A DNA stretch of 64,000 nucleotides from the NCBI GenBank assembly GCA_018433585.1, contig JAHDQW010000005.1, positions 1 through 64,000 on the forward strand, in the 5' to 3' direction. Numbering within the stretch: position 1 is the stretch's first letter; each line of letters starts with the position of its first letter. The DNA comes from Candidatus Praeruminimicrobium purgamenti. GTDB lineage: Bacteria > Elusimicrobiota > Endomicrobiia > Endomicrobiales > Endomicrobiaceae. Made by a program: the position numbers and the translations under genes. Below, in pieces: positions 1 to 64,000 of this stretch. The notes under the pieces were generated by a model. It saw nothing but the letters and a program-made list of their open reading frames with translations, did not search any database and was not told the DNA's origin.

Positions 1-456
1 GTTCTCGTACAAACGGTACAGTTTGCTTATTATTATCGGCTCTCCGTACCAATCCTTTTCTATCCTCGACTCTCCGCTGTTCCATTGCCCGCTTACTCTC
101 TTCTCTGTCATTATCCCGTTATCGCTTGATGTGTTGACGGGCATAGGTTCTTTGTCATCGGTATTCTCTATAGGAGATGTTGTCGATACTTCTCCGAGAC
201 TTAACATTTTATATAAATCTTTTGTTATTTTGTTTGATATTAATGTCAGGGTATCGCGGCATTCTTCAAATACACCGGTTACAGCATTGCTTACGACAGC
301 TGTCATTACCATAAAAAGACTGCCGCCTGATTCTATTGATTTTGGAATGAATCCGTTGATGACCATACACGAAAAGATTAATATTACAAGCGTTTTCCTG
401 ATTCCGCTTGTGAATAACAAATCAACTATTGATTGTCTTTCCAACAATCTTTTCAT
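1..456 (-). CDS. Unknown membrane-anchored protein, N-terminal part (runs off left edge)
   Basis: An open minus-strand frame of 152 codons begins with ATG at 456-454 and continues past position 1, so only the N-terminus is visible. An in-frame TAA lies nine codons upstream, which fixes the 5' limit. The first 20 residues are basic and polar, followed by a hydrophobic stretch at about residues 22-37 (likely one membrane segment or an uncleaved signal). The remainder is hydrophilic, with Ser/Thr/Asn-rich linker sequence around residues 90-115, ending in a Trp/Tyr-containing stretch at the edge. No family is recognised. It is divergent from hppA and has its own putative promoter. The plus-strand frame across the same bases is its shadow. 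Confidence 0.6.
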   Translation of the reverse strand, partial: MKRLLERQSIVDLLFTSGIRKTLVILIFSCMVINGFIPKSIESGGSLFMVMTAVVSNAVTGVFEECRDTLTLISNKITKDLYKMLSLGEVSTTSPIENTDDKEPMPVNTSSDNGIMTEKRVSGQWNSGESRIEKDWYGEPIIISKLYRLYEN

Positions 457-500
457 CTTTTTGTTCTCTTTTAAATTTATTTATCCTTAACTGTATGGTT

Positions 501-530
501 AGTATACATAAACCATGTGTGCTTTTTGAA
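501..530 (-). promoter_or_regulatory. Putative sigma-70 promoter of the left-edge gene
   Basis: On the minus strand a TTCAAA box (530-525) and a TATACT box (506-501) are separated by 18 bp, about 45 bases upstream of the start codon. The -10 box is good and the -35 box is moderate (4 of 6). A 6-bp inverted repeat (ATGGTT at 495-500, AACCAT at 511-516) surrounds the -10 box and could be an operator. This is read from pattern only. Confidence 0.4.
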
Positions 531-551
531 AAATAATTGTAAAATAATTGT
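530..551. repeat. Tandem 11-bp AT-rich direct repeat
   Basis: The 11-mer AAAATAATTGT occurs twice head to tail (530-540 and 541-551), between the divergent promoters of the left-edge gene and hppA. It could serve as an UP-like element or a binding site, or be simple AT-rich drift. Confidence 0.5.
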
Positions 552-581
552 AAATTCTATTTTTTGTACCTTTTTATTAAA

Positions 582-610
582 TTGACAACCCACGGGATAT
601 ATAATATAAT
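582..610 (+). promoter_or_regulatory. Consensus sigma-70 promoter of hppA
   Basis: A perfect TTGACA (582-587) and perfect TATAAT (605-610) are separated by 17 bp, 37 bp upstream of the hppA start codon. A second TATAAT overlaps at 600-605. This is the strongest promoter match in the window, suggesting high hppA expression. Confidence 0.85.
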
Positions 611-647
611 TTCTCTCAAAATATCAAAAAATAAAGGAGAAGACGCT

Positions 648-3035
648 ATGCTTTTTAGACTTAAAAATGTTTTGATGTCTTTGGCTGTAGTTGCTTTAAT
701 GTCAGTGCGAAGTTTCGCAAGCGAAGCAAATTTAGTAATGCCGGATTTATCACAAGTTTCTTTTTTAGGCGGGATTAGCGGGTCAGCGTTGTTAACTATC
801 GGTCTTTTGGTATGTATTTTCGGTCTTGCTTTCGGATTTATTCAATTTAACTCTATTAAAAAATTGCCTGTGCACAAATCTATGCTTGAAGTTTCAGAAT
901 TAATATATGAAACTTGCAAAACTTATCTTATCACTCAAGGTAAATTCATTATTATATTGGAAGCATTGCTTGCTATAATAATTTTTATCTATTTTTTCTT
1001 TTTAAGTAATTTCGCATTAATAAAAGTATTAACTATTATTTTATGCAGCATTGTAGGTATTTTAGGAAGCTATGCCGTCGCTTGGTTTGGCATGAGAATA
1101 AACACATTCGCAAATTCAAGAGCTGCTTTTGCAAGTTTAAAAGGGAAACCTTTCCCGACATTTGCAATTCCTTTAAAGTCAGGCATGTCTATAGGAATGT
1201 TGCTCATCAGTATTGAACTTTTTGTTATGCTTTCAATCCTTTTGTTTATACCTGCAGATTTTGCAGGTCCGTGTTTCATAGGATTTGCGATTGGTGAATC
1301 TTTAGGTGCATCAGTACTTAGAATCGCCGGAGGTATTTTTACAAAAATTGCAGATATCGGTTCAGATTTAATGAAAATTGTTTTTAATATAAAAGAAGAC
1401 GATGCAAGAAATCCGGGCGTTATCGCAGATTGTACAGGAGATAATGCGGGTGATTCCGTAGGACCTACGGCAGACGGTTTTGAAACTTACGGAGTAACAG
1501 GCGTAGCTTTAATAACATTTGTTATTCTCGCAGTTAAAGATCCTATTATCCAGGTCAAACTTCTTGTATGGATATTTGTAATGAGACTTATAATGGTATT
1601 GGCAAGCGCAATTTCTTACTGGCTGAACGGCAGCATAGCCAAATCAAAATATGAAAATGCCGATAAAATGAACTTTGAAGAACCTTTAACTTCACTGGTT
1701 TGGATCACATCTATAGTTTCAGTAGTATTGACATTCATAAGTTCAAATGCAATCATCGGAGATTTAGGAGAAGGACTTTGGTGGAAACTGTCAGTAATTA
1801 TAACTTGCGGAACAATGGCAGGCGCTATAATTCCTGAAGTTGTTAAAATTTTTACATCAACAAAAAGCGCATTTGTAAAAAATGTCGTTAACTCGTCAAA
1901 AAACGGGGGCGCTTCATTAAATATTCTAGCAGGTCTTACTTCCGGTAATTTCAGCGCATACTGGATGGGCCTTGTAATTATAACGCTTATGGCTGTAGCT
2001 TATGCCATCAGTTCTTTGTCGGGATTCGAAATTATGGGACATCCTGCAGTATTTGCATTCGGTCTTGTAGCTTTCGGATTTTTAGGTATGGGACCTGTTA
2101 CAATTGCGGTAGATTCATACGGACCTGTCACAGATAACGCACAATCGGTATATGAATTATCTCTTATTGAATCCCTGCCTAACATTAAAGAAGAAATAAA
2201 AAAAGATTTCGGATTTGAACCTAACTTTGATAAATCAAAACTAACATTGGAAGAAAATGACGGCGCAGGAAACACATTCAAAGCAACGGCAAAGCCTGTT
2301 TTAATAGGAACTGCAGTAGTCGGAGCCACAACTATGATATTTTCTATTATATTCACTTTAATGGCAGAAAGAGGAGAAACAGTAGTAGCGGCAAGCCTTT
2401 CGTTAATGCATGCGCCATTTCTTTTAGGTCTTATTGCTGGCGGCGCAGTAATATACTGGTTTACAGGAGCTTCTAACCACGCCGTAACAAGCGGTGCCTA
2501 CAAAGCCGTAGAATTCATTAAGAACAACATAAAACTTGACGGGGTAACAAAAGCATCAACTCAAGACAGTAAAAAAGTTGTTGAAATATGTACAAAATAT
2601 GCTCAGAAAGGTATGTTCAATTTATTTTTGGTTATATTCTTTTCAACTATTGCTTTTGCTTTTATTGAACCTTATTTCTTTATAGGATATTTAATATCAA
2701 TAGCCCTTTTCGGATTGTTTCAGGCAATATTTATGGCAAATGCCGGCGGAGCTTGGGATAATGCAAAAAAAGTTGTCGAAGTTGATATGAGAGAAAAAGG
2801 AACAGAACTTCATAAAGCAACAGTTGTAGGTGATACCGTAGGAGATCCATTTAAAGATACTTCGTCGGTAGCCTTGAACCCTATAATAAAATTCACAACA
2901 TTATTCGGACTTTTGGCTCTTGAGCTGGCTTTAGTACTTCCTGCGGCAATAAGCACAACCTTTGCTGTTATTTTCTTTATAGTATCAATCGTATTTGTAG
3001 TAAGATCTTTTACAAGTATGGTTATAAAGCAATAA
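648..3035 (+). CDS. hppA: Membrane-bound ion-translocating pyrophosphatase
   Basis: The 795-residue polytopic protein hydrolyses pyrophosphate and pumps H+ and/or Na+ across the cytoplasmic membrane. Start ATG 648 is chosen because AAAGGAG lies just upstream; a longer frame from 564 would cover the promoter. Diagnostic mPPase segments are visible: EDDARNP, then IAD..GDN.GD (D261, D265, D269), NHAVTSGAYKA, GGAWDNAKK and GDTVGDPFKDTS. Lys545 in GNTFKATAKP occupies the position where K+-independent pyrophosphatases carry Lys. The family motif D-x7-K-x-E is changed: D236, D240 and K243 are present, but one residue is missing before K and the Glu position is V245. The N-terminus resembles a signal sequence. 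Ion specificity cannot be read from sequence alone. Confidence 0.93.
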   Translation: MLFRLKNVLMSLAVVALMSVRSFASEANLVMPDLSQVSFLGGISGSALLTIGLLVCIFGLAFGFIQFNSIKKLPVHKSMLEVSELIYETCKTYLITQGKFIIILEALLAIIIFIYFFFLSNFALIKVLTIILCSIVGILGSYAVAWFGMRINTFANSRAAFASLKGKPFPTFAIPLKSGMSIGMLLISIELFVMLSILLFIPADFAGPCFIGFAIGESLGASVLRIAGGIFTKIADIGSDLMKIVFNIKEDDARNPGVIADCTGDNAGDSVGPTADGFETYGVTGVALITFVILAVKDPIIQVKLLVWIFVMRLIMVLASAISYWLNGSIAKSKYENADKMNFEEPLTSLVWITSIVSVVLTFISSNAIIGDLGEGLWWKLSVIITCGTMAGAIIPEVVKIFTSTKSAFVKNVVNSSKNGGASLNILAGLTSGNFSAYWMGLVIITLMAVAYAISSLSGFEIMGHPAVFAFGLVAFGFLGMGPVTIAVDSYGPVTDNAQSVYELSLIESLPNIKEEIKKDFGFEPNFDKSKLTLEENDGAGNTFKATAKPVLIGTAVVGATTMIFSIIFTLMAERGETVVAASLSLMHAPFLLGLIAGGAVIYWFTGASNHAVTSGAYKAVEFIKNNIKLDGVTKASTQDSKKVVEICTKYAQKGMFNLFLVIFFSTIAFAFIEPYFFIGYLISIALFGLFQAIFMANAGGAWDNAKKVVEVDMREKGTELHKATVVGDTVGDPFKDTSSVALNPIIKFTTLFGLLALELALVLPAAISTTFAVIFFIVSIVFVVRSFTSMVIKQ

Positions 3036-3055
3036 TTATTAATTAAAACAAAAAA

Positions 3056-3085
3056 AATACAGATAGATTAATATCTATCTGTATT
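3056..3085. terminator. Bidirectional intrinsic terminator between hppA and uvrC
   Basis: A perfect 13-bp stem (3056-3068 with 3073-3085) with a 4-nt loop is flanked by an A tract on the left and a T tract on the right. It can therefore end both hppA (+) and the convergent murJ-uvrC transcript (-). Confidence 0.9.
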
Positions 3086-3101
3086 TTTTTATCTTTTTTG
3101 T

Positions 3102-4403
3102 TTATTTTTGTAAAAAATCTTTAGCCCTTAATTGCTTATGAAAAGTAATTGCAAATCTGTGAGCTTCATCTCTTACAGCCTGCAGCAATCGTAAAGCTAA
3201 AAGATTTTTCCCTAAAATAAGAGGCTTGCTTTTACCGGTCATAAAAATTTCTTCATTTTGCTTTGCAAGAGATATCAAAGGAATATATATTCCTATTTCA
3301 TTTAAAGCCGCTTCTGCCGAAGCCAACTGTCCCTTACCTCCGTCAACGACAATTAAATCCGGAAATTTTTCATTTTTTCTAACAATTGAAGAATATCTTC
3401 TGAAAACAGCTTCTTTCATCATTGCAAAATCATTTATTCCGGAAACAGTTTCTATCTTAAATTTTCTGTAACCGCTTTTATCGGGCTTACCGTTAGTAAA
3501 TTTAACCATTGAAGCTACCGGATTTGTTCCCGATGTATTCGAAATGTCAAAACATTCTATAACAACAGGCAAGCTTTTTAATTTCAAAACCTGCTTCAAT
3601 TCCTGCAAAGCATCAGTCTTGGAAATATACTGATTTATCTCTTCAATATTAATTTCAGTAACAGTAACCCTTTCAGCCATTGACTTTATTGCAAATAATC
3701 TGTCTCTTATTTCTTTTGCTTTTTCGTATTCCTGATTTTTACTTTCCAAAAGCATCTGCTTTTCCCAAATTTTTTCCAATTTATTAAACTTGCCTTTTAA
3801 AAACAATTCTGTTTCTTTTAAATTATTTTTATAAACTTTTGAGGATATATGTCCCATACAAGGAGCGTAACATAAATCCGTATGATAATAAAGACACGAT
3901 TTTACTTTTGATATGTCAGGCAATAGATTTTGTGAAAAAGACATTTTGCAAGGTCTTATTTTAAATATTTTATTCAGCCAGAAAATTAATTTTTTAATAT
4001 AAGTTATCTGCGGGTACGGACCGAAATATAAACCGCCGTCGTTAAGAAGTTTTCTGGAAATTATCAATCTTGGGAAATCTTCATTCATAGTTAATTTAAT
4101 ATACGGATAAGACTTGTCATCTTTCCACATTGAGTTAAAATGCGGCTGCACTTTTTTTATCAATTCTCGTTCTACAAGAAGAGCTTCTCTCTCAGAAGAA
4201 CAAAGAATATAATTGATTGTTGTCATTGCGCTTATTATGGAAGCCGATTTGCTGTTTATGTCAGAATGGAAATATGAAGTAATTCTGTTTTTTAAATCTT
4301 TTGCTTTGCCGATATATATAATATTTGCGGCAGAATCTCTCATTATATATACGCCTGGAAGATGAGGAATATTCTCGGTATAATTATTGACAGTTTTTTG
4401 CAT
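3102..4403 (-). CDS. uvrC: UvrC-type excinuclease subunit, shortened form
   Basis: UvrC makes the two incisions flanking a DNA lesion in UvrABC nucleotide excision repair. The 433-residue protein has an N-terminal GIY-YIG nuclease (PGVYIM and IYIGKAK within the first 40 residues), a UVR UvrB-interaction helix around residue 215, and an RNase H-like second nuclease (ECFDISNTSGTNPVAS; DEAHRFA). Family members are usually near 600 residues. Here the stretch between the UVR motif and the RNase H domain is compressed, and the protein stops right after the RNase H domain, so the C-terminal helix-hairpin-helix tandem is absent. The terminator follows directly, with no remnant of the missing part. 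The start overlaps murJ by 20 bases, suggesting translational coupling. Confidence 0.88.
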   Translation of the reverse strand: MQKTVNNYTENIPHLPGVYIMRDSAANIIYIGKAKDLKNRITSYFHSDINSKSASIISAMTTINYILCSSEREALLVERELIKKVQPHFNSMWKDDKSYPYIKLTMNEDFPRLIISRKLLNDGGLYFGPYPQITYIKKLIFWLNKIFKIRPCKMSFSQNLLPDISKVKSCLYYHTDLCYAPCMGHISSKVYKNNLKETELFLKGKFNKLEKIWEKQMLLESKNQEYEKAKEIRDRLFAIKSMAERVTVTEINIEEINQYISKTDALQELKQVLKLKSLPVVIECFDISNTSGTNPVASMVKFTNGKPDKSGYRKFKIETVSGINDFAMMKEAVFRRYSSIVRKNEKFPDLIVVDGGKGQLASAEAALNEIGIYIPLISLAKQNEEIFMTGKSKPLILGKNLLALRLLQAVRDEAHRFAITFHKQLRAKDFLQK

Positions 4404-5946
4404 TGTTTTTTTTATACAAACTATTTTGCAACTGTTCTATTTCAGGAGATTTTAATAATTTTGCAACAACTATAAAAGATACTATACCGGCAAGAATTGA
4501 AATGATTAACGATATAAATAACGGCGCAAAATTCAATTGAATAATTTCATAAGAAATTAATCCCATCACAGCCGAAGCCGCCAAACCTTTAGCTGTCGAA
4601 ACCATAATCGTTTTTATTCCCATTCTTCCGATTCTTAACCTCAATTTATGAGCCAGCATTATTACGTTAATATAAGAGCATACTGCGGTTGCCAAAGCCA
4701 AGCCTCCTACTCCCAAAACTCTCATCAAAGCAACACATAAAAGCACATGCATAAACATTACGACAAAAGCTATTTTCACAGGAGTTTTTGTATCCTGAAA
4801 AGAAAAAAACGTATTAGCCAATACTTTTGATATCGCATAAGCAGGAAGCCCCAAAACATAATAAAACAATGCCTGATTTGTAATTATTGTAGCAAATCTG
4901 TCAAATTTTCCTCTTTCAAATAAGACCTGTACGACAGGCATACCTATAACCATTAATCCTACAGTTGCCGGAAGAAGAGCTATAATTGAAAATCTTATTG
5001 AAAAATTTAAGGTCTGCTTCATTTCGTCTATATTGTTTTGGGCAACGGCTTTTGACATCAAAGGCAGAGAAACCGTCGCCATTGCCAATCCGAAAATAGC
5101 AAGAGGCAGCTGCATAAGTCTGTTTGAATAATATAAAGCCGTAATTGATCCGTCCCCTAAAAAAGATGCGCAGATAGTATCGACAAAACTGTTTATCTGA
5201 TCAACCGAAATTCCGATAACAGAAGGAATCATAAGTAAAGCTATCTTCTTTACACCGGGATGATTAAAATTAAAATTAAACCTCAATTTCCAACCAAGCT
5301 GCTTAAAGGTAGGATATTGCATAATAAAATGTCCCAATCCGCCGAAAATTACGCTTATTGCAAGTCCTTTTATCTGATTTGAAGGAGACAACAAAGGAGC
5401 TATTGCCAAGACATATATGATTTCTGCAAAACTTAAATTTGCAGGGGCAAAAGCCGGAATAAAAAAAGAGTTCAGTGTATTCAGTAAAGCCTGTAACATC
5501 GCAGCAAGACAAATGAACAACAGAAAAGGAAACATTAAACGCGTAAGGTCTATTGTAAGCTGCAACTTATCAGGATCTGATGTAAATCCGTATGCAATTA
5601 TCTTGACCAGCAACGGAGAAAAGAACATGCCCAATACCGTGATAACTATTAAAAGCAGCGTTAAAATTGTAAAAACGACATCTATTAATTTTTGTGCTTC
5701 TTCTTTTGGCTTTGTGTGCAGATATTCTGAAAACACGGGAATCAGAGCAGGTGAAAAAGAACCTTCCCCCAGCATTCTTCTTACAAGATTCGGAATTCTG
5801 AAAGCAGCATAAAAAGCATCGGCAAACATTCCGGCGCCAAACAAATAAGCGACAAGCATATCTCTTATATATCCAAACACTCTAGAGATTGCCGTACCGA
5901 AGCTGACGCTGCCCGCATATTTAACAACTTTCTTGATTTCTTCCAT
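4384..5946 (-). CDS. murJ: Lipid II flippase MurJ
   Basis: This 520-residue, highly hydrophobic protein with about 14 membrane helices belongs to the MurJ/MviN branch of the MOP superfamily, which moves lipid II across the cytoplasmic membrane for peptidoglycan synthesis. Typical segments are the N-terminal SFGTAISRVFGYIRDMLVA stretch, the FRIPNLVRRMLGEGSFSPALIPVF-type loop, and the second-half GMPVVQVLFERGKF motif. Length is normal. Its 3' end overlaps uvrC. No strong Shine-Dalgarno is seen before ATG 5946. Confidence 0.93.
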   Translation of the reverse strand: MEEIKKVVKYAGSVSFGTAISRVFGYIRDMLVAYLFGAGMFADAFYAAFRIPNLVRRMLGEGSFSPALIPVFSEYLHTKPKEEAQKLIDVVFTILTLLLIVITVLGMFFSPLLVKIIAYGFTSDPDKLQLTIDLTRLMFPFLLFICLAAMLQALLNTLNSFFIPAFAPANLSFAEIIYVLAIAPLLSPSNQIKGLAISVIFGGLGHFIMQYPTFKQLGWKLRFNFNFNHPGVKKIALLMIPSVIGISVDQINSFVDTICASFLGDGSITALYYSNRLMQLPLAIFGLAMATVSLPLMSKAVAQNNIDEMKQTLNFSIRFSIIALLPATVGLMVIGMPVVQVLFERGKFDRFATIITNQALFYYVLGLPAYAISKVLANTFFSFQDTKTPVKIAFVVMFMHVLLCVALMRVLGVGGLALATAVCSYINVIMLAHKLRLRIGRMGIKTIMVSTAKGLAASAVMGLISYEIIQLNFAPLFISLIISILAGIVSFIVVAKLLKSPEIEQLQNSLYKKNNAKNCQ

Positions 5947-5970
5947 TTTAGAAAAGATTATACAAAAATA

Positions 5971-6004
5971 AAAAAGCCGATACTATTTAAAATATCGGCT
6001 TTTT
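5971..6004 (-). terminator. Intrinsic terminator downstream of rpsT
   Basis: A 12-bp stem (5971-5982 with 5993-6004; core AGCCGATA/TATCGGCT) has a 10-nt loop, with A runs and T runs inside and beside the stem. It lies just downstream of rpsT on the minus strand and upstream of murJ. Confidence 0.82.
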
Positions 6005-6016
6005 GTATATTTTTAA

Positions 6017-6292
6017 TTATATTGAAGCGACTAACTTTGAAAGTCTTGCTTTTTGGTTAGATGCTGCATTTTTATGAATAACATTCTTCTTTTCAGCTTT
6101 ATCCCATTCAGAAAAAGCACTCTTAAGGGCTGCTTTTGCCGCTTCAGCATCTTTTGCTTTTACGGCTGCTTCAACTTTTTTTGCCATAGTTTTTATTTTA
6201 CTTTTTGTTGCAACGTTTCTAACTGTTCTCTTTTCAGCTTTTCTGACTTCTTTAAGTGCAGAAGTATGTCTTCCCGTTTTCAATTTTGCCAT
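6017..6292 (-). CDS. rpsT: 30S ribosomal protein S20
   Basis: The 91-residue, Lys/Ala-rich basic protein matches S20, a primary 16S rRNA-binding protein of the small subunit: N-terminal MAKLKTGRHTSALKEVRK, central KSKIKTMAKKVEAAVKAKD, and C-terminal HKNAASNQKARLSKL. Start ATG 6292 is preferred over an ATG four codons upstream because GGAGG sits 5-6 bases before it. It has its own promoter and terminator, so it is probably monocistronic. Confidence 0.95.
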   Translation of the reverse strand: MAKLKTGRHTSALKEVRKAEKRTVRNVATKSKIKTMAKKVEAAVKAKDAEAAKAALKSAFSEWDKAEKKNVIHKNAASNQKARLSKLVASI

Positions 6293-6346
6293 TATATCCT
6301 CCAAAAGATATCCATGTAATTAATTAAATATAAATTTAGATTATAA

Positions 6347-6375
6347 ATTTTACATTTTTATGAATAGATAGTCAA
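6347..6375 (-). promoter_or_regulatory. Sigma-70 promoter of rpsT
   Basis: On the minus strand TTGACT (6375-6370) and TAAAAT (6352-6347) are separated by exactly 17 bp, about 55 bases upstream of rpsT. Confidence 0.7.
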
Positions 6376-6395
6376 ATACGTTTCAATATACTATT

Positions 6396-7118
6396 TTACT
6401 TTGCTCTTGCTATAGTAACGGCATAAACTTTTTTTGCTTTAGATTTCTTTAAAATTTTTGAGCACTGGTTGATTGTAGTGCAGGTTGTAGCTACATCATC
6501 AACCAGTAAAACCTTTTTACCTTTTATAAAATCTGCGTACTTGTCGCTTAAAACAAAATTATTCTCTAAATTTTTTTCTCTTTCTTGACGTCCAAGCCCG
6601 AATTGTGCTTTTGTGTTTTTTTTACGGAACAAAATATCTTTACATACGGGTTTATTTAAATATCTTCCTATATGTTTTGCAAGTAAAAAAGACTGGTTGT
6701 ATCCTCTCCTGAATTGTTTTATAAAATGGAGAGGTACTGGAATAATAATATCTATGTCTTTGCACCATTCTTCTTTTATTATTAATTTTGACATAGAGCA
6801 TGCAAAATCAGCCGCCAAAAAAGTCCTGTCCGAATATTTGAATTTTTTTATAACTTTTTTTATTTTGTCTTGATAAACATAAGGAGCTTTTAGCACTTCA
6901 AAATATATATTTTTGCCGTCTTTACAGTCATAACAATGAGCCCCTCCGTCTTTCAACGGAGCCGAGCATCTCTTGCATATAAGTCCTTTGTTTTTTTCAA
7001 ATCCGTCAAAACAAGAATTACAAATATTGTTTTTTCCGTTAAAAGGCAATGTTTTCCCGCAGGAAGCGCAAGTCCTTGGAAAAATTATTGACATTAAAAA
7101 TAATATTATATTTTTCAT
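6396..7118 (-). CDS. comF: ComF family phosphoribosyltransferase-like protein
   Basis: The 240-residue protein has the ComF layout. An N-terminal zinc-binding part carries paired Cys motifs (CASC, CNSC, CKRC, CYDC within the first 65 residues). A PRTase-fold domain follows, with IPVPLH, the RRGYNQ stretch and the PRPP-binding loop VLLVDDVATTCTT. ComF proteins help import single-stranded DNA in naturally competent bacteria, but they are also widespread in species with no known competence. No other competence gene is seen nearby. It is the last gene of the minus-strand run and starts 2 bases after the sprA-like stop codon. Confidence 0.85.
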   Translation of the reverse strand: MKNIILFLMSIIFPRTCASCGKTLPFNGKNNICNSCFDGFEKNKGLICKRCSAPLKDGGAHCYDCKDGKNIYFEVLKAPYVYQDKIKKVIKKFKYSDRTFLAADFACSMSKLIIKEEWCKDIDIIIPVPLHFIKQFRRGYNQSFLLAKHIGRYLNKPVCKDILFRKKNTKAQFGLGRQEREKNLENNFVLSDKYADFIKGKKVLLVDDVATTCTTINQCSKILKKSKAKKVYAVTIARAK

Positions 7119-7120
7119 TA

Positions 7121-10100
7121 TTAAAACTGAATTGTTAACTTGCTTGCAAGCTCGATTAACGTATAATTTTGATCAGGAACATAAGTATACACATATCTTG
7201 ACCATCCGGCTCCTAAAGTAAACCTGAAATTCTTTGATATTTCATAATCCGTAGATATCTTTAAGCCGTAATTCTGCAAATTATTATCCTCCACATTAAC
7301 GGCAGAACTCTGAGTTTTATAAAAAATGCTTGAATCAAATATTATTCTGTTTTTTAGCGGAATAACTCCGAAAAAAGGCACCTTCATACCTGACGGGAAC
7401 AACAAATCAGATGTAATTTGCCCCGTAACATTATTGGCAAAAATCTGGCTTGATAAATTCCCTGTTGAATTTTTTTCCCATTGCTGGGAATTTTCATATC
7501 TTAAACTCATTCTCCATTGTTTGATATCTAACGCTCCCTGTACCGCCCATTCAAAAGTTTCACCTTCGCCGATTAATATTCTTTTTGAAAGATCAGTTTC
7601 TTGTGTCGTAGTTATTGCTGTTTCAAAAAGAGTGTCAACTTTTTTTAAAATTTTAAATTTATAATCTCCGCCGTACATTATGCTGTCTTCGTAAGAAGCA
7701 TTTGCAACAGTACTTGTTTTCTTGTTATGTTTAAGATTCAGCTGCGTATCTGAAATAAGCTGCGTATCAAATATTTTTTCAAGTCTTGAAAATCCGATTA
7801 ATATATCAGGCCATGTTTTTGTATATGCATCTTTATAAGTTCCGGTAATGTACGATTCTTCCTCACCTTCCGTAAAAGTAAAGCTTAAAGTCATAGTTTT
7901 TATAGGCAAAAGAGCTCCCTGTAAATCAAAAGTTTCAAAAGGATTGTATCTACCGATAATTCTCCTGTCGTCTCTCTGAACAACACTTTTTACAGTATAC
8001 GTACTCGTAGAATAAGTAGGCAAAATATCTTTCATTAAATTGCCTCTTATCCACAATTTATCGACCGCAAAACCTATTGACGAAAAATCTTTTTCAACAT
8101 TTGAATAAGCATCGGAATCCTGCATTCTGTAAGACGTTGTAAAATTCAACGATTTTAAATACGGCGAATTTACAATATCTCTTGCCTGAAGGTTCCATGT
8201 AAATTCTGTAGTTCCAGTCCTTTCTATATATTTTTTTTGCCCCGGATAAATAATATTTGCCGTATCCGAGCTGTAATTTAAATCATAAGTTTCCTTTGTA
8301 TTAACGCTGTAAATAACACTTGGCTGAAACCATTTGGCAACCTGGAAATTTAAACTTGCTCCTATATCCTGATTCAAAGATTTATCATAATCTACTTCCT
8401 GTTTTTCAAAATATTCTTTATTTTTTTCATTGACTTTTGTAAGAACATATCCCGGAGAAAATATAACTTTGTCAAATATCTTAAAAGGAGTCTTAAATCC
8501 CCAAGTTTCAGTTTTTTCAAGAGTTAAGAAATCATCAACATCCATATACTTTCTGAAAGTATCCAAATCTAAAAAAGTATTTGAATCCTGAATAGGTTCA
8601 TCAGGATATACTTTATAAAATGAATTTTTAACTTTATAATCCCATGTAATACTTGTAGGAAGAATATCTAACTCAACCGGATTCAAGTAGATCAAATTTG
8701 CATATACAGTCTCGGCATCTTCAAGCCTTTCTATTTTTTCTGTGTCTTTAATTGCTCTTGTATATTGAAGAGAAATTTTAGGTAAATCAGTACCGGCTGA
8801 CAAAACTGTTTCCGCCTGTCCTGTATAAGCGACAACTCTTCCTTCGTCAAGAACTGAAACCGTGTCGGATTGATTTTCCAAAGCTAAAGGCGTAATAGTT
8901 TTAGTCTTAGTAAGAGAAGCTTTTAAAGGCAAAACTTCTATGCCGTCAAGATTAATGCCTTTAAAAGTAACGGCTGCATAATCTTCCAGATATTCTCTGT
9001 TATAAGTGCCCGGAGCAAATGTTTCAAAATCCTTGTCTATACTTTTTCTGTTCAAATCCAAAGTAACCGGACCGACGTTGCCGGTTCCGTCCCATTTTAA
9101 ATTAAGTCCGACCTTCCAAGCATTACCGTCTTTACTTTTAGCTCCCTTTACATGTATTTCATTTACCCAAATTTCACCGGCATCAGCCTGTTTTGTTTTT
9201 ATCCCGGTTTGAATAAAAGACACCTGCTGCAGGGAAGGTGTTCCTGTCTTTGAAATATGAGTATCTTCGCTGCTCCATTCAGCAGTAGCTCCATATCCTG
9301 TTTGTTTTATTGAAATTAACGTCCATTTACCTTTTAAATCTTCGGTTATAGGCAGCGTATATTGATAGTAGTTATCGCTGTCTCCTCCGACTCTCATTAT
9401 GAAATCGCTTTCATTGCCGGAAGAAATCGCGGTGGATGAAGAAACATACAGGAAAAATTTAAAATTTTCATAATTTGAAATATTTATCGCGCTTGTATAC
9501 GTTGTTTTTGCATAAAATTCATCATTTGAAGAACTCGAGTCATAAAGCAAATCCAGCGATTGTTCGTCTCTTACAGTACCGGCATTTATATCGTATAAAC
9601 TTTGATAATCAGAATTCGTCAGCAATGATACATATTTTGGATCATCTCTGCCTATTGAAGATATTTCGAAATCGCTTAACGAATTAGATTTAATTGAAGT
9701 CCATTTGTTTCCGACGACAGAAACTTTGCCTATTGTCATGATTCCCTGCCTGTCTCCGGACAAAGTTATTCTTGCAATTTTTATATTTCTCCACAAATCT
9801 TTGTCAGCATCGGTTGTAAGATTCAGAGGAATTTGTATTTTCTGCCAGGTAGTTTTTGTTTTATCAGCATAATCGTTTAAAATAAAACTGTTAAGATTAG
9901 ATTCATACTTGTCCAAAATATTGTTTGTATTAATGTCTTCTGTATCCAGTTTACCGTTATTTGCCCCTATCTTAGATACTCCGTAAGCAGCAGTTTTATT
10001 TTTAAAACTTCTTCCTATATCTTCCCACGGGCTTATTATTCCGTCTCCGTTAGTGTCTTCTGTATCAAGAACTGAATTCCTGTCGGAATCTTCATTTATT

Positions 10101-12820
10101 GAAGATGCATAATCAAGCTGAACCGTGGTATTATTTAAATCTCCTTTTATCCATATTTCCAAATACAATTTATCCGAGAAATCATATCCTGCCGAAGAAA
10201 CTATCTGAGCCATTGAGACATGCTCGCATGCAGTAAGATCATAAGTTAAATCCATAACCTGCTGTTTTTCTCCTGAAATAATTTCAAGATTCGGATCTAT
10301 AGTTTTTTTCTCCACATCATAATTTTTCCATGTCAAAGCACTTATGTCATAACCTGTTGCAATACTGTTTGGAGTGGATGAATAAAACCAATTGTCGTAT
10401 ATCAAAGCCAATGAATCTTCCTGCTTAGCTCCCTCCATTGATTCAACAATTGCTTTTCCGGTCGTATTTTCTATATATTGGCTTTTTGCATATTCGGCAG
10501 AAAGAGACATTTTCAATCCGTCAGTAACGTCTACATCTTTAATTTTAGTATCTACTTCTCCGACGAACGTACTTGAAGGAGTATTATATAAATCAGGCAA
10601 AGCAGTCTCCTGAGCGGAGAATTCATAAATAAAACTTCCTCCGACAGATATATTGTTATTAAAATCATATTGAGATCTTAAGCCTACAAGAGTAGATCCT
10701 GCAGAAGTTCCTCCCAGAGGAGAATAATCATAAGAAATATCTATAACCGAACTTTCTTTTATAAGATCTTCTTTTAAAATAGTTACTATACCTACATCGT
10801 AATCAATGGTATAATCGTCATTTATTTTTAATGTTTTGCCGTCTATTACCACTTTTTCAGACATAGGGACGATATCGCTTCTAAGGTTAAATATTTTTAC
10901 TTTATATTGATATTCCGTAATAAAATTATATCTGTGAGTAGCTGAAGTGTACAAATCGTCATGCATAGGCAAACCGTCTATAGGCTGTAAATTAAATATT
11001 CCGTTATCGAAATCAACGTTAATATTTGAATCATAACCGTCAACATTCGGAAATTTAGGGACAGACTTGCCTCCCGGATTTATTATCACAGGAACAGAAT
11101 TATTCAAATCCCTGACTTCAAGTATAAAATTATCTCTGCCGTTATATTTAGTAATTTGATAATTGCCGAGGCTGTAAAAAGTGTACAGCTCAGTTGATAA
11201 TGACGAAGTATTGTTGACGTCTTTTATCACCTGCGGACTTCCGGCAGAAACCGTGCTGCTGTCTGACAGCCATGTCCCGTCCGTAAACTGATAATCTATG
11301 GCGACCACATACTGTTTTGACAAAGTATTTTTGAAAGTTAAAACGCCCGTATTATAATCTATCGTATAATCTGTTCCGGCCACAAGTTTGATGAAGTTTC
11401 CGCTATAAGGTGCATACGATAAATTTTTCATATATTGTAAAGGCGTTGATGTGGAAATGACTATATAATCTGATGCTGAAACTTTACCTTTATCAAGATA
11501 AACTTTTGCCGTACCCTGCTTGATACTCTTTGAAGAATCTTTTATTATGTAATAGTATTTTAATTGGACATACGCCGTATCGGCTATTGTTTTCTTTTCG
11601 GTTTTTGTATTTCCTTTAAACTGTTTGCTTTCAGAATATCCTTTTGTCTTAGAAAAAAATGCATTTGTAGAGAGACCTTTATACTTTGTATCTATCTTAG
11701 CTCCGAATAACTGTTTTGAATATCCTGAAAATTCAGTGCTTGGCAGCAAAATATCTATATCTCCGAACGCTGCTTGCTGTATAAATTCATCCTTATCTCC
11801 TTTATACACAATAGATATATCTTTTTTATCATCTTGAGTATCGTCAAAATCAATATTAAGGTCGAGTTTGCTTCCGACCTTTCCTTTTATTTTCATCTGC
11901 AATTCCTGATTCATTGAAAACGATGAAGAATTCGTTCTCTTTCCGGACTCTTCTTTATCGTACAATGTAGCCGCATAATCTATGCCTATGAGCTTTCTCC
12001 CGGAAAGCAGCAGCTGCGATTGAAAAGGAAGATTTGAAATCACGCTTCCTGAAGCAGATGAATTTTCGACATTTTGTTTTTTATTTCCTTTTTGCTCCGG
12101 CTTTTCATCAGGAATAAAAGTTGAAGTTGATTTTAACAATTTATCTTCATTCTTCTCTTCTATTTTTTCAATTTTATCCAGTGCTTCTCTTCCTGCTATA
12201 TTTTGAGACGTCGTGGTAGGAACGGCAAGCTCATAAAAACTCTCTTTTTTTGACTCTTCTATAATAGCGCCTGACTGGTAATAAGTTCCCAAATCATTTT
12301 CGTCAAATGTTGTTGAGGAAACAGATATCTTTTTTTGCTTCACTGTCGATGTTGAATTCTGGACTGGAAAAGCTGCAGTTGAAACAGTTATCATATCTTT
12401 TGCAGTTAAATACGGAGCCTCTATTACTGTGCTTGAAGAATTTTCAATAGTCCCGACTGCTGATACTGTCGAAACTAAAATATTATTATTTTGTACAGCC
12501 GCGGATGAATTTGCAACTCCCGTGTTTGACGATACTGAAACTAAAGCCGTTTCGGAAGAAACATATATTGATGCTGAATCAAAAACATCTGTACTTTGAG
12601 TTACATTAAAAGAAACAGACGGCGTTGAGACGGATAAATTATTCACTTCGGCAGGATAATTTGAATTTATATTGTCATTGTTTAACAGCTTCTCGATTTT
12701 TGTATCATCTGAGATTTTTACTGAATCTGTAGATATATATATATCCGCAGAATAATTTTCCGCATAAATATAAATACAACAGCACAATATTAATAAAAAC
12801 AAAATTATTTTTTGTCTCAC
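7121..12820 (-). CDS. SprA-like giant outer-membrane translocon/gliding protein
   Basis: The 1899-residue protein has a signal peptide, then a long Ser/Thr/Val-rich low-complexity region (about residues 60-260), then a very long beta-rich region ending in a C-terminal Phe typical of outer-membrane barrels. Around residues 310-390 it shows the pattern of SprA proteins: FDDTQDDKKDISIVYKGDKDE, then AAFGDIDI, and SKQLFGAKID. It also carries repeated segments of the type DYTIDYNTGVLTF. SprA (Sov) forms the outer-membrane channel of the type IX secretion system in Bacteroidota. Acidic Asp/Asn-rich loops resembling EF-hand or dockerin calcium loops lie around residues 905-973. The start is GTG with only a weak Shine-Dalgarno. 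The family call is from memory of SprA sequence style; the secretion role is inferred. Confidence 0.72.
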   Translation of the reverse strand: MRQKIILFLLILCCCIYIYAENYSADIYISTDSVKISDDTKIEKLLNNDNINSNYPAEVNNLSVSTPSVSFNVTQSTDVFDSASIYVSSETALVSVSSNTGVANSSAAVQNNNILVSTVSAVGTIENSSSTVIEAPYLTAKDMITVSTAAFPVQNSTSTVKQKKISVSSTTFDENDLGTYYQSGAIIEESKKESFYELAVPTTTSQNIAGREALDKIEKIEEKNEDKLLKSTSTFIPDEKPEQKGNKKQNVENSSASGSVISNLPFQSQLLLSGRKLIGIDYAATLYDKEESGKRTNSSSFSMNQELQMKIKGKVGSKLDLNIDFDDTQDDKKDISIVYKGDKDEFIQQAAFGDIDILLPSTEFSGYSKQLFGAKIDTKYKGLSTNAFFSKTKGYSESKQFKGNTKTEKKTIADTAYVQLKYYYIIKDSSKSIKQGTAKVYLDKGKVSASDYIVISTSTPLQYMKNLSYAPYSGNFIKLVAGTDYTIDYNTGVLTFKNTLSKQYVVAIDYQFTDGTWLSDSSTVSAGSPQVIKDVNNTSSLSTELYTFYSLGNYQITKYNGRDNFILEVRDLNNSVPVIINPGGKSVPKFPNVDGYDSNINVDFDNGIFNLQPIDGLPMHDDLYTSATHRYNFITEYQYKVKIFNLRSDIVPMSEKVVIDGKTLKINDDYTIDYDVGIVTILKEDLIKESSVIDISYDYSPLGGTSAGSTLVGLRSQYDFNNNISVGGSFIYEFSAQETALPDLYNTPSSTFVGEVDTKIKDVDVTDGLKMSLSAEYAKSQYIENTTGKAIVESMEGAKQEDSLALIYDNWFYSSTPNSIATGYDISALTWKNYDVEKKTIDPNLEIISGEKQQVMDLTYDLTACEHVSMAQIVSSAGYDFSDKLYLEIWIKGDLNNTTVQLDYASSINEDSDRNSVLDTEDTNGDGIISPWEDIGRSFKNKTAAYGVSKIGANNGKLDTEDINTNNILDKYESNLNSFILNDYADKTKTTWQKIQIPLNLTTDADKDLWRNIKIARITLSGDRQGIMTIGKVSVVGNKWTSIKSNSLSDFEISSIGRDDPKYVSLLTNSDYQSLYDINAGTVRDEQSLDLLYDSSSSNDEFYAKTTYTSAINISNYENFKFFLYVSSSTAISSGNESDFIMRVGGDSDNYYQYTLPITEDLKGKWTLISIKQTGYGATAEWSSEDTHISKTGTPSLQQVSFIQTGIKTKQADAGEIWVNEIHVKGAKSKDGNAWKVGLNLKWDGTGNVGPVTLDLNRKSIDKDFETFAPGTYNREYLEDYAAVTFKGINLDGIEVLPLKASLTKTKTITPLALENQSDTVSVLDEGRVVAYTGQAETVLSAGTDLPKISLQYTRAIKDTEKIERLEDAETVYANLIYLNPVELDILPTSITWDYKVKNSFYKVYPDEPIQDSNTFLDLDTFRKYMDVDDFLTLEKTETWGFKTPFKIFDKVIFSPGYVLTKVNEKNKEYFEKQEVDYDKSLNQDIGASLNFQVAKWFQPSVIYSVNTKETYDLNYSSDTANIIYPGQKKYIERTGTTEFTWNLQARDIVNSPYLKSLNFTTSYRMQDSDAYSNVEKDFSSIGFAVDKLWIRGNLMKDILPTYSTSTYTVKSVVQRDDRRIIGRYNPFETFDLQGALLPIKTMTLSFTFTEGEEESYITGTYKDAYTKTWPDILIGFSRLEKIFDTQLISDTQLNLKHNKKTSTVANASYEDSIMYGGDYKFKILKKVDTLFETAITTTQETDLSKRILIGEGETFEWAVQGALDIKQWRMSLRYENSQQWEKNSTGNLSSQIFANNVTGQITSDLLFPSGMKVPFFGVIPLKNRIIFDSSIFYKTQSSAVNVEDNNLQNYGLKISTDYEISKNFRFTLGAGWSRYVYTYVPDQNYTLIELASKLTIQF

Positions 12821-12838
12821 TATTAAAAATCTCTGTAA

Positions 12839-14461
12839 TTAATCATATAAATTTATATTAAAATATTTAATATCCTTTTTATTTACGCGCCATTTATTAA
12901 AATTCCATCCTATGCCTGCCGGAGCAAGCTCAACTCCGTTAAACCTTTTATGTATTGCCACTAAATTTTCAGGATAATATAAAAATATGCACGGTATATC
13001 ATCTCTCATTATATCCTGTATTCTATGATATGCTTTTATTCTTTTTGACTTGTCAAAAGTACTTCTTCCTTTTACAAGAAGACTGTCTACTTCTTTGTTT
13101 TTATACGACATAAAATTATACTGCCCTTTATTGGTTTGTTCGGAATGCCATAATGAGTATTGGTCCGGATCAACAGCCGTATTCCATCCCAAAATCAACG
13201 CATCAAAATTTTTCTCGTTGACATATTGGTTAATAAAAGTGCTCCATTCTAAAATTCTTACATTTACTTTTAAACCTATCTGCTTAAGCTGCTCTTGTAT
13301 AATCTGTGCCGTAAGCTCTCTTGCTTTATTTCCCTGATTTGTAATGATATTTATTTCGAACTGCTGTCCTTTGTATAATAACATCCCGTTTTTATCTTTT
13401 GTAAAACCTATATCAGACAATAACTTTACGGCTTTTGCTTTATCATATTGGTAAGGTTTTATCTCTTTATATGCCCATGACTGAGGAGGATATATTCCGT
13501 TTGCCTCTTTTCCTATTCCTGACAAAACACCCTGAATAATATCTTTTTTATTAATCGCATGGCTTACAGCCTGTCTAAACTTCACATTGTTATACGGTTC
13601 TTTCAACAAATTGAATCCCAAAAAAGTAAAACTAAAAGCCGGATATCTATATTTTTTGTAATTCTTAAAAAAAACGTCATACGCATTCCATTGGTCCGAT
13701 GTCAACGAAAGCTCATCTATTGTTTCATTTCTTAATTCTAAAAACTGAACCGACTGATCTGGTATTATTCTGTATAAATAAGCAGCAATATAAGGTTTCC
13801 CTTCAAAATATTTCGGATTGGCCTCTAAAATAATCTTTTGGTCTGTTATCCATTTCTTAAGTATATAAGGACCTGTGCCGACAGGCATCCTGTTATATTT
13901 TGACGTATTTATATCTTCTTTTTCAAAAATATGTTTAGGAATAATTCCGATACACCAACTTTCAAGAATAGGAGCAAAAGGACGATCGTATGTTACGATA
14001 AAAGAATAATTGTCTATTACTTTAAATTCTTTTATCATAAGATAATTTGAAGAAAAAGGAGTTTTTGTTTTTTCGTCAATAAGTTTTTGATATGTAAATT
14101 GAACATCTTGAACGGTAAAAGGCTGCCCGTCATGCCATAAAATATTTTTTTTCAATTTAAACAAAATTGATAAACCATTGTTTAAAATCTTATAATCTTC
14201 CGCTAAATCACAAACCAGATTAAGATCTTTATCATATTTCAGCAAACCGTTATAAATCAAAGTATTTATCGACGATGACGCATTATCACATGCAAGAACA
14301 GGATTTAAGTATATTGCATCTCCTATTCCTGTCGTAACATACATATCGCAACACTTATCACTTATATTTTTTTGAATATTGCCGCCGTTATGCATTTTAC
14401 ACGACAATAATGTCATAAAAATTACAGCCAACAATAAATTCCTGTTAAAAAACATTTTCAC
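12839..14461 (-). CDS. Oligopeptide-binding lipoprotein (SBP family 5)
   Basis: The 540-residue protein is an extracytoplasmic solute-binding protein of the OppA/DppA/NikA family. A lipobox LLSC places the lipidated Cys at residue 21. Family segments include LKKNILWHDGQPFTVQDVQFTYQKL, the GTGPY core, and a region with KFRQAVSHAINK. Such proteins capture peptides (sometimes nickel, sugars or signals) for an ABC importer. No permease or ATPase genes lie next to it, so its partner is elsewhere or it acts as a sensor or receptor. The start overlaps the rmuC stop by four bases (ATGA), so they are translationally coupled. Confidence 0.9.
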   Translation of the reverse strand: MKMFFNRNLLLAVIFMTLLSCKMHNGGNIQKNISDKCCDMYVTTGIGDAIYLNPVLACDNASSSINTLIYNGLLKYDKDLNLVCDLAEDYKILNNGLSILFKLKKNILWHDGQPFTVQDVQFTYQKLIDEKTKTPFSSNYLMIKEFKVIDNYSFIVTYDRPFAPILESWCIGIIPKHIFEKEDINTSKYNRMPVGTGPYILKKWITDQKIILEANPKYFEGKPYIAAYLYRIIPDQSVQFLELRNETIDELSLTSDQWNAYDVFFKNYKKYRYPAFSFTFLGFNLLKEPYNNVKFRQAVSHAINKKDIIQGVLSGIGKEANGIYPPQSWAYKEIKPYQYDKAKAVKLLSDIGFTKDKNGMLLYKGQQFEINIITNQGNKARELTAQIIQEQLKQIGLKVNVRILEWSTFINQYVNEKNFDALILGWNTAVDPDQYSLWHSEQTNKGQYNFMSYKNKEVDSLLVKGRSTFDKSKRIKAYHRIQDIMRDDIPCIFLYYPENLVAIHKRFNGVELAPAGIGWNFNKWRVNKKDIKYFNINLYD

Positions 14462-15753
14462 TTCCTGTCGCCGTCATAAACATATCCCTGAGATTGCAAA
14501 AGTCTTTTATCTTGCTTTTGCGTAACGGCGCTTGGATATATATTTGCAAGCTTTTGCGCTACAGGCAATATAGCTCCAGAATCACCGTCAATATGTTTTC
14601 TTGCAGTATTAAGACTGTCAACGGCATCCTGGACCTTTTTATGAGCCTCGGCAAAATTTATAAGAAAATTATTGAATTTAGTCATCAGTTTCTGCGCATT
14701 TTCTTTAATACTTTCAACTTCATCTGACTGCTGCTTAGCTTCCCATAATTTAACTATTATATTTATTGTGTTTATTAACGACGTCGCTGAAACCAACGCT
14801 ATTTTTTTCTTCCATGCGTTGCTTGTCAAAAACGGTTTTTCACGGCAAGCGATTGAAAGAGCGCTTTCAGGATTTACAAACATTAACGTAAAGTCTGGTT
14901 CTATAAGCTCGCTGTTTTCCTGCAACTGATCAGGATATTTTTTACTGCTTAAATCTTCAATTACCGTTTCTATTTGTCTGATATGATTTTTAAGAGCTTC
15001 CTGTTTTTCTTTATGATCCGTTTTATTAATATATTTTTCATAATCTACAAAAATAGTTTTTGCATCTACAATAATGGTATTCCCGGAAGGCAGTTTTATC
15101 ATTATATCTGTTCTTTTATTATCTTTAAGCTGAGTTTGTATAAAAAGATTTTTACCTATCACAAGTCCGGAATTTGTTAATATATCGATTATTGTTTCTT
15201 CTCCCCAACTTCCCCTGATTACAGATTCCCCTTTTATTGCATTTGTCAATTCGTAAGCGCTAGAACTCACATCGTTCGTTTTTGACACAAGCATTTCCAG
15301 TTTCTCTTTTAACGCGCCTTCTCTTTTATTATCTTGCTCTACAAAGTGAGATATCTGTTTTTTAAAATCGTCTATATTTATCTGAATCGGTTTTAAAATA
15401 CTGCTTATTGATTCCTGGTTTGTAATTTTTATTTTATTCTGACTTTCGGCAATAATTTTATTCACAAGATTTTCAAATTCAATTTTATTTTGCTGCTGCA
15501 AGGACTCGAAATCTTTTTTATATTTTTCAAGCTGTTCCTTTTCTATAAAAATTTTCTGCACTGTTTGTTCCAACTCATGATTTTTACTAACCAAATTTTC
15601 TTTTTCCGCTCTTTGCTGTTGAAGCTGCAAATCTTTTTTATCCAATTCGCTTTTTATAAATTTTACGTCGTTTTTTTTAGACGATATAAAATAGCCGACA
15701 ATTACTCCTGCTATAGTGAACAATCCTATGACAATGATATAAATAATATCCAT
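14458..15753 (-). CDS. rmuC: DNA recombination protein RmuC homologue
   Basis: The 431-residue protein has an N-terminal membrane segment (about residues 3-23), a long coiled coil to about residue 160, and a nuclease-like RmuC domain: ESVIRGSWGEETI, LPSGNTIIVDAKT, and FTLMFVNPESAL. RmuC family proteins limit inversions and recombination at short inverted repeats; the exact biochemical role is unsettled. AAGGAAG precedes ATG 15753. It sits between a small secreted protein and a peptide-binding lipoprotein, a setting that does not clarify its role. Confidence 0.88.
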   Translation of the reverse strand: MDIIYIIVIGLFTIAGVIVGYFISSKKNDVKFIKSELDKKDLQLQQQRAEKENLVSKNHELEQTVQKIFIEKEQLEKYKKDFESLQQQNKIEFENLVNKIIAESQNKIKITNQESISSILKPIQINIDDFKKQISHFVEQDNKREGALKEKLEMLVSKTNDVSSSAYELTNAIKGESVIRGSWGEETIIDILTNSGLVIGKNLFIQTQLKDNKRTDIMIKLPSGNTIIVDAKTIFVDYEKYINKTDHKEKQEALKNHIRQIETVIEDLSSKKYPDQLQENSELIEPDFTLMFVNPESALSIACREKPFLTSNAWKKKIALVSATSLINTINIIVKLWEAKQQSDEVESIKENAQKLMTKFNNFLINFAEAHKKVQDAVDSLNTARKHIDGDSGAILPVAQKLANIYPSAVTQKQDKRLLQSQGYVYDGDRK

Positions 15754-15766
15754 TTTATCTTCCTTA

Positions 15767-16123
15767 TTATAAATTGTCCCATTGTTTTTTACCGTCTCTG
15801 ATTTGCTTTACCCCGGCACTGTCCTGTTTTAAATAAGGCGTATATTCCTTTCCCATCGAATTCATTGTTTTTTTCCAATTTTTGTCTGAATAAACGGATT
15901 CGTTATACTGCCTAATACCAGGCAAATTATTGAACCATACTTTAAATTTTTCCCAACCTGTTTTAAAAGAATCAACAATTTTTACGACTATTTCGTTTTT
16001 TGAGATATTTGTATAAATTTGTTCTATGCGCTGGCTCACAGATAAATCTTGAGCATATGCCAATTCCGGAGCGGCAGTAAATAGAACGCAAAACAATAAC
16101 ACTGCTGTTAAAATTTGTTTCAT
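15767..16123 (-). CDS. Small secreted hypothetical protein
   Basis: The 118-residue product has a clear signal peptide with likely cleavage after residue 24 (Ala-Tyr-Ala). The mature region of about 94 residues is mixed charged and aromatic, with a Trp-containing segment (FKTGWEKFKVWFNNLPG) and a C-terminal QWDNL. No family was recognised. It overlaps the upstream TMTC-like gene by four bases and has a good Shine-Dalgarno (AAAGGAG). The coupling suggests a function in the envelope related to one of its neighbours. Confidence 0.75.
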   Translation of the reverse strand: MKQILTAVLLFCVLFTAAPELAYAQDLSVSQRIEQIYTNISKNEIVVKIVDSFKTGWEKFKVWFNNLPGIRQYNESVYSDKNWKKTMNSMGKEYTPYLKQDSAGVKQIRDGKKQWDNL

Positions 16124-18216
16124 TTCTTATCTCCTTTTTCTTTTAGTTTTTTTATTTCATTTTTAAATTCATCATCTATATAAAATCCTTTTTCTGCGGA
16201 TTTAGACATATTTTCCATTGCCAGTTCATATTTTCCAAGCACAAGGTATACAGCAGCTCTCTTATAATAATATTCACCGTTTTCTTTAGAGACCAATATT
16301 GCCATAGTATAATATGTTACGGCTCTTTTATATTCCCTTTTTAATGCAGCTATATTTCCCAAAAAGAAATATCCCATATGATTATTCGGCTTTAATTCAA
16401 CAGCCTGTAAAAATATTTTTTCAGACAAATCATAATATCCATTTGCAAAATATTCTTTTCCAAGCATATTCATTATATCTACAGAATCATTAATGTTTTT
16501 AAGTCCCAGAGCTGCGGTTTTCCCAAAATTTTCAAAATCTTTCTGTTCGCGGTAAATTTCCATCAACGCTAAATAATACTGAGCTTTATAAGGATTTTTC
16601 TCCACTGCCAGTTTAAAATTATTTAAAGATTTATCAATATTATTTATCTTGTAGTAATATATGGCAAGAGTATAATAAAAATAATCGGGAATATTAAACT
16701 TTCCTTTTTTTATTGTTTGTTCCATCAAATTTACAGCTTTATCAAATTTTCCTGAATCGGCAAGTATTATAGCGAAGTTGTTTATAACGGCGACATAGTC
16801 AGTATTTGTTTCCGGTATTTTTGAATAATATTTTTTAGCTTTTGCGTTATCTTTATTTAATTGGGCTAAATGCCCGAGATGAAAAACAGTATAAGCATTA
16901 TTTTTTTTAATCTCTATGCTTTTTTCTAAATCGCTTTGGGCTTCTTTTAAACGATTTTCATTTATATACACTATCCCTCTTGTTATATAAGCATGCTCAG
17001 CAGTATTTGGAAACTGCTTTATTGTATCTGTCATTAAATTTTCCGTATTTGACCAAAGAGATGTTCTTGTGTAAGTAAGTAAAAACAATACTGCGCTAAA
17101 AAATACAATAATACAAATCAGTAAATTCTTAATTTTTGGGAAATTATTATAAAGATATGCCGCAGATTCGGCGAAAAGGTAAAAAAGCCCGATATAAGGT
17201 AAATACACATATCTGTCGGCAACATGAGCGACTCCCGTCGGCATTATTCCGCTTGACGGTAAGAGTGTTATGACAAAAAACAAAAAGCCAAATAATATTT
17301 TTTTCGTATATTTCAGACTTAAGAAAACAAAAAAAGCAATCAGATACAACAACGCGGGAGAATATAAAATAAAAGGAGGCGGCATTGTATTCAAATTATA
17401 AAAATTAGGATAAAGACAAGATAAATTCACGGGAAAAATACATTTCCAAATATAAAATAAAAGATTATGATGAGCATTCAAAATATCCACAACTTTTAAA
17501 AACAATGTACTTATTTCTTTTTCTTCGGGAGAATAATGACTGCAGACTGCAACTATGCTGAAGCTCAAAGAAATAACGATAAACGGAATATAATTTTTTA
17601 TATTGTTTTTTATTTTTTTATCTTGGTAATAATCAATTAAAATTAAGATTAGCGGCAATGTTACAGCCATAGGCTTTGAAAAACATGAAAAAATAAAACA
17701 AACAATTGACAATGCGAGAAATTTCTTTCCAAAATTATCATCATTTTTGTGTATATAAAAGAAAATCGACAAAAGATAAAATAAAGAATATAAATTATCC
17801 TTTCTTGCAGTTATCCATGCTACAGATTCGACATGCACAGGATGTATTGCAAAAAGAAGAGCTACAATATAAGAAACCAAAAAAGATTTCGACAATTTTT
17901 TAAAGATAAAAAAAACTATAAGCGTATTAAACAAATGTATTAGTATATTATCCAAATGGTAAAAATACGGATCCAGTTTAAAAAAATAATATTCTACAGC
18001 ATATGACAAAGTAACCAAAGGATGATATAATTTATAATACGATTGAGAAAATACAGCCTTGATATTGCTTAAAGATAAACTTGTTATATACGGATTTTCA
18101 ACAACCATTACAGGATCGTCAAGATCGATAAAACCGGCTGAAAGAGCCGGATAAAAGGCGAAAATAGTTAAATAAGAAAGCAGTATCAATAAAAATATTT
18201 GATATTTCTTTGCCAT
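16120..18216 (-). CDS. TMTC-like membrane glycosyltransferase with C-terminal TPR repeats
   Basis: The 698-residue protein has about 12 hydrophobic helices in residues 1-390, then tandem TPR units to the C-terminus (repeats with ..YYYKRAAVYLVLGKYELA style). Visible motifs include FIDLDDPVMVVENP in the first luminal loop and HPVHVESVAWITARKDNLY near residue 125. These closely resemble the GT-C fold O-mannosyltransferases TMTC1-4, which also end in TPRs. It may transfer a sugar from a polyprenyl donor to a periplasmic protein; this is inference. It is the first gene of the ~12 kb minus-strand run and has its own promoter. A paralogue lies at 27228-29015. Confidence 0.78.
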   Translation of the reverse strand: MAKKYQIFLLILLSYLTIFAFYPALSAGFIDLDDPVMVVENPYITSLSLSNIKAVFSQSYYKLYHPLVTLSYAVEYYFFKLDPYFYHLDNILIHLFNTLIVFFIFKKLSKSFLVSYIVALLFAIHPVHVESVAWITARKDNLYSLFYLLSIFFYIHKNDDNFGKKFLALSIVCFIFSCFSKPMAVTLPLILILIDYYQDKKIKNNIKNYIPFIVISLSFSIVAVCSHYSPEEKEISTLFLKVVDILNAHHNLLFYIWKCIFPVNLSCLYPNFYNLNTMPPPFILYSPALLYLIAFFVFLSLKYTKKILFGFLFFVITLLPSSGIMPTGVAHVADRYVYLPYIGLFYLFAESAAYLYNNFPKIKNLLICIIVFFSAVLFLLTYTRTSLWSNTENLMTDTIKQFPNTAEHAYITRGIVYINENRLKEAQSDLEKSIEIKKNNAYTVFHLGHLAQLNKDNAKAKKYYSKIPETNTDYVAVINNFAIILADSGKFDKAVNLMEQTIKKGKFNIPDYFYYTLAIYYYKINNIDKSLNNFKLAVEKNPYKAQYYLALMEIYREQKDFENFGKTAALGLKNINDSVDIMNMLGKEYFANGYYDLSEKIFLQAVELKPNNHMGYFFLGNIAALKREYKRAVTYYTMAILVSKENGEYYYKRAAVYLVLGKYELAMENMSKSAEKGFYIDDEFKNEIKKLKEKGDKK

Positions 18217-18255
18217 AAAGACTCTATCTGTTTAAAATATACATATTAACAATAT

Positions 18256-18284
18256 ATTTTACTATTTTTATCAATATACTGCAA
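18256..18284 (-). promoter_or_regulatory. Sigma-70 promoter of the TMTC-rmuC-sprA run
   Basis: On the minus strand TTGCAG (18284-18279) and TAAAAT (18261-18256) are spaced by 17 bp, about 40 bases upstream of the TMTC-like gene. All six genes down to comF are separated by at most 18 bases, so this is likely the operon promoter. Confidence 0.6.
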
Positions 18285-18326
18285 AAGAACTTTTCTTTTT
18301 CGCAGAATACCGGGTACTCAACAATA

Positions 18327-18355
18327 TTGAAAAATCATAATCTTTTTAGTATAAT
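18327..18355 (+). promoter_or_regulatory. Sigma-70 promoter of rpsB
   Basis: TTGAAA (18327-18332) and perfect TATAAT (18350-18355) are separated by 17 bp. The predicted start site near 18362 leaves a leader of about 125 nt before rpsB. The promoter is divergent from that of the TMTC-like gene. Confidence 0.78.
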
Positions 18356-18375
18356 CAGTCAGGTTTAGTCTTTTA

Positions 18376-18467
18376 AGGACTTAAATTCACACACAAATGA
18401 ATTATTCAAAAGTCCCTTCTTAAGGGTTTGAATTTTGAAGTTTGTGGAGGTCACTTTTTATAAAGTG
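18376..18467 (+). promoter_or_regulatory. Structured rpsB leader, candidate ribosomal protein S2 autoregulatory RNA
   Basis: Between the promoter and the rpsB Shine-Dalgarno the transcript can form a tiered hairpin: CACAAA (18392-18397) with TTTGTG (18441-18446), TTCAAA (18405-18410) with TTTGAA (18427-18432), and CCCTT (18414-18418) with AAGGG (18422-18426). An alternative pairing, GGACTT (18377-18382) with AAGTCC (18410-18415), would break the inner stem. A small hairpin CACTTT/AAAGTG follows at 18452-18467, just before AAAGGAG. S2 leaders are known in other phyla; equivalence is inferred. Confidence 0.55.
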
Positions 18468-18489
18468 AAAAAAACTAAAGGAGAAGTTT

Positions 18490-19269
18490 ATGGCAAATGT
18501 AACAATGAAGTCATTGCTGGAATCAGGCGTGCATTTCGGACATCAGACCAGAAGATGGAATCCGAAAATGGGAAAGTATATTTTCGGAAGCAGAAACAAA
18601 ATACACATTATTGACCTTCAAAAAACCTTAAAGGAACTTAAGAAAGTTTATAATGTGGTAAGAGATTATTCGGCACAAGGTAAAGAAATTTTGTTCGTAG
18701 GCACAAAAAAGCAAGCCCAGGGACCTATTAAAGAAGAAGCTTTGAGATGCGGAGCATATTTTGTAGCACAGAGATGGTTAGGCGGAACTCTCACCAATTA
18801 TGATACGTTGAAAAAATCTATATCCAGACTAAAAGAACTTGAAGCAATGAAAGAAAACGGCATTTTCCAAGTTCTCTCAAAAAAAGAACAATCACAGAAA
18901 GAAAAAGAAAGAGTAAAATTAGAAAAATCACTCGAAGGATTGAAGCAAATGCAAAAACTTCCTGAAGTGATGTTTATCATAGATCCTCAAGAAGAGGCAA
19001 CGGCATTGGCAGAAGCAAGAAAATTGGGAATTCCTGTTGTTGCAGTCTGCGATACAAACTGTGATCCTGATTTAATAGATCATCCGATTCCTGGAAATGA
19101 TGACGCTATCAGAGCAGTAAAACTATTCTGTTCAGTCATAGCAGATGCTGTTTTGGAAGGAAAAGGCATTGAAAATAAACAGGAAGCGGCAGGGACTGAA
19201 GAAGAGCAGTCAAAAACAACTGAAGAAATTTCTGAAAACATTAAAGAAGACGTCAAAGAAGGAGAATAA
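18490..19269 (+). CDS. rpsB: 30S ribosomal protein S2
   Basis: The 259-residue protein matches S2 throughout: [46 protein letters not shown], and [30 protein letters not shown]2 joins the small subunit late and anchors S1. AAAGGAG precedes the ATG. The C-terminal ~30 residues are an acidic Glu/Lys-rich tail. It is followed five bases later by tsf, the classical rpsB-tsf pair, and is probably controlled by the structured leader upstream. Confidence 0.97.
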
Positions 19270-19274
19270 TAACT

Positions 19275-20120
19275 ATGTCTATTGAACTTATATCAAAACT
19301 TAGAGAAATGACAGGCGCAGGAATAAAAGACTGCAATAACGCTCTCAAAGAAGCGAATAATGATATCGAAACAGCTATCAAAATTTTAAGAGAGAAAGGT
19401 ATTGCTTCTGCAGTAAAAAGAGCTGACAGATCGGCAAAGCAGGGTATAGTTTATACTGTTATAAGCGATGATAAAAAAACAGGCGCAATGGTAGAAGTAA
19501 ACTGTGAAACCGATTTCGTAGCAAGAACCGAACAATTCAAAAGCCTTGTGATTTCAATAGCAGAACATGTTATAAAATCACAATCACAAGACAATATTTT
19601 AGAGCAAAAATTTGATGATAAGCAAACAGTAAAAGATTTAATTACCAATGCGATTGCGACTATCGGAGAAAATATTGTTTTGAAAAGAGCCGTTAAATTT
19701 ACATCAAAAGGCGTAATTTCTTCTTATATTCATATGAATAATTCATTAGGCGTATTGGCTGATTTTGAATGTCCTGAAGAAGTTGCAAAAACAGAAAGTT
19801 TCCAGACTCTTACAAAAGAAATTACAATGCAAATAGCTGCAGTATCGCCTCTTTATATAACAAGAGACCAGGTTTCTCAGGAAGAAATTGCAAAAGAGAA
19901 AGAAATTTATGTAAAACAGCTTGAAGAAGAAGGCAAACCTGCAAATATAATTGAAAAAATAGTTGTCGGAAAGCTTGACAAATTTTATTCGCAAATTTGT
20001 CTTATAGAACAGCCTTATATGAGAGATACTACAGGCAAAGAAAAAGTAAAAGACGTCATCAACAAAGCGGGTAAAGGCATAATTGTAAAACAATTTGCCA
20101 GATTTAAAATTGGTGAATAA
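19275..20120 (+). CDS. tsf: Translation elongation factor Ts
   Basis: The 281-residue protein is the nucleotide exchange factor for EF-Tu. The N-terminal UBA-like domain reads LREMTGAGIKDCNNALKEA and KGIASAVKRADRSAKQG, followed by the dimer/core segment EVNCETDFVARTEQF. The C-terminal region carries VGKLDKFYSQICLIEQPYM. Length and order are normal. It lies in rpsB-tsf-pyrH-frr, a widely conserved order. Confidence 0.97.
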   Translation: MSIELISKLREMTGAGIKDCNNALKEANNDIETAIKILREKGIASAVKRADRSAKQGIVYTVISDDKKTGAMVEVNCETDFVARTEQFKSLVISIAEHVIKSQSQDNILEQKFDDKQTVKDLITNAIATIGENIVLKRAVKFTSKGVISSYIHMNNSLGVLADFECPEEVAKTESFQTLTKEITMQIAAVSPLYITRDQVSQEEIAKEKEIYVKQLEEEGKPANIIEKIVVGKLDKFYSQICLIEQPYMRDTTGKEKVKDVINKAGKGIIVKQFARFKIGE

Positions 20121-20813
20121 ATGAAAATCAAAAGAGTTTTGCTTAAACTTTCAGGAGAAGCTTTATCGAGCTGTGATAAATCTGTATGCTCTGAAAGTCT
20201 ACAGACTATAGCAGAAGAAATAAAAGCTGTTTTGTCTTTTGGCATTGAGCTTTCTATAGTTGTAGGAGCAGGTAATATCTGGCGAGGAGCCGGAAAAGAA
20301 ATAGAAAGAGTATCGGCAGATAAAATGGGAATGCTTGCAACGGCAATTAATGCGATAGCAATATCCGACATATTAAAGGCAAACGGCATAAAATCTGTTG
20401 TTTTGTCTGCATGCGGAGTAACAGGATTCTGCAATACTTTTTCACAGCAAAAAGCTGATGAATATCTTGAAAAAGGATATGTAGTCGTTTTTGCCGGAGG
20501 AACCGGAAATCCTTTTTTTACAACAGATACAACTGCCGCCTTAAGAGCTTCTGAAATTAAAGCGGATGTTTTGCTTAAAGCTACTCAAGTTGACGGAATT
20601 TATACGGCTGATCCTAAAAAAAATCCTTCAGCCGTTAAATATGATAAAATAACATATCAGGAAGCTATAGATAAAAAATTAAAAATAATGGATACAAGCG
20701 CTTTTCTTTTATGCATGGAAAACAATATTGCTATCTATGTTTTTGATTTTCATAAAAAAGGTAATTTGGCAAAAATACTAAAAAATCAAAATATCGGCAC
20801 TATAGTTTCTTAA
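20121..20813 (+). CDS. pyrH: UMP kinase
   Basis: The 230-residue amino-acid-kinase fold enzyme phosphorylates UMP to UDP with ATP, supplying pyrimidine nucleotides. Motifs: KLSGEAL near the N-terminus, VVGAGNIWRG, and the FAGGTGNPFFTTDTTAALRA segment, then LLKATQVDGIYTADP. Its start codon follows the tsf stop codon with no gap, and only a weak Shine-Dalgarno is present, so it probably relies on coupling to tsf. Confidence 0.96.
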   Translation: MKIKRVLLKLSGEALSSCDKSVCSESLQTIAEEIKAVLSFGIELSIVVGAGNIWRGAGKEIERVSADKMGMLATAINAIAISDILKANGIKSVVLSACGVTGFCNTFSQQKADEYLEKGYVVVFAGGTGNPFFTTDTTAALRASEIKADVLLKATQVDGIYTADPKKNPSAVKYDKITYQEAIDKKLKIMDTSAFLLCMENNIAIYVFDFHKKGNLAKILKNQNIGTIVS

Positions 20814-20827
20814 TATTTGGAGGAAAA

Positions 20828-21388
20828 ATGTTACCGAAAGAGCTTTTAATATCCGGCGAAGAATCAATGAAAAAAACAATTGAAAAGATGAAGCACGATT
20901 TTTCGACAGTCAGAACAGGCAGAGCAAATCCTGCCGTTTTAGATAATTTAAAAATTGAAAGCTATGGTTCTATGATGGCTTTAAACCAGTTAGCCGGCAT
21001 AAATGTTCCTGACGGCAGAACTTTAGAAATAAGACCTTGGGATATTTCCCAGCTTGCGGCAATAGAAAAAGCTATTTTAAAATCCGATTTAGGGCTTACT
21101 CCTGTAAATGACGGAAAAATTATCAGAATATCTATTCCTTCTCTTACGGAAGAAAGAAGAAAAGAAATAATAAAAGTAATAAACAAAATGTCTGAAGATT
21201 ATAAAGTTGCCGTAAGAAATGAAAGAAGACATATTGTAGACGGCATAAAAAAAGCCGAAAAAGATAAACTTATAACAGAAGATGACAGAAAAAAATATGA
21301 AGTAGATTCTCAAAAGCTTACAGATTTATACATAAAAAAAATTGAAGAACTTGTTGTATTAAAAGAAGAAGATTTGATGAAAATATAA
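20828..21388 (+). CDS. frr: Ribosome recycling factor
   Basis: The 186-residue protein acts with EF-G to split ribosomes after termination. Typical features are FSTVRTGRANPAVLD, then GRTLEIRPWD, PVNDGKIIRI, and LTEERRKEIIK with VAVRNERR. GGAGG precedes the ATG at good spacing. It forms part of the plus-strand run after pyrH. Confidence 0.96.
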   Translation: MLPKELLISGEESMKKTIEKMKHDFSTVRTGRANPAVLDNLKIESYGSMMALNQLAGINVPDGRTLEIRPWDISQLAAIEKAILKSDLGLTPVNDGKIIRISIPSLTEERRKEIIKVINKMSEDYKVAVRNERRHIVDGIKKAEKDKLITEDDRKKYEVDSQKLTDLYIKKIEELVVLKEEDLMKI

Positions 21389-21409
21389 CAATAAAACGGA
21401 GGTAGTAAA

Positions 21410-21583
21410 ATGGCATACGCAATAGATAAAGAAGTTTGTGTAGGTTGCGGAGCATGTGAATCTACATGTCCGGCAAGTGCAATATCTGCAACAGATGACA
21501 ACAAATACACCATAGGTGATGCTTGTGTTGACTGCGGAGCATGTGCAGCTGCATGTCCTGTTTCAGCAATAGCTCAAAAGTAA
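21410..21583 (+). CDS. 2[4Fe-4S] ferredoxin
   Basis: This 57-residue protein begins with MAYAIDKEVCVGCGACESTC and has the two clostridial-type clusters: Cys10, 13, 16, 20 and Cys39, 42, 45, 49, each followed by Pro. It carries low-potential electrons in anaerobic metabolism (for example with pyruvate:ferredoxin oxidoreductase or hydrogenase). It was located by direct translation because of its small size. GGAGGTAGTAAA precedes the ATG, indicating strong translation. Its placement between frr and uppS is unusual; IspG and IspH, which also need low-potential electrons, belong to the same pathway as dxr further downstream. Confidence 0.95.
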   Translation: MAYAIDKEVCVGCGACESTCPASAISATDDNKYTIGDACVDCGACAAACPVSAIAQK

Positions 21584-21587
21584 TAAA

Positions 21588-22295
21588 GTGTCTTTAAAAG
21601 AAAAAATAGATTTAGCAAAATTGCCGAAACATATAGCCATTATTATGGACGGTAACGGCAGATGGGCTAAAAGCAAATTCTTACCAAGATTTATCGGTCA
21701 TGCTAATGGGGTCAAAACTGTAAAAAATATTGTTGAGCTTGCAAGAAAGCTTAACATAAAAGTTTTGACCCTATATGCTTTTTCCACTGAAAACTGGCAA
21801 AGACCGCATGAAGAAATATCTTTCCTTTGTTCGCTATTAACCTCTTATTTAAAAAGTGAAATAGAACTTATGATGAAAAATCAAATATCTTTTAGGGTGC
21901 TTGGAGATATTTCGAAATTTCCTGCAGAAGTTCAAAGCGAAATCACAAATGTATGCAATAAAACAAAAGATAATAAAAGTTTAATATTAAATATTGCTCT
22001 TAATTACGGGGCAAGACAAGAAATAATACATGCTTTCGAATCTCTTTGCGCTGATAAAATTGTTCATCCTACAGAAGAAGATATTTCAAACAGACTTTAT
22101 ACAAAGGGTTTGCCTGATCCTGATCTTCTTATAAGAACATCAGGAGAAATGAGAATATCGAATTTTCTCTTATGGCAAATTTCTTATTCAGAGATATATA
22201 TTACTGATGTTTTTTGGCCTGATTTTTCAGAAGAAGAATTTTATAAAGCAATTTTAGAGTATCAAAAAAGAAACAGACGTTTTGGAAATGTTTAA
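21588..22295 (+). CDS. uppS: Undecaprenyl diphosphate synthase (cis-prenyltransferase)
   Basis: The 235-residue enzyme condenses IPP units onto farnesyl diphosphate to make the C55 lipid carrier precursor for peptidoglycan and glycans. Motifs: HIAIIMDGNGRWAKS near residue 15, LTLYAFSTENWQRP, LNYGARQEI, and PDPDLLIRTSGEMRISNFLLWQ. The start appears to be GTG at 21588, five bases after the ferredoxin stop, with no clear Shine-Dalgarno; translation is probably coupled. It overlaps the longest cdsA frame, but not the preferred cdsA start. Confidence 0.95.
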   Translation: MSLKEKIDLAKLPKHIAIIMDGNGRWAKSKFLPRFIGHANGVKTVKNIVELARKLNIKVLTLYAFSTENWQRPHEEISFLCSLLTSYLKSEIELMMKNQISFRVLGDISKFPAEVQSEITNVCNKTKDNKSLILNIALNYGARQEIIHAFESLCADKIVHPTEEDISNRLYTKGLPDPDLLIRTSGEMRISNFLLWQISYSEIYITDVFWPDFSEEEFYKAILEYQKRNRRFGNV

Positions 22296-22317
22296 ACTTA
22301 ATTTTTTGGAGAACAGT

Positions 22318-23106
22318 ATGCTTTTACCGAGAATATTGACCGCTTTAGTAGGAATTCCTGTCGTAATGTTGTGCATATATGCGGGAGGACTGCCTTTTTT
22401 CTTCATGTTTTTTGCAGTAATAATTTTTTCAGTTATGGAATATTATTCAATCTGCAAAAAATATAATCCGATGAATATTTTAGGAACATTGGCTGCAGCG
22501 GTATTTTATATTTCATTATATCTGAACTTATATGTTCAAGAAGTTATGATACTGTCTGTGTTCTTTATTTTTTTGATTGCAATGCTAAAAAACAGAATAA
22601 AAAATGTCTCATGCGAGATAGCCGTTACGTGTTTCGGAGCATTTTTTCTTACATGGTCTCTCTATCATATGGTTCTTATAAGGGATATTCCAAACTTTGG
22701 TATGAAATATATAATATTTCTTTTTATAACGGTATGGGTTTTAGATACAGGTGCCTACGTAATAGGTAAAAAATTCGGAAAACATAAACTTGCTCAGTTC
22801 ATCAGTCCCAAAAAAACAATAGAAGGCGCAATTGCAGGAGTTGTCACAAGCATAATTACCGCGATACTTTGCAGACAGATATTTATGCAAAATATAATCT
22901 CTGTTCAAGAAGCTGTTATATTCGGATTAGTAATATCCGTTGTAGGACAATTCTCTGATTTAGCCGAATCACTGTTTAAAAGAGATTGTGATATAAAAGA
23001 TTCAGGCAATATTCTCCCCGGGCACGGCGGAATGTTAGATAGATTTGATTCTTATATTTTTTGTGCCCCAATATTTTATTATCTTATTATTTTTATAAAA
23101 AGATAA
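22318..23106 (+). CDS. cdsA: Phosphatidate cytidylyltransferase
   Basis: The 262-residue integral membrane enzyme makes CDP-diacylglycerol from phosphatidate and CTP. The signature near the C-terminus reads SVVGQFSDLAESLFKRD...KDSGNILPGHGGMLDRFDS, and SPKKTIEGAIAG precedes it. ATG 22318 is preferred over the one at 22282 because TTGGAG is located eight bases upstream and the protein then starts MLLPRILTALVGIP, as in homologues. The uppS-cdsA-dxr order is common. Confidence 0.94.
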   Translation: MLLPRILTALVGIPVVMLCIYAGGLPFFFMFFAVIIFSVMEYYSICKKYNPMNILGTLAAAVFYISLYLNLYVQEVMILSVFFIFLIAMLKNRIKNVSCEIAVTCFGAFFLTWSLYHMVLIRDIPNFGMKYIIFLFITVWVLDTGAYVIGKKFGKHKLAQFISPKKTIEGAIAGVVTSIITAILCRQIFMQNIISVQEAVIFGLVISVVGQFSDLAESLFKRDCDIKDSGNILPGHGGMLDRFDSYIFCAPIFYYLIIFIKR

Positions 23107-23124
23107 AGCAAAAAATTAATTGAT

Positions 23125-23649
23125 ATGCCGGATATTATCGAATTAATATTAGAAGACATTACTAAACTTCATGTTGATGCCGTAGTAAATGCCGCAAATA
23201 CTTCTTTACTCGGCGGCGGCGGAGTTGACGGAGCTGTTCATAGAGCTGCAGGCAAAAAACTTCTTGAAGAATGTAAATCTTTAAACGGCTGTAAAAGCGG
23301 CCAGGCAAAAATAACCGCCGGATATAATTTGTTTGCGAAACACATAATCCATACAGTCGGACCTGTATGGAGAGGCGGCAGTTGCAATGAATCAAAAATT
23401 TTAGAAGATTGTTACTTGAATTCGTTAAAACTGCTGTTAAAATATAATCTTAAAACAATTGCTTTCCCGTCTATTTCGACAGGCGCATATAAATTCCCTG
23501 TTGAAAAAGCAAGCGATATTGCCGTTAAAACAGTTTGCGGTTTTCTCAAACAAAATATTGATAAAATCACAAAAGTATATTTTGTATGCTTCTGCCAAAA
23601 AGATTTTGAAATATACTCTTCCGTTCTTAGTAAACACTCTGTTTTTTAA
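23125..23649 (+). CDS. Macrodomain protein, ADP-ribosyl/O-acetyl-ADP-ribose hydrolase type
   Basis: The 174-residue protein is a single macrodomain: [33 protein letters not shown], then [17 protein letters not shown] and [12 protein letters not shown]. These match the MacroD/YmdB class, which hydrolyses O-acetyl-ADP-ribose and removes mono-ADP-ribose from acidic residues. It lies 18 bases after cdsA without a clear Shine-Dalgarno and before the dxr promoter. A role in NAD-linked stress or phage-related ADP-ribosylation is possible but not shown by context. Confidence 0.92.
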
Positions 23650-23674
23650 TAATCCTGAACATTTAGAATGTTTT

Positions 23675-23704
23675 TTGCCAGTCTGATATCAGACTGAATA
23701 TAAT
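23675..23704 (+). promoter_or_regulatory. dxr promoter with an 18-bp perfect palindrome in its spacer
   Basis: TTGCCA (23675-23680) and TATAAT (23699-23704) are separated by 18 bp. The perfect palindrome CAGTCTGATATCAGACTG fills 23679-23696, almost the entire spacer. That is the classic position for a repressor dimer (or a spacer-twisting activator). A second TATAAT lies at 23747-23752 without a good -35 box. Confidence 0.55.
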
Positions 23705-23787
23705 GATATATGACGATAACATATTTTCTTTATTAACATAAAATGATATAATGATGAATTAATGTGACGTGTTAAAAGGTCAAAAAA

Positions 23788-24954
23788 ATGAAAAATATTT
23801 CAATTCTCGGTTCATCAGGCTCAATAGGCATACAGGCATTGGATTTTATTTCAAAAACAAAAAAATCATTTAACGTATGCGGGCTTTCAGTTAATTCCAA
23901 CATTGAATTGTTAAAAGAACAAATAATCCGCTTCAAACCTGATTCTGTGTCAGTAGGAAACAAAGAAGATTCAGAAAAATTAAGAACGTGGTGTAAGAAT
24001 AAAAATTTCAAAGTAAATGTTTTTTACGGTACGGACGGACTTATAAAAATCGCAACGATTCCGAAAGTTGACACTGTGCTTTTTGCAGTCGTAGGTTCAA
24101 TAGGAATACGTCCTTTAATCAGCGCAATAGACGACGGAAAAAATATAGCAATTGCAAATAAAGAAGCTTTAGTAACCGCAGGACATATATTAATGAAAAA
24201 AGCAAAAGAAAAAAATGTCCAAATCCTTCCTGTCGACAGCGAACATTCTGCAATTTTCCAATGTATAGGAAAAGAAAAAAAAGAATCCGTTAAGAGAATT
24301 ATTTTGACTGCCTCAGGAGGACCTTTTTATAAGTCAAACAAAAAATTTTCAAAAATAACAGTAGAAAATGCGCTTGAACACCCTACATGGAAAATGGGTA
24401 AAAAAATAACAATAGATTCTGCATCATTGATGAATAAAGGACTCGAAGCTATTGAAGCCTCTGTTCTTTTTGGAATACCTATAGAAAAAATAGATATCGT
24501 AATTCACCCCCAGTCAATAATTCATTCCATGGTTGAATTTAATGACGGATGTGTTATGGCGCAGCTTTCAAATCCCGATATGACGCTTCCTATTCAATAT
24601 GCTTTATCATATCCTAAAAGGCAGCATTGTTATATTAAGCATTTAGATTTAACAGAAATTTCAAAATTAGAATTTTATAAACCGAATTTTAAAAAATTCA
24701 AATGTCTTGAAATTGCTTATAATTGCGCAAAAAAAGGATGGACAATGCCCGCAGTAATGAACGGAGCAAACGAAATAGCAGTAAAAGCTTTTTTGGATAA
24801 AAAAATAACTTTTGACACAATACCTGACATCATTACAAAAGTAATTAAGAAACATAAAATATTAAAGACAAATAATATTTCAAAATATATAGAATCCGAT
24901 AACTGGGCAAGACTGGAAGCTGAAAAAGTTATAAATTCTTTAAATAAAATATAA
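23788..24954 (+). CDS. dxr: 1-deoxy-D-xylulose 5-phosphate reductoisomerase
   Basis: The 388-residue NADPH enzyme makes MEP in the non-mevalonate isoprenoid pathway. Motifs: GSSGSIGIQAL (nucleotide binding), NKEALVTAG, LPVDSEHSAIFQ, ILTASGGPF, and the HPTWKMGKKITIDSASLMNKGLE active-site segment, then PQSIIHSMVEF. AAAGG lies before the ATG. The following pathway enzyme IspG is encoded at 38455. In many bacteria rseP follows dxr directly, but here rseP is located next to ispG instead. Confidence 0.96.
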   Translation: MKNISILGSSGSIGIQALDFISKTKKSFNVCGLSVNSNIELLKEQIIRFKPDSVSVGNKEDSEKLRTWCKNKNFKVNVFYGTDGLIKIATIPKVDTVLFAVVGSIGIRPLISAIDDGKNIAIANKEALVTAGHILMKKAKEKNVQILPVDSEHSAIFQCIGKEKKESVKRIILTASGGPFYKSNKKFSKITVENALEHPTWKMGKKITIDSASLMNKGLEAIEASVLFGIPIEKIDIVIHPQSIIHSMVEFNDGCVMAQLSNPDMTLPIQYALSYPKRQHCYIKHLDLTEISKLEFYKPNFKKFKCLEIAYNCAKKGWTMPAVMNGANEIAVKAFLDKKITFDTIPDIITKVIKKHKILKTNNISKYIESDNWARLEAEKVINSLNKI

Positions 24955-24967
24955 ATTATGAGGCTTT

Positions 24968-26203
24968 ATGAAAAAAAACATTTTTGTACTATCTTTTATC
25001 TGTTTGCTGTCTTTATCAGTTAACATTTTTTCACAGGAGACAGAACAGACTGAAATACTTGTAAAACAGACACCTGATTCAATTTCACGTTCGGGAAATG
25101 TTAAAGGAATGCATTTGTCGATTTATGCGGCTGCTTCGCCTAAACATAAAGAACGTTTTAACGATTTGCTTGATACAACGGAACTTAACACTGTTGTAAT
25201 CGATATTAAAGAAATAGACGGGCATATTTCAGTTAAAAATGTTTCAAAAGATCTTGCATATTCAAAAGCAGTTCCAGATATTTCTTCATATTTATCTCAG
25301 ATAAAAGCAAAAGGACTGTATGCAATTGCAAGAGTAGTTGTTTTCAGAGATAATGTTATGCCGAGAAAGAGACCGGATTTGGCCGTAAAAACCCCTGAAG
25401 GAACTTTATGGCAGGACCGTAAAAACATTACATGGCTTAACCCTTATAATAAAGAAGCCGTAAACTATATACTCGATCTTGCAGAAAAAACTGCCGATAT
25501 GGGATTTGACGAAATTCAATTTGATTATATTCGTTTCCCTTCTGACGGGAAAACAAGCCTTTGCAGATACGGAGTAACCCACTCGTCAACAACTGCACCC
25601 GCCGCCATTGTTGACTTTCTAAGACAGGCGAAACAAAGATTGGCTCCTAAAGGAGTAAAAATATCCATTGATGTATTCGGATTAACAACAACTGAAAAAA
25701 CAGATATGGGAATAGGACAGAAGATAGTCGAAATGTCAGAATATGTAGATTATATAAGCCCTATGGTCTATCCTTCACATTACGCAAACGGAGAATACGG
25801 CATTCCTAACCCGAACAAAGAACCGTACAGAACCGTATATATCGCATTGCAGGGCGCAAAGAAAAGATTACCTGTAGAAAAAATAAGACCTTGGCTTCAG
25901 GATTTCTCAATGAAAGGAGTAAAATACGGTCCTAAAGAAATTCAGGCTCAAATACAAGCATGTTATGATTGTGATGTAAAAACATGGATGCTGTGGAATG
26001 CCGCTTGTAAATACACGAAAGATGGCGTAAAAAGAAAAGAAGATGAAAACTCTTATAAAAAAACATCTCCTGAAAAAATAAGAGAACTTTTGAAATATGA
26101 CAATGTTAATTCTGCAATGCAGAAAAGAACAACAGCCAACAAAGCAGGCAAAAAAACAGAAGATAAAACCAATATCTCAACTACTACAAAAAAAGCAGAA
26201 TAG
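24968..26203 (+). CDS. Secreted glycoside hydrolase-like protein (DUF4015 type)
   Basis: The 411-residue protein has a signal peptide (about 22 residues) and a TIM-barrel-like domain typical of the putative glycosyl hydrolase family DUF4015: GMHLSIYAA, NTVVIDIKEIDGHISV, ARVVVFRDN, DIAEKTADMGFDEIQFDYIRFPSDG-like segment, and SIDVFGLTT. The C-terminal ~45 residues are Lys/Thr-rich and low-complexity. It probably acts on an extracellular or periplasmic glycan, but substrate and activity are unknown. GAGG precedes the ATG 13 bases after dxr. Confidence 0.82.
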   Translation: MKKNIFVLSFICLLSLSVNIFSQETEQTEILVKQTPDSISRSGNVKGMHLSIYAAASPKHKERFNDLLDTTELNTVVIDIKEIDGHISVKNVSKDLAYSKAVPDISSYLSQIKAKGLYAIARVVVFRDNVMPRKRPDLAVKTPEGTLWQDRKNITWLNPYNKEAVNYILDLAEKTADMGFDEIQFDYIRFPSDGKTSLCRYGVTHSSTTAPAAIVDFLRQAKQRLAPKGVKISIDVFGLTTTEKTDMGIGQKIVEMSEYVDYISPMVYPSHYANGEYGIPNPNKEPYRTVYIALQGAKKRLPVEKIRPWLQDFSMKGVKYGPKEIQAQIQACYDCDVKTWMLWNAACKYTKDGVKRKEDENSYKKTSPEKIRELLKYDNVNSAMQKRTTANKAGKKTEDKTNISTTTKKAE

Positions 26204-26208
26204 ATTTT

Positions 26209-26237
26209 GTAACTTTTTTAAATATTATATTGTCTAA
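26209..26237 (+). promoter_or_regulatory. Candidate ECF-sigma promoter (autoregulation)
   Basis: GTAACTT (26209-26215) and GTCTAA (26232-26237) are spaced by 16 bp just before the ECF sigma gene. This resembles the RpoE-type consensus GGAACTT-N16-GTCTAA/TCTGA. The predicted start site would leave a leader of only about ten bases and there is no Shine-Dalgarno, so the mRNA may be nearly leaderless. Confidence 0.5.
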
Positions 26238-26248
26238 ACGGTATATAT

Positions 26249-26824
26249 ATGAACGACAAAGATATTATCGAAAAAGTCCTTGCAGGGCAAGAAGATTTGT
26301 TCAGACATATAGTAGACAGATATAAAGATAAAGTTTTCAGTATTATATATTCTTTCTGCGGATACACAAGCGATTGTGAAGACATTGCGCAAACTGTTTT
26401 TATAAAAATTTTTTACTCTCTGAATAAATTTAAATTTGAATCTTCTTTTTCAACTTGGATGTACAGAATAGTTATTAATGAATCCATAAATTTTGCAAAA
26501 AAAAGAAAAACTAAAATTGTTTCTCTGCATGAAAATTTTTCAGACGATAATGATGAACAACAAGTAATTGATTTTATAAAATCTGATGATAATACCGAAC
26601 AAAAAGCAATTGAACGGGAAATGCAGCAATTAGTACAAAATACTCTTGTGAAATTAAAAGATAATTATAAAATTATATTGACTTTACGAGATATTGAAAA
26701 TTTTTCTTATGAAGAAATAGCACAGATGTTAAATATTCATGTCGACACAGTTAAAATACGTTTGTTCAGAGCAAGAAAAAAGATGAGAGAACTGCTAAAG
26801 GAGGAAAGCTTGTATGAAATGTGA
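26249..26824 (+). CDS. ECF-type RNA polymerase sigma factor
   Basis: The 191-residue protein has sigma region 2 (FRHIVDRYKDKVFSIIYSF, FSTWMYRIVINESINFAKKRK) and region 4 with a helix-turn-helix (LRDIENFSYEEIAQMLNIHVDTVKIRLFRARKKM), and no regions 1 or 3, typical of group 4 RpoE-like factors. It redirects RNA polymerase, probably in response to envelope or redox stress. It overlaps the downstream anti-sigma gene by 11 bases. A matching promoter motif upstream suggests autoregulation. Confidence 0.93.
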   Translation: MNDKDIIEKVLAGQEDLFRHIVDRYKDKVFSIIYSFCGYTSDCEDIAQTVFIKIFYSLNKFKFESSFSTWMYRIVINESINFAKKRKTKIVSLHENFSDDNDEQQVIDFIKSDDNTEQKAIEREMQQLVQNTLVKLKDNYKIILTLRDIENFSYEEIAQMLNIHVDTVKIRLFRARKKMRELLKEESLYEM

Positions 26825-27248
26825 AAATGCAGAAGTGATGATTTCATTGCATGTAGACAACAAGTTATCTCTTGAAGAAGTTACGTCTCTTATGGAGCAC
26901 TTAAATTCATGTAAGAAATGCAGAGAAAACTATAAAGATTTTAAAGATATAAAAATAGTTCTTTCGGATTTAAAAATACCTGAAACATCAAGTGCATTTA
27001 CAGACTCTTTGATGAAAAGAATCACAGATTCAAAGAAAAGCAGCGGCATTGTTTTTGCAAACTCTTTAAAAAAACACTTTGTAATGGCTGCAAGTTTTAT
27101 TTTTATAGTCGCCGCTTCAGTAATTTTCCTGCCTTCAAAAACACAGGACACGGGAGCTTTGGCGGAATATTACTTAAATTATGATCAAAACGCTTCTATT
27201 GAAGAGATTTATGACGAAGATATCGTATCATTTCTGCTGCTGTATTAA
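26814..27248 (+). CDS. Anti-sigma factor with zinc-finger domain (zf-HC2/ZAS)
   Basis: The 144-residue protein has an N-terminal anti-sigma domain with Cys3 and the His-x3-Cys-x2-Cys motif (HLNSCKKC, about residues 29-36), one membrane helix near residues 83-103, and a short acidic C-terminal periplasmic tail. Such proteins hold the partner sigma factor inactive at the membrane until a signal (proteolysis or thiol oxidation) releases it. It is coupled to the sigma gene. Its last 21 bases overlap the convergent TMTC-like gene. Confidence 0.88.
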   Translation: MKCENAEVMISLHVDNKLSLEEVTSLMEHLNSCKKCRENYKDFKDIKIVLSDLKIPETSSAFTDSLMKRITDSKKSSGIVFANSLKKHFVMAASFIFIVAASVIFLPSKTQDTGALAEYYLNYDQNASIEEIYDEDIVSFLLLY

Positions 27249-29015
27249 TGAATTCAATACCTTTGCATATTCCAGATTATAAGGTGATATTTTTACAGCT
27301 TTTCTTATATAATTCAATGACTGTCGGATATTATTTAAATCTTTATACAACAAACTTATATTATAATAATAATATTCTCTGTTATCTTTATTAATGTCAG
27401 CCAGTTTCAATGAAGTATCGACAGCTTTCTGATATTCTCCGTTTATTGCATATAATTTGGCAAGATTTTCAAGGCATAAAATATCATTTTCTCGCAGGGA
27501 TACAGCTTTTTGAGCGTATTCAACCGCTTTTTTAATATCCTTTTTAAAATAATAAATTTTTGACAACTCAAAAAAACACGAAAAGCTTTTTCCTTCCGCT
27601 TTTTCAGATATTTTTAAATAATTGTTTTCGGCTTCTTCAAGATTTTGATTAATTAAAAAAGAAATTCTTACAAACTCAATAAGATAAGTAACATTCACGC
27701 GCAAAGCCATTGCTTTTTCTATCATCTGTTTTGCCGCTTTATAGTCTTTATATAATAAATATCTTTTAGCAAGAGTAAAATAAACGACGTGGTATTGCTT
27801 TGCATCTACATATGCATTTGTCCAAAAAACATCAGCATTTTTATATTTATCAGATTCTGTATATGAAAAACAAGAGAATATTAAAGCAGCGATAATGCAA
27901 AACACTGTAAGATATTTTTTTATATGAGGATACTTTAACAAAAGTTTTTCTGTCATTAAAGATAAAATCATAATTATTCCAAATGAAGAAATTATGACTC
28001 TGTGTGTTAAAAACAAATAATCCTGAGTAAGAAACGTAGGAAATAAACAAACGACAAACCACGCAATACCAAATAATATAATTTTTCTATTTATAATATT
28101 TTTCCAATACAAAAAAAACAACAAACCGCAGACAAATATGTTTACTGCCATAATTTTAAAATCCAATACTATTTCGTATAACATTACAGGAATGTATCCG
28201 GGTTCAAAAAATTTGTCTATATAAACCATCATCCCTTTTATTATATTGGCTCCGTATATATGCCCGTTTACAAAATATTCTCTGATATCTACCGGTAAAA
28301 CAGCAATGCTTCTTAAAATAAAATAACCGGACAAAACAGGAATTAAGATTGATAAAATTTTTAATGTTTTTTCTTTTGATATCTTTAAATTAAAACAAAA
28401 AACAAACATTATATATAAAGGAATTAAGATTATCGTCGTTTCTTTTGTAAATAAGGCAGCAGTAAAAAACAAAACATATAAGACTAAATCTTTTGTATTA
28501 TTCTTAACCAAATAATCAGTAAAATTTATTAAGGAGAGCATTAAAAAAATAAGCAGAAGAGTATCGTTTCTTGCTGGAATCCATACGGCACAAGAAGTAA
28601 AAATAGGGTGAACAGCCATCAAAATACATATAGTCTTAACTATACTGCGGTTAAAACGAAGCTTTTCTAATAAGCAATACATTAAAAAAATTGCCGATAT
28701 AAACAATATTATATTGCTTATGTGATATATTTTTGTATTGTTCCCGAATAATATTGCTTCTATTGAAAAAGAAAGAGATAAAACAGGTCTGTAATATTGA
28801 AAATCATGTATGTAATAACAGTCTGTAGTAAAATGCTTAGGTATATTTGCTATGTTTGATATATAATGAATATTACTTGAAACTAAAGTATCATCGTCTA
28901 ATTCCGTAAAGCCAAAGGATATAGTCTTTGCATAAATAAGAAATACTGCCGACACCAATAATATAAAAAAAAATATTTTTGTTTTCAATAATTGTTTGAA
29001 CATAATAAATTTCAT
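27228..29015 (-). CDS. Second TMTC-like membrane glycosyltransferase with TPR repeats
   Basis: The 595-residue protein has about ten hydrophobic helices (residues 10-370) and C-terminal TPR units (for example SLRENDILCLENLAKLYAI). The first loop FGFTELDDDTLVSSN and the HPIFTSCAVWIPARNDTLL motif near residue 140 mirror the paralogue at 16120-18216 (HPVHVESVAWITARKDNL), supporting a shared GT-C fold. It starts 11 bases after the SSS symporter and is last in that run. It overlaps the anti-sigma gene tail to tail by 21 bases. Substrate is unknown. Confidence 0.72.
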   Translation of the reverse strand: MKFIMFKQLLKTKIFFFILLVSAVFLIYAKTISFGFTELDDDTLVSSNIHYISNIANIPKHFTTDCYYIHDFQYYRPVLSLSFSIEAILFGNNTKIYHISNIILFISAIFLMYCLLEKLRFNRSIVKTICILMAVHPIFTSCAVWIPARNDTLLLIFLMLSLINFTDYLVKNNTKDLVLYVLFFTAALFTKETTIILIPLYIMFVFCFNLKISKEKTLKILSILIPVLSGYFILRSIAVLPVDIREYFVNGHIYGANIIKGMMVYIDKFFEPGYIPVMLYEIVLDFKIMAVNIFVCGLLFFLYWKNIINRKIILFGIAWFVVCLFPTFLTQDYLFLTHRVIISSFGIIMILSLMTEKLLLKYPHIKKYLTVFCIIAALIFSCFSYTESDKYKNADVFWTNAYVDAKQYHVVYFTLAKRYLLYKDYKAAKQMIEKAMALRVNVTYLIEFVRISFLINQNLEEAENNYLKISEKAEGKSFSCFFELSKIYYFKKDIKKAVEYAQKAVSLRENDILCLENLAKLYAINGEYQKAVDTSLKLADINKDNREYYYYNISLLYKDLNNIRQSLNYIRKAVKISPYNLEYAKVLNSLIQQQK

Positions 29016-29026
29016 ATTTAATTTGC

Positions 29027-30481
29027 TTAAATATTTTTAAATGCTTTCACTAAAATTCTTTTATTGACTTTTTTCGTAAACAAACTGACCGCCGGAACTA
29101 CAAAAAATGGCACGATCATGGCAATGCTTGCAGAAACAGGCGACTTTTGAGGTCCCAGAGCAAAAAATAATACTACCGCGGTAAGCATCCCTGATATCAT
29201 TCCTATTTTAGCGCCCAAAAGAGTCGTTCTTTTCCAATATAAACCGTATATATAAGGAGCAAGAAATCCGCCGGCAATAACTCCCCATGACAAAGACATC
29301 AACATAACTATAAAAGCAAACTCATATCTGGCTATAAAGTATGAAATAACGATGAATATACCGCTTAAAAATCTCATCATAACAACTGAATTTTTACTCG
29401 AAATATTTTTATTTATATTCCCCTTATACAGATCAATTGATATGCTTGAAGCCGAAACAAGTATTAATGACGCCAAAGTTGACATTGAGGCCGAAAGAAC
29501 CAGCAACAAAATCAAAGCTACGACAAATTCCGGAATATATCTTATAAGAAGTTCAGGTACCATCCTGTCATATTGAGCAACTCCGTTCACAGTAATCGGA
29601 GAGTCAAAAAAAACATGAGTTAACGCTCCCGTGTAATAAGCACACGTAGTTATTACTAATGCAAAAAATAAAGTTGTAAAAGCCGCCAGTTTTATTACTT
29701 TTTCATTTTTTACGGAATAAAATTTTTGTATCATCTGCGGCATGCCCCAAGCTCCGAAAGATGTCATAAAAACTATCGCAAAAAGCATTAAATAGTCAGG
29801 CTTTGCTACAGCGTAAACATGTTTATAATAATTCAAAGAAACTGTTTGTATTGAATTTGTTATACCTCCAGCCTTTCCTGATATGATAATTGCCATTAAA
29901 ACAGCTCCGGCTAACATTATAAAACCCTGTATAAAATCTGTTACCGTTACCGCAAAATAACCGCCTAAAATCAAATATACTGCGGTTATCACCATTATTA
30001 TCAAAAGAGCAAAGTCAAAAGAAATACTAAAATTAACTTCAAACAAATAGCCTAACCCCTTAAAAACCGAAGCGGAATACGGCAGCAAAAACATAAAAAT
30101 AACTATTGCCGCTATTATTTTAATATATTTTCCCCCGTATCTTGACTGCAAAAATTCAGGCATCGTCATAACATCAAGATTCTGAGTCATTATTCTGGTT
30201 CTTCTTCCGAGAACTATCCATGCAAGAAAAGCTCCGAAAAAAGCATTTCCTACTGCAATCCAAAGAGAATTCAAGCCGAATATCCATCCGAATTGTCCTG
30301 CAAAGCCGATAAATACTACCGCTGAAAAATATGTTGTTCCGTAAGCAAAAGCCGATACTAAAGGTCCGATATTCCTCCCGCCGAGGAAAAAATCATTCAG
30401 AGTGGTTGTTTTCTTCATACCCCATATTCCCACACCTATCATCAGAGCCATAAAAATACTTATTAAAATAATTGCAATCAT
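29027..30481 (-). CDS. Sodium:solute symporter (SSS family)
   Basis: The 484-residue protein with about 13 membrane helices belongs to the SSS family (PutP/PanF/SglT relatives). Features include the N-terminal LNDFFLGGRNIGPLVSAFAYG segment, FGLNSLWIAVGNAFFG, MTMPEFLQSRYGGKY, and the SASMSTLASLILVSASSISIDLYK stretch that forms the sodium-binding helix 8 region. It imports an organic solute with Na+, which would fit a Na+ gradient. The neighbours (aryl-CoA ligase, ACT protein) suggest an amino acid or aromatic/organic acid substrate, but this is inference. AAGGAA lies before the ATG. Confidence 0.88.
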   Translation of the reverse strand: MIAIILISIFMALMIGVGIWGMKKTTTLNDFFLGGRNIGPLVSAFAYGTTYFSAVVFIGFAGQFGWIFGLNSLWIAVGNAFFGAFLAWIVLGRRTRIMTQNLDVMTMPEFLQSRYGGKYIKIIAAIVIFMFLLPYSASVFKGLGYLFEVNFSISFDFALLIIMVITAVYLILGGYFAVTVTDFIQGFIMLAGAVLMAIIISGKAGGITNSIQTVSLNYYKHVYAVAKPDYLMLFAIVFMTSFGAWGMPQMIQKFYSVKNEKVIKLAAFTTLFFALVITTCAYYTGALTHVFFDSPITVNGVAQYDRMVPELLIRYIPEFVVALILLLVLSASMSTLASLILVSASSISIDLYKGNINKNISSKNSVVMMRFLSGIFIVISYFIARYEFAFIVMLMSLSWGVIAGGFLAPYIYGLYWKRTTLLGAKIGMISGMLTAVVLFFALGPQKSPVSASIAMIVPFFVVPAVSLFTKKVNKRILVKAFKNI

Positions 30482-30497
30482 TTAAAAATTCCTTTAA

Positions 30498-30926
30498 TTA
30501 ATATTTGTATATTTTTTCAGCAGTCAACACGTCAAATCCGATATCCGATAACAGCTGCGACGCATTGGGAGTATTATCAATTTCCATAATTATGGCAGCA
30601 GTTTTTCCGTCGCTTAAAAGGAATCCGTAGCAGTCTTCTATATTAATATTGTTCTGAGATAACTTATTTAACAATCTATTGAAACTTCCAGGGACATTAT
30701 CAACGACAACGGCTGTAATTTGTCTTTTTATCACAGTCAATTTATTCTGTTTTAAAACTTCAAAAGCTTTTTCAGGATTATCAACCAACAGCTTCATAAC
30801 GCCAAACTCACCTGAACTTGCAAGAGACATAGCCCTTAAATTAATACTGTTATCCGAAAGAATTTTAGTAATTCTCTCAAGTTTCCCCGGATTGTTTTCC
30901 AAAAAAACCGATAAATGATATGCCAT
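30498..30926 (-). CDS. Tandem ACT-domain protein
   Basis: The 142-residue protein consists of two ACT domains: HLSVFLENNPGKLERITKIL at the N-terminus and VVVDNVPGSFNRLLNKLSQNNINIED from about residue 73. ACT domains bind amino acids as regulatory ligands. A stand-alone pair like this is often encoded next to phenylacetate-CoA ligase genes in anaerobes, where it presumably senses an amino acid. AGGAG precedes the ATG and it is spaced 16 bases from both neighbours, so the three genes are one transcription unit. Confidence 0.88.
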   Translation of the reverse strand: MAYHLSVFLENNPGKLERITKILSDNSINLRAMSLASSGEFGVMKLLVDNPEKAFEVLKQNKLTVIKRQITAVVVDNVPGSFNRLLNKLSQNNINIEDCYGFLLSDGKTAAIIMEIDNTPNASQLLSDIGFDVLTAEKIYKY

Positions 30927-30942
30927 AAAAACACTCCTGCTT

Positions 30943-32235
30943 TTATTTATTTTTATTTCTTAAATCAAAAACCCTTTTTGCTTTTCCGTCGCTTACAGGC
31001 AAGCTGCCGGCATCTACAAATTTTATGACAGGCGTTACACCTATCTCCTGCTTCAGCTCACATTCAAGCCTGTTTTGCAGTTTTTCCAAATCTCTCAACG
31101 TTCCTCCGAAATTTTCATTGTCTATTTCAAGTTTAATGCAAAGCTTATCCATAAAATTATTCTCAAAAATTTCGATTATATAATTTCTTCCTGCTTCAGG
31201 TATAGACATTATTGTTTTTTCTATCTGTATCGGGAAAATATTTACGCCGTTAATAATCATCATATCATCAGTTCTTGCCGTAATTCTTGCAATTCTTCTG
31301 TGAGTTCTTCCGCATGCACAAGGCTCGGATATAATTTTAGTCAAATCTCTCGTTCTGTACCTTATAAGAGGCATCGCTTCTCTCTGCAAAGTAGTAAGAA
31401 CAAGCTCGCCTTCACAACCGTCAGGCAAAACTTCCAAAGTGTCTTTATCAATTATTTCAGGATAAACATAATCTTCCCATATATGCAGGCCGCTTTGACA
31501 TTCGCACTCAAAAGCAACGCCGGGACCTGATATTTCTGAAAGTCCGTAAGAGTTAAAAGCTTTTATATTATAAAGTTCTTCTATTTTTTTTCTCATTTCT
31601 TCGCTGTGCGGTTCTGCGCCTATAAAAGCAATTCTCAGATTTAAATCTCTTTTTACATCAACGTGCATTTCTTCAACAGTTTGAAAAAGTCTTAATGCAT
31701 AACTCGGCAAAATATGTATTACCGACGTTTTAAAATTCTGCATAAACCAAATCTGTCTTTTACTGTTACCAGGACCTACAGGAATAGTTAACATCCCTAG
31801 ACGTTCTGCTCCGTAATGGAAGCCTATTCCTCCCGTAAAAAGTCCGTACCCCATAGTATTTTGGAATATATCGTTGTTTCTGGCTCCGGCAGTATACATA
31901 CATCTTGCAGACAAATTCGCCCAGTTTGATATATCAAATGCGGTGTGAAAAACGACCGTCGGATTGCCTGTGGTTCCGGAAGAAGAATGAAGTCTGATTA
32001 CATTTTGTAAATCTGTAGCCAAAAAACCGTAAGGGAAAGAATTTCTCAAATCTTCTTTTGTCGTGAAAGGTAAGTTTTTTACATCGTCCAGTGATGATAT
32101 TTTGTCAATATTTGATAATTTTTTTTTGTAGAATTCTGATCTTTTTGCAATTTTAATTTCTTTATTAATACAATCAAGCTGCGTATTTCTCAACTGCTCT
32201 TTATCCATTAACTCGATATCTTTTTGCCAAAACAT
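30943..32235 (-). CDS. paaK: Phenylacetate-CoA ligase family (AMP-forming aryl-CoA ligase)
   Basis: The 430-residue adenylate-forming enzyme has the PaaK pattern: MFWQKDIELMDKEQLRN at the start, LHSSSGTTGNPTV (P-loop), NSYGLSEISGPG, RYRTRDLT, and C-terminal VSDGKAKRVFD. It activates an aryl acid such as phenylacetate or indoleacetate to its CoA ester. ATG 32235 is preferred over the upstream ATG at 32274 because AAAGGAG sits five bases before it. With the ACT protein it resembles modules that process aromatic amino acid breakdown products via indolepyruvate ferredoxin oxidoreductase, though that enzyme is not in the window. Confidence 0.88.
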   Translation of the reverse strand: MFWQKDIELMDKEQLRNTQLDCINKEIKIAKRSEFYKKKLSNIDKISSLDDVKNLPFTTKEDLRNSFPYGFLATDLQNVIRLHSSSGTTGNPTVVFHTAFDISNWANLSARCMYTAGARNNDIFQNTMGYGLFTGGIGFHYGAERLGMLTIPVGPGNSKRQIWFMQNFKTSVIHILPSYALRLFQTVEEMHVDVKRDLNLRIAFIGAEPHSEEMRKKIEELYNIKAFNSYGLSEISGPGVAFECECQSGLHIWEDYVYPEIIDKDTLEVLPDGCEGELVLTTLQREAMPLIRYRTRDLTKIISEPCACGRTHRRIARITARTDDMMIINGVNIFPIQIEKTIMSIPEAGRNYIIEIFENNFMDKLCIKLEIDNENFGGTLRDLEKLQNRLECELKQEIGVTPVIKFVDAGSLPVSDGKAKRVFDLRNKNK

Positions 32236-32377
32236 CATTACTCCTTTTATCAAAATTTTCAAACATACATGCACACATTTGCAAAAAGCAAAAGGCTTTT
32301 TTATTGTATTTGATTGTGCATTAAAGCTATTTTTTATATATAATGTTTAATTATAGCAAATTTATAAAAGGTTATAT

Positions 32378-33199
32378 ATGAATTATACCGTAGGAATAAC
32401 GTTTAACCATTCAAAAGAAAATGCTGAAGAATATTCTTTGCAGATTTCAAACTGGCTGAAGAAAAAAAATATTAAAATTAAAAAAATACCGGAAAAACTA
32501 AATAAAAATCCGGAAATTGACTTTATTATCTGCCTCGGCGGCGACGGTACAATGCTTAGAACGGCAAGGCTTGTTTCAAAATATTCAATTCCTATTATGG
32601 GTATAAATTTAGGAACTTTGGGCTTTTTGACAGATACAGACTTGAATACATTGTATTCATCCTTAGAAAATATTTTCAAAAACGGCTTCGTCTTCGAAGA
32701 AAGAATGATGCTTGATATTGAAATACCTACTGAAAAGAAAATTATAAAAACAACTGCTTTAAACGATTGTGCCGTAAGGTCAATATATGACGGCAGACTT
32801 ACATCCATTGACGCTTTTGTAAACAGACGTTTCCTTTCTACTTATAAAGGCGACGGAGTGCTTGTGGCAACGCCTACGGGATCAACGGCTTATTCACTTG
32901 CTCTTTCCGGACCAATAGTTTATCCAACGATGTCTTTGTTTATAATAAACCCTATATCCCCTCATGCTCTTACGCACAGACCTATGATAATTGATTCAAA
33001 AAATATACTTGAATTTTCACCTACACAAAATACAAAACTGACAGATCTTATTGTTTCAATTGACGGGCAGGAAAGTTACATATTAGGCAAAAACAAAAAA
33101 GTCAAAATAAAATTATATGAAAAAACAGCAAAATTCATCAGAGACGATAAATATTCTTATTTTGATACGCTAAAAACAAAATTAAAATGGGGTGTCTGA
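32378..33199 (+). CDS. nadK: NAD kinase
   Basis: The 273-residue enzyme phosphorylates NAD to NADP. The GGDGTML motif (about residue 55), INLGTLGFLTD, and the glycine-rich GDGVLVATPTGSTAYSLALSGPI segment are diagnostic. AAAAGG precedes the ATG. A TATAAT lies at 32339-32344 with only a weak -35 box. The stop codon TGA immediately precedes the recN start, so the pair is coupled. Confidence 0.95.
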   Translation: MNYTVGITFNHSKENAEEYSLQISNWLKKKNIKIKKIPEKLNKNPEIDFIICLGGDGTMLRTARLVSKYSIPIMGINLGTLGFLTDTDLNTLYSSLENIFKNGFVFEERMMLDIEIPTEKKIIKTTALNDCAVRSIYDGRLTSIDAFVNRRFLSTYKGDGVLVATPTGSTAYSLALSGPIVYPTMSLFIINPISPHALTHRPMIIDSKNILEFSPTQNTKLTDLIVSIDGQESYILGKNKKVKIKLYEKTAKFIRDDKYSYFDTLKTKLKWGV

Positions 33200-34852
33200 T
33201 TGCTTAACGGAATATCTGTTAAAAATTACGCTCTTATAGAAGATATTTCTATTGATTTTAACAAAGGTCTGACTGTTATTACGGGTGAAACCGGAGCAGG
33301 GAAATCTATAATCATAGATTCTATTGATTTGATTTTGGGCTCAAGAGCCGCTACTTCGGTTATAAGAACAGGAACAACAGCTTGTACAATAATTGCGAAT
33401 TTTGATATTTCTGACAATATCAGAGTAAAAGAAATACTGTCAAATCTCGGTATTGAATATGAAGCCGACATAATAATACGAAGACAAATTGAATTATCGG
33501 GAAAAGGAAAAGCTTTTATAAACGATACTCCCGTCAGCATCAATACGTTATCCAACATCGGCAAATACTTAATAGATTTTTATGCGCAGCATAAAAGCAA
33601 TATGCTGTTTGATTTGCAATATCAAAGACAAATTTTAGATAATATCGCCGGAAACAAAGAACTTCTTAAAAATCTTTCGGATAAATATCATCTCTTTGAA
33701 CAATTAAAAAGCAAAAAAGAATCAGTTGAAACATCCCGTTCCGAGAGAGAAAAGCTTCTTGATTTGTATAATTATCAGATAAGCGAAATAGAAAAAGCTT
33801 CTTTGCGAGCAGATGACGAACAAACAATAGATACAGAACTGCCTAAATTAAAAAATGCGGAAAAAATTCAAAATCTGACATCAGAAATCTGCTCCGCTCT
33901 GTATAAAGACGACAAATCTGTTTTAGACAATCTTTCAAAAACAATAAAGCAAATAAATATTCTCTCCGAACTCGGCATTAATACTGCCGTGATCGAAAAA
34001 ACTATAAATGATGCTTTTGTTCAAATAGACGATGTTTACAGGGAAATTGAAAAGATTTCAAAAAATATAGATTCAAATCCTGAAACTTTGAATAACATGA
34101 TGGAAAAACAGCAGCTTATAAAAAATTTGAAGTCAAAATACGGTAATTCGATAGATGAAATTTTGACTTTTAAAGACAGCCTTAAAATAAAAATCAGCGA
34201 ACTGACAGATTATGAATTTAATATAGAAAAGCTTGATAAAGAAATTAAAAATGCCGAAAATGAAGTTATGGCAATATGTAAAGAACTCTCATCTTCAAGA
34301 AAAAAAGCCGCGCAAATGCTGTCTGAAAATATAACGGCGGAATTAGAAGACTTAAATATGAAAAATGTACAATTTAAAATAGATATCCGCCAACAAGAAA
34401 TTACCCACTGCGGCTATGACAATATAGAATTTATGTTCAGCGCCAATAAAGGCGAAAAATTATATCCGCTGTCGCTCGCAGCCTCAGGAGGAGAGATTTC
34501 AAGGGTAATGCTTGCCTTGGCAACAACTATGTCAAATCATTACAATATACAGACAATTATTTTTGATGAGATAGATACCGGCACCAGCGGAAAAACCGGA
34601 GATAAAATAGGTAAAAAACTTAAAAAATTATCCAAAAACAAGCAGATAATCTCAATATCGCATTTAGCACAGATAGCTTCAAATGCTGACACTCATTTAA
34701 AGATATATAAAGAAACAAAAAACGGCAGAAATGTCACAAAAGCAAAAATATTAAATCAAGATGAACATATAGAAGAAATAGCAAACATAATATCCGGTGA
34801 AAAGATTACAGAATATGCTATAAAACATGCTCAGGAAATGATTAGAAGCTAG
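33200..34852 (+). CDS. recN: DNA repair protein RecN
   Basis: The 550-residue SMC-like ATPase acts in double-strand break repair. Walker A is in VITGETGAGKSIIIDS, followed by long coiled coil (residues 150-370), the ABC signature region SLAASGGEISRVMLAL, and Walker B IIFDEIDTGTSG. The start appears to be TTG at 33200, directly after the nadK stop, giving the typical N-terminus LNGISVKNYALIEDISIDF. Its end is four bases from the convergent glycosyltransferase gene, with no terminator between. Confidence 0.93.
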   Translation: MLNGISVKNYALIEDISIDFNKGLTVITGETGAGKSIIIDSIDLILGSRAATSVIRTGTTACTIIANFDISDNIRVKEILSNLGIEYEADIIIRRQIELSGKGKAFINDTPVSINTLSNIGKYLIDFYAQHKSNMLFDLQYQRQILDNIAGNKELLKNLSDKYHLFEQLKSKKESVETSRSEREKLLDLYNYQISEIEKASLRADDEQTIDTELPKLKNAEKIQNLTSEICSALYKDDKSVLDNLSKTIKQINILSELGINTAVIEKTINDAFVQIDDVYREIEKISKNIDSNPETLNNMMEKQQLIKNLKSKYGNSIDEILTFKDSLKIKISELTDYEFNIEKLDKEIKNAENEVMAICKELSSSRKKAAQMLSENITAELEDLNMKNVQFKIDIRQQEITHCGYDNIEFMFSANKGEKLYPLSLAASGGEISRVMLALATTMSNHYNIQTIIFDEIDTGTSGKTGDKIGKKLKKLSKNKQIISISHLAQIASNADTHLKIYKETKNGRNVTKAKILNQDEHIEEIANIISGEKITEYAIKHAQEMIRS

Positions 34853-34856
34853 ATAA

Positions 34857-36299
34857 TTATGTCTGTTTCTCAACCTTATAAATTTCATTATTAACACTTA
34901 TTATTTTAAATTTATGAAAAAGGGCGTCTGCGTCGTTTTTATCTAAGCCGAAAGGATAAAGAATATAAATTATTTTATTTTTGTCGAGCAAGTTATCTAT
35001 TTCCTTTTCTTTCTCGGATAGATTAAAAAATGTCACAATATTATTATTTATATTATATTTTTTCAAATAATAATCGATATAATATAATTTTGAATGAAAT
35101 ATACAAACGCCGTCTTTAAGCAAATTCTCTTTTAAAAAGATCACATTATCTCTGTCATGCACGGAAGTTTTTAAAATTTTTATTTTATCAATATTAAATG
35201 ACAAAAAAATTAATATAAACAATACCGCGATATAATAATATTTCCGTAATATTTTATTCGCAGTGCGGGCAATCATTATATATATTAACGGCAATATGAA
35301 AATAAAGTATCTGACTTGCAAGAAAGACATAAATTCATATGCAAATAAATTTATAAAACATATAGGCAGCAGAAGGAATAATAAAACGATTTGGTTTTCT
35401 TTTTCTTTAAATCTGTAAATAAAATAGAAAAAGCAACTAAACAATATAATTTTTTCCGCGGCAGGATATAAATTTAAAATAAAATTAGGTATTAATTCTT
35501 TCAATATAAAAAAATCTCTATTTAATATGTCTGACGAAAAAATAGCGTTATGTTCAAAAATTTTCGATTTAAAGTACAATTTGTCAAAATGAATTAATGG
35601 ATACGTCAATATAACGCATATAAAAATTATGAAGGTAATATAATTTTGTTTTAATATATTTTTATTATTAACAAACAGAAACAATAATTGGAAAAATATT
35701 ATCATTAATCCAAAATAATGTGTTAACGTACATAATAAAGCAATTGTTAAATAACTATATAAGATAAAGTTATTGTTTTTATTCTTACAAAAATTAATCA
35801 ACAGATAGAATGACAAAACAGTCAATAATAAAAATAAAGAATAACCCCTTGCTTCAACGCTGTAAGATAACGCAAATGGCGAAAAGGAAAGCAATATGCA
35901 AGCCAGTAATGCTTCTTTTTTGGAATATAATTCTTTAACAAATAAATATAAAACAGGAATGCATAATATATTTGATATTATCGATATTAATCTTAGAGCA
36001 AATTCCGAACTGCCGAATAACGCCTGATTGTAATGAAGTAAAATATAATATAATGGAGGCCATGAATCTGATAAAGATGCTTCTTTTATGACAGATACTA
36101 GTGACATTGAAGAAGATGTTTTTGCAACAGAAAAGAGCTCGTCTGCCCATAATGATATTCCTGAGTAATATATGCTAATAAAGCATGAAACTAATATGCA
36201 CAATATCAATATATACTTATAAGCAAAATTTTCTATGATATTATTAAAATTTTTTATATGATTATCAATATTTTTAGTTAATTTATCTGTTTTAAACAT
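34857..36299 (-). CDS. GT-C membrane glycosyltransferase (ArnT/PMT-like, GT39 type)
   Basis: The 480-residue polytopic protein has about 11 helices. A luminal-loop acidic motif SLWADELFS follows helix 1, and SYSVEARGYSLFLLLT follows helix 4; these match the ArnT/dolichyl-mannosyltransferase-like family that transfers sugars from polyprenyl phosphates to lipids or proteins. No Shine-Dalgarno is obvious before ATG 36299. It ends against the convergent recN. The preceding gene on this strand codes for a similar protein (36449-37978). Acceptor unknown. Confidence 0.78.
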   Translation of the reverse strand: MFKTDKLTKNIDNHIKNFNNIIENFAYKYILILCILVSCFISIYYSGISLWADELFSVAKTSSSMSLVSVIKEASLSDSWPPLYYILLHYNQALFGSSEFALRLISIISNILCIPVLYLFVKELYSKKEALLACILLSFSPFALSYSVEARGYSLFLLLTVLSFYLLINFCKNKNNNFILYSYLTIALLCTLTHYFGLMIIFFQLLFLFVNNKNILKQNYITFIIFICVILTYPLIHFDKLYFKSKIFEHNAIFSSDILNRDFFILKELIPNFILNLYPAAEKIILFSCFFYFIYRFKEKENQIVLLFLLLPICFINLFAYEFMSFLQVRYFIFILPLIYIMIARTANKILRKYYYIAVLFILIFLSFNIDKIKILKTSVHDRDNVIFLKENLLKDGVCIFHSKLYYIDYYLKKYNINNNIVTFFNLSEKEKEIDNLLDKNKIIYILYPFGLDKNDADALFHKFKIISVNNEIYKVEKQT

Positions 36300-36448
36300 A
36301 AATTTTTATCAATTAATAGTTTTATCTAATCAAATCTTTTATTAAAAAAATTAAACTAACCAAGAGAATACTAATTGGATATGGCTGAATTATATATATA
36401 ACAAACAGAAAATAATAAAAAATGCACTTATTATTTGTTTACCCATTT

Positions 36449-37978
36449 TTACCTTTGGTACAAATAAACTTTTGCATTGTCATGATTATGTATATTCAGT
36501 ATTGTTATTTGTTTAAATTCTGTATTTTTAAAAAGCCATCTATTAAAAGATTCAAAAATATTCTGATTTCTGGAACTGATTATTATATTTTTATAATTGT
36601 TTATATCCATTTTTATTTTTTGTATTTCATCATAAACATTTACTTTGCACAAAATTCCTCTTCTGTCTTTTTGCAAGATTAAAAAGTTATACGCTGTCGA
36701 AGGAAAAAACTGAATAAACGCTGTATTATATTCAAAATTTTCACCAAGCAATGCATTAAATTTTTCATACTGCGCTTTATAAGTTTCCATATTTGGTTTA
36801 TAATCAAAGTATGTTATTCCCCTAAAAGAATTGTAACCGTAAAAATTACCAGATTTAAAATTCAAGCAGTTTGAGTAACTTATTAACATAAATTGAGTTA
36901 TCAAAAAAATCGATATTAAAAAAATTATAGTTCTTTTAATATAATAATTTTTTATTTCAAATATAAACAAAGAAGATATTATTGAACAAAATATAAGAGC
37001 AGGAAAAATATGCCTTGAAACTTTATTGCCTGACAGAGAAAACAGAAAAATGATAAATATTAAAGATAGCGTTATTTTTAAATATTTTTTTATGGAAATA
37101 AAATAAGCCAGACTAATTACTGATAAAATAAAAATAACAGGAGTAACATCAAAATAATATAAACTTTTTAAATAGAAAAAGCTATCAGGATTAATTATTT
37201 CGGAAGCATATTTATATAAATGCGAGAAAATATTTGGAGCATTATAAATATACCATACGGCATATGAAAATAATACCGCTGCAGCAAAATCACTCATTAT
37301 CAAAATATTTCTTTGAATATTCTTATAATTTTCTTTTCCTAAAAGGAACAGAAAAAAGACTGGAACATAAATAAAAAACTGTTCTTTTGTAAGAAATCCG
37401 ATTAAAAGAACAATAACAAAAAGCACATTAAAATATTTTTTATAAAAATTATCGGCAATACAAAGATACAATGTCAAAGAAACCGCAGACATCAAACAAG
37501 TTTCAATAAAAAAAGTCCTGTGCATAACGAAAAATAGAGGGTAGAAACTCAGCAAAAAAGACGCAAAAAGTCCTGACTTGACGGAATGTAATCTTTTACA
37601 TATTCCGTAAACAGATAAAAGAGTTACGACAGATATAAAAAAATTGAGCACGGTTATAAACAGATTTATATTATAAATTAAAATCAAAAACGGAAGAGAA
37701 AAAATAAAATATGCAGGGGGTTTCCAGTATGATATTATTGTATGTGTTATTTCAGAAAAAGAAACTCCGTTAACTATTTGTCCGCAGATATTGTATTCAT
37801 GGACAAACGAAGTGCTCATATCAATAATACTCGTAACATCTTCGCTTAAATATGAATAAAAACTATTATGGTTTAAGACCATAAAGGTGTTTAATGCATG
37901 AAAACAGGCTATCATTAAAATTAAAATGACAGCCTGTTTGTTTGTAATATGAGAAAAAAACGCAAATATTTTTTTCAT
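36449..37978 (-). CDS. Putative GT-C membrane glycosyltransferase
   Basis: The 509-residue protein has about 11 hydrophobic helices and the shape of a GT-C enzyme: a first luminal loop with acidic residues (YSYLSEDVTSIIDM), then YWKPPAYFIFSLPFL, then ASFLLSFYPLFFVMHRTFFIETCLM. The C-terminal 100 residues form a soluble domain. It overlaps the greA stop by one base (TAATG). Between its end and the next glycosyltransferase gene there are 149 AT-rich bases in which I see no confident element. Confidence 0.68.
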   Translation of the reverse strand: MKKIFAFFSHITNKQAVILILMIACFHALNTFMVLNHNSFYSYLSEDVTSIIDMSTSFVHEYNICGQIVNGVSFSEITHTIISYWKPPAYFIFSLPFLILIYNINLFITVLNFFISVVTLLSVYGICKRLHSVKSGLFASFLLSFYPLFFVMHRTFFIETCLMSAVSLTLYLCIADNFYKKYFNVLFVIVLLIGFLTKEQFFIYVPVFFLFLLGKENYKNIQRNILIMSDFAAAVLFSYAVWYIYNAPNIFSHLYKYASEIINPDSFFYLKSLYYFDVTPVIFILSVISLAYFISIKKYLKITLSLIFIIFLFSLSGNKVSRHIFPALIFCSIISSLFIFEIKNYYIKRTIIFLISIFLITQFMLISYSNCLNFKSGNFYGYNSFRGITYFDYKPNMETYKAQYEKFNALLGENFEYNTAFIQFFPSTAYNFLILQKDRRGILCKVNVYDEIQKIKMDINNYKNIIISSRNQNIFESFNRWLFKNTEFKQITILNIHNHDNAKVYLYQR

Positions 37979-38442
37979 TATCTCGAAATTTTTAATATTT
38001 CAAACTTCATTATGCCTGCCGGCAAATTAACGTCCACTTTGTCACCGACTTTATGCTCCAAAAGGCCCTGCGCAAGAGGAGAACCTATTGATATTTTCAT
38101 TTCTGCAGGATTTGCTTCTTCTTCATCAACAATGGCATATTCGTATTCATCGCCGTCTTCGTCTTTTATTGTGACTATAACTCCTATAAAAACTTTATTA
38201 GGATCTATATTTTGTTCTTCGATAATCTTTGCCCTTGAAAGTTTAGAATCAATTTCAGCAATTCTCTGCATAAGATTAGTAAGAGTTTCTTTTGCCGCAT
38301 GATACTCGGCATTCTCTCTTAAATCGCCGTGTTCTCTGGCTCTCGCAATCTCATCCTGAATTTGAGGCTTTCTTTTCTGAAGTCTTTCTATTTCGTCTAT
38401 CAGTTTATTTCGGCCTTCCCTTGTTAAATAAATCTCTCCCAT
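37978..38442 (-). CDS. greA: Transcription elongation factor GreA
   Basis: The 154-residue protein rescues backtracked RNA polymerase by stimulating transcript cleavage. The N-terminal coiled coil includes IARAREHGDLRENAEYHAAKE with the acidic tip, and the C-terminal domain has IVDEEEANPAEMKISIGSPLAQGLLEHKVGD. Length is normal. It lies between ispG and a glycosyltransferase gene in the rseP-ispG-greA run. Confidence 0.96.
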   Translation of the reverse strand: MGEIYLTREGRNKLIDEIERLQKRKPQIQDEIARAREHGDLRENAEYHAAKETLTNLMQRIAEIDSKLSRAKIIEEQNIDPNKVFIGVIVTIKDEDGDEYEYAIVDEEEANPAEMKISIGSPLAQGLLEHKVGDKVDVNLPAGIMKFEILKISR

Positions 38443-38454
38443 TTCCTATACTCC

Positions 38455-39522
38455 TTAAGCTTTCTTGTATAAAGATATCAATTTTTCAACCCATTTATCA
38501 GCCGGTATCTTTGCTATGATTTTACCTTTTTTAAACAATATTCCTTCTCCGACTCCTCCTGCTATCCCGAAATCGGCTTCCTTTGCTTCTCCCGGACCGT
38601 TTACGACACAGCCCATAACGGCAATTTTTATATTCTTTTTTCCCGATACTTTTTTTATTTTCGATAACCCTGTTTCCAAATCGTTTACTATGTTTATTAA
38701 ATCAACCTTGCATCTTGAACATGTAGGACATGAAACAATGTCTATGCCTGTAGTTCTTAAATCCAAAGACTGCAAAATCTGATATGCAACCCTCACCTCT
38801 TCGACAGGATTTGCCGTCAAAGAAACTCTTATTGTATCGCCGAGGCCGTCTTGAAGCATAATTCCAAGACCTACGGATGACTTTATCGTTCCCCTGAATA
38901 TCGATCCTGATTCTGTTATTCCCAGATGTAAAGGATAATTCCTTTTTTTTGCAAAAAGTTTATGAGCTTCAACAGTTGTAATGACATCCGAAGCTTTTAA
39001 AGAGACTGCTATATCGTAAAAATTTGATTTCTCCAAAATTTTTACATGTTCCATTGCTCCTGCAACCAAAGCTCTTGCCTTTTCCAAAGGAGTGGAATAA
39101 TTATGCACTGTTTTTAAAGATCCGGCATTAACACCTATCCTAATCGGTATTCCAGCCGCTTTTGCTTCTCTTACAAGTTCCTTTACTTTATCTTCAGACC
39201 CTATATTGCCTGGATTTATTCTTAACTTATCAACACCCTGCTTTATAGCTTCTATTGCCAGTCTGTGGTCAAAATGAATATCTGCTACTAACGGGATAGA
39301 TATGTTTTTTTTTATATTCTTGATATTTTTTGCAGATTCCATGTCAGGGATAGAAACTCTTATTATTTCACATCCCGCATTTTCAAGCTCTTTTATCTGC
39401 TTTACCGTAGCCTTCCAGTCTCTGGTATCAGTATTTGTCATGGACTGAACAGCTATAGGATTTCCACCGCCTATTTTAACTCCGCCGACATTAATTACTT
39501 TAGTATCTGTTCTTTTAAACAT
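38455..39522 (-). CDS. ispG: 4-hydroxy-3-methylbut-2-enyl diphosphate synthase
   Basis: The 355-residue [4Fe-4S] enzyme converts MEcPP to HMBPP in the MEP isoprenoid pathway. The N-terminal TIM barrel begins with GGGNPIAVQSMTNTDTRD. Cluster ligands are in SCPTCSRCKVDL and MGCVVNGPGEAKEAD. An extra Cys follows the usual pair in the first motif. It needs reduced ferredoxin or flavodoxin; a ferredoxin is encoded at 21410. It follows rseP by 26 bases. Confidence 0.96.
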   Translation of the reverse strand: MFKRTDTKVINVGGVKIGGGNPIAVQSMTNTDTRDWKATVKQIKELENAGCEIIRVSIPDMESAKNIKNIKKNISIPLVADIHFDHRLAIEAIKQGVDKLRINPGNIGSEDKVKELVREAKAAGIPIRIGVNAGSLKTVHNYSTPLEKARALVAGAMEHVKILEKSNFYDIAVSLKASDVITTVEAHKLFAKKRNYPLHLGITESGSIFRGTIKSSVGLGIMLQDGLGDTIRVSLTANPVEEVRVAYQILQSLDLRTTGIDIVSCPTCSRCKVDLINIVNDLETGLSKIKKVSGKKNIKIAVMGCVVNGPGEAKEADFGIAGGVGEGILFKKGKIIAKIPADKWVEKLISLYKKA

Positions 39523-39548
39523 TTATATCACCGTGAATATTTTTTATA

Positions 39549-40622
39549 CTACTGAAATAATTTGCCTATTCCTAATCTTATTAAGTCGCTGTAAGTGGCA
39601 AAAACAAAAATAACCAAAATTATCGAGAGTCCTACCGTATTATAAATTTGTATAACTTTTAATTTAATTTTTTTTCTTATTATTCCTTCTGCAAAGAACA
39701 GAACTATCATACCTCCGTCAACTAACGGAATAGGAAGAAGATTAAAAAGACCAAGAGCGACAGAAATTACCGCGAGCAATTTTATATAACTTTCGACTCC
39801 GGACTTTGCAGATTTAGCCATAACCTGTATAACGCCTATAGGTCCGGCAAGTTCTGGTTTTTCCCATTTAACAATTCTGTCCCACAAATAAACGAGCGTA
39901 AAAGTCGACTGAAAAACAGATGTTTGTATTCCTAAAGGGAAAGATTTTAAAAACGAAACTTCTTCAACATTTATTTTAGGCTGTATTCCCAGCATACCGG
40001 CACCGGTAACGGGATTTTTATCAACTACAAAAGAAAAATCAATTTTTTTGTCATTCCTTAATACGGATATATCCGTTTGTTTTTCAGCTCTTTCTTTCAG
40101 GTTGTTAATTATATCTTCCCAATTTGCGATTTCTGCTCCGTTTATAGAAACAATTTTATCTCCGACCTGCAATCCCGCTTTTTGAGCTGACTGATCAGAA
40201 GCCAAAGCTCCTATAAATGCCTCTTTTGAAACCGTTGTCAATCCCCAAACTGAAAAACAAAAAGCAAATAAAAACACTGCCAGAATATAGTTCATTAAAG
40301 GACCGAAGAAAGCTATCATGATTTTTTTATACCATGCAAGAGACAGATATTCGCCTTCCTGTCCGCTTGATTCATCAGGATTTTCTCCTGCCATGGCAAC
40401 CCTTCCGCCAAAAGGGAACATACGAACGGAATATCTTGTTTCCCCTTTTGTAAAGCCTAATAATTCTTTACCAAACCCGAAATCAAAATTCAAAACTCTG
40501 ACTTTATAAAATTTTGCCATGACAAAATGACCTAATTCATGTATAAAAATTAAAAGTCCTAATCCGAATAATACGGCACAAATCTGAAGTAATGTTGAAT
40601 ACGCCCCTGAAACAAATGTCAT
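39549..40622 (-). CDS. rseP: Site-2 intramembrane zinc metalloprotease RseP
   Basis: The 357-residue membrane protease carries the HELGHF zinc motif in helix 1, one PDZ domain (about residues 125-205, QKAGLQVGDKIVSINGAEI), and the C-terminal NLLPIPLVDGGM motif providing the third ligand. RseP-type enzymes cut membrane-anchored anti-sigma factors; the anti-sigma protein at 26814 is a possible substrate. AGGAG lies ten bases before the ATG. Confidence 0.95.
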   Translation of the reverse strand: MTFVSGAYSTLLQICAVLFGLGLLIFIHELGHFVMAKFYKVRVLNFDFGFGKELLGFTKGETRYSVRMFPFGGRVAMAGENPDESSGQEGEYLSLAWYKKIMIAFFGPLMNYILAVFLFAFCFSVWGLTTVSKEAFIGALASDQSAQKAGLQVGDKIVSINGAEIANWEDIINNLKERAEKQTDISVLRNDKKIDFSFVVDKNPVTGAGMLGIQPKINVEEVSFLKSFPLGIQTSVFQSTFTLVYLWDRIVKWEKPELAGPIGVIQVMAKSAKSGVESYIKLLAVISVALGLFNLLPIPLVDGGMIVLFFAEGIIRKKIKLKVIQIYNTVGLSIILVIFVFATYSDLIRLGIGKLFQ

Positions 40623-40692
40623 TATCTTGATACTCCTGTCATAAAATATATATCAAAAAAACACTGCTATAAGATTTATGCTAACCTTATAT

Positions 40693-40720
40693 TTGACAGT
40701 ACCTATTAATATTTTAAAAT
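40693..40720 (+). promoter_or_regulatory. Sigma-70 promoter of recG
   Basis: A perfect TTGACA (40693-40698) and TAAAAT (40715-40720) are spaced by 16 bp, about 70 bases upstream of recG and divergent from rseP. A further TATAAT at 40781-40786 sits directly before the recG start. Confidence 0.55.
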
Positions 40721-40792
40721 TATATCATTTTTACAAATACAAATAAAACCATGCAATTCTAATCATTTTCTAAAATTTTGTATAATAAAAAA

Positions 40793-42895
40793 ATGAATTT
40801 ATATTCTGATATTAAATACATAAAAGGCATTGGTCCGCGAAGAGCCTCGCTATTTTTAAAGCTCAATGTAAAAACAGTAGAAGATTTGCTTACTTTTTTC
40901 CCAAAAGATTATCAGGACAGAACTAAAAATACAAATATAAAAGATATTCTTTTCTCAAATCATTACTGCATTTCAGGAAAAATAATCAACGTCTATGAAA
41001 AAAGAATCGCAAGAGGTCTGTCTTTATTTTGCGCAGAAATAGATGATAATACCGGAATATTATCCGCACAATTCTTCAGAAAAGTGAATCCTTATTCAAA
41101 ATTTGATATTTTTGCAGGATTAAAGACTTCTTTCTCTTTAGGGAAACACGTTTATTTATACGGCAACTGCGAAATAAAATTCGGACAAAAACAAATGTCT
41201 GTCGAAGATTATGAAGTAATGGAAAAAGATTCAGATAAACCTGAACTTTTTAATAAATTGATCCCCGTATACAATTTAACTGCAGGAATAACTCAAAAAG
41301 TTTTGCTTTCACTGATAAAAAAAACATTAAGCGAAACGTCAGGATTATATCCGGATATAATATCTCATACCGATATGCTGCAGACCAATACGGAGTTAAT
41401 GTCCGTAAACGAAGCAATTTACAGAATACATTTTCCTGCAACTTTACGCGAAGCCGAACTTGCAAGACAGTCTTTTGCTCTGCAAGAATTCTTGATGCTG
41501 CAAATAATTCTTTTATCGGCAAAGAAGAAGAATCAATCTGCTAAAAAACTTCAAAAATACCAAATAAAAAAAACGCTTCTGACGCCGTTCAAAAGAACAT
41601 TGCCTTTTGAATTCACAAAAGCTCAAAAAAAAGCAATTAATGAAATTTTCTCCGATATGACAAGCAATACAGTAATGAACAGAATGCTTATGGGAGACGT
41701 AGGGTCAGGAAAAACTATCGTCGCTTTAAGTGCAATTTTGCTGGCAATAGAAAACGGATACCAGACAGCGATTATAGTGCCGACAGAAATTCTCGCCGAA
41801 CAGCATTTCTTAACATTCAAGAACATCCTAAAAGATTTAAACGTCAGTGTAGAAATGGTCACATCTTCATCTCTGAAAACAAAAAAACAAAAAGAAGAAA
41901 TTCTTAAAAATACAGCCGAAGGCAAAACGGACATCATTATAGGAACCCATTCAATAATGGAAGACCGTGTGAAATTCAAAAACCTCAGCCTCATCATAAT
42001 AGACGAACAGCACAGATTCGGAGTGATGCAAAAGGTTGCGGCATTATCAAAAGGCATAACGCCTGACGTATTAATGATGACGGCAACTCCTATACCCAGA
42101 GGATTGGCTATGACCGTTTACGGTGAAATGGATATAACAGTAATAGATGAACTGCCTCCTAACAGAACCCCTATAGAAACTTTCTGCATATCTGAAGATC
42201 TTGCCTATGCAAATGCAATAAAAGAAATATCCTGCGGAGGACAAGTGTATATCGTTTATCCGCTTGTTGACGAATCTGACAAAATTGAGCTGAAATCTGC
42301 AGTTAAAGAAGCGGAACTATTGTCGCAGACAGTGTTCGCAAATAATAAAGTCGCTTTACTGCACGGAAAAATGAAACCTAAAGAAAAAAATGAAATCATG
42401 AATCGCTTTAAAAATAAAAATTTTGACGTTTTAATATCAACGACAGTCATAGAAGTCGGGATAGACGTTCCAAACGCCGCAATAATAATAATACAACATG
42501 CCGACAGATACGGACTGGCAACTTTGCATCAGTTAAGAGGGAGAGTCGGAAGAGGAAAGAAAAAATCGTATTGTTTCCTCATATCAGATTCAAAAACAAA
42601 AACATCTGCGCAAAGACTTGAAATAATGACAAAAACAACTGACGGGTTCAGAATAGCTTCTGAAGATTTAAAAATGAGAGGACCAGGAGAATTTACAGGA
42701 ACAAGACAGCACGGATTCCCTGAATTTAAAGCAGGAGATATAGCAAAAGACTTAAAGCTGATAGAAACAGCAAAAAATACGGCGGCGAAAATCCTTGACC
42801 AAGACCCTGATCTTTGTTCGGCAGAGAATGCCCAAATAAAAAACCTGCTCAACAGCAAATATTCTTATATTTTCAAGGTTACGCAAGTCGGATAA
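40793..42895 (+). CDS. recG: ATP-dependent DNA helicase RecG
   Basis: The 700-residue helicase remodels stalled forks and Holliday junctions. It has an N-terminal wedge/OB region (about residues 50-150), superfamily 2 motor domains with Walker A MGDVGSGKT and DEQHRFG, and C-terminal motifs STTVIEVGIDVPNA, QLRGRVGRG and the LKMRGPGEFTGTRQHG segment. ATG 40793 is preferred over TTG 40778 since the latter covers a TATAAT and homologues begin near this point. No Shine-Dalgarno precedes it. Confidence 0.95.
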   Translation: MNLYSDIKYIKGIGPRRASLFLKLNVKTVEDLLTFFPKDYQDRTKNTNIKDILFSNHYCISGKIINVYEKRIARGLSLFCAEIDDNTGILSAQFFRKVNPYSKFDIFAGLKTSFSLGKHVYLYGNCEIKFGQKQMSVEDYEVMEKDSDKPELFNKLIPVYNLTAGITQKVLLSLIKKTLSETSGLYPDIISHTDMLQTNTELMSVNEAIYRIHFPATLREAELARQSFALQEFLMLQIILLSAKKKNQSAKKLQKYQIKKTLLTPFKRTLPFEFTKAQKKAINEIFSDMTSNTVMNRMLMGDVGSGKTIVALSAILLAIENGYQTAIIVPTEILAEQHFLTFKNILKDLNVSVEMVTSSSLKTKKQKEEILKNTAEGKTDIIIGTHSIMEDRVKFKNLSLIIIDEQHRFGVMQKVAALSKGITPDVLMMTATPIPRGLAMTVYGEMDITVIDELPPNRTPIETFCISEDLAYANAIKEISCGGQVYIVYPLVDESDKIELKSAVKEAELLSQTVFANNKVALLHGKMKPKEKNEIMNRFKNKNFDVLISTTVIEVGIDVPNAAIIIIQHADRYGLATLHQLRGRVGRGKKKSYCFLISDSKTKTSAQRLEIMTKTTDGFRIASEDLKMRGPGEFTGTRQHGFPEFKAGDIAKDLKLIETAKNTAAKILDQDPDLCSAENAQIKNLLNSKYSYIFKVTQVG

Positions 42896-43048
42896 AAAAA
42901 GGCTCTTAAGAACAGTATTCTGCCGTTTATATTATTTTCTGAGGTTATGCCGTCTATATATTTGAATAAAATTCTGTTATAATATAATAAATTATTTTAA
43001 AAGGAGTAACACGAATATATATTTTCGTATTTATAGTTCGCATATTAT

Positions 43049-44086
43049 ATGAAAAAAATACTGGTTGCAATGTCAGGCGGAGTAGACTCTTCAGTTTGTG
43101 CGTTAGTTTTACAACAACAAGGATTTGAAGTTGCAGGACTTACGTTAAAACTATATGATTCTAAACATAAAAACTGCAGTTCTTTAAAAGCTGTGGACGA
43201 TGCAGAAAAAGTATGCAGACATTTAAACATAAATCATTTCGTTTTGGATTTACAAAAAGAATTTTACGATGAAATCATAACAGACTTCATAGACTCTTAT
43301 TTGCATGCCGAAACGCCAAATCCATGTATATTATGCAATGAAAAAATTAAGTTCGGATTAATGCTTAAATATGCAATTGAGAAAGGATATGATTACCTTG
43401 CGACAGGACACTATGCCATAATCGAAACAAAAGACAACTTGTATAAATTAAAAATTCCCAAAGATACGGCAAAAGACCAGACTTATTTCCTTTACAGACT
43501 TACTCAAAAAGAATTGTCAAAAATACTTTTCCCGCTAGGAGATTACACCAAAAAGGAAATAAGAGATATTGCGGAGAAATCAAATTTACCGGTTGCAAAA
43601 AAGCCTGACAGCCAGGAAATATGTTTTATAGAAACAACCTACGGAGATTTTTTGAAAAAAAACATAAAAGATTTCAGCAAGAAAGTTTCTTCAGGGCTAA
43701 TTACTGATAAAAACGGCAGTTTGCTCGGAAAACACAACGGTTTAATTTACTATACAATAGGACAGCGAAGCGGATTAGGTATAACTACTCCTGAACCTGT
43801 CTATGTTCTAAGATTAGACACTGCGACGAATACCGTTGTTGTAGGGACAAAGAACGAAGTCTTTTCAAGAATTGCAAAAATTGATAACATTAGTTTCGTT
43901 TCATGCAAACAGAATAAAGATTTTAGAGCTAACGTCAAAATAAGAAGAATGCATCAACCGGCTGCCGCTTTAATTTCGGGGAATATTATACTTTTTGATG
44001 AAGAACAAGCTTCGATTACACCGGGGCAGTCGGCCGTTTTTTATGATTATGACGGTTATGTCATCGGCGGCGGATTTATAATTTAA
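43049..44086 (+). CDS. mnmA: tRNA-uridine 2-sulfurtransferase MnmA
   Basis: The 345-residue enzyme thiolates U34 of tRNA-Lys, -Glu and -Gln. The PP-loop is AMSGGVDSSV at the N-terminus; catalytic Cys residues are in ETPNPCILCNEKIKF and KPDSQEICFIE. ATG 43049 gives the standard N-terminus, but no Shine-Dalgarno is near it; a good AAAAGGAG is placed about 44 bases upstream with no start codon in range. Overlapping TATAAT boxes occur at 42978-42988. Confidence 0.95.
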   Translation: MKKILVAMSGGVDSSVCALVLQQQGFEVAGLTLKLYDSKHKNCSSLKAVDDAEKVCRHLNINHFVLDLQKEFYDEIITDFIDSYLHAETPNPCILCNEKIKFGLMLKYAIEKGYDYLATGHYAIIETKDNLYKLKIPKDTAKDQTYFLYRLTQKELSKILFPLGDYTKKEIRDIAEKSNLPVAKKPDSQEICFIETTYGDFLKKNIKDFSKKVSSGLITDKNGSLLGKHNGLIYYTIGQRSGLGITTPEPVYVLRLDTATNTVVVGTKNEVFSRIAKIDNISFVSCKQNKDFRANVKIRRMHQPAAALISGNIILFDEEQASITPGQSAVFYDYDGYVIGGGFII

Positions 44087-44100
44087 AAGCAGAGACTCGT

Positions 44101-44406
44101 ATGAACCAGAAACAACGTCCTATATATATATACGCAGTAATAACGATACTTTCCGCGTATCTATTGTTTAATCCTACAGCCAGAAAGATTTTTTCAAGGT
44201 ATGTAGAATATTATAAATTATCATCAAATATGGAACTGGCGCAGCAATCTAATTTAGAATATAAAAAAAGATTATATTACCTTGAAACAAAGCCTTCCAT
44301 TATGGATAGAATCGTAAAATCAGAACTCGGGGTTATCGCCGAGGGTGAAGTAGAATACAGATTTGAAAAAGCCCCAATAAAGAGAGATACTAAAAATGAG
44401 AAATAA
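44101..44406 (+). CDS. FtsB/DivIC-like septum protein
   Basis: The 101-residue protein has one membrane helix (about residues 8-26), a short coiled coil (to about residue 60) and a C-terminal RIVKSELGVIAEGEVEYRF segment, the pattern of DivIC/FtsB proteins that bridge FtsL and FtsQ in the divisome. Short length and low sequence complexity limit certainty. It lies 14 bases after mnmA and overlaps the metal-binding protein gene by 11 bases. Confidence 0.7.
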   Translation: MNQKQRPIYIYAVITILSAYLLFNPTARKIFSRYVEYYKLSSNMELAQQSNLEYKKRLYYLETKPSIMDRIVKSELGVIAEGEVEYRFEKAPIKRDTKNEK

Positions 44407-45208
44407 ACTTTTTTTTTCAATACTGATTATATCGTTTTATATTATGTGCGGGCAGTCATTTGCCGATTCCAGGCTCCCGGCAAAAAAAATTAAAATTACC
44501 GTAACGACTTCACATCTTGCAAATCTTGTAAACGAAATTTGCAAAGACAAAGTTGATATTATAACAATAATCCAGCCAACTATGTGCCCGAGCAATAACG
44601 ATATTGATCCCGTTTTAATGAAAGAAATAGCTAAAAGCAACATAATATTATACCACTCATGGCAGCCTTGGGTAAAAAATTTAAAATACAAAATAGGGAA
44701 TTTAGGCATTGTTTACAGAGAATTCGAAACGGACGGGAATTTAATGATTCCTTACATAAACGTAAGAGGCGCAGAAGAAATAAAAGATTTATTCATAGTA
44801 TGGGACGCCGATAATAAAAAATTTTATGAGCAAAATTTCTTAAATTATGTATTTAAAGTAAACCATGTTGCAGGAGAAATAGCAAAAAATACCAGCAAGA
44901 GGTACAATATAAAAGTAGTCTGCAATAACAAAATCTCCGATTTTCTTCAATGGCTTGGTTTTGATGTTGTGACAGAATACGGGAAATCCGAAGACATGCC
45001 TCCGTCGGAAATGATAAAATTATCAAAAACGGCAAAAACAAAAAAAGTAAAATTAATAATAGATAATCTGCAAGTCGGTACGGATATAGGCAGAGTGCTG
45101 AGCAAAGATTTAAAATTAAAACATATAATCATAAGCAACTTCCCGCTCGGCGGCTCTTATATTAACACTTTGAAAGACAATGTAGCAAAAATTGACAAGG
45201 AACTATAA
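44396..45208 (+). CDS. Metal ABC transporter substrate-binding protein, atypical ZnuA-like
   Basis: The 270-residue protein has a signal peptide (cleavage near residue 24) and the cluster A-1 fold of zinc/manganese-binding proteins: TVTTSHLANLVNEIC, then a region corresponding to the usual PHxYEP metal motif that reads IQPTMCPSNNDIDPVLMKEIAKS, with YHSWQPWVK after it. The usual His at the first site is absent (Cys/Asn/Asp instead), and there is no His-rich loop. It is followed immediately by ATPase and permease genes. Substrate may be a metal or metal complex other than plain Zn2+. Confidence 0.8.
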   Translation: MRNKLFFSILIISFYIMCGQSFADSRLPAKKIKITVTTSHLANLVNEICKDKVDIITIIQPTMCPSNNDIDPVLMKEIAKSNIILYHSWQPWVKNLKYKIGNLGIVYREFETDGNLMIPYINVRGAEEIKDLFIVWDADNKKFYEQNFLNYVFKVNHVAGEIAKNTSKRYNIKVVCNNKISDFLQWLGFDVVTEYGKSEDMPPSEMIKLSKTAKTKKVKLIIDNLQVGTDIGRVLSKDLKLKHIIISNFPLGGSYINTLKDNVAKIDKEL

Positions 45209-45928
45209 GTGAATACCGCTGTTTCTTTATCAAAAATAAATTTAACGACAAACAGTTCAAGAAAAATTTTAACAGACATCAATTTAAAAATTGATTGCGG
45301 AGACTGTGTAGCCGTTATAGGTCCTAACGGAGCCGGCAAGACTACAATTTTAAAAATAATCAACGGACTAATTAAGCAAACATCCGGAGAAATCGAAATT
45401 TTCAATGAAAAAATATCAAACAAAATAAAAAATCAAATAGGATATATCCCTCAAAATAATTATTTCGACCCGTTTCTTCCGATATCGGTCAAAGAAGTCA
45501 TTTCAATCGGTCTTTCATCTAAATACGGAATATTTAAAAATTTCTCAGATAAAGACAGACAAATAATTGAAGATACGGCGAAAAACGTCGGCATTTTTAA
45601 ATTACTTGATACTCCGGTAGGAAAACTTTCAGGCGGAGAAGCTCAAAAACTTTCAATAGCAAGAGTTCTGGTACAAGAAGCAAAATTGATACTTATGGAT
45701 GAACCTTTGTCAAATCTTGACAATAAAGCTCAGAAAGATATTTTGGATGTAACAGACGAGATTTATAAGCAAAAAAAAGCTACTATTTTAATAGTACTTC
45801 ACAATTTGTCGCAGATACCGTCATGCTGCAACAAGATACTTTTTATGTCAAACGGAGAAATTGTAAAATTCGGAAAGAAAGAAGAAATCTTCGACAATAA
45901 ATTATTTCAGGAGTTATATAATCTGTAA
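45209..45928 (+). CDS. znuC: Metal ABC transporter ATP-binding protein (ZnuC-like)
   Basis: The 239-residue ATPase has Walker A IGPNGAGKTT, the Q-loop at YIPQNN, ABC signature KLSGGEAQK, Walker B LILMDEPLSNLD and the switch His in LHNLS. The GTG start at 45209 follows the binding-protein stop directly. It powers import together with the permease encoded next. Confidence 0.9.
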   Translation: MNTAVSLSKINLTTNSSRKILTDINLKIDCGDCVAVIGPNGAGKTTILKIINGLIKQTSGEIEIFNEKISNKIKNQIGYIPQNNYFDPFLPISVKEVISIGLSSKYGIFKNFSDKDRQIIEDTAKNVGIFKLLDTPVGKLSGGEAQKLSIARVLVQEAKLILMDEPLSNLDNKAQKDILDVTDEIYKQKKATILIVLHNLSQIPSCCNKILFMSNGEIVKFGKKEEIFDNKLFQELYNL

Positions 45929-45929
45929 T

Positions 45930-46760
45930 ATGGAATTTTTAGATTTTTTTAATTACTCTTTTTTCAACAGAGCTTTGATTATGTCTATATTAGGCGGAAT
46001 TTCATGCGGTATTATCGGAGTATGGATTCTGTTGTTGAATATACCGTTTATAGGCGTGGCTATGTCTCATGCTGCTTTTGCCGGAGCAATGACAGGTTTG
46101 TTATTGGGCATAAATCCCGTATTATGCGGATTTATTTTTTGCGTAACTTCCGCATTATTTATTGATCCGGTAGCTGAAAAAACAAAATTACACAATAATA
46201 TATCCATAAGTCTTCTGTTTTCTTTTATGCTTGGCATTGCTTTTTTATTTATAGGAATGCTTAAAGATTACAGAGCTGAAGTCTTGGGTTTTATGTGGGG
46301 CAATATCTTAACAGCTTCATGGAACGACGTTATATTAAGTACTGCCGCCGTAATAATATTGATATCTTTCATAATAATTTTCCATAAAGGCATCTTAGCT
46401 ATTTTATTTAACAGAGAAATCGCAAGAGCATGCGGAATACCGGAAAAATTAATTTTTTACGTTCTTCTTATAATATCGTCTACAGTAGTGAGCCTGCATC
46501 TTCATTCTATAGGAGGATTGCTGATATACAGTTTAATAGCTATCCCTTCAGCTTCGGCATATCAGCTTACATACAGAACCGGCACAATGTATGTCATATC
46601 TTCTTTAATAGCCGTTATATCATGTATAGCAGGATTATTTATATCGTCAGTTACCGCTTTGCCGGTTGGTGCGACAATAATACTGATATCATGCGTATTG
46701 TTTCTTACATCCGTTTTGTTTTCAAAAAAGAGGAATTATGAAAAGAAAACATTTTTTTAA
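45930..46760 (+). CDS. znuB: Metal ABC transporter permease (ZnuB-like, ABC-3 family)
   Basis: The 276-residue protein has about eight membrane helices and the ABC-3 pattern: SILGGISCGIIGVWILLLNIPFIGVAMSHAAFAG near the N-terminus and LHLHSIGGLLIYSLIAIPSASAYQLT in the second half. It forms the transmembrane channel of the metal importer. It overlaps the methyltransferase gene by 23 bases. Confidence 0.9.
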   Translation: MEFLDFFNYSFFNRALIMSILGGISCGIIGVWILLLNIPFIGVAMSHAAFAGAMTGLLLGINPVLCGFIFCVTSALFIDPVAEKTKLHNNISISLLFSFMLGIAFLFIGMLKDYRAEVLGFMWGNILTASWNDVILSTAAVIILISFIIIFHKGILAILFNREIARACGIPEKLIFYVLLIISSTVVSLHLHSIGGLLIYSLIAIPSASAYQLTYRTGTMYVISSLIAVISCIAGLFISSVTALPVGATIILISCVLFLTSVLFSKKRNYEKKTFF

Positions 46761-47334
46761 TATTAACGCAGATTCATGGGATGAAGATTTATGTCCCTGT
46801 AAAGAAAAAAAAATAAAAGATATATTACTGCCGGTCCTATCGCTCAAGGATGATGATAATATTATAGATATCGGAAGCGGAACAGGAATTCTTATACCTT
46901 ATTTGAGGCAGTACGTTAAAGACAATCAAATTACCGAACTTGATTTTTCATTGTGCATGATTGATAAAGCAAAAGAAAAATTCGGAAATAAAATTAATTA
47001 TTTTATTTCAAATGTTGAAAGCATTAATTTGCAAAATAATGTTTTTTCAAAAGCGGTTATTTTTAACTCTTTTCCGCACTTTGAAAACAAGCAAAAAGCA
47101 TTATCGGAAATTTTCAGAATATTAAAAAATAATGCTATAATATTGCTTGCTCATTCTGATTCAAAAGTTGTCGTTAACAACAGACATAAAGAAATCGGCG
47201 GAGTTATTGCTGAAGATATTTTTCAAAGCAATGACGAAATTATTCTTATGTTTAAAAAAGCCGGATTTAAAAATATTGAAATCACGGATAATGATGAGTT
47301 TTTTTATATAAAAGCAATAAAACAGGAGGAGTAA
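46738..47334 (+). CDS. Class I SAM-dependent methyltransferase
   Basis: The 198-residue protein has the class I Rossmann motif [16 protein letters not shown] (residues ~40-55), an acidic loop [18 protein letters not shown], and [17 protein letters not shown] of the type 11 family. The N-terminus [21 protein letters not shown] contains a CPC pair. GAGGAATT lies before the ATG within znuB, so it belongs to the metal-transport operon. Substrate is unknown; the context suggests modification linked to a metal ligand or carrier. Confidence 0.82.
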
Positions 47335-47339
47335 TAAGG

Positions 47340-48089
47340 ATGTATAAGATCGTTTTAATCAGACACGGAGAAAGCGTTTGGAACAAAGAAAACAAATTTA
47401 CAGGATGGACTGATGTAGATTTGTCGGAAAAAGGCGTACAGGAAGCCGTAAAAGCAGGACAACAGTTAAAAAAAGACGGATTCACTTTTGATTTGGCATA
47501 CACTTCCGTTTTGAAAAGAGCAATAAAAACTTTATTTAATGTTTTGGACCAAATGGACAGTTTATGGATACCGGTAAAAAAATCCTGGAAATTAAACGAA
47601 AGGCATTACGGAGGTTTACAGGGTCTGAATAAATCCGAGACTGCACAAAAATACGGCGAAGATCAGGTAAAGATATGGAGAAGAAGCTACGATATACCTC
47701 CTCAGCCGCTTGATATTTCTGACGAGAGATATGCAGGAAACGATCCTAGATATAACGATTTAGATAAAAAAGAAATTCCGCTTACGGAATGTTTAAAAGA
47801 TACAGTCGCAAGAGTTATCCCTTTCTGGAACGAAGAAATAGCTCCTAACATAAAAGCCGGCAAGAAAATAATTATTGCCGCACATGGGAACAGTTTAAGA
47901 GCTTTGATAAAATATTTAGATAACATAAGCGAAGCCAATATTGTAAACTTAAATCTTCCTACCGCTATGCCTTTGGTTTATGAATTGGATGAAAATTTAA
48001 AGCCTTTAAAGAGCTATTATATCGGTGATCCTGAAGCAGTAAAAAAAGCTATGGAAGCTGTAGCAAATCAGGGAAAAGCTTCAAAATAA
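47340..48089 (+). CDS. gpmA: 2,3-bisphosphoglycerate-dependent phosphoglycerate mutase
   Basis: The 249-residue enzyme interconverts 3- and 2-phosphoglycerate in glycolysis. Motifs: [18 protein letters not shown] (catalytic His), [12 protein letters not shown], and the second His in [23 protein letters not shown] precedes the ATG at slightly long spacing. It is the last gene of the run and is followed by a strong terminator. Confidence 0.95.
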
Positions 48090-48100
48090 TTATAAAAAAA

Positions 48101-48130
48101 AGAATCCGGTTCTTTAAAGAGCCGGATTCT
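48101..48130. terminator. Bidirectional intrinsic terminator between gpmA and truB
   Basis: AGAATCCGG (48101-48109) pairs with CCGGATTCT (48122-48130), and the loop itself can extend the pairing (TTCTTT with AAAGAG). A runs on the left and a T run on the right let it act for gpmA (+) and the truB operon (-). Confidence 0.92.
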
Positions 48131-48152
48131 TTTTTTATGCATTTTTTATTTA

Positions 48153-48842
48153 TTAAATCCGTATAAGCCTTTCAATAAGCACATTTTTATCAGTGCCGTC
48201 GGATGAACATTTCACAGATTCGTTCAAACTATAAATTCCGATTTTTTCTCTTACAAGACTGTTTAAAACTGCATCTGTGCCAAGTTTTGTTCCTATATCT
48301 TCCGCTAAAGTCCTTATATATGTTCCGCTGGAACAGCTGACTCTGATATTAATGATATTTTCCTTTATATCCAGCACTTCTATTGAATGTACGGTTATTT
48401 TTCTTTTTTTTCGTTCTACTGTAATACCTTGTCTGGCAAACTCATAAAGTTTTTTACCTTTAACTTTAAGAGCTGAAAACATAGGAGGTGTCTGTTCTAT
48501 CTCTCCTTCAAAACTTTTACAGACACTTCTTATTTGATTTTCAGTAACATGATTATAAGCGGATTCTGATATTATTTTACCTGCGAGATCACCGCTGTCA
48601 GTTTTCATTCCAAGCTTTATGCTTGCAAGATAAACTTTATCCTGTTTCATAAAACTGTCCTGCATTTTAGTTGCTTTGCCGACAAGAATAAGCATTAATC
48701 CGCTTGCCAAAGGATCCAATGTCCCGCAATGTCCGGCTTTTTTCACATTTAATGTTTTTTTTATTATGCTTACAAGTTTAAACGAAGTTATTCCTGCAGG
48801 TTTACTAACGATAAGCATGCCGGAATAATCATTATTTTGCAC
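48153..48842 (-). CDS. truB: tRNA pseudouridine(55) synthase TruB
   Basis: The enzyme converts U55 to pseudouridine in the T loop of tRNAs. The catalytic segment is GHCGTLDPLASGLM, preceded by GMLIVSKPAGITSFKLV, with SGTYIRTLAEDIG in the second half. The start is uncertain: a TTG at 48866, GTG 48842 and ATG 48818 are in frame. GTG 48842 is chosen because AAGGA is eight bases upstream; it gives 229 residues and an 11-base overlap with nrnA. Confidence 0.93.
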   Translation of the reverse strand: MQNNDYSGMLIVSKPAGITSFKLVSIIKKTLNVKKAGHCGTLDPLASGLMLILVGKATKMQDSFMKQDKVYLASIKLGMKTDSGDLAGKIISESAYNHVTENQIRSVCKSFEGEIEQTPPMFSALKVKGKKLYEFARQGITVERKKRKITVHSIEVLDIKENIINIRVSCSSGTYIRTLAEDIGTKLGTDAVLNSLVREKIGIYSLNESVKCSSDGTDKNVLIERLIRI

Positions 48843-49827
48843 TGATCTTTTCCTTGAAAGCGGCAATTAATTTTTCCGCGGCAGTATTTATATCGGCGTT
48901 GATAGTACATCCTGCTGCATTTTTATGCCCACCGCCGTTAAACTTTTTTATCAAATCCAATAAATTGAATTTCTCTATTGACCTTAAACTTACCTTTGTC
49001 GTTTTATCATCTATTTCTTTTAAAATACATCCTACAACCGCGTTTGGGACAGAAATACAAAAATTTATGATCCCGTCAGTGTCAGCATCTACTGCCTGTG
49101 ATTTTTCAAACATATCTTTTGTTAATTTGATATAAACTATTTTACCGTCGGCATCAGTTTTTATATTTGACAAAGCAAAACCGTACAGTTTTAATTTATT
49201 TATATGTGTCGTTAAGAAAAGTTTTTTACATATTTTATAGGATTGCACTCCGTACTGAAGCAACTTTGCCGCAACAAAATGAGAATTTGAAGTAGTATTT
49301 AACTGTTGAAACCTTCCGGTATCGGTAACTATCCCTATATATAAATTCTCAGCCTCATCTTTTGTCGGTTCTGCTTTTAAAGCCAAAAAAACATCATATA
49401 TTAATTCAGCAACTGAAGATGAACCCGGAACCACATAATTAATATTACCAAAATTTTTATGGGCTAAATGATGGTCTATATTTATTATATTTTTTACCTG
49501 ATTAGGGTTTATTATATTACCCATTCTGCCAAAATCTATACATTCTAAAATGACAGCGCAGTCAAATGCGGAACTTACTTTATCGGTAATTTTAATTGTT
49601 TTTGCGCCTTTCATAAAAGCCATATCCGAAGGGACAGGGTCTGTTGAACAATGGAGAACATCTTTACCTAATCTTCTCAATAAAGATGCCAAAGCTAATC
49701 CTGCTCCTATTGCATCTCCGTCAGGCTTCATGTGACCGGCTATAAAGAAAGTTTTTGATTTGCGGATTGTTGCTGCTATTGCTTTTAAAATCTCGTCTTT
49801 CGTGTTATTTTTTAGATTGAGATTCAT
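48832..49827 (-). CDS. nrnA: DHH/DHHA1 phosphoesterase, NrnA-type oligoribonuclease/pAp phosphatase
   Basis: The 331-residue protein has the DHH family motifs: GHMKPDGDAIGAG, CIDFGRMGN, NIDHHLAHKNFG, ADTGRF-like IVTDTGRFQ, and C-terminal DHHA1 motif FNGGGHKNAAGC. NrnA degrades nanoRNAs and pAp. Its position between rbfA and truB is typical. It overlaps rbfA by 23 bases and truB at its end. Confidence 0.92.
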   Translation of the reverse strand: MNLNLKNNTKDEILKAIAATIRKSKTFFIAGHMKPDGDAIGAGLALASLLRRLGKDVLHCSTDPVPSDMAFMKGAKTIKITDKVSSAFDCAVILECIDFGRMGNIINPNQVKNIINIDHHLAHKNFGNINYVVPGSSSVAELIYDVFLALKAEPTKDEAENLYIGIVTDTGRFQQLNTTSNSHFVAAKLLQYGVQSYKICKKLFLTTHINKLKLYGFALSNIKTDADGKIVYIKLTKDMFEKSQAVDADTDGIINFCISVPNAVVGCILKEIDDKTTKVSLRSIEKFNLLDLIKKFNGGGHKNAAGCTINADINTAAEKLIAAFKEKISAK

Positions 49828-50179
49828 TTTCTTTTTTCTCTTGTTCTATTCTGTCGAAAAGTTCAAAAACTCTTACGACTTTTTCTCCGGACTCGTCATA
49901 TACAAATTCTATAGTAGGAGTTCTTCTTAAATTGACAGACTGCGCAAGTTGAAATCTTATCTGTTTAATATTGTCTTTTAAAACTTTTTCCGAATATTGA
50001 ATATCTTCAGGCGTTCCTATTACAGAATAAAAAATTCTGCATGTCTGCAAATCATCGGTCAGTTTGACTCTTGTGACAGTAAACAGTCCTTTATTGAGAT
50101 CTTTAAGATCTCTTAAGATTTCAACCATTTTTTCCTGTATTAATTCCGCTACTCTTGTAGATCTTTTATATGCTTTCAA
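49805..50179 (-). CDS. rbfA: Ribosome-binding factor A
   Basis: The 124-residue KH-like protein matures the 30S subunit. It begins RSTRVAELIQEKMVEIL, with VTRVKLTDDLQTCRIFYSV and an IRFQLAQSVNLRRTPTIEFVYDES segment typical of RbfA. The start is TTG at 50179, with AGAGGA upstream in the infB end. The Lys/Glu/Ser tail is low-complexity. It belongs to the nusA-infB-rbfA operon. Confidence 0.93.
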   Translation of the reverse strand: MKAYKRSTRVAELIQEKMVEILRDLKDLNKGLFTVTRVKLTDDLQTCRIFYSVIGTPEDIQYSEKVLKDNIKQIRFQLAQSVNLRRTPTIEFVYDESGEKVVRVFELFDRIEQEKKENESQSKK

Positions 50180-50180
50180 A

Positions 50181-52496
50181 TTATTCCTCTATTAATTTTC
50201 TTGCAGTCTTATCAACTATAAAGAATTCTATTATATCCGAAACTTTTATATCAGTAAATTTTTCTATGGAAATTCCGCATTCATATCCTTTTTCAACTTC
50301 TTTCACATCTTCTTTAAATCTCTTGATAGCTGCGGTATTTCCTTCAAAAATTATGACATTGTCCCTTAAAAGTCTGATTTTAACCCCTCTCTGCGCTTTA
50401 CCTTCAGTAACAGTACAGCCGGAGACAGTTCCTGCCGAGGAAAGCTTGAAAACCTGCTTAACTAAGGCTTTTCCGATAATTCTTTCTTTTGTATCTGGAT
50501 CGAGAAGTCCTTCCATTGCAGCTTTTATATCGGCAATTAATTCATAAATTATTCTGTAAACATTTATGCTTACGCCTTCAGTTTCAGCTAATTTTTCCAC
50601 TGAAGCGTCAGGTCTTATATTAAAACCTACGATTAAGGCATCCGAAGCGGCTGCCAAAACGACATCAGATTCGGTAATTGATCCTGCACCCTTATGTATA
50701 ATCTTTAAATTAATCTCAGAATTTGACATTCTTTCAAGAGCATCGCACAAAGCTTCAAGAGAACCTTGGACATCAGCTTTTAAAATAATTCTCAAATCTT
50801 TAACTTTACCTGCGTTAACATCAAGCAACGATAAATGTTGTCTAGGTCTCAAAGAATCAACTTTAACCTTTTCTTTTCTGGCATTTGCTATCTCTCTTGC
50901 TTGTGATTCATGGTCCAATACTATAAATTTATCACCTGCCTGAGGCGGCTCGTTTATACCCAATACCTCTACAGGCATGCTAGGGAGAGCCTTATCAAAT
51001 CTTTTGCCGTACTCGTCAATCATCGCTCTTACTTTTCCGTAAGTCGTACCTACAACCAGGTTGTCGCCTATTTTTAAAGTTCCACTTTGAACGAGTATCG
51101 TTGCTACCGTACCTTTTTTAGGATCGAGTTTTGCCTCAACAACAACACCTTCGGCTTTTTTATTTGGATTTGCTTTTAATTCCATCATTTCGGCTTTCAG
51201 CTGCACTAACTCCAGAAGACTGTCTATATTAAGTTTCTGTTTCGCAGATATATTAACCATTATAGTATCTCCTCCCCATTCTTCAGGAAGAAGTCCGTAT
51301 TGGCTTAACTCTTGTCTTATTTTTTCAGGATCAGCCGTAGGCAAATCTATTTTATTTACGGCAACTATTATCGGAACATTTGCCGCTTTTGCATGGTTTA
51401 TTGCTTCTATTGTTTGAGGCATTACTCCGTCAGTTGCCGAAACAACCAATATAACGATATCCGTAACATCAGCGCCTCTTGACCTCATAGCCGTAAAAGC
51501 TTCGTGACCGGGCGTATCTAAAAACGTAATTTCTCCTGTAGACGTTTTAACTCTGTATGCGCCTATATGCTGTGTAATTCCTCCGGCTTCACCTGCTATA
51601 ACATTACTATGCCTTAATGCATCCAAAAGAGATGTTTTCCCGTGATCAACATGTCCCATAATCGTTACGATAGGAGATCTTGGCAAAAGGCTTTTAGAAT
51701 CATCTGTGCTGTTTGCTTCTTCAATATGTTCTTCGGCATATAAAGATACAAGCTTAGCTTCAAAGCCAAATTCATTTGCCAATAAAATGGCAATATCAGT
51801 ATCAAGCCTCTGGTTAATAGTGGCTAAGCTTCCCATAGACATCAATTTTCTTAGGATATCACCGACTTTTAAACTCATTTTTTCTGCTAAATCTTTAACT
51901 GTTATGAGCTCATTTATATTTATTAACGGAAGATTTTTTTGAGGTTCTTTAGGCTGTTCGTTTTTTTGTTCCGCTTTTACAGACTGCTGAACAGGAATAT
52001 CTTCTTTTTTTTCAACAATGGTCTGGTCATGAACAATATATTTTACAGACTGTTGCTGCTGCGGTTGAGCGGTAACAGATTCTTTTACATCTTTAATTTC
52101 CTGAGAAGGCGCGGGCGCCTGTTCTTTTTGAACAACTTTAGTCTGCTCTTCTGCAACTTCTTTATGATGTACATGCCCTTTTACAGTATGAACAGGCTTA
52201 TCATTTTTTTGTGTTTCTTTTTTAACAATCTTAGTTTTTTTTACTGTTTGCGTTTTAACTTTTTTAGGAGTTGTTTCTTTCTGCTTAGAAGTTTTAGAAG
52301 CGGCCGCATCTGCTGTCTTTTTCACAACACCGGTCTTCTTCACAGCGGAAACTTTTTCCGTTTTCTTAGTTTTATCGCCGGAAGCAGACGTTTTTACTTT
52401 CTTTGAAGCAGTTTTAGTTTTGCCAGCAGCAGCTTTTTTAGTTTTCTTTTCTTCTTCTAAATCTTTTTTTACAGATGGTTCTTTTGCAATCGTCAT
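50181..52496 (-). CDS. infB: Translation initiation factor IF-2
   Basis: The 771-residue GTPase brings initiator tRNA to the ribosome. Residues 1-190 are a Lys/Ala/Thr/Gln-rich low-complexity region. A conserved IF-2 N domain follows (LININELITVKDLAEKMSL), then the G domain with GHVDHGKTSLLDAL, DTPGHEAF and NKIDL, and the C-terminal domains ending in GYECGISIEKFTDIK. GGAG lies ten bases before the ATG. It sits between nusA and rbfA. Confidence 0.97.
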   Translation of the reverse strand: MTIAKEPSVKKDLEEEKKTKKAAAGKTKTASKKVKTSASGDKTKKTEKVSAVKKTGVVKKTADAAASKTSKQKETTPKKVKTQTVKKTKIVKKETQKNDKPVHTVKGHVHHKEVAEEQTKVVQKEQAPAPSQEIKDVKESVTAQPQQQQSVKYIVHDQTIVEKKEDIPVQQSVKAEQKNEQPKEPQKNLPLININELITVKDLAEKMSLKVGDILRKLMSMGSLATINQRLDTDIAILLANEFGFEAKLVSLYAEEHIEEANSTDDSKSLLPRSPIVTIMGHVDHGKTSLLDALRHSNVIAGEAGGITQHIGAYRVKTSTGEITFLDTPGHEAFTAMRSRGADVTDIVILVVSATDGVMPQTIEAINHAKAANVPIIVAVNKIDLPTADPEKIRQELSQYGLLPEEWGGDTIMVNISAKQKLNIDSLLELVQLKAEMMELKANPNKKAEGVVVEAKLDPKKGTVATILVQSGTLKIGDNLVVGTTYGKVRAMIDEYGKRFDKALPSMPVEVLGINEPPQAGDKFIVLDHESQAREIANARKEKVKVDSLRPRQHLSLLDVNAGKVKDLRIILKADVQGSLEALCDALERMSNSEINLKIIHKGAGSITESDVVLAAASDALIVGFNIRPDASVEKLAETEGVSINVYRIIYELIADIKAAMEGLLDPDTKERIIGKALVKQVFKLSSAGTVSGCTVTEGKAQRGVKIRLLRDNVIIFEGNTAAIKRFKEDVKEVEKGYECGISIEKFTDIKVSDIIEFFIVDKTARKLIEE

Positions 52497-52509
52497 ATTA
52501 TATCAACTC

Positions 52510-53769
52510 CTATTTCTGAGAAATTACTTCCTTTGCGGCGGAAATTATTTTTTCAGCCGTTTTTGGTCCTATGCCAGGCAAAGTTGTCAAATCATCAATC
52601 GTCAACTCAGCTATTTTCTTTATATTGGTAAGCCCTGCCTGAACCAAAAGATCTATTATTTTATCGCTTATGCCGTTTAACTGCTCAAGCGCAGATGTCT
52701 GTTGTTCGACTTTCTGTTCGCCTTCCTGCTTCTTTTGTTCTTCAGATTTTACGTCAATATGCCATCCTGTAAGTCTTGCGGCAAGTCTGACATTATGTCC
52801 CGATTTTCCTATGGCAAGAGAAAGCATATCGTTAGCAACTATAACTTCAGCCTTCTTTTCTTCTTCCGAAATTACAGATACGCTCAAAACCTTTGCAGGA
52901 GAAAGAGCGGCAGTAATATATTTGACAGGATCTGATGAGTAGGCAATCAAATCTATTCTTTCGCCTCTAAGTTCGTCAATAATAGGCTTTATTCTTGCGC
53001 CTTTAACACCGACACAAGCGCCTACCGGGTCGACTTTAGGGTTATGAGAAACAACAGAAATCTTAGTTCTTACGCCAGGATCTCTGACAATATTAACTAT
53101 ATCGACAACTTTTTCATAAATTTCAGGAACTTCCAATTCGAATAAAACTCTTACCAAATCAGGATGCGCTCTTGAAAGAACAGTATTAGGTCCTTTAATA
53201 TTCTTTTCAGCTTTTATTATTATTGCTCTTATATGCTGGCCTACAGAAAATTTTTCTTTAAAAACTTGTTCCGAAACAGGAAGAATAGCTTCGCTTCTTC
53301 CCAAGTCAACGATGATATTCCTGTTTGCTATTTTATATATTGACCCGTTTACCATTTCGCCGATCTTTCCCTTCATTTCTTCATATAGAGAATCTCTCTC
53401 GGATTCTCTTATTTTCTGAACAATTACCTGTTTTGCGGTTTGAGCTGCTATTCTTGAAAAATCATCAGTGTCTAAAGGGATTTTAACTTCCTCTCCTACT
53501 TTAGCGGTCTGTCCGATTTTTTTTGCTTCCTGAGGTGTTACTTCAAGCAAAGGATTCGTAACATGTTCCTCAACTTTTTTTATAACGCATGCCGTCATAG
53601 CTCCTGTTTCAGGGTCTACTTTTGCTTCAACATTAACGTTTTTACCGACATGTTTTTTATATGCGGAAACCAAAGCATTTTCTATAACATGCAGAATTTC
53701 TTCCTTAGGAATCTTTTTTTCTTTTTGTATTGTTTCAAGCGCATTCAACAGTTCACTTTTTTCCGACAT
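52510..53769 (-). CDS. nusA: Transcription termination/antitermination factor NusA
   Basis: The 419-residue protein has the N-terminal RNA polymerase-binding domain, S1 domain (about residues 130-200), two KH domains (GACVGVKGARIKPIIDEL, AIGKSGHNVRLAARLTGW) and a single C-terminal helix-hairpin-helix (DLTTLPGIGPKTAEKII). Start ATG 53769 is preferred over 53799 because GGAGGGG precedes it; it overlaps the rimP end by 17 bases. Confidence 0.96.
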   Translation of the reverse strand: MSEKSELLNALETIQKEKKIPKEEILHVIENALVSAYKKHVGKNVNVEAKVDPETGAMTACVIKKVEEHVTNPLLEVTPQEAKKIGQTAKVGEEVKIPLDTDDFSRIAAQTAKQVIVQKIRESERDSLYEEMKGKIGEMVNGSIYKIANRNIIVDLGRSEAILPVSEQVFKEKFSVGQHIRAIIIKAEKNIKGPNTVLSRAHPDLVRVLFELEVPEIYEKVVDIVNIVRDPGVRTKISVVSHNPKVDPVGACVGVKGARIKPIIDELRGERIDLIAYSSDPVKYITAALSPAKVLSVSVISEEEKKAEVIVANDMLSLAIGKSGHNVRLAARLTGWHIDVKSEEQKKQEGEQKVEQQTSALEQLNGISDKIIDLLVQAGLTNIKKIAELTIDDLTTLPGIGPKTAEKIISAAKEVISQK

Positions 53770-54235
53770 TTTCCCCTCCATTAAAATCTGTATTAACATT
53801 TGCTCTTAAAATATTGGATATTTCTATTTCAACAATTCTGTTGGTTACATCGTCAATCACGATTTTCCCTCCGGATACAGCTACCAAATTACCATTAAAA
53901 TGTTTCTGTCCGTTAATTGCAGAATTTGTCGTTGCTTTTATGCAAAAGCCTTTATATTTTTCAAAATCTTTTTCTTTTTTTAATATTCTGTCTATTCCCG
54001 GCGAAGAAATTTCAAGGATATAGTTCTCTTTCAGCAAATCTTCTTCATCTAATTTGAGTCCGAATAAATTGCTCATCCTAGCACATAAATCAAGATTGAC
54101 GCCGTTGTCGCTGTCAATAAAAATCCTTAATATTTTCTGCCCGTTTTCTTTCACGTATTCTATATCAATAATTTCAACATTTTCTGCAATTGCAACGGGA
54201 AGAAGCTGATTTTCAATCTGCTCAATAATATTCAT
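53753..54235 (-). CDS. rimP: Ribosome maturation factor RimP
   Basis: The 160-residue protein (N-domain IENQLLPVAIAENVEIIDIEYVKE, and GVNLDLCARMSNLFG, EISSPGIDRILK) acts in 30S assembly. ATG 54235 is preferred over GTG 54274 because TAGGA lies upstream and the longer version would run through a hairpin. It is the first gene of the rimP-nusA-infB-rbfA-nrnA-truB operon. Confidence 0.93.
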   Translation of the reverse strand: MNIIEQIENQLLPVAIAENVEIIDIEYVKENGQKILRIFIDSDNGVNLDLCARMSNLFGLKLDEEDLLKENYILEISSPGIDRILKKEKDFEKYKGFCIKATTNSAINGQKHFNGNLVAVSGGKIVIDDVTNRIVEIEISNILRANVNTDFNGGENVGKK

Positions 54236-54245
54236 ATTTTTTCCT

Positions 54246-54275
54246 ATAAAAACAAAAGGCGACCTTACGGCCACC
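54246..54275 (-). terminator. Terminator-like GNRA hairpin in the rimP leader (candidate attenuator)
   Basis: In the minus-strand transcript, GGTGGCC (54275-54269) pairs with GGTCGCC (54264-54258), including two G-U wobbles, capped by a GTAA tetraloop and followed by a U-rich tract (to 54246). It lies between the rimP promoter and the rimP Shine-Dalgarno. Confidence 0.6.
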
Positions 54276-54287
54276 CTATATGTTTTA

Positions 54288-54317
54288 ATTGTACCAAATT
54301 ATGTATAAGTTTTGCAA
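54288..54317 (-). promoter_or_regulatory. Sigma-70 promoter of the rimP-nusA-infB operon
   Basis: On the minus strand TTGCAA (54317-54312) and TACAAT (54293-54288) are spaced by 18 bp, so transcription would start near 54281 and pass through the hairpin. It lies just downstream of batD, with no terminator between. Confidence 0.6.
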
Positions 54318-54337
54318 ATTATTGCTTTATTTATCAA

Positions 54338-56113
54338 TCATATATCTATTTTTTTCAAAATCTCGAAAGTTTTATTGTAAAACTTTTCATGTTCTGATAA
54401 ATTCAATCCGCCGCTGTTTTTAGCCTGTGAATATAATGCAGTAGTACATTCTTCCAATATTTGTTCTATTGAATCTATTGTTTCTTTATCAGTACTTCTT
54501 ACTTCAAGTTCCTGCCTTATTTTATAAGCCGTAAGTCCGTCAGCGGATTTTGCCAGAACGGAAGCAAAGTATTCCAGCAAACCTTTATACATAAGCCGGT
54601 AAAATTCTTTATTTTCAATATTTCTCTTTGCTTTTTGAAAATATTTTTTTGATTTTTTATAAGCTTTTTTGTTTTTTAATTTTTGGATATCCCTGTTAAC
54701 ATAACTTTTATATTTAAAAAATATCTTTAAAATAAGCAGTACCGCAAGGATAACGCCTGATACTATCCAAAGCAAAGGTTTTTTTAAAAAAGCATAAACT
54801 TTAAATATAAACGATAAATTTATATTTTGCTGAGGCTGCTCCGCAATCACTTCATTATCTGGTTTATCTTTTAAAGTTGAAGATAAATTATCCTTATTTC
54901 CCTTATTTGAAGAATCTTCTAAAACATTTATTTTAATTACTTGAGCATTCAAAACTTTTACTTGTTTAGTTTTCGGGTCAAAGTATTTTACCGGAAGAAT
55001 TCTTATTTCCCCGTCACCTGCGTTTAACGGCATTATCAGCGTAGTAAATTCTTTTCCGGATTCTTTATTGTTTTCGGTTAAAATCTTTTCAGAAGTTTCA
55101 TATTGTTTTAAATTGTCTGATAAAACGATCTCCGGCTCTTTCAGAGTTTTTATGTTGCCGGTGCCGGAAATAACAATTTTCAAATCAAAAGGTTCGTTCT
55201 CCTTTTTCTGTTTTTTATTTACATCGGCGCTGATTTTAAAATCGCCTACCATTCCGATATTTTCAGGAATCTTCAAAACATTCACGTTTATTTTATCGGT
55301 TGATAATTCTACATTTTTACCTCTTCTGAAAAAACTTGAAAAAAAGTCATCCTGCTCTTTCGAGAAATCTTCAATTGAAACCTGTATTACCGAACTGTCT
55401 ATCGTAACCATTCCGGACTGCTGAGGAAATAAGTCTGTGGAGACTTCTGTTACGATATAATCTCTTCCGTTAATTTTTGTCCTGTAATTATTTTGCGAAG
55501 TCTGTCCGCTGAAAAAACCGCTGAAATTAGGAGCCTGATATGACGGATTCGAAAGAAGATTTACCGACGTATAAAAAGAAAATGTATATGTTATTTTTTC
55601 ATTTATGTAAGCTGTCTTTTTATCAACATTTGCCTGAACAAAAACAGCTTTAGAGGTATCAAAATTGTATACCTGAGACTGTTTATACTGCGTGGCCTGT
55701 GTATTTTGCACAGAAACAGAACTTACATTTTTGGCAGGCTCGATTGTCATTTTTACAGGCTGGGTCTCATAAGTCACGCCTTTATACGTAAGCTTAAAAG
55801 AAGGGATTTCATATTCTCCTGTTTTTTTCGGACCCAAAGTGTAAACATAATTAACCGTATTGCTTACTTTGCCGTTAACTATTGAAAAGTTTTTTGACTG
55901 AGAACTTGCATAGGTATTAAAATCCTTCAAAGTCGGAGCAGAAAAATCAGGCAAAGAGACTGAATCTCCGCTTATTGAAATTGTAAGCTGAAAAGCTTCA
56001 TTCAGAGGAACAGTCGTAGAACTGACGCTTGATTTCATTTGTATACCGTCTGCATAAGAAAATACGCAAAATATCAGACATATCATAAAAACATATATAA
56101 TTTTCTTTTTCAT
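54338..56113 (-). CDS. batD: BatD family protein
   Basis: The 591-residue protein has a signal peptide (about 21 residues), several Ig-like/beta domains in residues 25-400 (SSVSSTTVPLNEAFQLTISISGD at the start, PLNAGDGEIRILPVKYFDP later), a membrane helix near residue 445, and a cytoplasmic helical tail. This is the usual BatD (oxygen tolerance) architecture. It is the last gene of the moxR-bat operon, next to a TPR protein. The function in aerotolerance or envelope stress is known only genetically. Confidence 0.85.
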   Translation of the reverse strand: MKKKIIYVFMICLIFCVFSYADGIQMKSSVSSTTVPLNEAFQLTISISGDSVSLPDFSAPTLKDFNTYASSQSKNFSIVNGKVSNTVNYVYTLGPKKTGEYEIPSFKLTYKGVTYETQPVKMTIEPAKNVSSVSVQNTQATQYKQSQVYNFDTSKAVFVQANVDKKTAYINEKITYTFSFYTSVNLLSNPSYQAPNFSGFFSGQTSQNNYRTKINGRDYIVTEVSTDLFPQQSGMVTIDSSVIQVSIEDFSKEQDDFFSSFFRRGKNVELSTDKINVNVLKIPENIGMVGDFKISADVNKKQKKENEPFDLKIVISGTGNIKTLKEPEIVLSDNLKQYETSEKILTENNKESGKEFTTLIMPLNAGDGEIRILPVKYFDPKTKQVKVLNAQVIKINVLEDSSNKGNKDNLSSTLKDKPDNEVIAEQPQQNINLSFIFKVYAFLKKPLLWIVSGVILAVLLILKIFFKYKSYVNRDIQKLKNKKAYKKSKKYFQKAKRNIENKEFYRLMYKGLLEYFASVLAKSADGLTAYKIRQELEVRSTDKETIDSIEQILEECTTALYSQAKNSGGLNLSEHEKFYNKTFEILKKIDI

Positions 56114-56120
56114 AAATATC

Positions 56121-56810
56121 TCACCAGTTTTTCCCCGTCTTGCTGTTTTGTACGGCAGCCGCTTCTTTTGCTTTATCGTGATTCTGTTTATCCTGATTAT
56201 CGAAATAATCTAACAACTGCCGGTTCTGTTTGTTTTGCTGATCATCTTGTCTGTCTTGTTTATTATTGTTTTCTTTTTTATCATTGTCATCGCCGTTTTT
56301 TCTTTTATCTCCCATGTTTTTCTGCTGTTCTTTATTCTTATCTTTGCTTTTATTTTTATTCTTGTTATCCTTGTCATTATTTTTATCATTCTGCTTATTT
56401 TCATTTTGTATAAATTCTATATTATGTTTAGCCTGAATATCTGAACTGTTTAATTTTAAAGAAGATTTATAATAATTTAAAGATTCTTCTTTATTGCCGG
56501 CTTTATAAGCCGCATTTCCCATATTGTATAAAATCGAACTTTTCAAATTGGCGTCTTTCGTATTATTTAAAGCCGCATCATAATATTCCAAAGCCTTATC
56601 GTATTGTCCGCTTTTATAATATGCACATGCCAAGTCATAATTGATAAAAGGATCTTTCGGATTATTTTTTTGCGCTTTTAAGAAACTTTCGGCCGATTCC
56701 TTAAAGTTATATCTTTTATACTGTTTTGTCCCTCTTGCCATATCATCATTTGCATAAGAGACAGCAGCAGTAAAAATTATAAACATCAGCAATAAAAATA
56801 TTTTTTTCAT
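56121..56810 (-). CDS. BatC-like TPR protein
   Basis: The 229-residue protein has a signal peptide (about 20 residues), three to four TPR units (residues 30-130: YNFKESAESFLKAQKNNPKD, INYDLACAYYKSGQYDKA) and a C-terminal tail of about 90 residues dominated by Asn, Lys, Asp and Gln. This matches BatC: TPRs plus a charged low-complexity tail. It lies between batB and batD in the operon, and probably acts as a periplasmic scaffold. Confidence 0.8.
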   Translation of the reverse strand: MKKIFLLLMFIIFTAAVSYANDDMARGTKQYKRYNFKESAESFLKAQKNNPKDPFINYDLACAYYKSGQYDKALEYYDAALNNTKDANLKSSILYNMGNAAYKAGNKEESLNYYKSSLKLNSSDIQAKHNIEFIQNENKQNDKNNDKDNKNKNKSKDKNKEQQKNMGDKRKNGDDNDKKENNNKQDRQDDQQNKQNRQLLDYFDNQDKQNHDKAKEAAAVQNSKTGKNW

Positions 56811-56824
56811 TTTTAATCTCTGGC

Positions 56825-57820
56825 TTATTTAGATTTCCTTATTTTTACATCAGGTATAAAAATATAAAACAGCAAAAAAATTATTCCTAACGACAGCGGA
56901 AAATAAAATCTTTCTTCAAGATTGCTGAATATATTTGCCGTACCCTCTATTTTATCCAGTTTGTTAAGCCTTGCTGCCAAATCATTAACCGAAGACTGCC
57001 CCAAATTATAATATTTACCGCCTGTTGCCGAAGATATCTGCTCCAATGTTGCAGAATCAAGTCTTGTGACAACGGTTTTGCCTTTTTCATCTTTTAAATA
57101 TTCTTTAAACTCTCCGTTCTCGTAAGTCGGTATCGGCTCTCCTTTGTCAGTACCTATGCCTATGCAGAAAACTCTTGTTCTGCTGTCTATTGCAAACTGC
57201 ACGGATTTATTCAAATCCCCTTCAAAACTTTCTCCGTCCGTAATAATTACGACAGCTTTGGCGTTTGACGGAATCTTTTCCAAACTTTTACAAGCCAAAT
57301 CAATCGGAGCCGAAATATTTGTTCCTTCAAAAGGCACTGTTGATGTATCTAAAAGAGAAAGAAACATTTCAAATGCTTTAACGTCTGAGGTCAGCGGGCA
57401 CTGCCAATACGCCTGTCCTGCAAATGCTATAAGACCTATTCTCTGCCCGTTTAACTTTTCAGTTAAATCTTTAAATGCTATTTTTGCCCTTGTAAGCCTG
57501 TCAGGTTTTAAATCCTGCGCAAGCATACTTTTTGAAACATCCAATGCAATAACTATATCGCTTGAAAGTGATTTTGCTTCTACTTTTTTCATTCCCCACT
57601 TAGGTCTGGCTATTGCAAGAACAATAAAAAATAATGCTAGTATAAAACAAATGTTTTTGATTAAGCTCATTCTAAAATTAACGCTCAGCAAACTTTTCCA
57701 CAGAGTCTTTGCCGTAAATTCGCCGACTGTTCTTTTGGAAAATTTATAAGAAACAAACATTATTACCGCCGCCGCGGCAACAACCGTAAAAAGCGATAAT
57801 GCATTTATGTTTTGGAACAT
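56825..57820 (-). CDS. batB: BatB-type von Willebrand factor A membrane protein
   Basis: The 331-residue protein has N-terminal membrane helices (about residues 5-25 and 55-73), a vWA domain with the MIDAS motif DVSKS (about residue 95), TNISAPIDLAC and ITDGESFEG, and a final helix near residue 310. BatB proteins sit in the inner membrane with the vWA domain in the periplasm and bind partner proteins through a metal. It overlaps batA by one base. Confidence 0.87.
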   Translation of the reverse strand: MFQNINALSLFTVVAAAAVIMFVSYKFSKRTVGEFTAKTLWKSLLSVNFRMSLIKNICFILALFFIVLAIARPKWGMKKVEAKSLSSDIVIALDVSKSMLAQDLKPDRLTRAKIAFKDLTEKLNGQRIGLIAFAGQAYWQCPLTSDVKAFEMFLSLLDTSTVPFEGTNISAPIDLACKSLEKIPSNAKAVVIITDGESFEGDLNKSVQFAIDSRTRVFCIGIGTDKGEPIPTYENGEFKEYLKDEKGKTVVTRLDSATLEQISSATGGKYYNLGQSSVNDLAARLNKLDKIEGTANIFSNLEERFYFPLSLGIIFLLFYIFIPDVKIRKSK

Positions 57821-58806
57821 TACGGCAACCTCTTAAAAACAGTAAGTTTTAAAATAAATCCAAAAAGTAAAAGCCAAAATGCAGGAATTAAAAATTTCAA
57901 ATATTGTTCATTATAGTTAACGGATTTTGTAAATTCAACTGTATTTTTCTCCAGCTTATCAATGCTTACAAAAGCCGAGGAGAGAGCATCTGACGTTTGC
58001 GCATAGAAATATTCTCCTCCTGTTTTAGCCGCAATTTCTTTTAACAGAGTTTCGTCTAAGTCTGTTCCCTGAGGTCTTACTCGTCTTTTTCCGAAAAACA
58101 TATCGTCAACTTCATAATAATCTTCCCGGCTGCCTACGCCTACCGTGTATATCTTTATGTTATTATCTTTTGCTATGTTTGAAGCAACCAAAGGATCTAT
58201 TTCACCCATATTATTGTTTCCGTCAGTAAGCAAAATAATTATTTTACTTTTTCCGTCAGTTTTTATAAGTCTGTTAACCGCAGTCGCTATAGCGTTTCCT
58301 ATAGCCGTACCGTCAATTTTAGTTATCTTTGTATCAATATAGTCCACAAAATTAATTAAAGCGTCTTTATCAAGCGTAAGAGGGCACTGAGTAAAAGCTA
58401 TTCCGCTGAAAACAACTATTCCGATTCTGTCGTTCATTCTTTTTAATACAAATTCTTTTGCTCTTGCTTTTGCATTTTCTATTCTGGAAAGGCTTACTGA
58501 AGGGTCTATCGCTTCCATGCTTGTAGACGTATCTATAACAAGCATAATATCAATGCCGTTTGCCTGAAAAATTTCATATTTTGACGAGCTTTGAGGTCTT
58601 GCCAATGCTGCTATCGCAAGAATAAGCCCTGCCAATATCAAAATTTCAGGAATAATCAAAAGTTTTATTCTTAAACTTTTTTGATTATTAAAAAAAGAAA
58701 CCTGAGAAAATTTTAACGAACTTTTTTTATAATATTTTCTTTTTAAGAAAAATAAAATAAGAATTACAGGTATCAGCAATAAAAAATATACGTATAAAAA
58801 TCTCAT
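57820..58806 (-). CDS. batA: BatA-type von Willebrand factor A membrane protein
   Basis: The 328-residue protein has two N-terminal helices, a vWA domain with MIDAS DTSTS (about residue 93), DGTAIGNAIATAVNRL and LLTDGNNNMGEID, and a C-terminal helix. It is a paralogue of the next gene, batB, with which it overlaps by one base, and overlaps the upstream gene by four bases. Together they form the core Bat complex. Confidence 0.87.
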   Translation of the reverse strand: MRFLYVYFLLLIPVILILFFLKRKYYKKSSLKFSQVSFFNNQKSLRIKLLIIPEILILAGLILAIAALARPQSSSKYEIFQANGIDIMLVIDTSTSMEAIDPSVSLSRIENAKARAKEFVLKRMNDRIGIVVFSGIAFTQCPLTLDKDALINFVDYIDTKITKIDGTAIGNAIATAVNRLIKTDGKSKIIILLTDGNNNMGEIDPLVASNIAKDNNIKIYTVGVGSREDYYEVDDMFFGKRRVRPQGTDLDETLLKEIAAKTGGEYFYAQTSDALSSAFVSIDKLEKNTVEFTKSVNYNEQYLKFLIPAFWLLLFGFILKLTVFKRLP

Positions 58807-59681
58807 ATCCTTTCCACAAAACTTTTTGCTTTTTGAAAATCGTCATTTATAGTTTCTACTGACGGTATCACTTTCGCGAATTTTACCAAATCACAGTTTA
58901 TTAAATAATTTTTAAGTTCTCTGTTATAATCATATGAAACTTTATCCTTTAAAAGAACAAAAAGTTCTCCCGTCGTTTTGCCGAGTCCGTCGACATTATA
59001 AACTCTTGATATATAAAATCTCAAAATATCAGACAATTTATCGTAATAATCCTTTATTTGTCCTTTTTCTATAAGATTCAGCGACTGTAAATTTTCAAGC
59101 TGAGACAATGCGTATTCTTTAGGAGGTATTGAACGTATTATTTCATTATGAGTCAAAGCCGGAGATTTTCTTTTCTTAATAAACTTGTATATACAATATA
59201 TCACAAACAAAACAATAATTATTGCCAATATTATTTTAATATACCACCAAGCGCTGTGTCCGAAAGAATAAATTCCTTTTATATCAAAAATATCACGGCT
59301 AGGTTTCTTAGGATTTAAAACACTTTTAATTTCTATCTGTTCCGCTTTTGTCTTTATAAATTTTGACAGCCCGTTAACAGTAAAATTTATGTCGGCCGAA
59401 AGCAGTTCAACTTTTCCGGCTTTGAATGAAGTCATAATAAAAGCAACTGCTCCGTCAGAATCAGGTTGAACATCAAGCAACTCAAAATCTCCGAAATCGG
59501 CAGACTGCAGTTTCTTTTTATCAATATTTTCGGCAGTTAGTCCTTCAGCTTTAATTTTTAAAGTAATTTTATCGCCTACCGTGAGATTATCTTTAGGGAA
59601 AAGCGTCTGCTCAAAAGCAAAGCAGTTTACCGATAATACCAAGAAAAAAAAGATTGTTATCAGTTTTATTTTGTTTTTCAT
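58803..59681 (-). CDS. DUF4381-like membrane protein of the Bat operon
   Basis: The 292-residue protein has a signal peptide (about 22 residues), a beta-rich periplasmic domain (residues 25-140), one membrane helix around residues 145-168, and a C-terminal cytoplasmic helical domain (KEYALSQLENLQSLNLIEKGQIKDYYDKLSDILRFYIS). The C-terminal part resembles DUF4381, commonly encoded between the DUF58 and vWA genes of Bat operons. Role is inferred from context. Confidence 0.7.
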   Translation of the reverse strand: MKNKIKLITIFFFLVLSVNCFAFEQTLFPKDNLTVGDKITLKIKAEGLTAENIDKKKLQSADFGDFELLDVQPDSDGAVAFIMTSFKAGKVELLSADINFTVNGLSKFIKTKAEQIEIKSVLNPKKPSRDIFDIKGIYSFGHSAWWYIKIILAIIIVLFVIYCIYKFIKKRKSPALTHNEIIRSIPPKEYALSQLENLQSLNLIEKGQIKDYYDKLSDILRFYISRVYNVDGLGKTTGELFVLLKDKVSYDYNRELKNYLINCDLVKFAKVIPSVETINDDFQKAKSFVERI

Positions 59682-59687
59682 ATATTT

Positions 59688-60944
59688 TTATTTTATTTTT
59701 ACAGAATTTATATCAGATGCCGGCGTACTTTCATCTGTATCTTTCTCTTTTACCGTAACATTTTCGGCATTCAGAGATACGTTCTCGCCTATAATCACTG
59801 ACGATGCCCCTGAAAAGCATGTCTCATTGCCGTTTTTTTCTTTTTCGTATAAAATTTTTATTTTTTCTATTGCTTCCGGATACTTTTGATCAGCTGAAAG
59901 TTTAAACCATTTTTTTGCCTCTTCCTCATTTTGAGACACGCCTTCGCCGTTATAATACATTATTCCCAGCATATACTGTCCTTCCATATCATTGTATTTT
60001 TCGGCTGCAGCTTTAAAATAATCAAAAGCAAGAGGGTAATTCTGAGGAACATTTAACCCTTCATAATAAATAACTCCGAGCATATAAACAGCTTCTTTTT
60101 TATCGCTTACCGAAGCACGCCTGAAATATTCAAGAGCGGCAGGATAGTTTTTATAACCCAAATCTCCGTAATAGCACATCATTCCGAGAGCATATTCGGC
60201 ATCGGCATTACCTTGTTTTGCAGCTTTATTGTACCAGTTGAAAGCAGATTTATAATTTTTATTATCATAATAATAATCGCCCAATTCCATCTGAGCCTTA
60301 TCATATCCTGCTTCTGCCGATTCTTTAAACAATTCCCTGGCAGTTTCTATATCTTGTGACAACCCTTCTCCGTTTTCATACATTATTCCCAAACGGTACT
60401 GGGCCCTTTTATCTTTTTGTTCCGATGCTTTTTTATACCATTTAGCAGCTTCATCGACATTTTTTTCAGTAATAACGCCGTTATAATACAGTTCGCCCAT
60501 TTTATACTGAGCATAAACATTTGCATTTTGTGCGGATTTCTGATACCACTTAAATGCTTCTTTCATATCTTTTTTTACGCCGGTTCCGTTCTCATACATT
60601 TCGCCCAGATAAAATTGCGCTCCGCTTTGTTCCTGTAAAGCCGCTTTTTTATACCATTTGACAGCTTCTTCATCACTTTGGCGAATATTTCCTGTACCGC
60701 TTGCATGAAAACCGCCTATTTCATACTGCGCATTTGGATTGCCCTGTAAAGCAGATTTTTTAAGCCATTTATACGCTTCGTGGTAATTTGCGTCCATACC
60801 GTCGCCGTTATAATACATCATACCTATTTTGTATTGCGCTATCGGATCTTTTTCATCCTGATTTATTTCAAAACACAAAACATTTCTATAACCGGTAAAA
60901 AATACAGTTACAGCAAAAAGCGATATCAGCAATATTTTTTTCAT
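59688..60944 (-). CDS. Secreted Sel1-repeat protein
   Basis: The 418-residue protein has a signal peptide, then about nine Sel1-like repeats of ~36 residues (AQYKIGMMYYNGDGMDANYHEAYKWLKKSA and similar) from residue 35 to about 370, and a short Ser/Thr tail. Sel1 repeats form helical solenoids that scaffold protein complexes. Its presence inside a Bat operon is unusual; it could replace or add to TPR scaffolding. It lies six bases upstream of the DUF4381-like gene. Confidence 0.88.
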   Translation of the reverse strand: MKKILLISLFAVTVFFTGYRNVLCFEINQDEKDPIAQYKIGMMYYNGDGMDANYHEAYKWLKKSALQGNPNAQYEIGGFHASGTGNIRQSDEEAVKWYKKAALQEQSGAQFYLGEMYENGTGVKKDMKEAFKWYQKSAQNANVYAQYKMGELYYNGVITEKNVDEAAKWYKKASEQKDKRAQYRLGIMYENGEGLSQDIETARELFKESAEAGYDKAQMELGDYYYDNKNYKSAFNWYNKAAKQGNADAEYALGMMCYYGDLGYKNYPAALEYFRRASVSDKKEAVYMLGVIYYEGLNVPQNYPLAFDYFKAAAEKYNDMEGQYMLGIMYYNGEGVSQNEEEAKKWFKLSADQKYPEAIEKIKILYEKEKNGNETCFSGASSVIIGENVSLNAENVTVKEKDTDESTPASDINSVKIK

Positions 60945-60976
60945 AATAAAAACCTCTTTATTTTTTATTTAGCCGC

Positions 60977-61864
60977 TTAATAATGCTTAAGAACTTTTTT
61001 TTCTCTGTTCTTAAAAAACTTAATTAATTCAAATATATAAGGCTTATCCGTAGAAATATCAATAACATCAGATTTTGAGGTTTTAAAAATATTATTCAAA
61101 TAATCATTATGCTCTTTTAAATTTTTATAATATTCATTACGAACATTATACGATGAAAGATCAACGTTAAACACAGCCCCCGTTTCGGCATCTTCAATGG
61201 TAAAAATTCCTTTTGACGGAAGTTTTTGTTCTTTTGGATCTGAAATTTTAACGCATACCAAATCATGCCTTTTCGACGTTACTTTTAACAACTTGTCGAA
61301 ATTTCTATCATAAAAATCAGATATAAGAAATACCAAAGCTTTTCTTTTATATAATTTGTTTAAATATCTTAACGCATTTTCTATATTTGTCTTTTTGTTC
61401 TGAGGTTTATAACTCAAAATAATATCAATAAGCTTCAATATATGTTTCTTGTTTTTTTTAGGCTTAATATATTTTTCTACGATATCGGTAAAAGCCAAAA
61501 GTCCTGCACGGTCATTATTTTTTAATGCCGAAAATGCAAGAACCGAGGTTAATTCCGCTATTAACTCATTTTTTGTAATGTCCTTGCTTCCGAAATGTCC
61601 CGAAGCGCTTAAATCGGCGACAAACATTACTGTCTGTTCTCTTTCTTCGTCGTATTTCTTAACGTACGGCCTGTCTCTTCTAGCCGTAACATTCCATGAA
61701 ATTCTCCTTATATCGTCTCCGGGAGCATATTCTCTGACTTCACTGAATTCAAGACCCTGACCTTTAAAAACGCTGTGATATTTTCCTGAAAAAACATCAT
61801 CAACAAGTTTTTTTGATCTGAGTTCTATTTTTTTTATCTTTGATAGAATTTCCGAATTTAACAA
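60977..61864 (-). CDS. DUF58 domain protein
   Basis: The 295-residue protein matches DUF58: KYHSVFKGQGLEFSEVREYAPGDDIRRISWN near residue 30, then DRPYVKKYDEEREQTVMFVADLSAS. DUF58 proteins resemble vWA folds and are nearly always encoded next to a MoxR ATPase, forming part of a metal-linked chaperone system. The start is TTG at 61864, with GGAG seven bases upstream. Confidence 0.9.
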   Translation of the reverse strand: MLNSEILSKIKKIELRSKKLVDDVFSGKYHSVFKGQGLEFSEVREYAPGDDIRRISWNVTARRDRPYVKKYDEEREQTVMFVADLSASGHFGSKDITKNELIAELTSVLAFSALKNNDRAGLLAFTDIVEKYIKPKKNKKHILKLIDIILSYKPQNKKTNIENALRYLNKLYKRKALVFLISDFYDRNFDKLLKVTSKRHDLVCVKISDPKEQKLPSKGIFTIEDAETGAVFNVDLSSYNVRNEYYKNLKEHNDYLNNIFKTSKSDVIDISTDKPYIFELIKFFKNREKKVLKHY

Positions 61865-61908
61865 TTATAATCTCCAGATTCCAGAATTATAATATTTACT
61901 GCCGATGA

Positions 61909-62904
61909 TTACGGCACTTCAACGCCGTCAAAAATCTGTTTTATTACATCATCGCTTGTAAGTTCCTGCGCATCTGCGTCATAAGTTGTAAGTATTCTGT
62001 GCCTTAAAACATCCGGACCGATATCTTTTATATCCTCGGGAGTTACAAAACCTCTGCCGTTTAAAAATGCCAGAGCCTTCCCTGCCAAGTTTAAGTTAAT
62101 CGTAGCTCTCGGAGAAGCTCCGAAAGCTATAAGATTTTTTAACTCTTTAAGATTATATTTTTCAGGTTTTCTTGTGGCAAAAACAATATCAACTATATAA
62201 TTTTTCACTTTTTCGTCAACATAAATATCATCAACAGCTTTTTTGGCTTCTTCCAAATCTTTTAGAGTCAAAACTGAATTTATTTCTATTTTTTTTCTTG
62301 TTGAATATCTGTCCAATATAGCTCTTTCTTCCTGTTCGTTAGGATAATCAAGTTTAAGTTTAAGCATAAATCTGTCGACTTGTGCTTCCGCTAAAGGATA
62401 TGTCCCTTCCTGTTCTATAGGGTTCTGTGTCGCAAGAACCAAAAAAGGGTCCGGAAGAGGATAAGTAACATCTCCTATGGTAACTTGTCTTTCCTGCATT
62501 GCTTCCAAAAAAGCACTTTGAACTTTTGCAGGAGCTCTGTTTATTTCATCTGCCAGAATAAAGTTCGAAAAAACAGGTCCTTTTTTGATATTAAAATTAC
62601 ACTGTTTTGCGTCATAAATTAATGTCCCCGTCAAATCTGACGGCAACAAATCAGGCGTAAATTGTATTCTTTTAAAATCTCCCGAAACGGCTTTAGCCAT
62701 CGTGTTAACTGCCAATGTTTTCGCAAGACCGGGCACACCCTCAAGCAATATATGTCCGTCTGACAAAAGACCGACCAGCATCCTTTCTATAATATAATTT
62801 TGACCGACTATAACCTTTGAAACTTCATTTAATAAACCTTTAATTGCCAAAGATTGCTGCTTAACTTTTTCATTTAAACTTTTAATATCAACAGTTTCTG
62901 ACAT
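61909..62904 (-). CDS. moxR: MoxR-family AAA+ ATPase
   Basis: The 331-residue AAA+ protein has Walker A GVPGLAKT, Walker B ILADEINRAP, sensor 1 LATQNPIEQEGTYPL, and the C-terminal GASPRATINLNLAGKA segment with the arginine-finger region. MoxR ATPases act as chaperones for metal insertion or complex maturation with DUF58 and vWA proteins. AAAGGAG precedes the ATG. The CIRCE-like repeat and promoter lie immediately upstream. Confidence 0.94.
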   Translation of the reverse strand: MSETVDIKSLNEKVKQQSLAIKGLLNEVSKVIVGQNYIIERMLVGLLSDGHILLEGVPGLAKTLAVNTMAKAVSGDFKRIQFTPDLLPSDLTGTLIYDAKQCNFNIKKGPVFSNFILADEINRAPAKVQSAFLEAMQERQVTIGDVTYPLPDPFLVLATQNPIEQEGTYPLAEAQVDRFMLKLKLDYPNEQEERAILDRYSTRKKIEINSVLTLKDLEEAKKAVDDIYVDEKVKNYIVDIVFATRKPEKYNLKELKNLIAFGASPRATINLNLAGKALAFLNGRGFVTPEDIKDIGPDVLRHRILTTYDADAQELTSDDVIKQIFDGVEVP

Positions 62905-62931
62905 TGCTTTGCTCCTTTTGCCAAAATCATT

Positions 62932-62957
62932 TTAGCACTCTTCCAACTTAGTGCTAA
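62932..62957 (-). promoter_or_regulatory. CIRCE-like inverted repeat (putative HrcA operator) of the moxR-bat operon
   Basis: TTAGCACT (62932-62939) and AGTGCTAA (62950-62957) are a perfect 8-bp inverted repeat separated by 10 bases. The CIRCE consensus is TTAGCACTC-N9-GAGTGCTAA, i.e. the same arms with an 11-base spacing. The element touches the -10 box and covers the expected start site. Confidence 0.7.
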
Positions 62958-62985
62958 TTATATATTTTTATGACTCAAAAATCAA
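62957..62985 (-). promoter_or_regulatory. Sigma-70 promoter of the moxR-bat operon
   Basis: On the minus strand TTGATT (62985-62980) and perfect TATAAT (62962-62957) are separated by 17 bp. The predicted start site near 62950 lies inside the CIRCE-like repeat, so bound repressor would block transcription. Confidence 0.75.
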
Positions 62986-62987
62986 TA

Positions 62988-63395
62988 TTATAATGATTTT
63001 TTCACAATCTTTTTTTCATTTTTCTTTATCTTTTTCCAAAGGTCGATAACGTCTTTTTCAGTTTTAACTTTTGATTTCCCGAAAACATGAGGATGCCTTC
63101 TTATCATTTTTTTGTTTAAACATTCTATCACATCATAAATATCAAACAATTTATTCTCTTTTGCTATTTGGGCATGAAAAATAACCTGAAGCAGAACATC
63201 TCCCAATTCTTCCTTCATATTTTCAACATCTTTTTTTAATATTGCTTTTTTTAATTCTCTTGATTCTTCAAACAAATATTTAATAAGTGTTTCATGTGTT
63301 TGTTTTTTATCCCATACACATCCGTTTTTTCCTCTTAATTTTTTAAAAATATCAACTAATTCAGAAAAACCTGTTTCTTTGTTTTGTTTTCTCAT
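62988..63395 (-). CDS. mazG: MazG-type nucleoside triphosphate pyrophosphohydrolase
   Basis: The 135-residue protein is a single MazG domain: KLRGKNGCVWDKKQTHETLIKYLFEESRELKKAI, ENMKEELGDVLLQVIFHAQIAKE, and RRHPHVFG. It hydrolyses NTPs or dNTPs to monophosphates and PPi. Most MazG proteins of ~260 residues have two domains; this is a one-domain version. ATG 63395 is chosen over 63449 because AGGGA lies upstream. It stops two bases before the moxR promoter region. Confidence 0.92.
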   Translation of the reverse strand: MRKQNKETGFSELVDIFKKLRGKNGCVWDKKQTHETLIKYLFEESRELKKAILKKDVENMKEELGDVLLQVIFHAQIAKENKLFDIYDVIECLNKKMIRRHPHVFGKSKVKTEKDVIDLWKKIKKNEKKIVKKSL

Positions 63396-63408
63396 TTTTA
63401 TTCCCTGT

Positions 63409-63437
63409 TTGACATTATAGTGTGCAAATGATATATT
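63409..63437 (+). promoter_or_regulatory. Sigma-70 promoter of tRNA-Leu
   Basis: A perfect TTGACA (63409-63414) and TATATT (63432-63437) are separated by 17 bp, about 34 bases upstream of the tRNA. It is divergent from mazG. Confidence 0.72.
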
Positions 63438-63471
63438 TTTTAGGTTCAAAACTCAACAAATCCTTTTTATC

Positions 63472-63554
63472 GCCGAGGTGGTGGAATGGCAGACACGCAG
63501 GTCTCAGAAGCCTGTCCTTGCAAAGGGGTGCGAGTTCAAATCTCGTCCTCGGCA
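63472..63554 (+). tRNA. tRNA-Leu (anticodon CAG)
   Basis: The 83-nt class II tRNA has acceptor stem GCCGAGG (63472-63478) with CCTCGGC (63547-63553) and discriminator A. The anticodon stem CAGGT/GCCTG encloses the loop CTCAGAA with anticodon CAG. A long variable arm (CCTT GCA AAGG core) and a TTCAAAT T loop follow. No CCA is encoded. Confidence 0.96.
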
Positions 63555-63588
63555 TATTTCAAACTCAATTAAAAATATTCCGGTGTTT

Positions 63589-64000
63589 TTATTTTTGTGA
63601 AAATATTGAAGACAGTCCTTTCCACCAAGGAAGCCTTTTGGACTCAAGAACTTTTAAAGTTCTGCCTTTTGCTACTTTGGAGCGCCCCGTTATTAAATTT
63701 GCATACTCAACATAAACATCATAATGGTCATCCTGCTCTTTTATTTTATGGACTGGAACTGCAAACGGAATCATTTCATTATCTTTTATGGCGCCTATCA
63801 AATGCCCCAAATAATGGGATATGTCTCTGCCGTCGGTAATTCTGGCAAGAACCATATCTCCTACAGCAATATTTTCTACTTTTTTTCCTGCGTTGTCTTC
63901 AAGTATTACGACTTCAAGTTCTATTGTTACCATATCCTGAAAAGAAGTCGTTTCCAAATGAATATCCGGCAGATAGTTGGGAAGTTTCTTAAAGTCTCTC
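63589..64000 (-). CDS. Unknown protein, C-terminal part (runs off right edge)
   Basis: An open minus-strand frame of 136 codons plus stop has no upstream stop within the window, so its N-terminus lies beyond position 64000. A TTG at 63957 is in frame but the frame continues upstream (RDFKKLPNYLPDIH), so it is likely internal. The visible part is soluble, beta-rich in character with acidic segments (GDMVLARITDGRDISHYLGHLIGA) and ends in a basic Trp-rich tail (KRLPWWKGLSSIF). No family recognised. It is convergent with tRNA-Leu, 34 bases away. Confidence 0.65.
   Translation of the reverse strand, partial: RDFKKLPNYLPDIHLETTSFQDMVTIELEVVILEDNAGKKVENIAVGDMVLARITDGRDISHYLGHLIGAIKDNEMIPFAVPVHKIKEQDDHYDVYVEYANLITGRSKVAKGRTLKVLESKRLPWWKGLSSIFSQK

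What the first reader, a model, noticed from the sequence alone, without database searches (positions are those of the whole stretch)
7121..12820. SprA-like giant outer-membrane protein outside Bacteroidota
The 1899-residue product shows SprA-like segments (FDDTQDDKKDISIVYKGDKDE, AAFGDIDI, SKQLFGAKID) and a barrel-type C-terminus. SprA is the channel of the type IX secretion system, mainly described in Bacteroidota and relatives. No GldKLMN, PorV or cargo genes are visible in the window; if confirmed, it points to a T9SS-like or independent exporter in an Elusimicrobiota-like organism.
Basis: partly seen in the sequence, partly recalled or inferred. Interest (0 to 1): 0.72.

Follow-up and report, generated by a model that had tools for sequence, protein, structure and literature searches.

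The report
SprA-type protein exporter in Elusimicrobiota
[quoted passage not shown] its shuttle proteins and signal-bearing cargo are in the genome, but no recognisable motor was found, so it looks like a stripped-down version of a well-known machine.

Summary
ORF 7121-12820 (-), 1899 aa, encodes an SprA homologue. TIGR04189 (SprA/Sov) matches at 3.8e-40, but at 137 bits, below the equivalog cut-off of 200. A profile of 24 relatives finds only F. johnsoniae SprA in the PDB (2.5e-41, collinear). AlphaFold models of two overlapping fragments (pLDDT 84 and 88) both have SprA as their only credible PDB matches. The gene is in 254 of 295 genomes of the phylum (Elusimicrobiota) and its tree follows the families exactly, so it looks ancestral. 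No partner lies in the window, but the genome has 8 PorV-family loci and 5 strong CTD proteins; four of the five CTD genes abut a PorV gene. In five Endomicrobium-type loci, CTD gene, PorV-TPR fusion and sprA lie in tandem. GldL, GldM and GldN profiles and the PorU-type sortase fold are essentially absent, though no positive control rang for GldM and GldN. Best reading: an SprA/PorV/CTD exporter without the known GldKLMN motor; how it is powered is open (the only MotA/ExbB-type motor found is TolQ). Reviews restrict T9SS to the FCB group. New variant of a known kind.

The parts
7121..12820 (-). sprA-like gene, 1899 aa outer-membrane translocon protein
12761..12820 (-). signal peptide (MRQKIILFLLILCCCIYIYA)
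   Evidence: sequence; similar start in L143
12038..12760 (-). residues 21-261, Ser/Thr/Asn-rich variable linker, poorly conserved across the phylum
8831..12037 (-). fragment A, residues 262-1330, modelled; top four PDB matches all SprA (E 1e-50 to 3e-35)
7124..10543 (-). fragment B, residues 760-1899, modelled; top four PDB matches all SprA (E 1e-35 to 2e-27)
7124..9184 (-). residues 1213-1899, 28 strands of 10 or more residues: most of the barrel, ending in ...LTIQF
6396..7118 (-). comF, 2 bp downstream; found beside sprA in 74 of 115 loci; probably passenger
12839..14461 (-). family 5 solute-binding lipoprotein, 18 bp upstream; neighbour in close relatives only (9 of 115 loci), no sign of a role

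Best explanation
The gene encodes the outer-membrane translocon of an SprA/PorV/CTD export pathway that is ancestral in Elusimicrobiota. Proposed working, by analogy to F. johnsoniae: cargo crosses the inner membrane by Sec, its C-terminal beta-sandwich signal (CTD) enters the large SprA barrel, a PorV-family beta-barrel docks at the side opening, binds the CTD and carries the cargo out to the cell surface. Shown here: homology and fold of SprA, phylum-wide conservation and vertical descent, presence and co-occurrence of PorV genes, CTD proteins adjacent to PorV genes and in some genomes next to sprA. Inferred: that they form one working pathway, that the CTDs are the signals, that PorV paralogues are dedicated to their neighbouring cargo. 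Not shown: the energy source. The GldL, GldM and GldN profiles and the PorU-type sortase fold are not found, so the known motor and anchoring sortase are probably missing or unrecognisably diverged; TPR arrays fused to the C-terminal, presumably periplasmic, end of PorV (580-720 aa proteins) may do the job of the TPR protein SprE/PorW, and the only MotA/ExbB-type motor found in the genome is TolQ.
For: SprA: NCBIfam 3.8e-40, profile to PDB SprA 2.5e-41 with collinear stretches, 24 of 24 relatives, two AlphaFold fragments with SprA as the top four PDB matches and at least 20 orders of magnitude in E-value to the next. About 36 long barrel-type strands in all (28 + 8 by my count). Distribution 254 of 295 genomes; tree needs 16 label changes, the minimum for 17 families. 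PorV family: 139 of 150 genomes, 90 over cut-off; own genome 8 loci, 3 over cut-off. All 129 SprA-positive genomes have PorV; all 11 PorV-negative genomes lack SprA (Fisher 2e-11, relatedness not corrected). CTD: 54 of 80 genomes, own genome 5 strong, 4 of 5 abut a PorV gene (chance about 4e-9). CTD - PorV-TPR - 7 bp - sprA in 5 loci. M6 metalloprotease genes within 8 kb of sprA in 10 genomes of at least 8 families; CTD-like C-termini in the five inspected. PorV-TPR fusions confirmed by profile.
Against: Below the equivalog cut-off and no SprA_N hit in the window protein. In family f13 (gut Elusimicrobiaceae type) SprA and PorV are present but the CTD profile finds few or no cargoes. G046 and G116 have many PorV genes but no SprA hit, perhaps assembly gaps. 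Absence of GldM and GldN rests on profiles that rang in no control genome; GldL gave two weak hits; GldK was not searched. FlgD-Ig-like models also score on these CTDs, so some could be ordinary Ig-like domains. No expression or secretion data.
Confidence: 0.8

Rival explanations
1. A complete, ordinary T9SS whose motor, ring and other components have diverged beyond the profiles used.
For: SprA itself scores below its family cut-off, so small components such as GldL or GldM could easily be missed; the GldM and GldN searches had no positive control; two weak GldL hits.
Against: The same kind of search readily finds SprA, PorV and CTDs across the phylum, while GldM is in 0 of 120 and GldN in 0 of 60; the PorU-type peptidase C25 fold, a broad Pfam family, is in 1 of 60.
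Confidence: 0.25
2. The SprA homologue does another job, such as export or insertion of lipids or envelope proteins, and its linkage to PorV and CTDs is incidental.
For: In 68 of 115 loci sprA is beside divergent lptF/lptG; its apparent operon partners in the window (comF, rmuC, solute-binding protein) say nothing about secretion; some genomes have SprA and PorV but no CTD hits.
Against: PorV present in all 129 SprA genomes, CTD - PorV-TPR - sprA tandems, M6 genes near sprA, joint loss of SprA and PorV in reduced genomes.
Confidence: 0.1
3. Unrelated large outer-membrane barrel (LptD, TonB receptor, SusC type) with chance SprA-like words.
For: Weak Foldseek matches to LptD and TonB receptors exist.
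Against: Those matches are E 1e-5 or worse with TM about 0.2, against 1e-35 and 0.5 for SprA; sequence profile hit 2.5e-41.
Confidence: 0.01

Closest known systems
SprA (Flavobacterium johnsoniae) / Sov (Porphyromonas gingivalis), TIGR04189
   Same: Signal peptide, collinear conserved stretches over most of the protein, large barrel of about 36 strands, fold match to 6h3i, 6h3j, 8gl6, 8gl8
   Different: About 1800-1900 aa against 2403; 11-14% identity in structure alignment; below the equivalog cut-off; the N-terminus that binds SkpA in F. johnsoniae was not examined
Type IX secretion system of Bacteroidota (FCB group)
   Same: SprA, PorV-family shuttles and CTD-bearing cargo, including M6-type metalloproteases related to T9SS-dependent M6 proteins
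   Different: GldL, GldM, GldN not detected; PorU-type sortase fold in 1 of 60 genomes; GldK, SprE, PorD, Plug and PPI not tested; different phylum
PorV/PorQ family (NF033709)
   Same: Beta-barrel domain over the family cut-off in three own-genome copies
   Different: Many paralogues per genome, several fused to a C-terminal TPR array; in F. johnsoniae the TPR protein SprE is separate (PMC10994853)

Membership tests
SprA/Sov (TIGR04189 equivalog) | Score over the curated cut-off of 200 bits | tested here: not met
   137.1 bits; none of 295 phylum genomes over the cut-off
SprA/Sov (TIGR04189 equivalog) | Pfam SprA_N domain | tested here: not met
   No hit in the window protein or by genome search; 4 of 24 relatives hit, best 2e-10
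SprA homologues (wider family) | Collinear sequence homology to SprA along the length | tested here: met
   Profile to 6h3i E 2.5e-41, four stretches, SprA residues 151-1570
SprA homologues (wider family) | SprA fold | tested here: met
   Top four PDB matches of both fragments are SprA
SprA homologues (wider family) | 36-strand single barrel with lateral opening | tested here: inconclusive
   About 36 long strands counted over two fragments; the whole barrel could not be modelled (1200-residue limit)
Type IX secretion system | PorV/PorQ-type shuttle | tested here: met
   8 loci in own genome, 139 of 150 genomes
Type IX secretion system | Cargo with C-terminal sorting domain | tested here: met
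   TIGR04183 in own genome and 54 of 80; 5 strong own-genome CTD proteins; single proteins confirmed by hmmscan
Type IX secretion system | GldL/GldM motor | tested here: not met
   GldM 0 of 120, GldL 2 of 120 weak, none in own genome; no control genome rang for either, so sensitivity is unproven
Type IX secretion system | GldK/GldN ring or track | tested here: inconclusive
   GldN 0 of 60, no control rang; GldK not searched
Type IX secretion system | PorU sortase | tested here: not met
   Peptidase C25 in 1 of 60 genomes, not in own
Type IX secretion system | SprE/PorW, PorD, PPI, Plug, SkpA | not tested
   No searches run; only the TPR fusion to PorV was seen
Type IX secretion system | SprA-dependent secretion of CTD proteins | not testable with these tools
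   Needs experiment

The most novel reading that the evidence does not exclude
Elusimicrobiota keep an SprA/PorV/CTD translocon that never had, or has lost, the GldKLMN motor; force or release is supplied another way (TolQR-TolA across the periplasm, TPR domains fused to PorV, or cargo folding), and the T9SS motor would be a later addition on the Bacteroidota side to an older export channel.
Probability: 0.35. Interest if true: 0.9.

Novelty: new variant of a known kind. Interest (0 to 1): 0.74.

Why it matters
A 2024 paper states that T9SS genes are absent outside the FCB group (PMC11285876) and a systematic survey found T9SS only in Bacteroidetes (PMC4793230). A phylum-wide, vertically inherited SprA/PorV/CTD set outside that group changes the known range of the translocon. 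If the motor is really missing, it separates the export channel from its energy source and gives a natural test of what the motor is needed for: in F. johnsoniae substrates stay trapped in the channel without it (PMC10994853). It also gives the phylum a candidate surface-display route, with proteases among the cargo.

Tried and rejected
Single-sequence PDB search and Pfam scan: no hit, too insensitive. Phage tail-tube hit on the protein (NF052337, 9.7e-6): a beta motif of about 50 residues, below cut-off, in 14 of 24 relatives; dismissed. CBM11 matches: jelly-roll-like domains inside the protein, not a clue to function. Weak GldL hits in G031 and G109: below cut-off, not pursued. Window operon partners (comF, rmuC, solute-binding protein, TPR protein) considered as functional partners and rejected: neighbours change across the phylum except comF and lptFG. 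Horizontal transfer from Bacteroidota considered: the tree inside the phylum follows families, but no Bacteroidota rows were in it, so ancient transfer is not excluded. Literature searches found no paper on T9SS in Elusimicrobiota, with the limit that only open-licence papers are held.

Full report
What is there. The ORF at 7121-12820 (-) is real: 1899 codons, a GTG start 18 bp after the preceding gene, a signal peptide similar to that of the closest relative, and an end in ...LTIQF.

Is it SprA? NCBIfam's SprA model matches with 137 bits, E 3.8e-40, in four stretches, but under the 200-bit cut-off set for equivalogs. Pfam's SprA_N does not match this protein, though it matches 4 of 24 relatives. 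The 23 relatives in that alignment, from over a dozen families, are 27-65% identical to the window protein. A profile of the alignment finds one thing in the PDB, F. johnsoniae SprA, at 2.5e-41, with stretches in the same order along both proteins. Two overlapping fragments, residues 262-1330 and 760-1899, were modelled with 94-sequence alignments (pLDDT 84.4 and 87.9; pTM 0.67 and 0.57). For each, the four best PDB matches are the four SprA structures (1e-50 and 1e-35 at best); the next match is at 2.5e-7 or 2.9e-5 with a TM-score of 0.09-0.20. The rmsd over the whole alignment is large (12-17 A), which I put down to partial barrels. I count 28 long strands after residue 1213 and 8 barrel-like ones before, about 36 as in SprA; which of the N-terminal strands belong to the barrel is my judgement. 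So: a member of the wider SprA family, not a TIGR04189 equivalog.

Who has it. The closest public relatives are Endomicrobiaceae, and the best 80 of 446 related stretches are all Elusimicrobiota by title, apart from two titled only 'bacterium'. A search of 295 genomes of the phylum finds it in 254, mostly as an open frame of about 1800 aa. A tree of 62 needs 16 family-label changes, the minimum possible. It is therefore old and vertically inherited inside the phylum. The genomes of the own family without it are mostly small and of one genus, and look like reduced endosymbionts. Lengths of 1,643,562 and 1,588,979 bases for two single-contig genomes match, from memory, Elusimicrobium minutum and Endomicrobium proavitum, both cultured.

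Its partners. Nothing of T9SS is in the window besides this gene. Elsewhere in the genome are eight PorV/PorQ-family loci and five strong CTD proteins (that profile was partly built from four of them, but TIGR04183 finds four matches independently). Four of the five CTD genes abut a PorV gene: an M6 metalloprotease of 845 aa after a PorV (L083), a 139-aa protein after a PorV-TPR (L081), a 388-aa protein before a PorV-TPR (L084), a 411-aa protein before a PorV2-like gene (L085). Across 150 genomes every one of the 129 with SprA has PorV, and the 11 without PorV all lack SprA (related genomes are not independent). In five Endomicrobium-type loci the order is CTD protein, PorV-TPR fusion, 7 bp, sprA. 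In ten genomes from at least eight families an M6 protease gene lies within 8 kb of sprA, in several with lptG and lptF between; the five inspected carry a CTD-like end.

What is missing. GldM 0 of 120, GldN 0 of 60, GldL two weak hits of 120 and none here, PorU-type peptidase 1 of 60. For these Gld profiles no control genome rang, so sensitivity is unproven; GldK was not searched. One MotA/ExbB-family gene is found in the genome, and it is tolQ in a tol-pal cluster beside a TonB-dependent receptor.

How it may work. In F. johnsoniae, PorV docks on the side opening of SprA, binds the substrate's CTD in the pore, and energy input forces the pair out; without the motor substrates stay trapped, and the TPR protein SprE is needed for release (PMC10994853). 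By analogy the Elusimicrobiota set has the channel, the carrier and the signal. Several PorV proteins carry a TPR array after the barrel, which should lie in the periplasm and could stand in for SprE. This, and any role of TolQ, is inference. CTD-PorV gene pairing suggests each carrier serves its own cargo, in line with the specialised shuttles reported in F. johnsoniae (PMC12618676, title and abstract only).

Novelty. The literature confines T9SS to the FCB group (PMC11285876; PMC4793230), and searches found no paper on it in Elusimicrobiota. Automated annotation may already label the PorV and CTD proteins, so the parts may not be unnoticed; the set, its conservation and the missing motor seem unreported. 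I rate it a new variant of a known kind.

Noticed in passing
L081:5244-10935; L221, L222, L223: PorV-TPR fusion and CTD protein stand beside what look like a sensor kinase and response regulators in own genome and three related loci; possible dedicated regulation.
   Followed up: partly
L066, L067, L068, L071, L076: M6 metalloprotease with CTD-like end, then lptG and lptF, then sprA and comF: conserved order across several families. The protease could be a maturation enzyme in place of PorU (speculation).
   Followed up: partly
L244:6869-12985: tolR, tolQ, tolB, tolA/tonB, cpoB and pal in a cluster with a TonB-dependent receptor next door; TolQ is the only MotA/ExbB-family protein found in the genome, so one motor may serve Tol and TonB.
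   Followed up: partly
window:3102-4403: Short UvrC (433 aa) with GIY-YIG, UVR and RNase H domains, apparently shorter than the usual model (574 positions); the same length in L143.
   Followed up: no
G046, G116: Genomes with many PorV genes and an M6 protease but no SprA hit, despite about 99% completeness; assembly gap or true loss unknown.
   Followed up: no
family f13 genomes: Family f13 genomes (gut Elusimicrobiaceae type) have SprA and a few PorV genes but often no CTD profile hit; their cargo signal may differ.
   Followed up: no

Follow-up and report, generated by a model that had tools for sequence, protein, structure and literature searches.

The promoter of the moxR-bat operon of Candidatus Praeruminimicrobium purgamenti carries an inverted repeat with the arms of CIRCE, the operator of HrcA, and a repeat of this kind stands at the equivalent place in related genomes of two genera. 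The window analysed in this study is a contig stretch of 64,000 nucleotides in which this operon and its promoter lie. The repeat is probably an HrcA operator, at which HrcA would bind, repress moxR-bat and yield to heat. It adds a lineage-specific member to the HrcA regulon, and the finding is real and well supported, though it extends a familiar type of regulation only by a small step.

The first-pass annotation of this DNA described a perfect 8-bp inverted repeat with CIRCE arms, spaced one base under the canonical distance and lying over the start site of a good sigma-70 promoter, and this description was confirmed. The repeat, TTAGCACT-N10-AGTGCTAA, is an exact match (full sequence, TTAGCACTCTTCCAACTTAGTGCTAA), and eight of eight bases in each arm agree with the CIRCE arms TTAGCACT(C)/(G)AGTGCTAA. 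The available portions of PMC545781 and PMC7464140 give the canonical CIRCE consensus as TTAGCACTC-N9-GAGTGCTAA, in which the gap between 8-bp arms is 11 bases (C+N9+G). The arms of the window repeat are 10 bases apart, and its ninth arm pair would mismatch, unlike that of the canonical TTAGCACTC/GAGTGCTAA; strictly taken, the window repeat is a CIRCE-like variant owing to this N10 spacing. On the minus strand before moxR, the order of elements is TTGATT-N17-TATAATTAGCACT-N10-AGTGCTAA, followed by 27 bases to the moxR ATG. The predicted sigma-70-like promoter that faces moxR (TTGATT-N17-TATAAT) has 10 of 12 matches. The repeat and the predicted -10 box have one base in common, the overlap with promoter and start point that marks CIRCE, and the expected start point therefore lies inside the repeat. 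Moreover, the same promoter layout is found at hrcA and groES in the window genome.

The genes behind this promoter form a MoxR-Bat operon, with those for a MoxR AAA+ ATPase, a DUF58 protein, VWA proteins (BatA/B), a TPR protein (BatC) and BatD in line on one strand, where neighbouring genes either overlap slightly or stand no more than 45 bases apart (Table 1). The hairpin beyond batD is the probable end of the operon; terminator-like sites in the window number 14, against 5.3 expected in shuffles. By record titles, the best matches of the window moxR belong to Endomicrobiaceae, Elusimicrobiota. The Sel1-repeat gene is also present in the bat operon of the other genome of the genus (L015) and of rumen relatives, but none was observed in the operon of the sister genus (L021/L022).

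Table 1. Coordinates of the operator, promoter and genes of the moxR-bat locus in the window.
Feature	Position	Strand	Basis
CIRCE-like operator	62932..62957	.	exact match; N11 orthologues at the equivalent place in three relatives
-35 box TTGATT, 17-bp spacer	62980..62985	-	promoter prediction; TTGATT also in three relatives
-10 box TATAAT of moxR promoter	62957..62962	-	promoter prediction and aligned relatives; last base common to operator
moxR, MoxR-type AAA+ ATPase (copy 1)	61909..62904	-	Pfam AAA_3 E 5.5e-64, AAA_lid_2
DUF58 protein	60977..61864	-	Pfam DUF58 E 1.2e-71
Sel1-repeat protein inside operon	59688..60944	-	Pfam Sel1
BatX (label used here), between Sel1 gene and batA	58803..59681	-	no Pfam match; position conserved
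BatA-like VWA protein	57820..58806	-	Pfam VWA E 5.3e-22, well past its cut-off; BatA E 0.00068, under that model's cut-off
BatB-like VWA protein	56825..57820	-	Pfam VWA_2 E 1.7e-18
BatC-like TPR protein	56121..56810	-	Pfam TPR families
BatD	54338..56113	-	Pfam BatD E 2.6e-37
Terminator-like hairpin, ~60 bases beyond batD	54256..54277	-	terminator scan

A second, diverged moxR-DUF58-bat operon is located elsewhere in the window genome (C15:105000-111300, L160), and its MoxR is 65% identical to that of the first. A scan of its upstream DNA found no CIRCE. A second moxR also occurs in the three relatives that carry the operator on the first (G001, G062 and G063), and the second moxR type, the L160 copy included, is without CIRCE upstream.

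HrcA-type control of moxR-bat, as the first-pass annotation proposed, is supported by the presence of hrcA and by the N11 form of the operator in three relatives, with HrcA presumably binding the N10 form as well. Neither of the two findings that the annotation named as refuting its proposal was made. The window genome has one hrcA (PF01628, E 7.5e-58), which has a CIRCE of its own and heads a cluster of hrcA-grpE-dnaK with dnaJ farther downstream (names given by eye from the sequences). Its ordinary N11 sites sit on this cluster, on groES of groESL and on clpB. The N11 pattern, allowing up to two mismatches, gave 34 sites across eight related genomes, 31 of which adjoin hrcA, groES, clpB, hsp20 or moxR (own tally; hsp20 named by eye). 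All 22 sites with at most one mismatch adjoin one of these genes, which indicates that the motif is specific. The remaining three of the 34 comprise two without a reference gene alongside (L005 and L265) and a third at G001:C112:55582. CIRCE was found on clpB and groES in 8/8 genomes and on hrcA in 7/8, the N11 scan giving no hrcA CIRCE in G075. Apart from the window site, no N10 site with at most one mismatch was found in the eight genomes, which thus offer no further example of this group's HrcA accepting N10. A weak N11 site near an rplQ-like gene (C7:25272) has three mismatches to the TTAGCACT arms and was not counted as a target. A sigma-32 reading of moxR control was rejected on the finding that the window genome has no RpoH-family match above the curated cut-off; there were two weaker sigma-factor matches.

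Several other CIRCE sites of the group have features of their own. The clpB CIRCE of the window genome (L004 1501-1527, C18:31054) stands in a divergent gap between clpB and the gene of an M48-type peptidase; the peptidase gene may be co-regulated through it. In G062, a CIRCE with no mismatch to TTRGCACT-N11-AGTGCYAA (L181 1501-1527) precedes two small heat-shock protein genes, and before this pair comes a short gene that was judged MerR/HspR-like by eye. In the sister genus, groES is preceded by a tandem CIRCE pair (L264 1512 and 1574 in G062; L266 1458 and 1520 in G063). In the rumen genus, hrcA is preceded by an overlapping double CIRCE (L269 1456-1499 in G064; L271 1397-1440 in G068), with three half-sites of which the middle one serves both.

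Conservation upstream of moxR, by which the first-pass annotation would have the operator judged, held for part of the family. CIRCE is on the moxR promoter in four of four genomes of two genera, namely the window genome (N10), a second genome of its genus (G001/L015) and two genomes of a sister genus (G062/L021, titled Candidatus Proruminimicrobium, and G063/L022), the last three having the canonical N11 spacing. Their sites are TTAGCACT-N11-AGTGCCAA in G001, TTGGCACA-N11-AGTGCCAG in G062 and TTGGCACA-N11-AGTGCCAA in G063, with zero, two and one mismatches to TTRGCACT/AGTGCYAA, respectively. When the four promoters are aligned, all have the TTGATT -35 box and a -10 box running into the repeat, and the arms are conserved between spacers and flanks that differ. 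Upstream of moxR lies mazG in the window's genus and a gene for a 530-aa protein in the sister genus, so that the operator goes with moxR rather than with the gene next to it.

Conservation is confined to these two genera. None of the 12 other genomes with this moxR type has CIRCE there (11 from one genus and one from another; L108 has only 369 bases upstream). Among 59 upstream stretches of other moxR genes (19 from the family and 40 from elsewhere in the phylum), none had a site with at most three mismatches at spacing 10 or 11; three weak sites were at spacing 12-13, and a few stretches were shortened by contig ends (L211, for example, to 269 bases). A scan of 87 loci, which included 64 moxR loci from other phyla (L031-L094), gave no site with at most three mismatches within 200 bases of the gene; many organisms of these other phyla may lack hrcA, and some loci have little upstream DNA. 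A gapped pattern that joined the CIRCE core to the MoxR Walker motif matched only G001 and G063 in 340 Elusimicrobiota genomes; it missed the known positive G062, a sensitivity of 2/3 for N11 sites, and is blind to N10.

The simplest reading of this distribution is a single gain of the operator before the split of the two genera, and loss in other genera is possible. In a tree of joined HrcA, GroEL and ClpB fragments, the two genera with CIRCE on moxR grouped together, apart from the other two (support 1.00, unrooted), and they also grouped together in an HrcA tree for which five further genomes of the family served as outgroup (support 0.87). The MoxR tree was without this grouping and placed G075 with the sister genus.

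The N10 form in the window is best read as a conserved HrcA operator whose spacer has undergone a deletion of one base. This deletion might have gone further and abolished HrcA binding in the window's species, so that a site that works in relatives has decayed and moxR-bat is now constitutive. The lack of N10 among the other strong sites of the window genome and seven relatives agrees with such decay, but the window arms have no mismatches and are nearer the consensus than the AGTGCCAA of G001. Arm bases should be lost from a site that no longer works, although after a recent deletion such loss would not yet be visible; decay is an unlikely alternative. An error of assembly or consensus over a true N11 sequence would also explain the short spacer, since N11 is found in all three relatives carrying the site and the window genome is a draft in 20 contigs. 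However, the spacer has no long homopolymer, and we consider this explanation improbable.

Two further alternatives would deny that the repeat is an operator at all. The repeat lies 30 bases beyond the mazG stop on the same strand and its 8-bp stem can form in a transcript, as would befit an RNA hairpin that serves as the terminator of mazG or as a leader structure. Such a hairpin is very improbable, as there is no U-tract and no terminator call, the folding is no better than that of shuffles (z -0.84), and the repeat stays with moxR where mazG is not upstream. Short sites do arise randomly in AT-rich DNA. Elsewhere in the window genome, N10 matches with two to three mismatches were found at eight places; the two whose flanking genes were listed, L007 (C7:16340) and L014 (C18:67133), adjoin no recognisable heat-shock gene and were set aside, as chance matches might be. 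A chance palindrome is nevertheless scarcely credible at moxR, where CIRCE holds the equivalent promoter position in four genomes; by base composition, about 0.0007 perfect N10 matches are expected in the 1.86-Mb genome, and the moxR site is the one found. Within the window, a scan with at most three mismatches gave two matches, of which the other has three mismatches, where shuffled sequences gave 0.30 on average.

If the repeat is the HrcA operator that we take it to be, HrcA bound there would cover the -10 box and the start point and so exclude RNA polymerase from moxR. The activity of HrcA is maintained or released by chaperone titration. Repression would lift either through inactivation of HrcA by heat or through unfolded proteins that occupy the chaperones on which its activity depends, and moxR-bat would then be made along with DnaK, GroESL and ClpB. 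On B-DNA, a spacer shorter by one base rotates one half-site against the other by about 34 degrees and displaces it by about 3.4 angstrom, compared with the canonical arrangement. The operator would have been gained on the branch to the two sister genera and one spacer base later lost in the window's species with the arms intact. The perfect arms argue that the N10 site is still in use; as there is no other strong N10 site, it may bind HrcA less well, and the loss of the base may weaken repression. In the portions of PMC7464140 available, the HrcA footprint of C. jejuni covers 30-40 bp with the start site and CIRCE inside, and its authors proposed steric interference.

It is conceivable, and we suggest it tentatively, that the two operons divide the MoxR-Bat work. 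The copy lacking CIRCE would do the housekeeping, and the other, placed under HrcA in the ancestor of the two genera, would be the stress copy, through which MoxR-Bat would serve the classical heat-shock response as an inducible arm for chaperoning or repair at the envelope; the N10 form would have been kept as a weaker site with a lower induction threshold than that of groESL. The function of MoxR-Bat is poorly known, and HrcA operators are usually confined to a few core chaperone operons. An HrcA operator conserved at the level of the promoter indicates when the system is needed, namely on protein misfolding, and the presence of CIRCE suggests that moxR-bat is a stress-induced folding or repair system. 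The vague idea of MoxR-Bat as 'chaperone-like' thus becomes directly testable through induction by heat or misfolding. Moreover, the natural N10 spacer is a probe of how strictly HrcA gauges the distance between half-sites.

The open-access literature searched contained no report linking HrcA or CIRCE to MoxR and, as far as the texts available extended, no paper on tests of CIRCE spacer length. A text search of PMC6843607, on the HrcA regulon of H. pylori, gave no occurrence of CIRCE, MoxR, spacing or half-site. In the available part of PMC545781, MoxR appears in the table of another regulator, beside fur and feo genes and outside the CIRCE sites of that paper.

A heat-shock link of MoxR has precedent in Francisella tularensis, for which sigma-32 control was suggested from promoter analysis (as cited in the available part of PMC11432383), so that the link itself is not wholly new, while the route through an HrcA operator was not met in the literature searched, as far as its texts were available. 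Both cases tie a MoxR ATPase to the heat-shock response, by a positive sigma factor there and by a repressor operator here. The same excerpt reports that a cyanobacterial MoxR protects citrate synthase against thermal aggregation in an ATP-dependent manner. The Leptospira bat cluster with moxR and htpG, as outlined in part of PMC3557215, likewise groups moxR-bat with a heat-shock chaperone gene, by gene neighbourhood rather than by a shared operator as here. In Chlamydia, groEL and the duplicates groEL2 and groEL3 also have only one copy under CIRCE (PMC8762339, in the portion available), whereas the duplicated system here is moxR-bat. The closest likeness of kind is to the class I HrcA/CIRCE regulon (hrcA-grpE-dnaK, groESL), which the window genome matches in the operator arms, in the overlap with the -10 box and start point, and in having hrcA and the standard targets; it differs in that the target in the window is a MoxR-Bat operon and in a spacer one base short, which is canonical in the three relatives.
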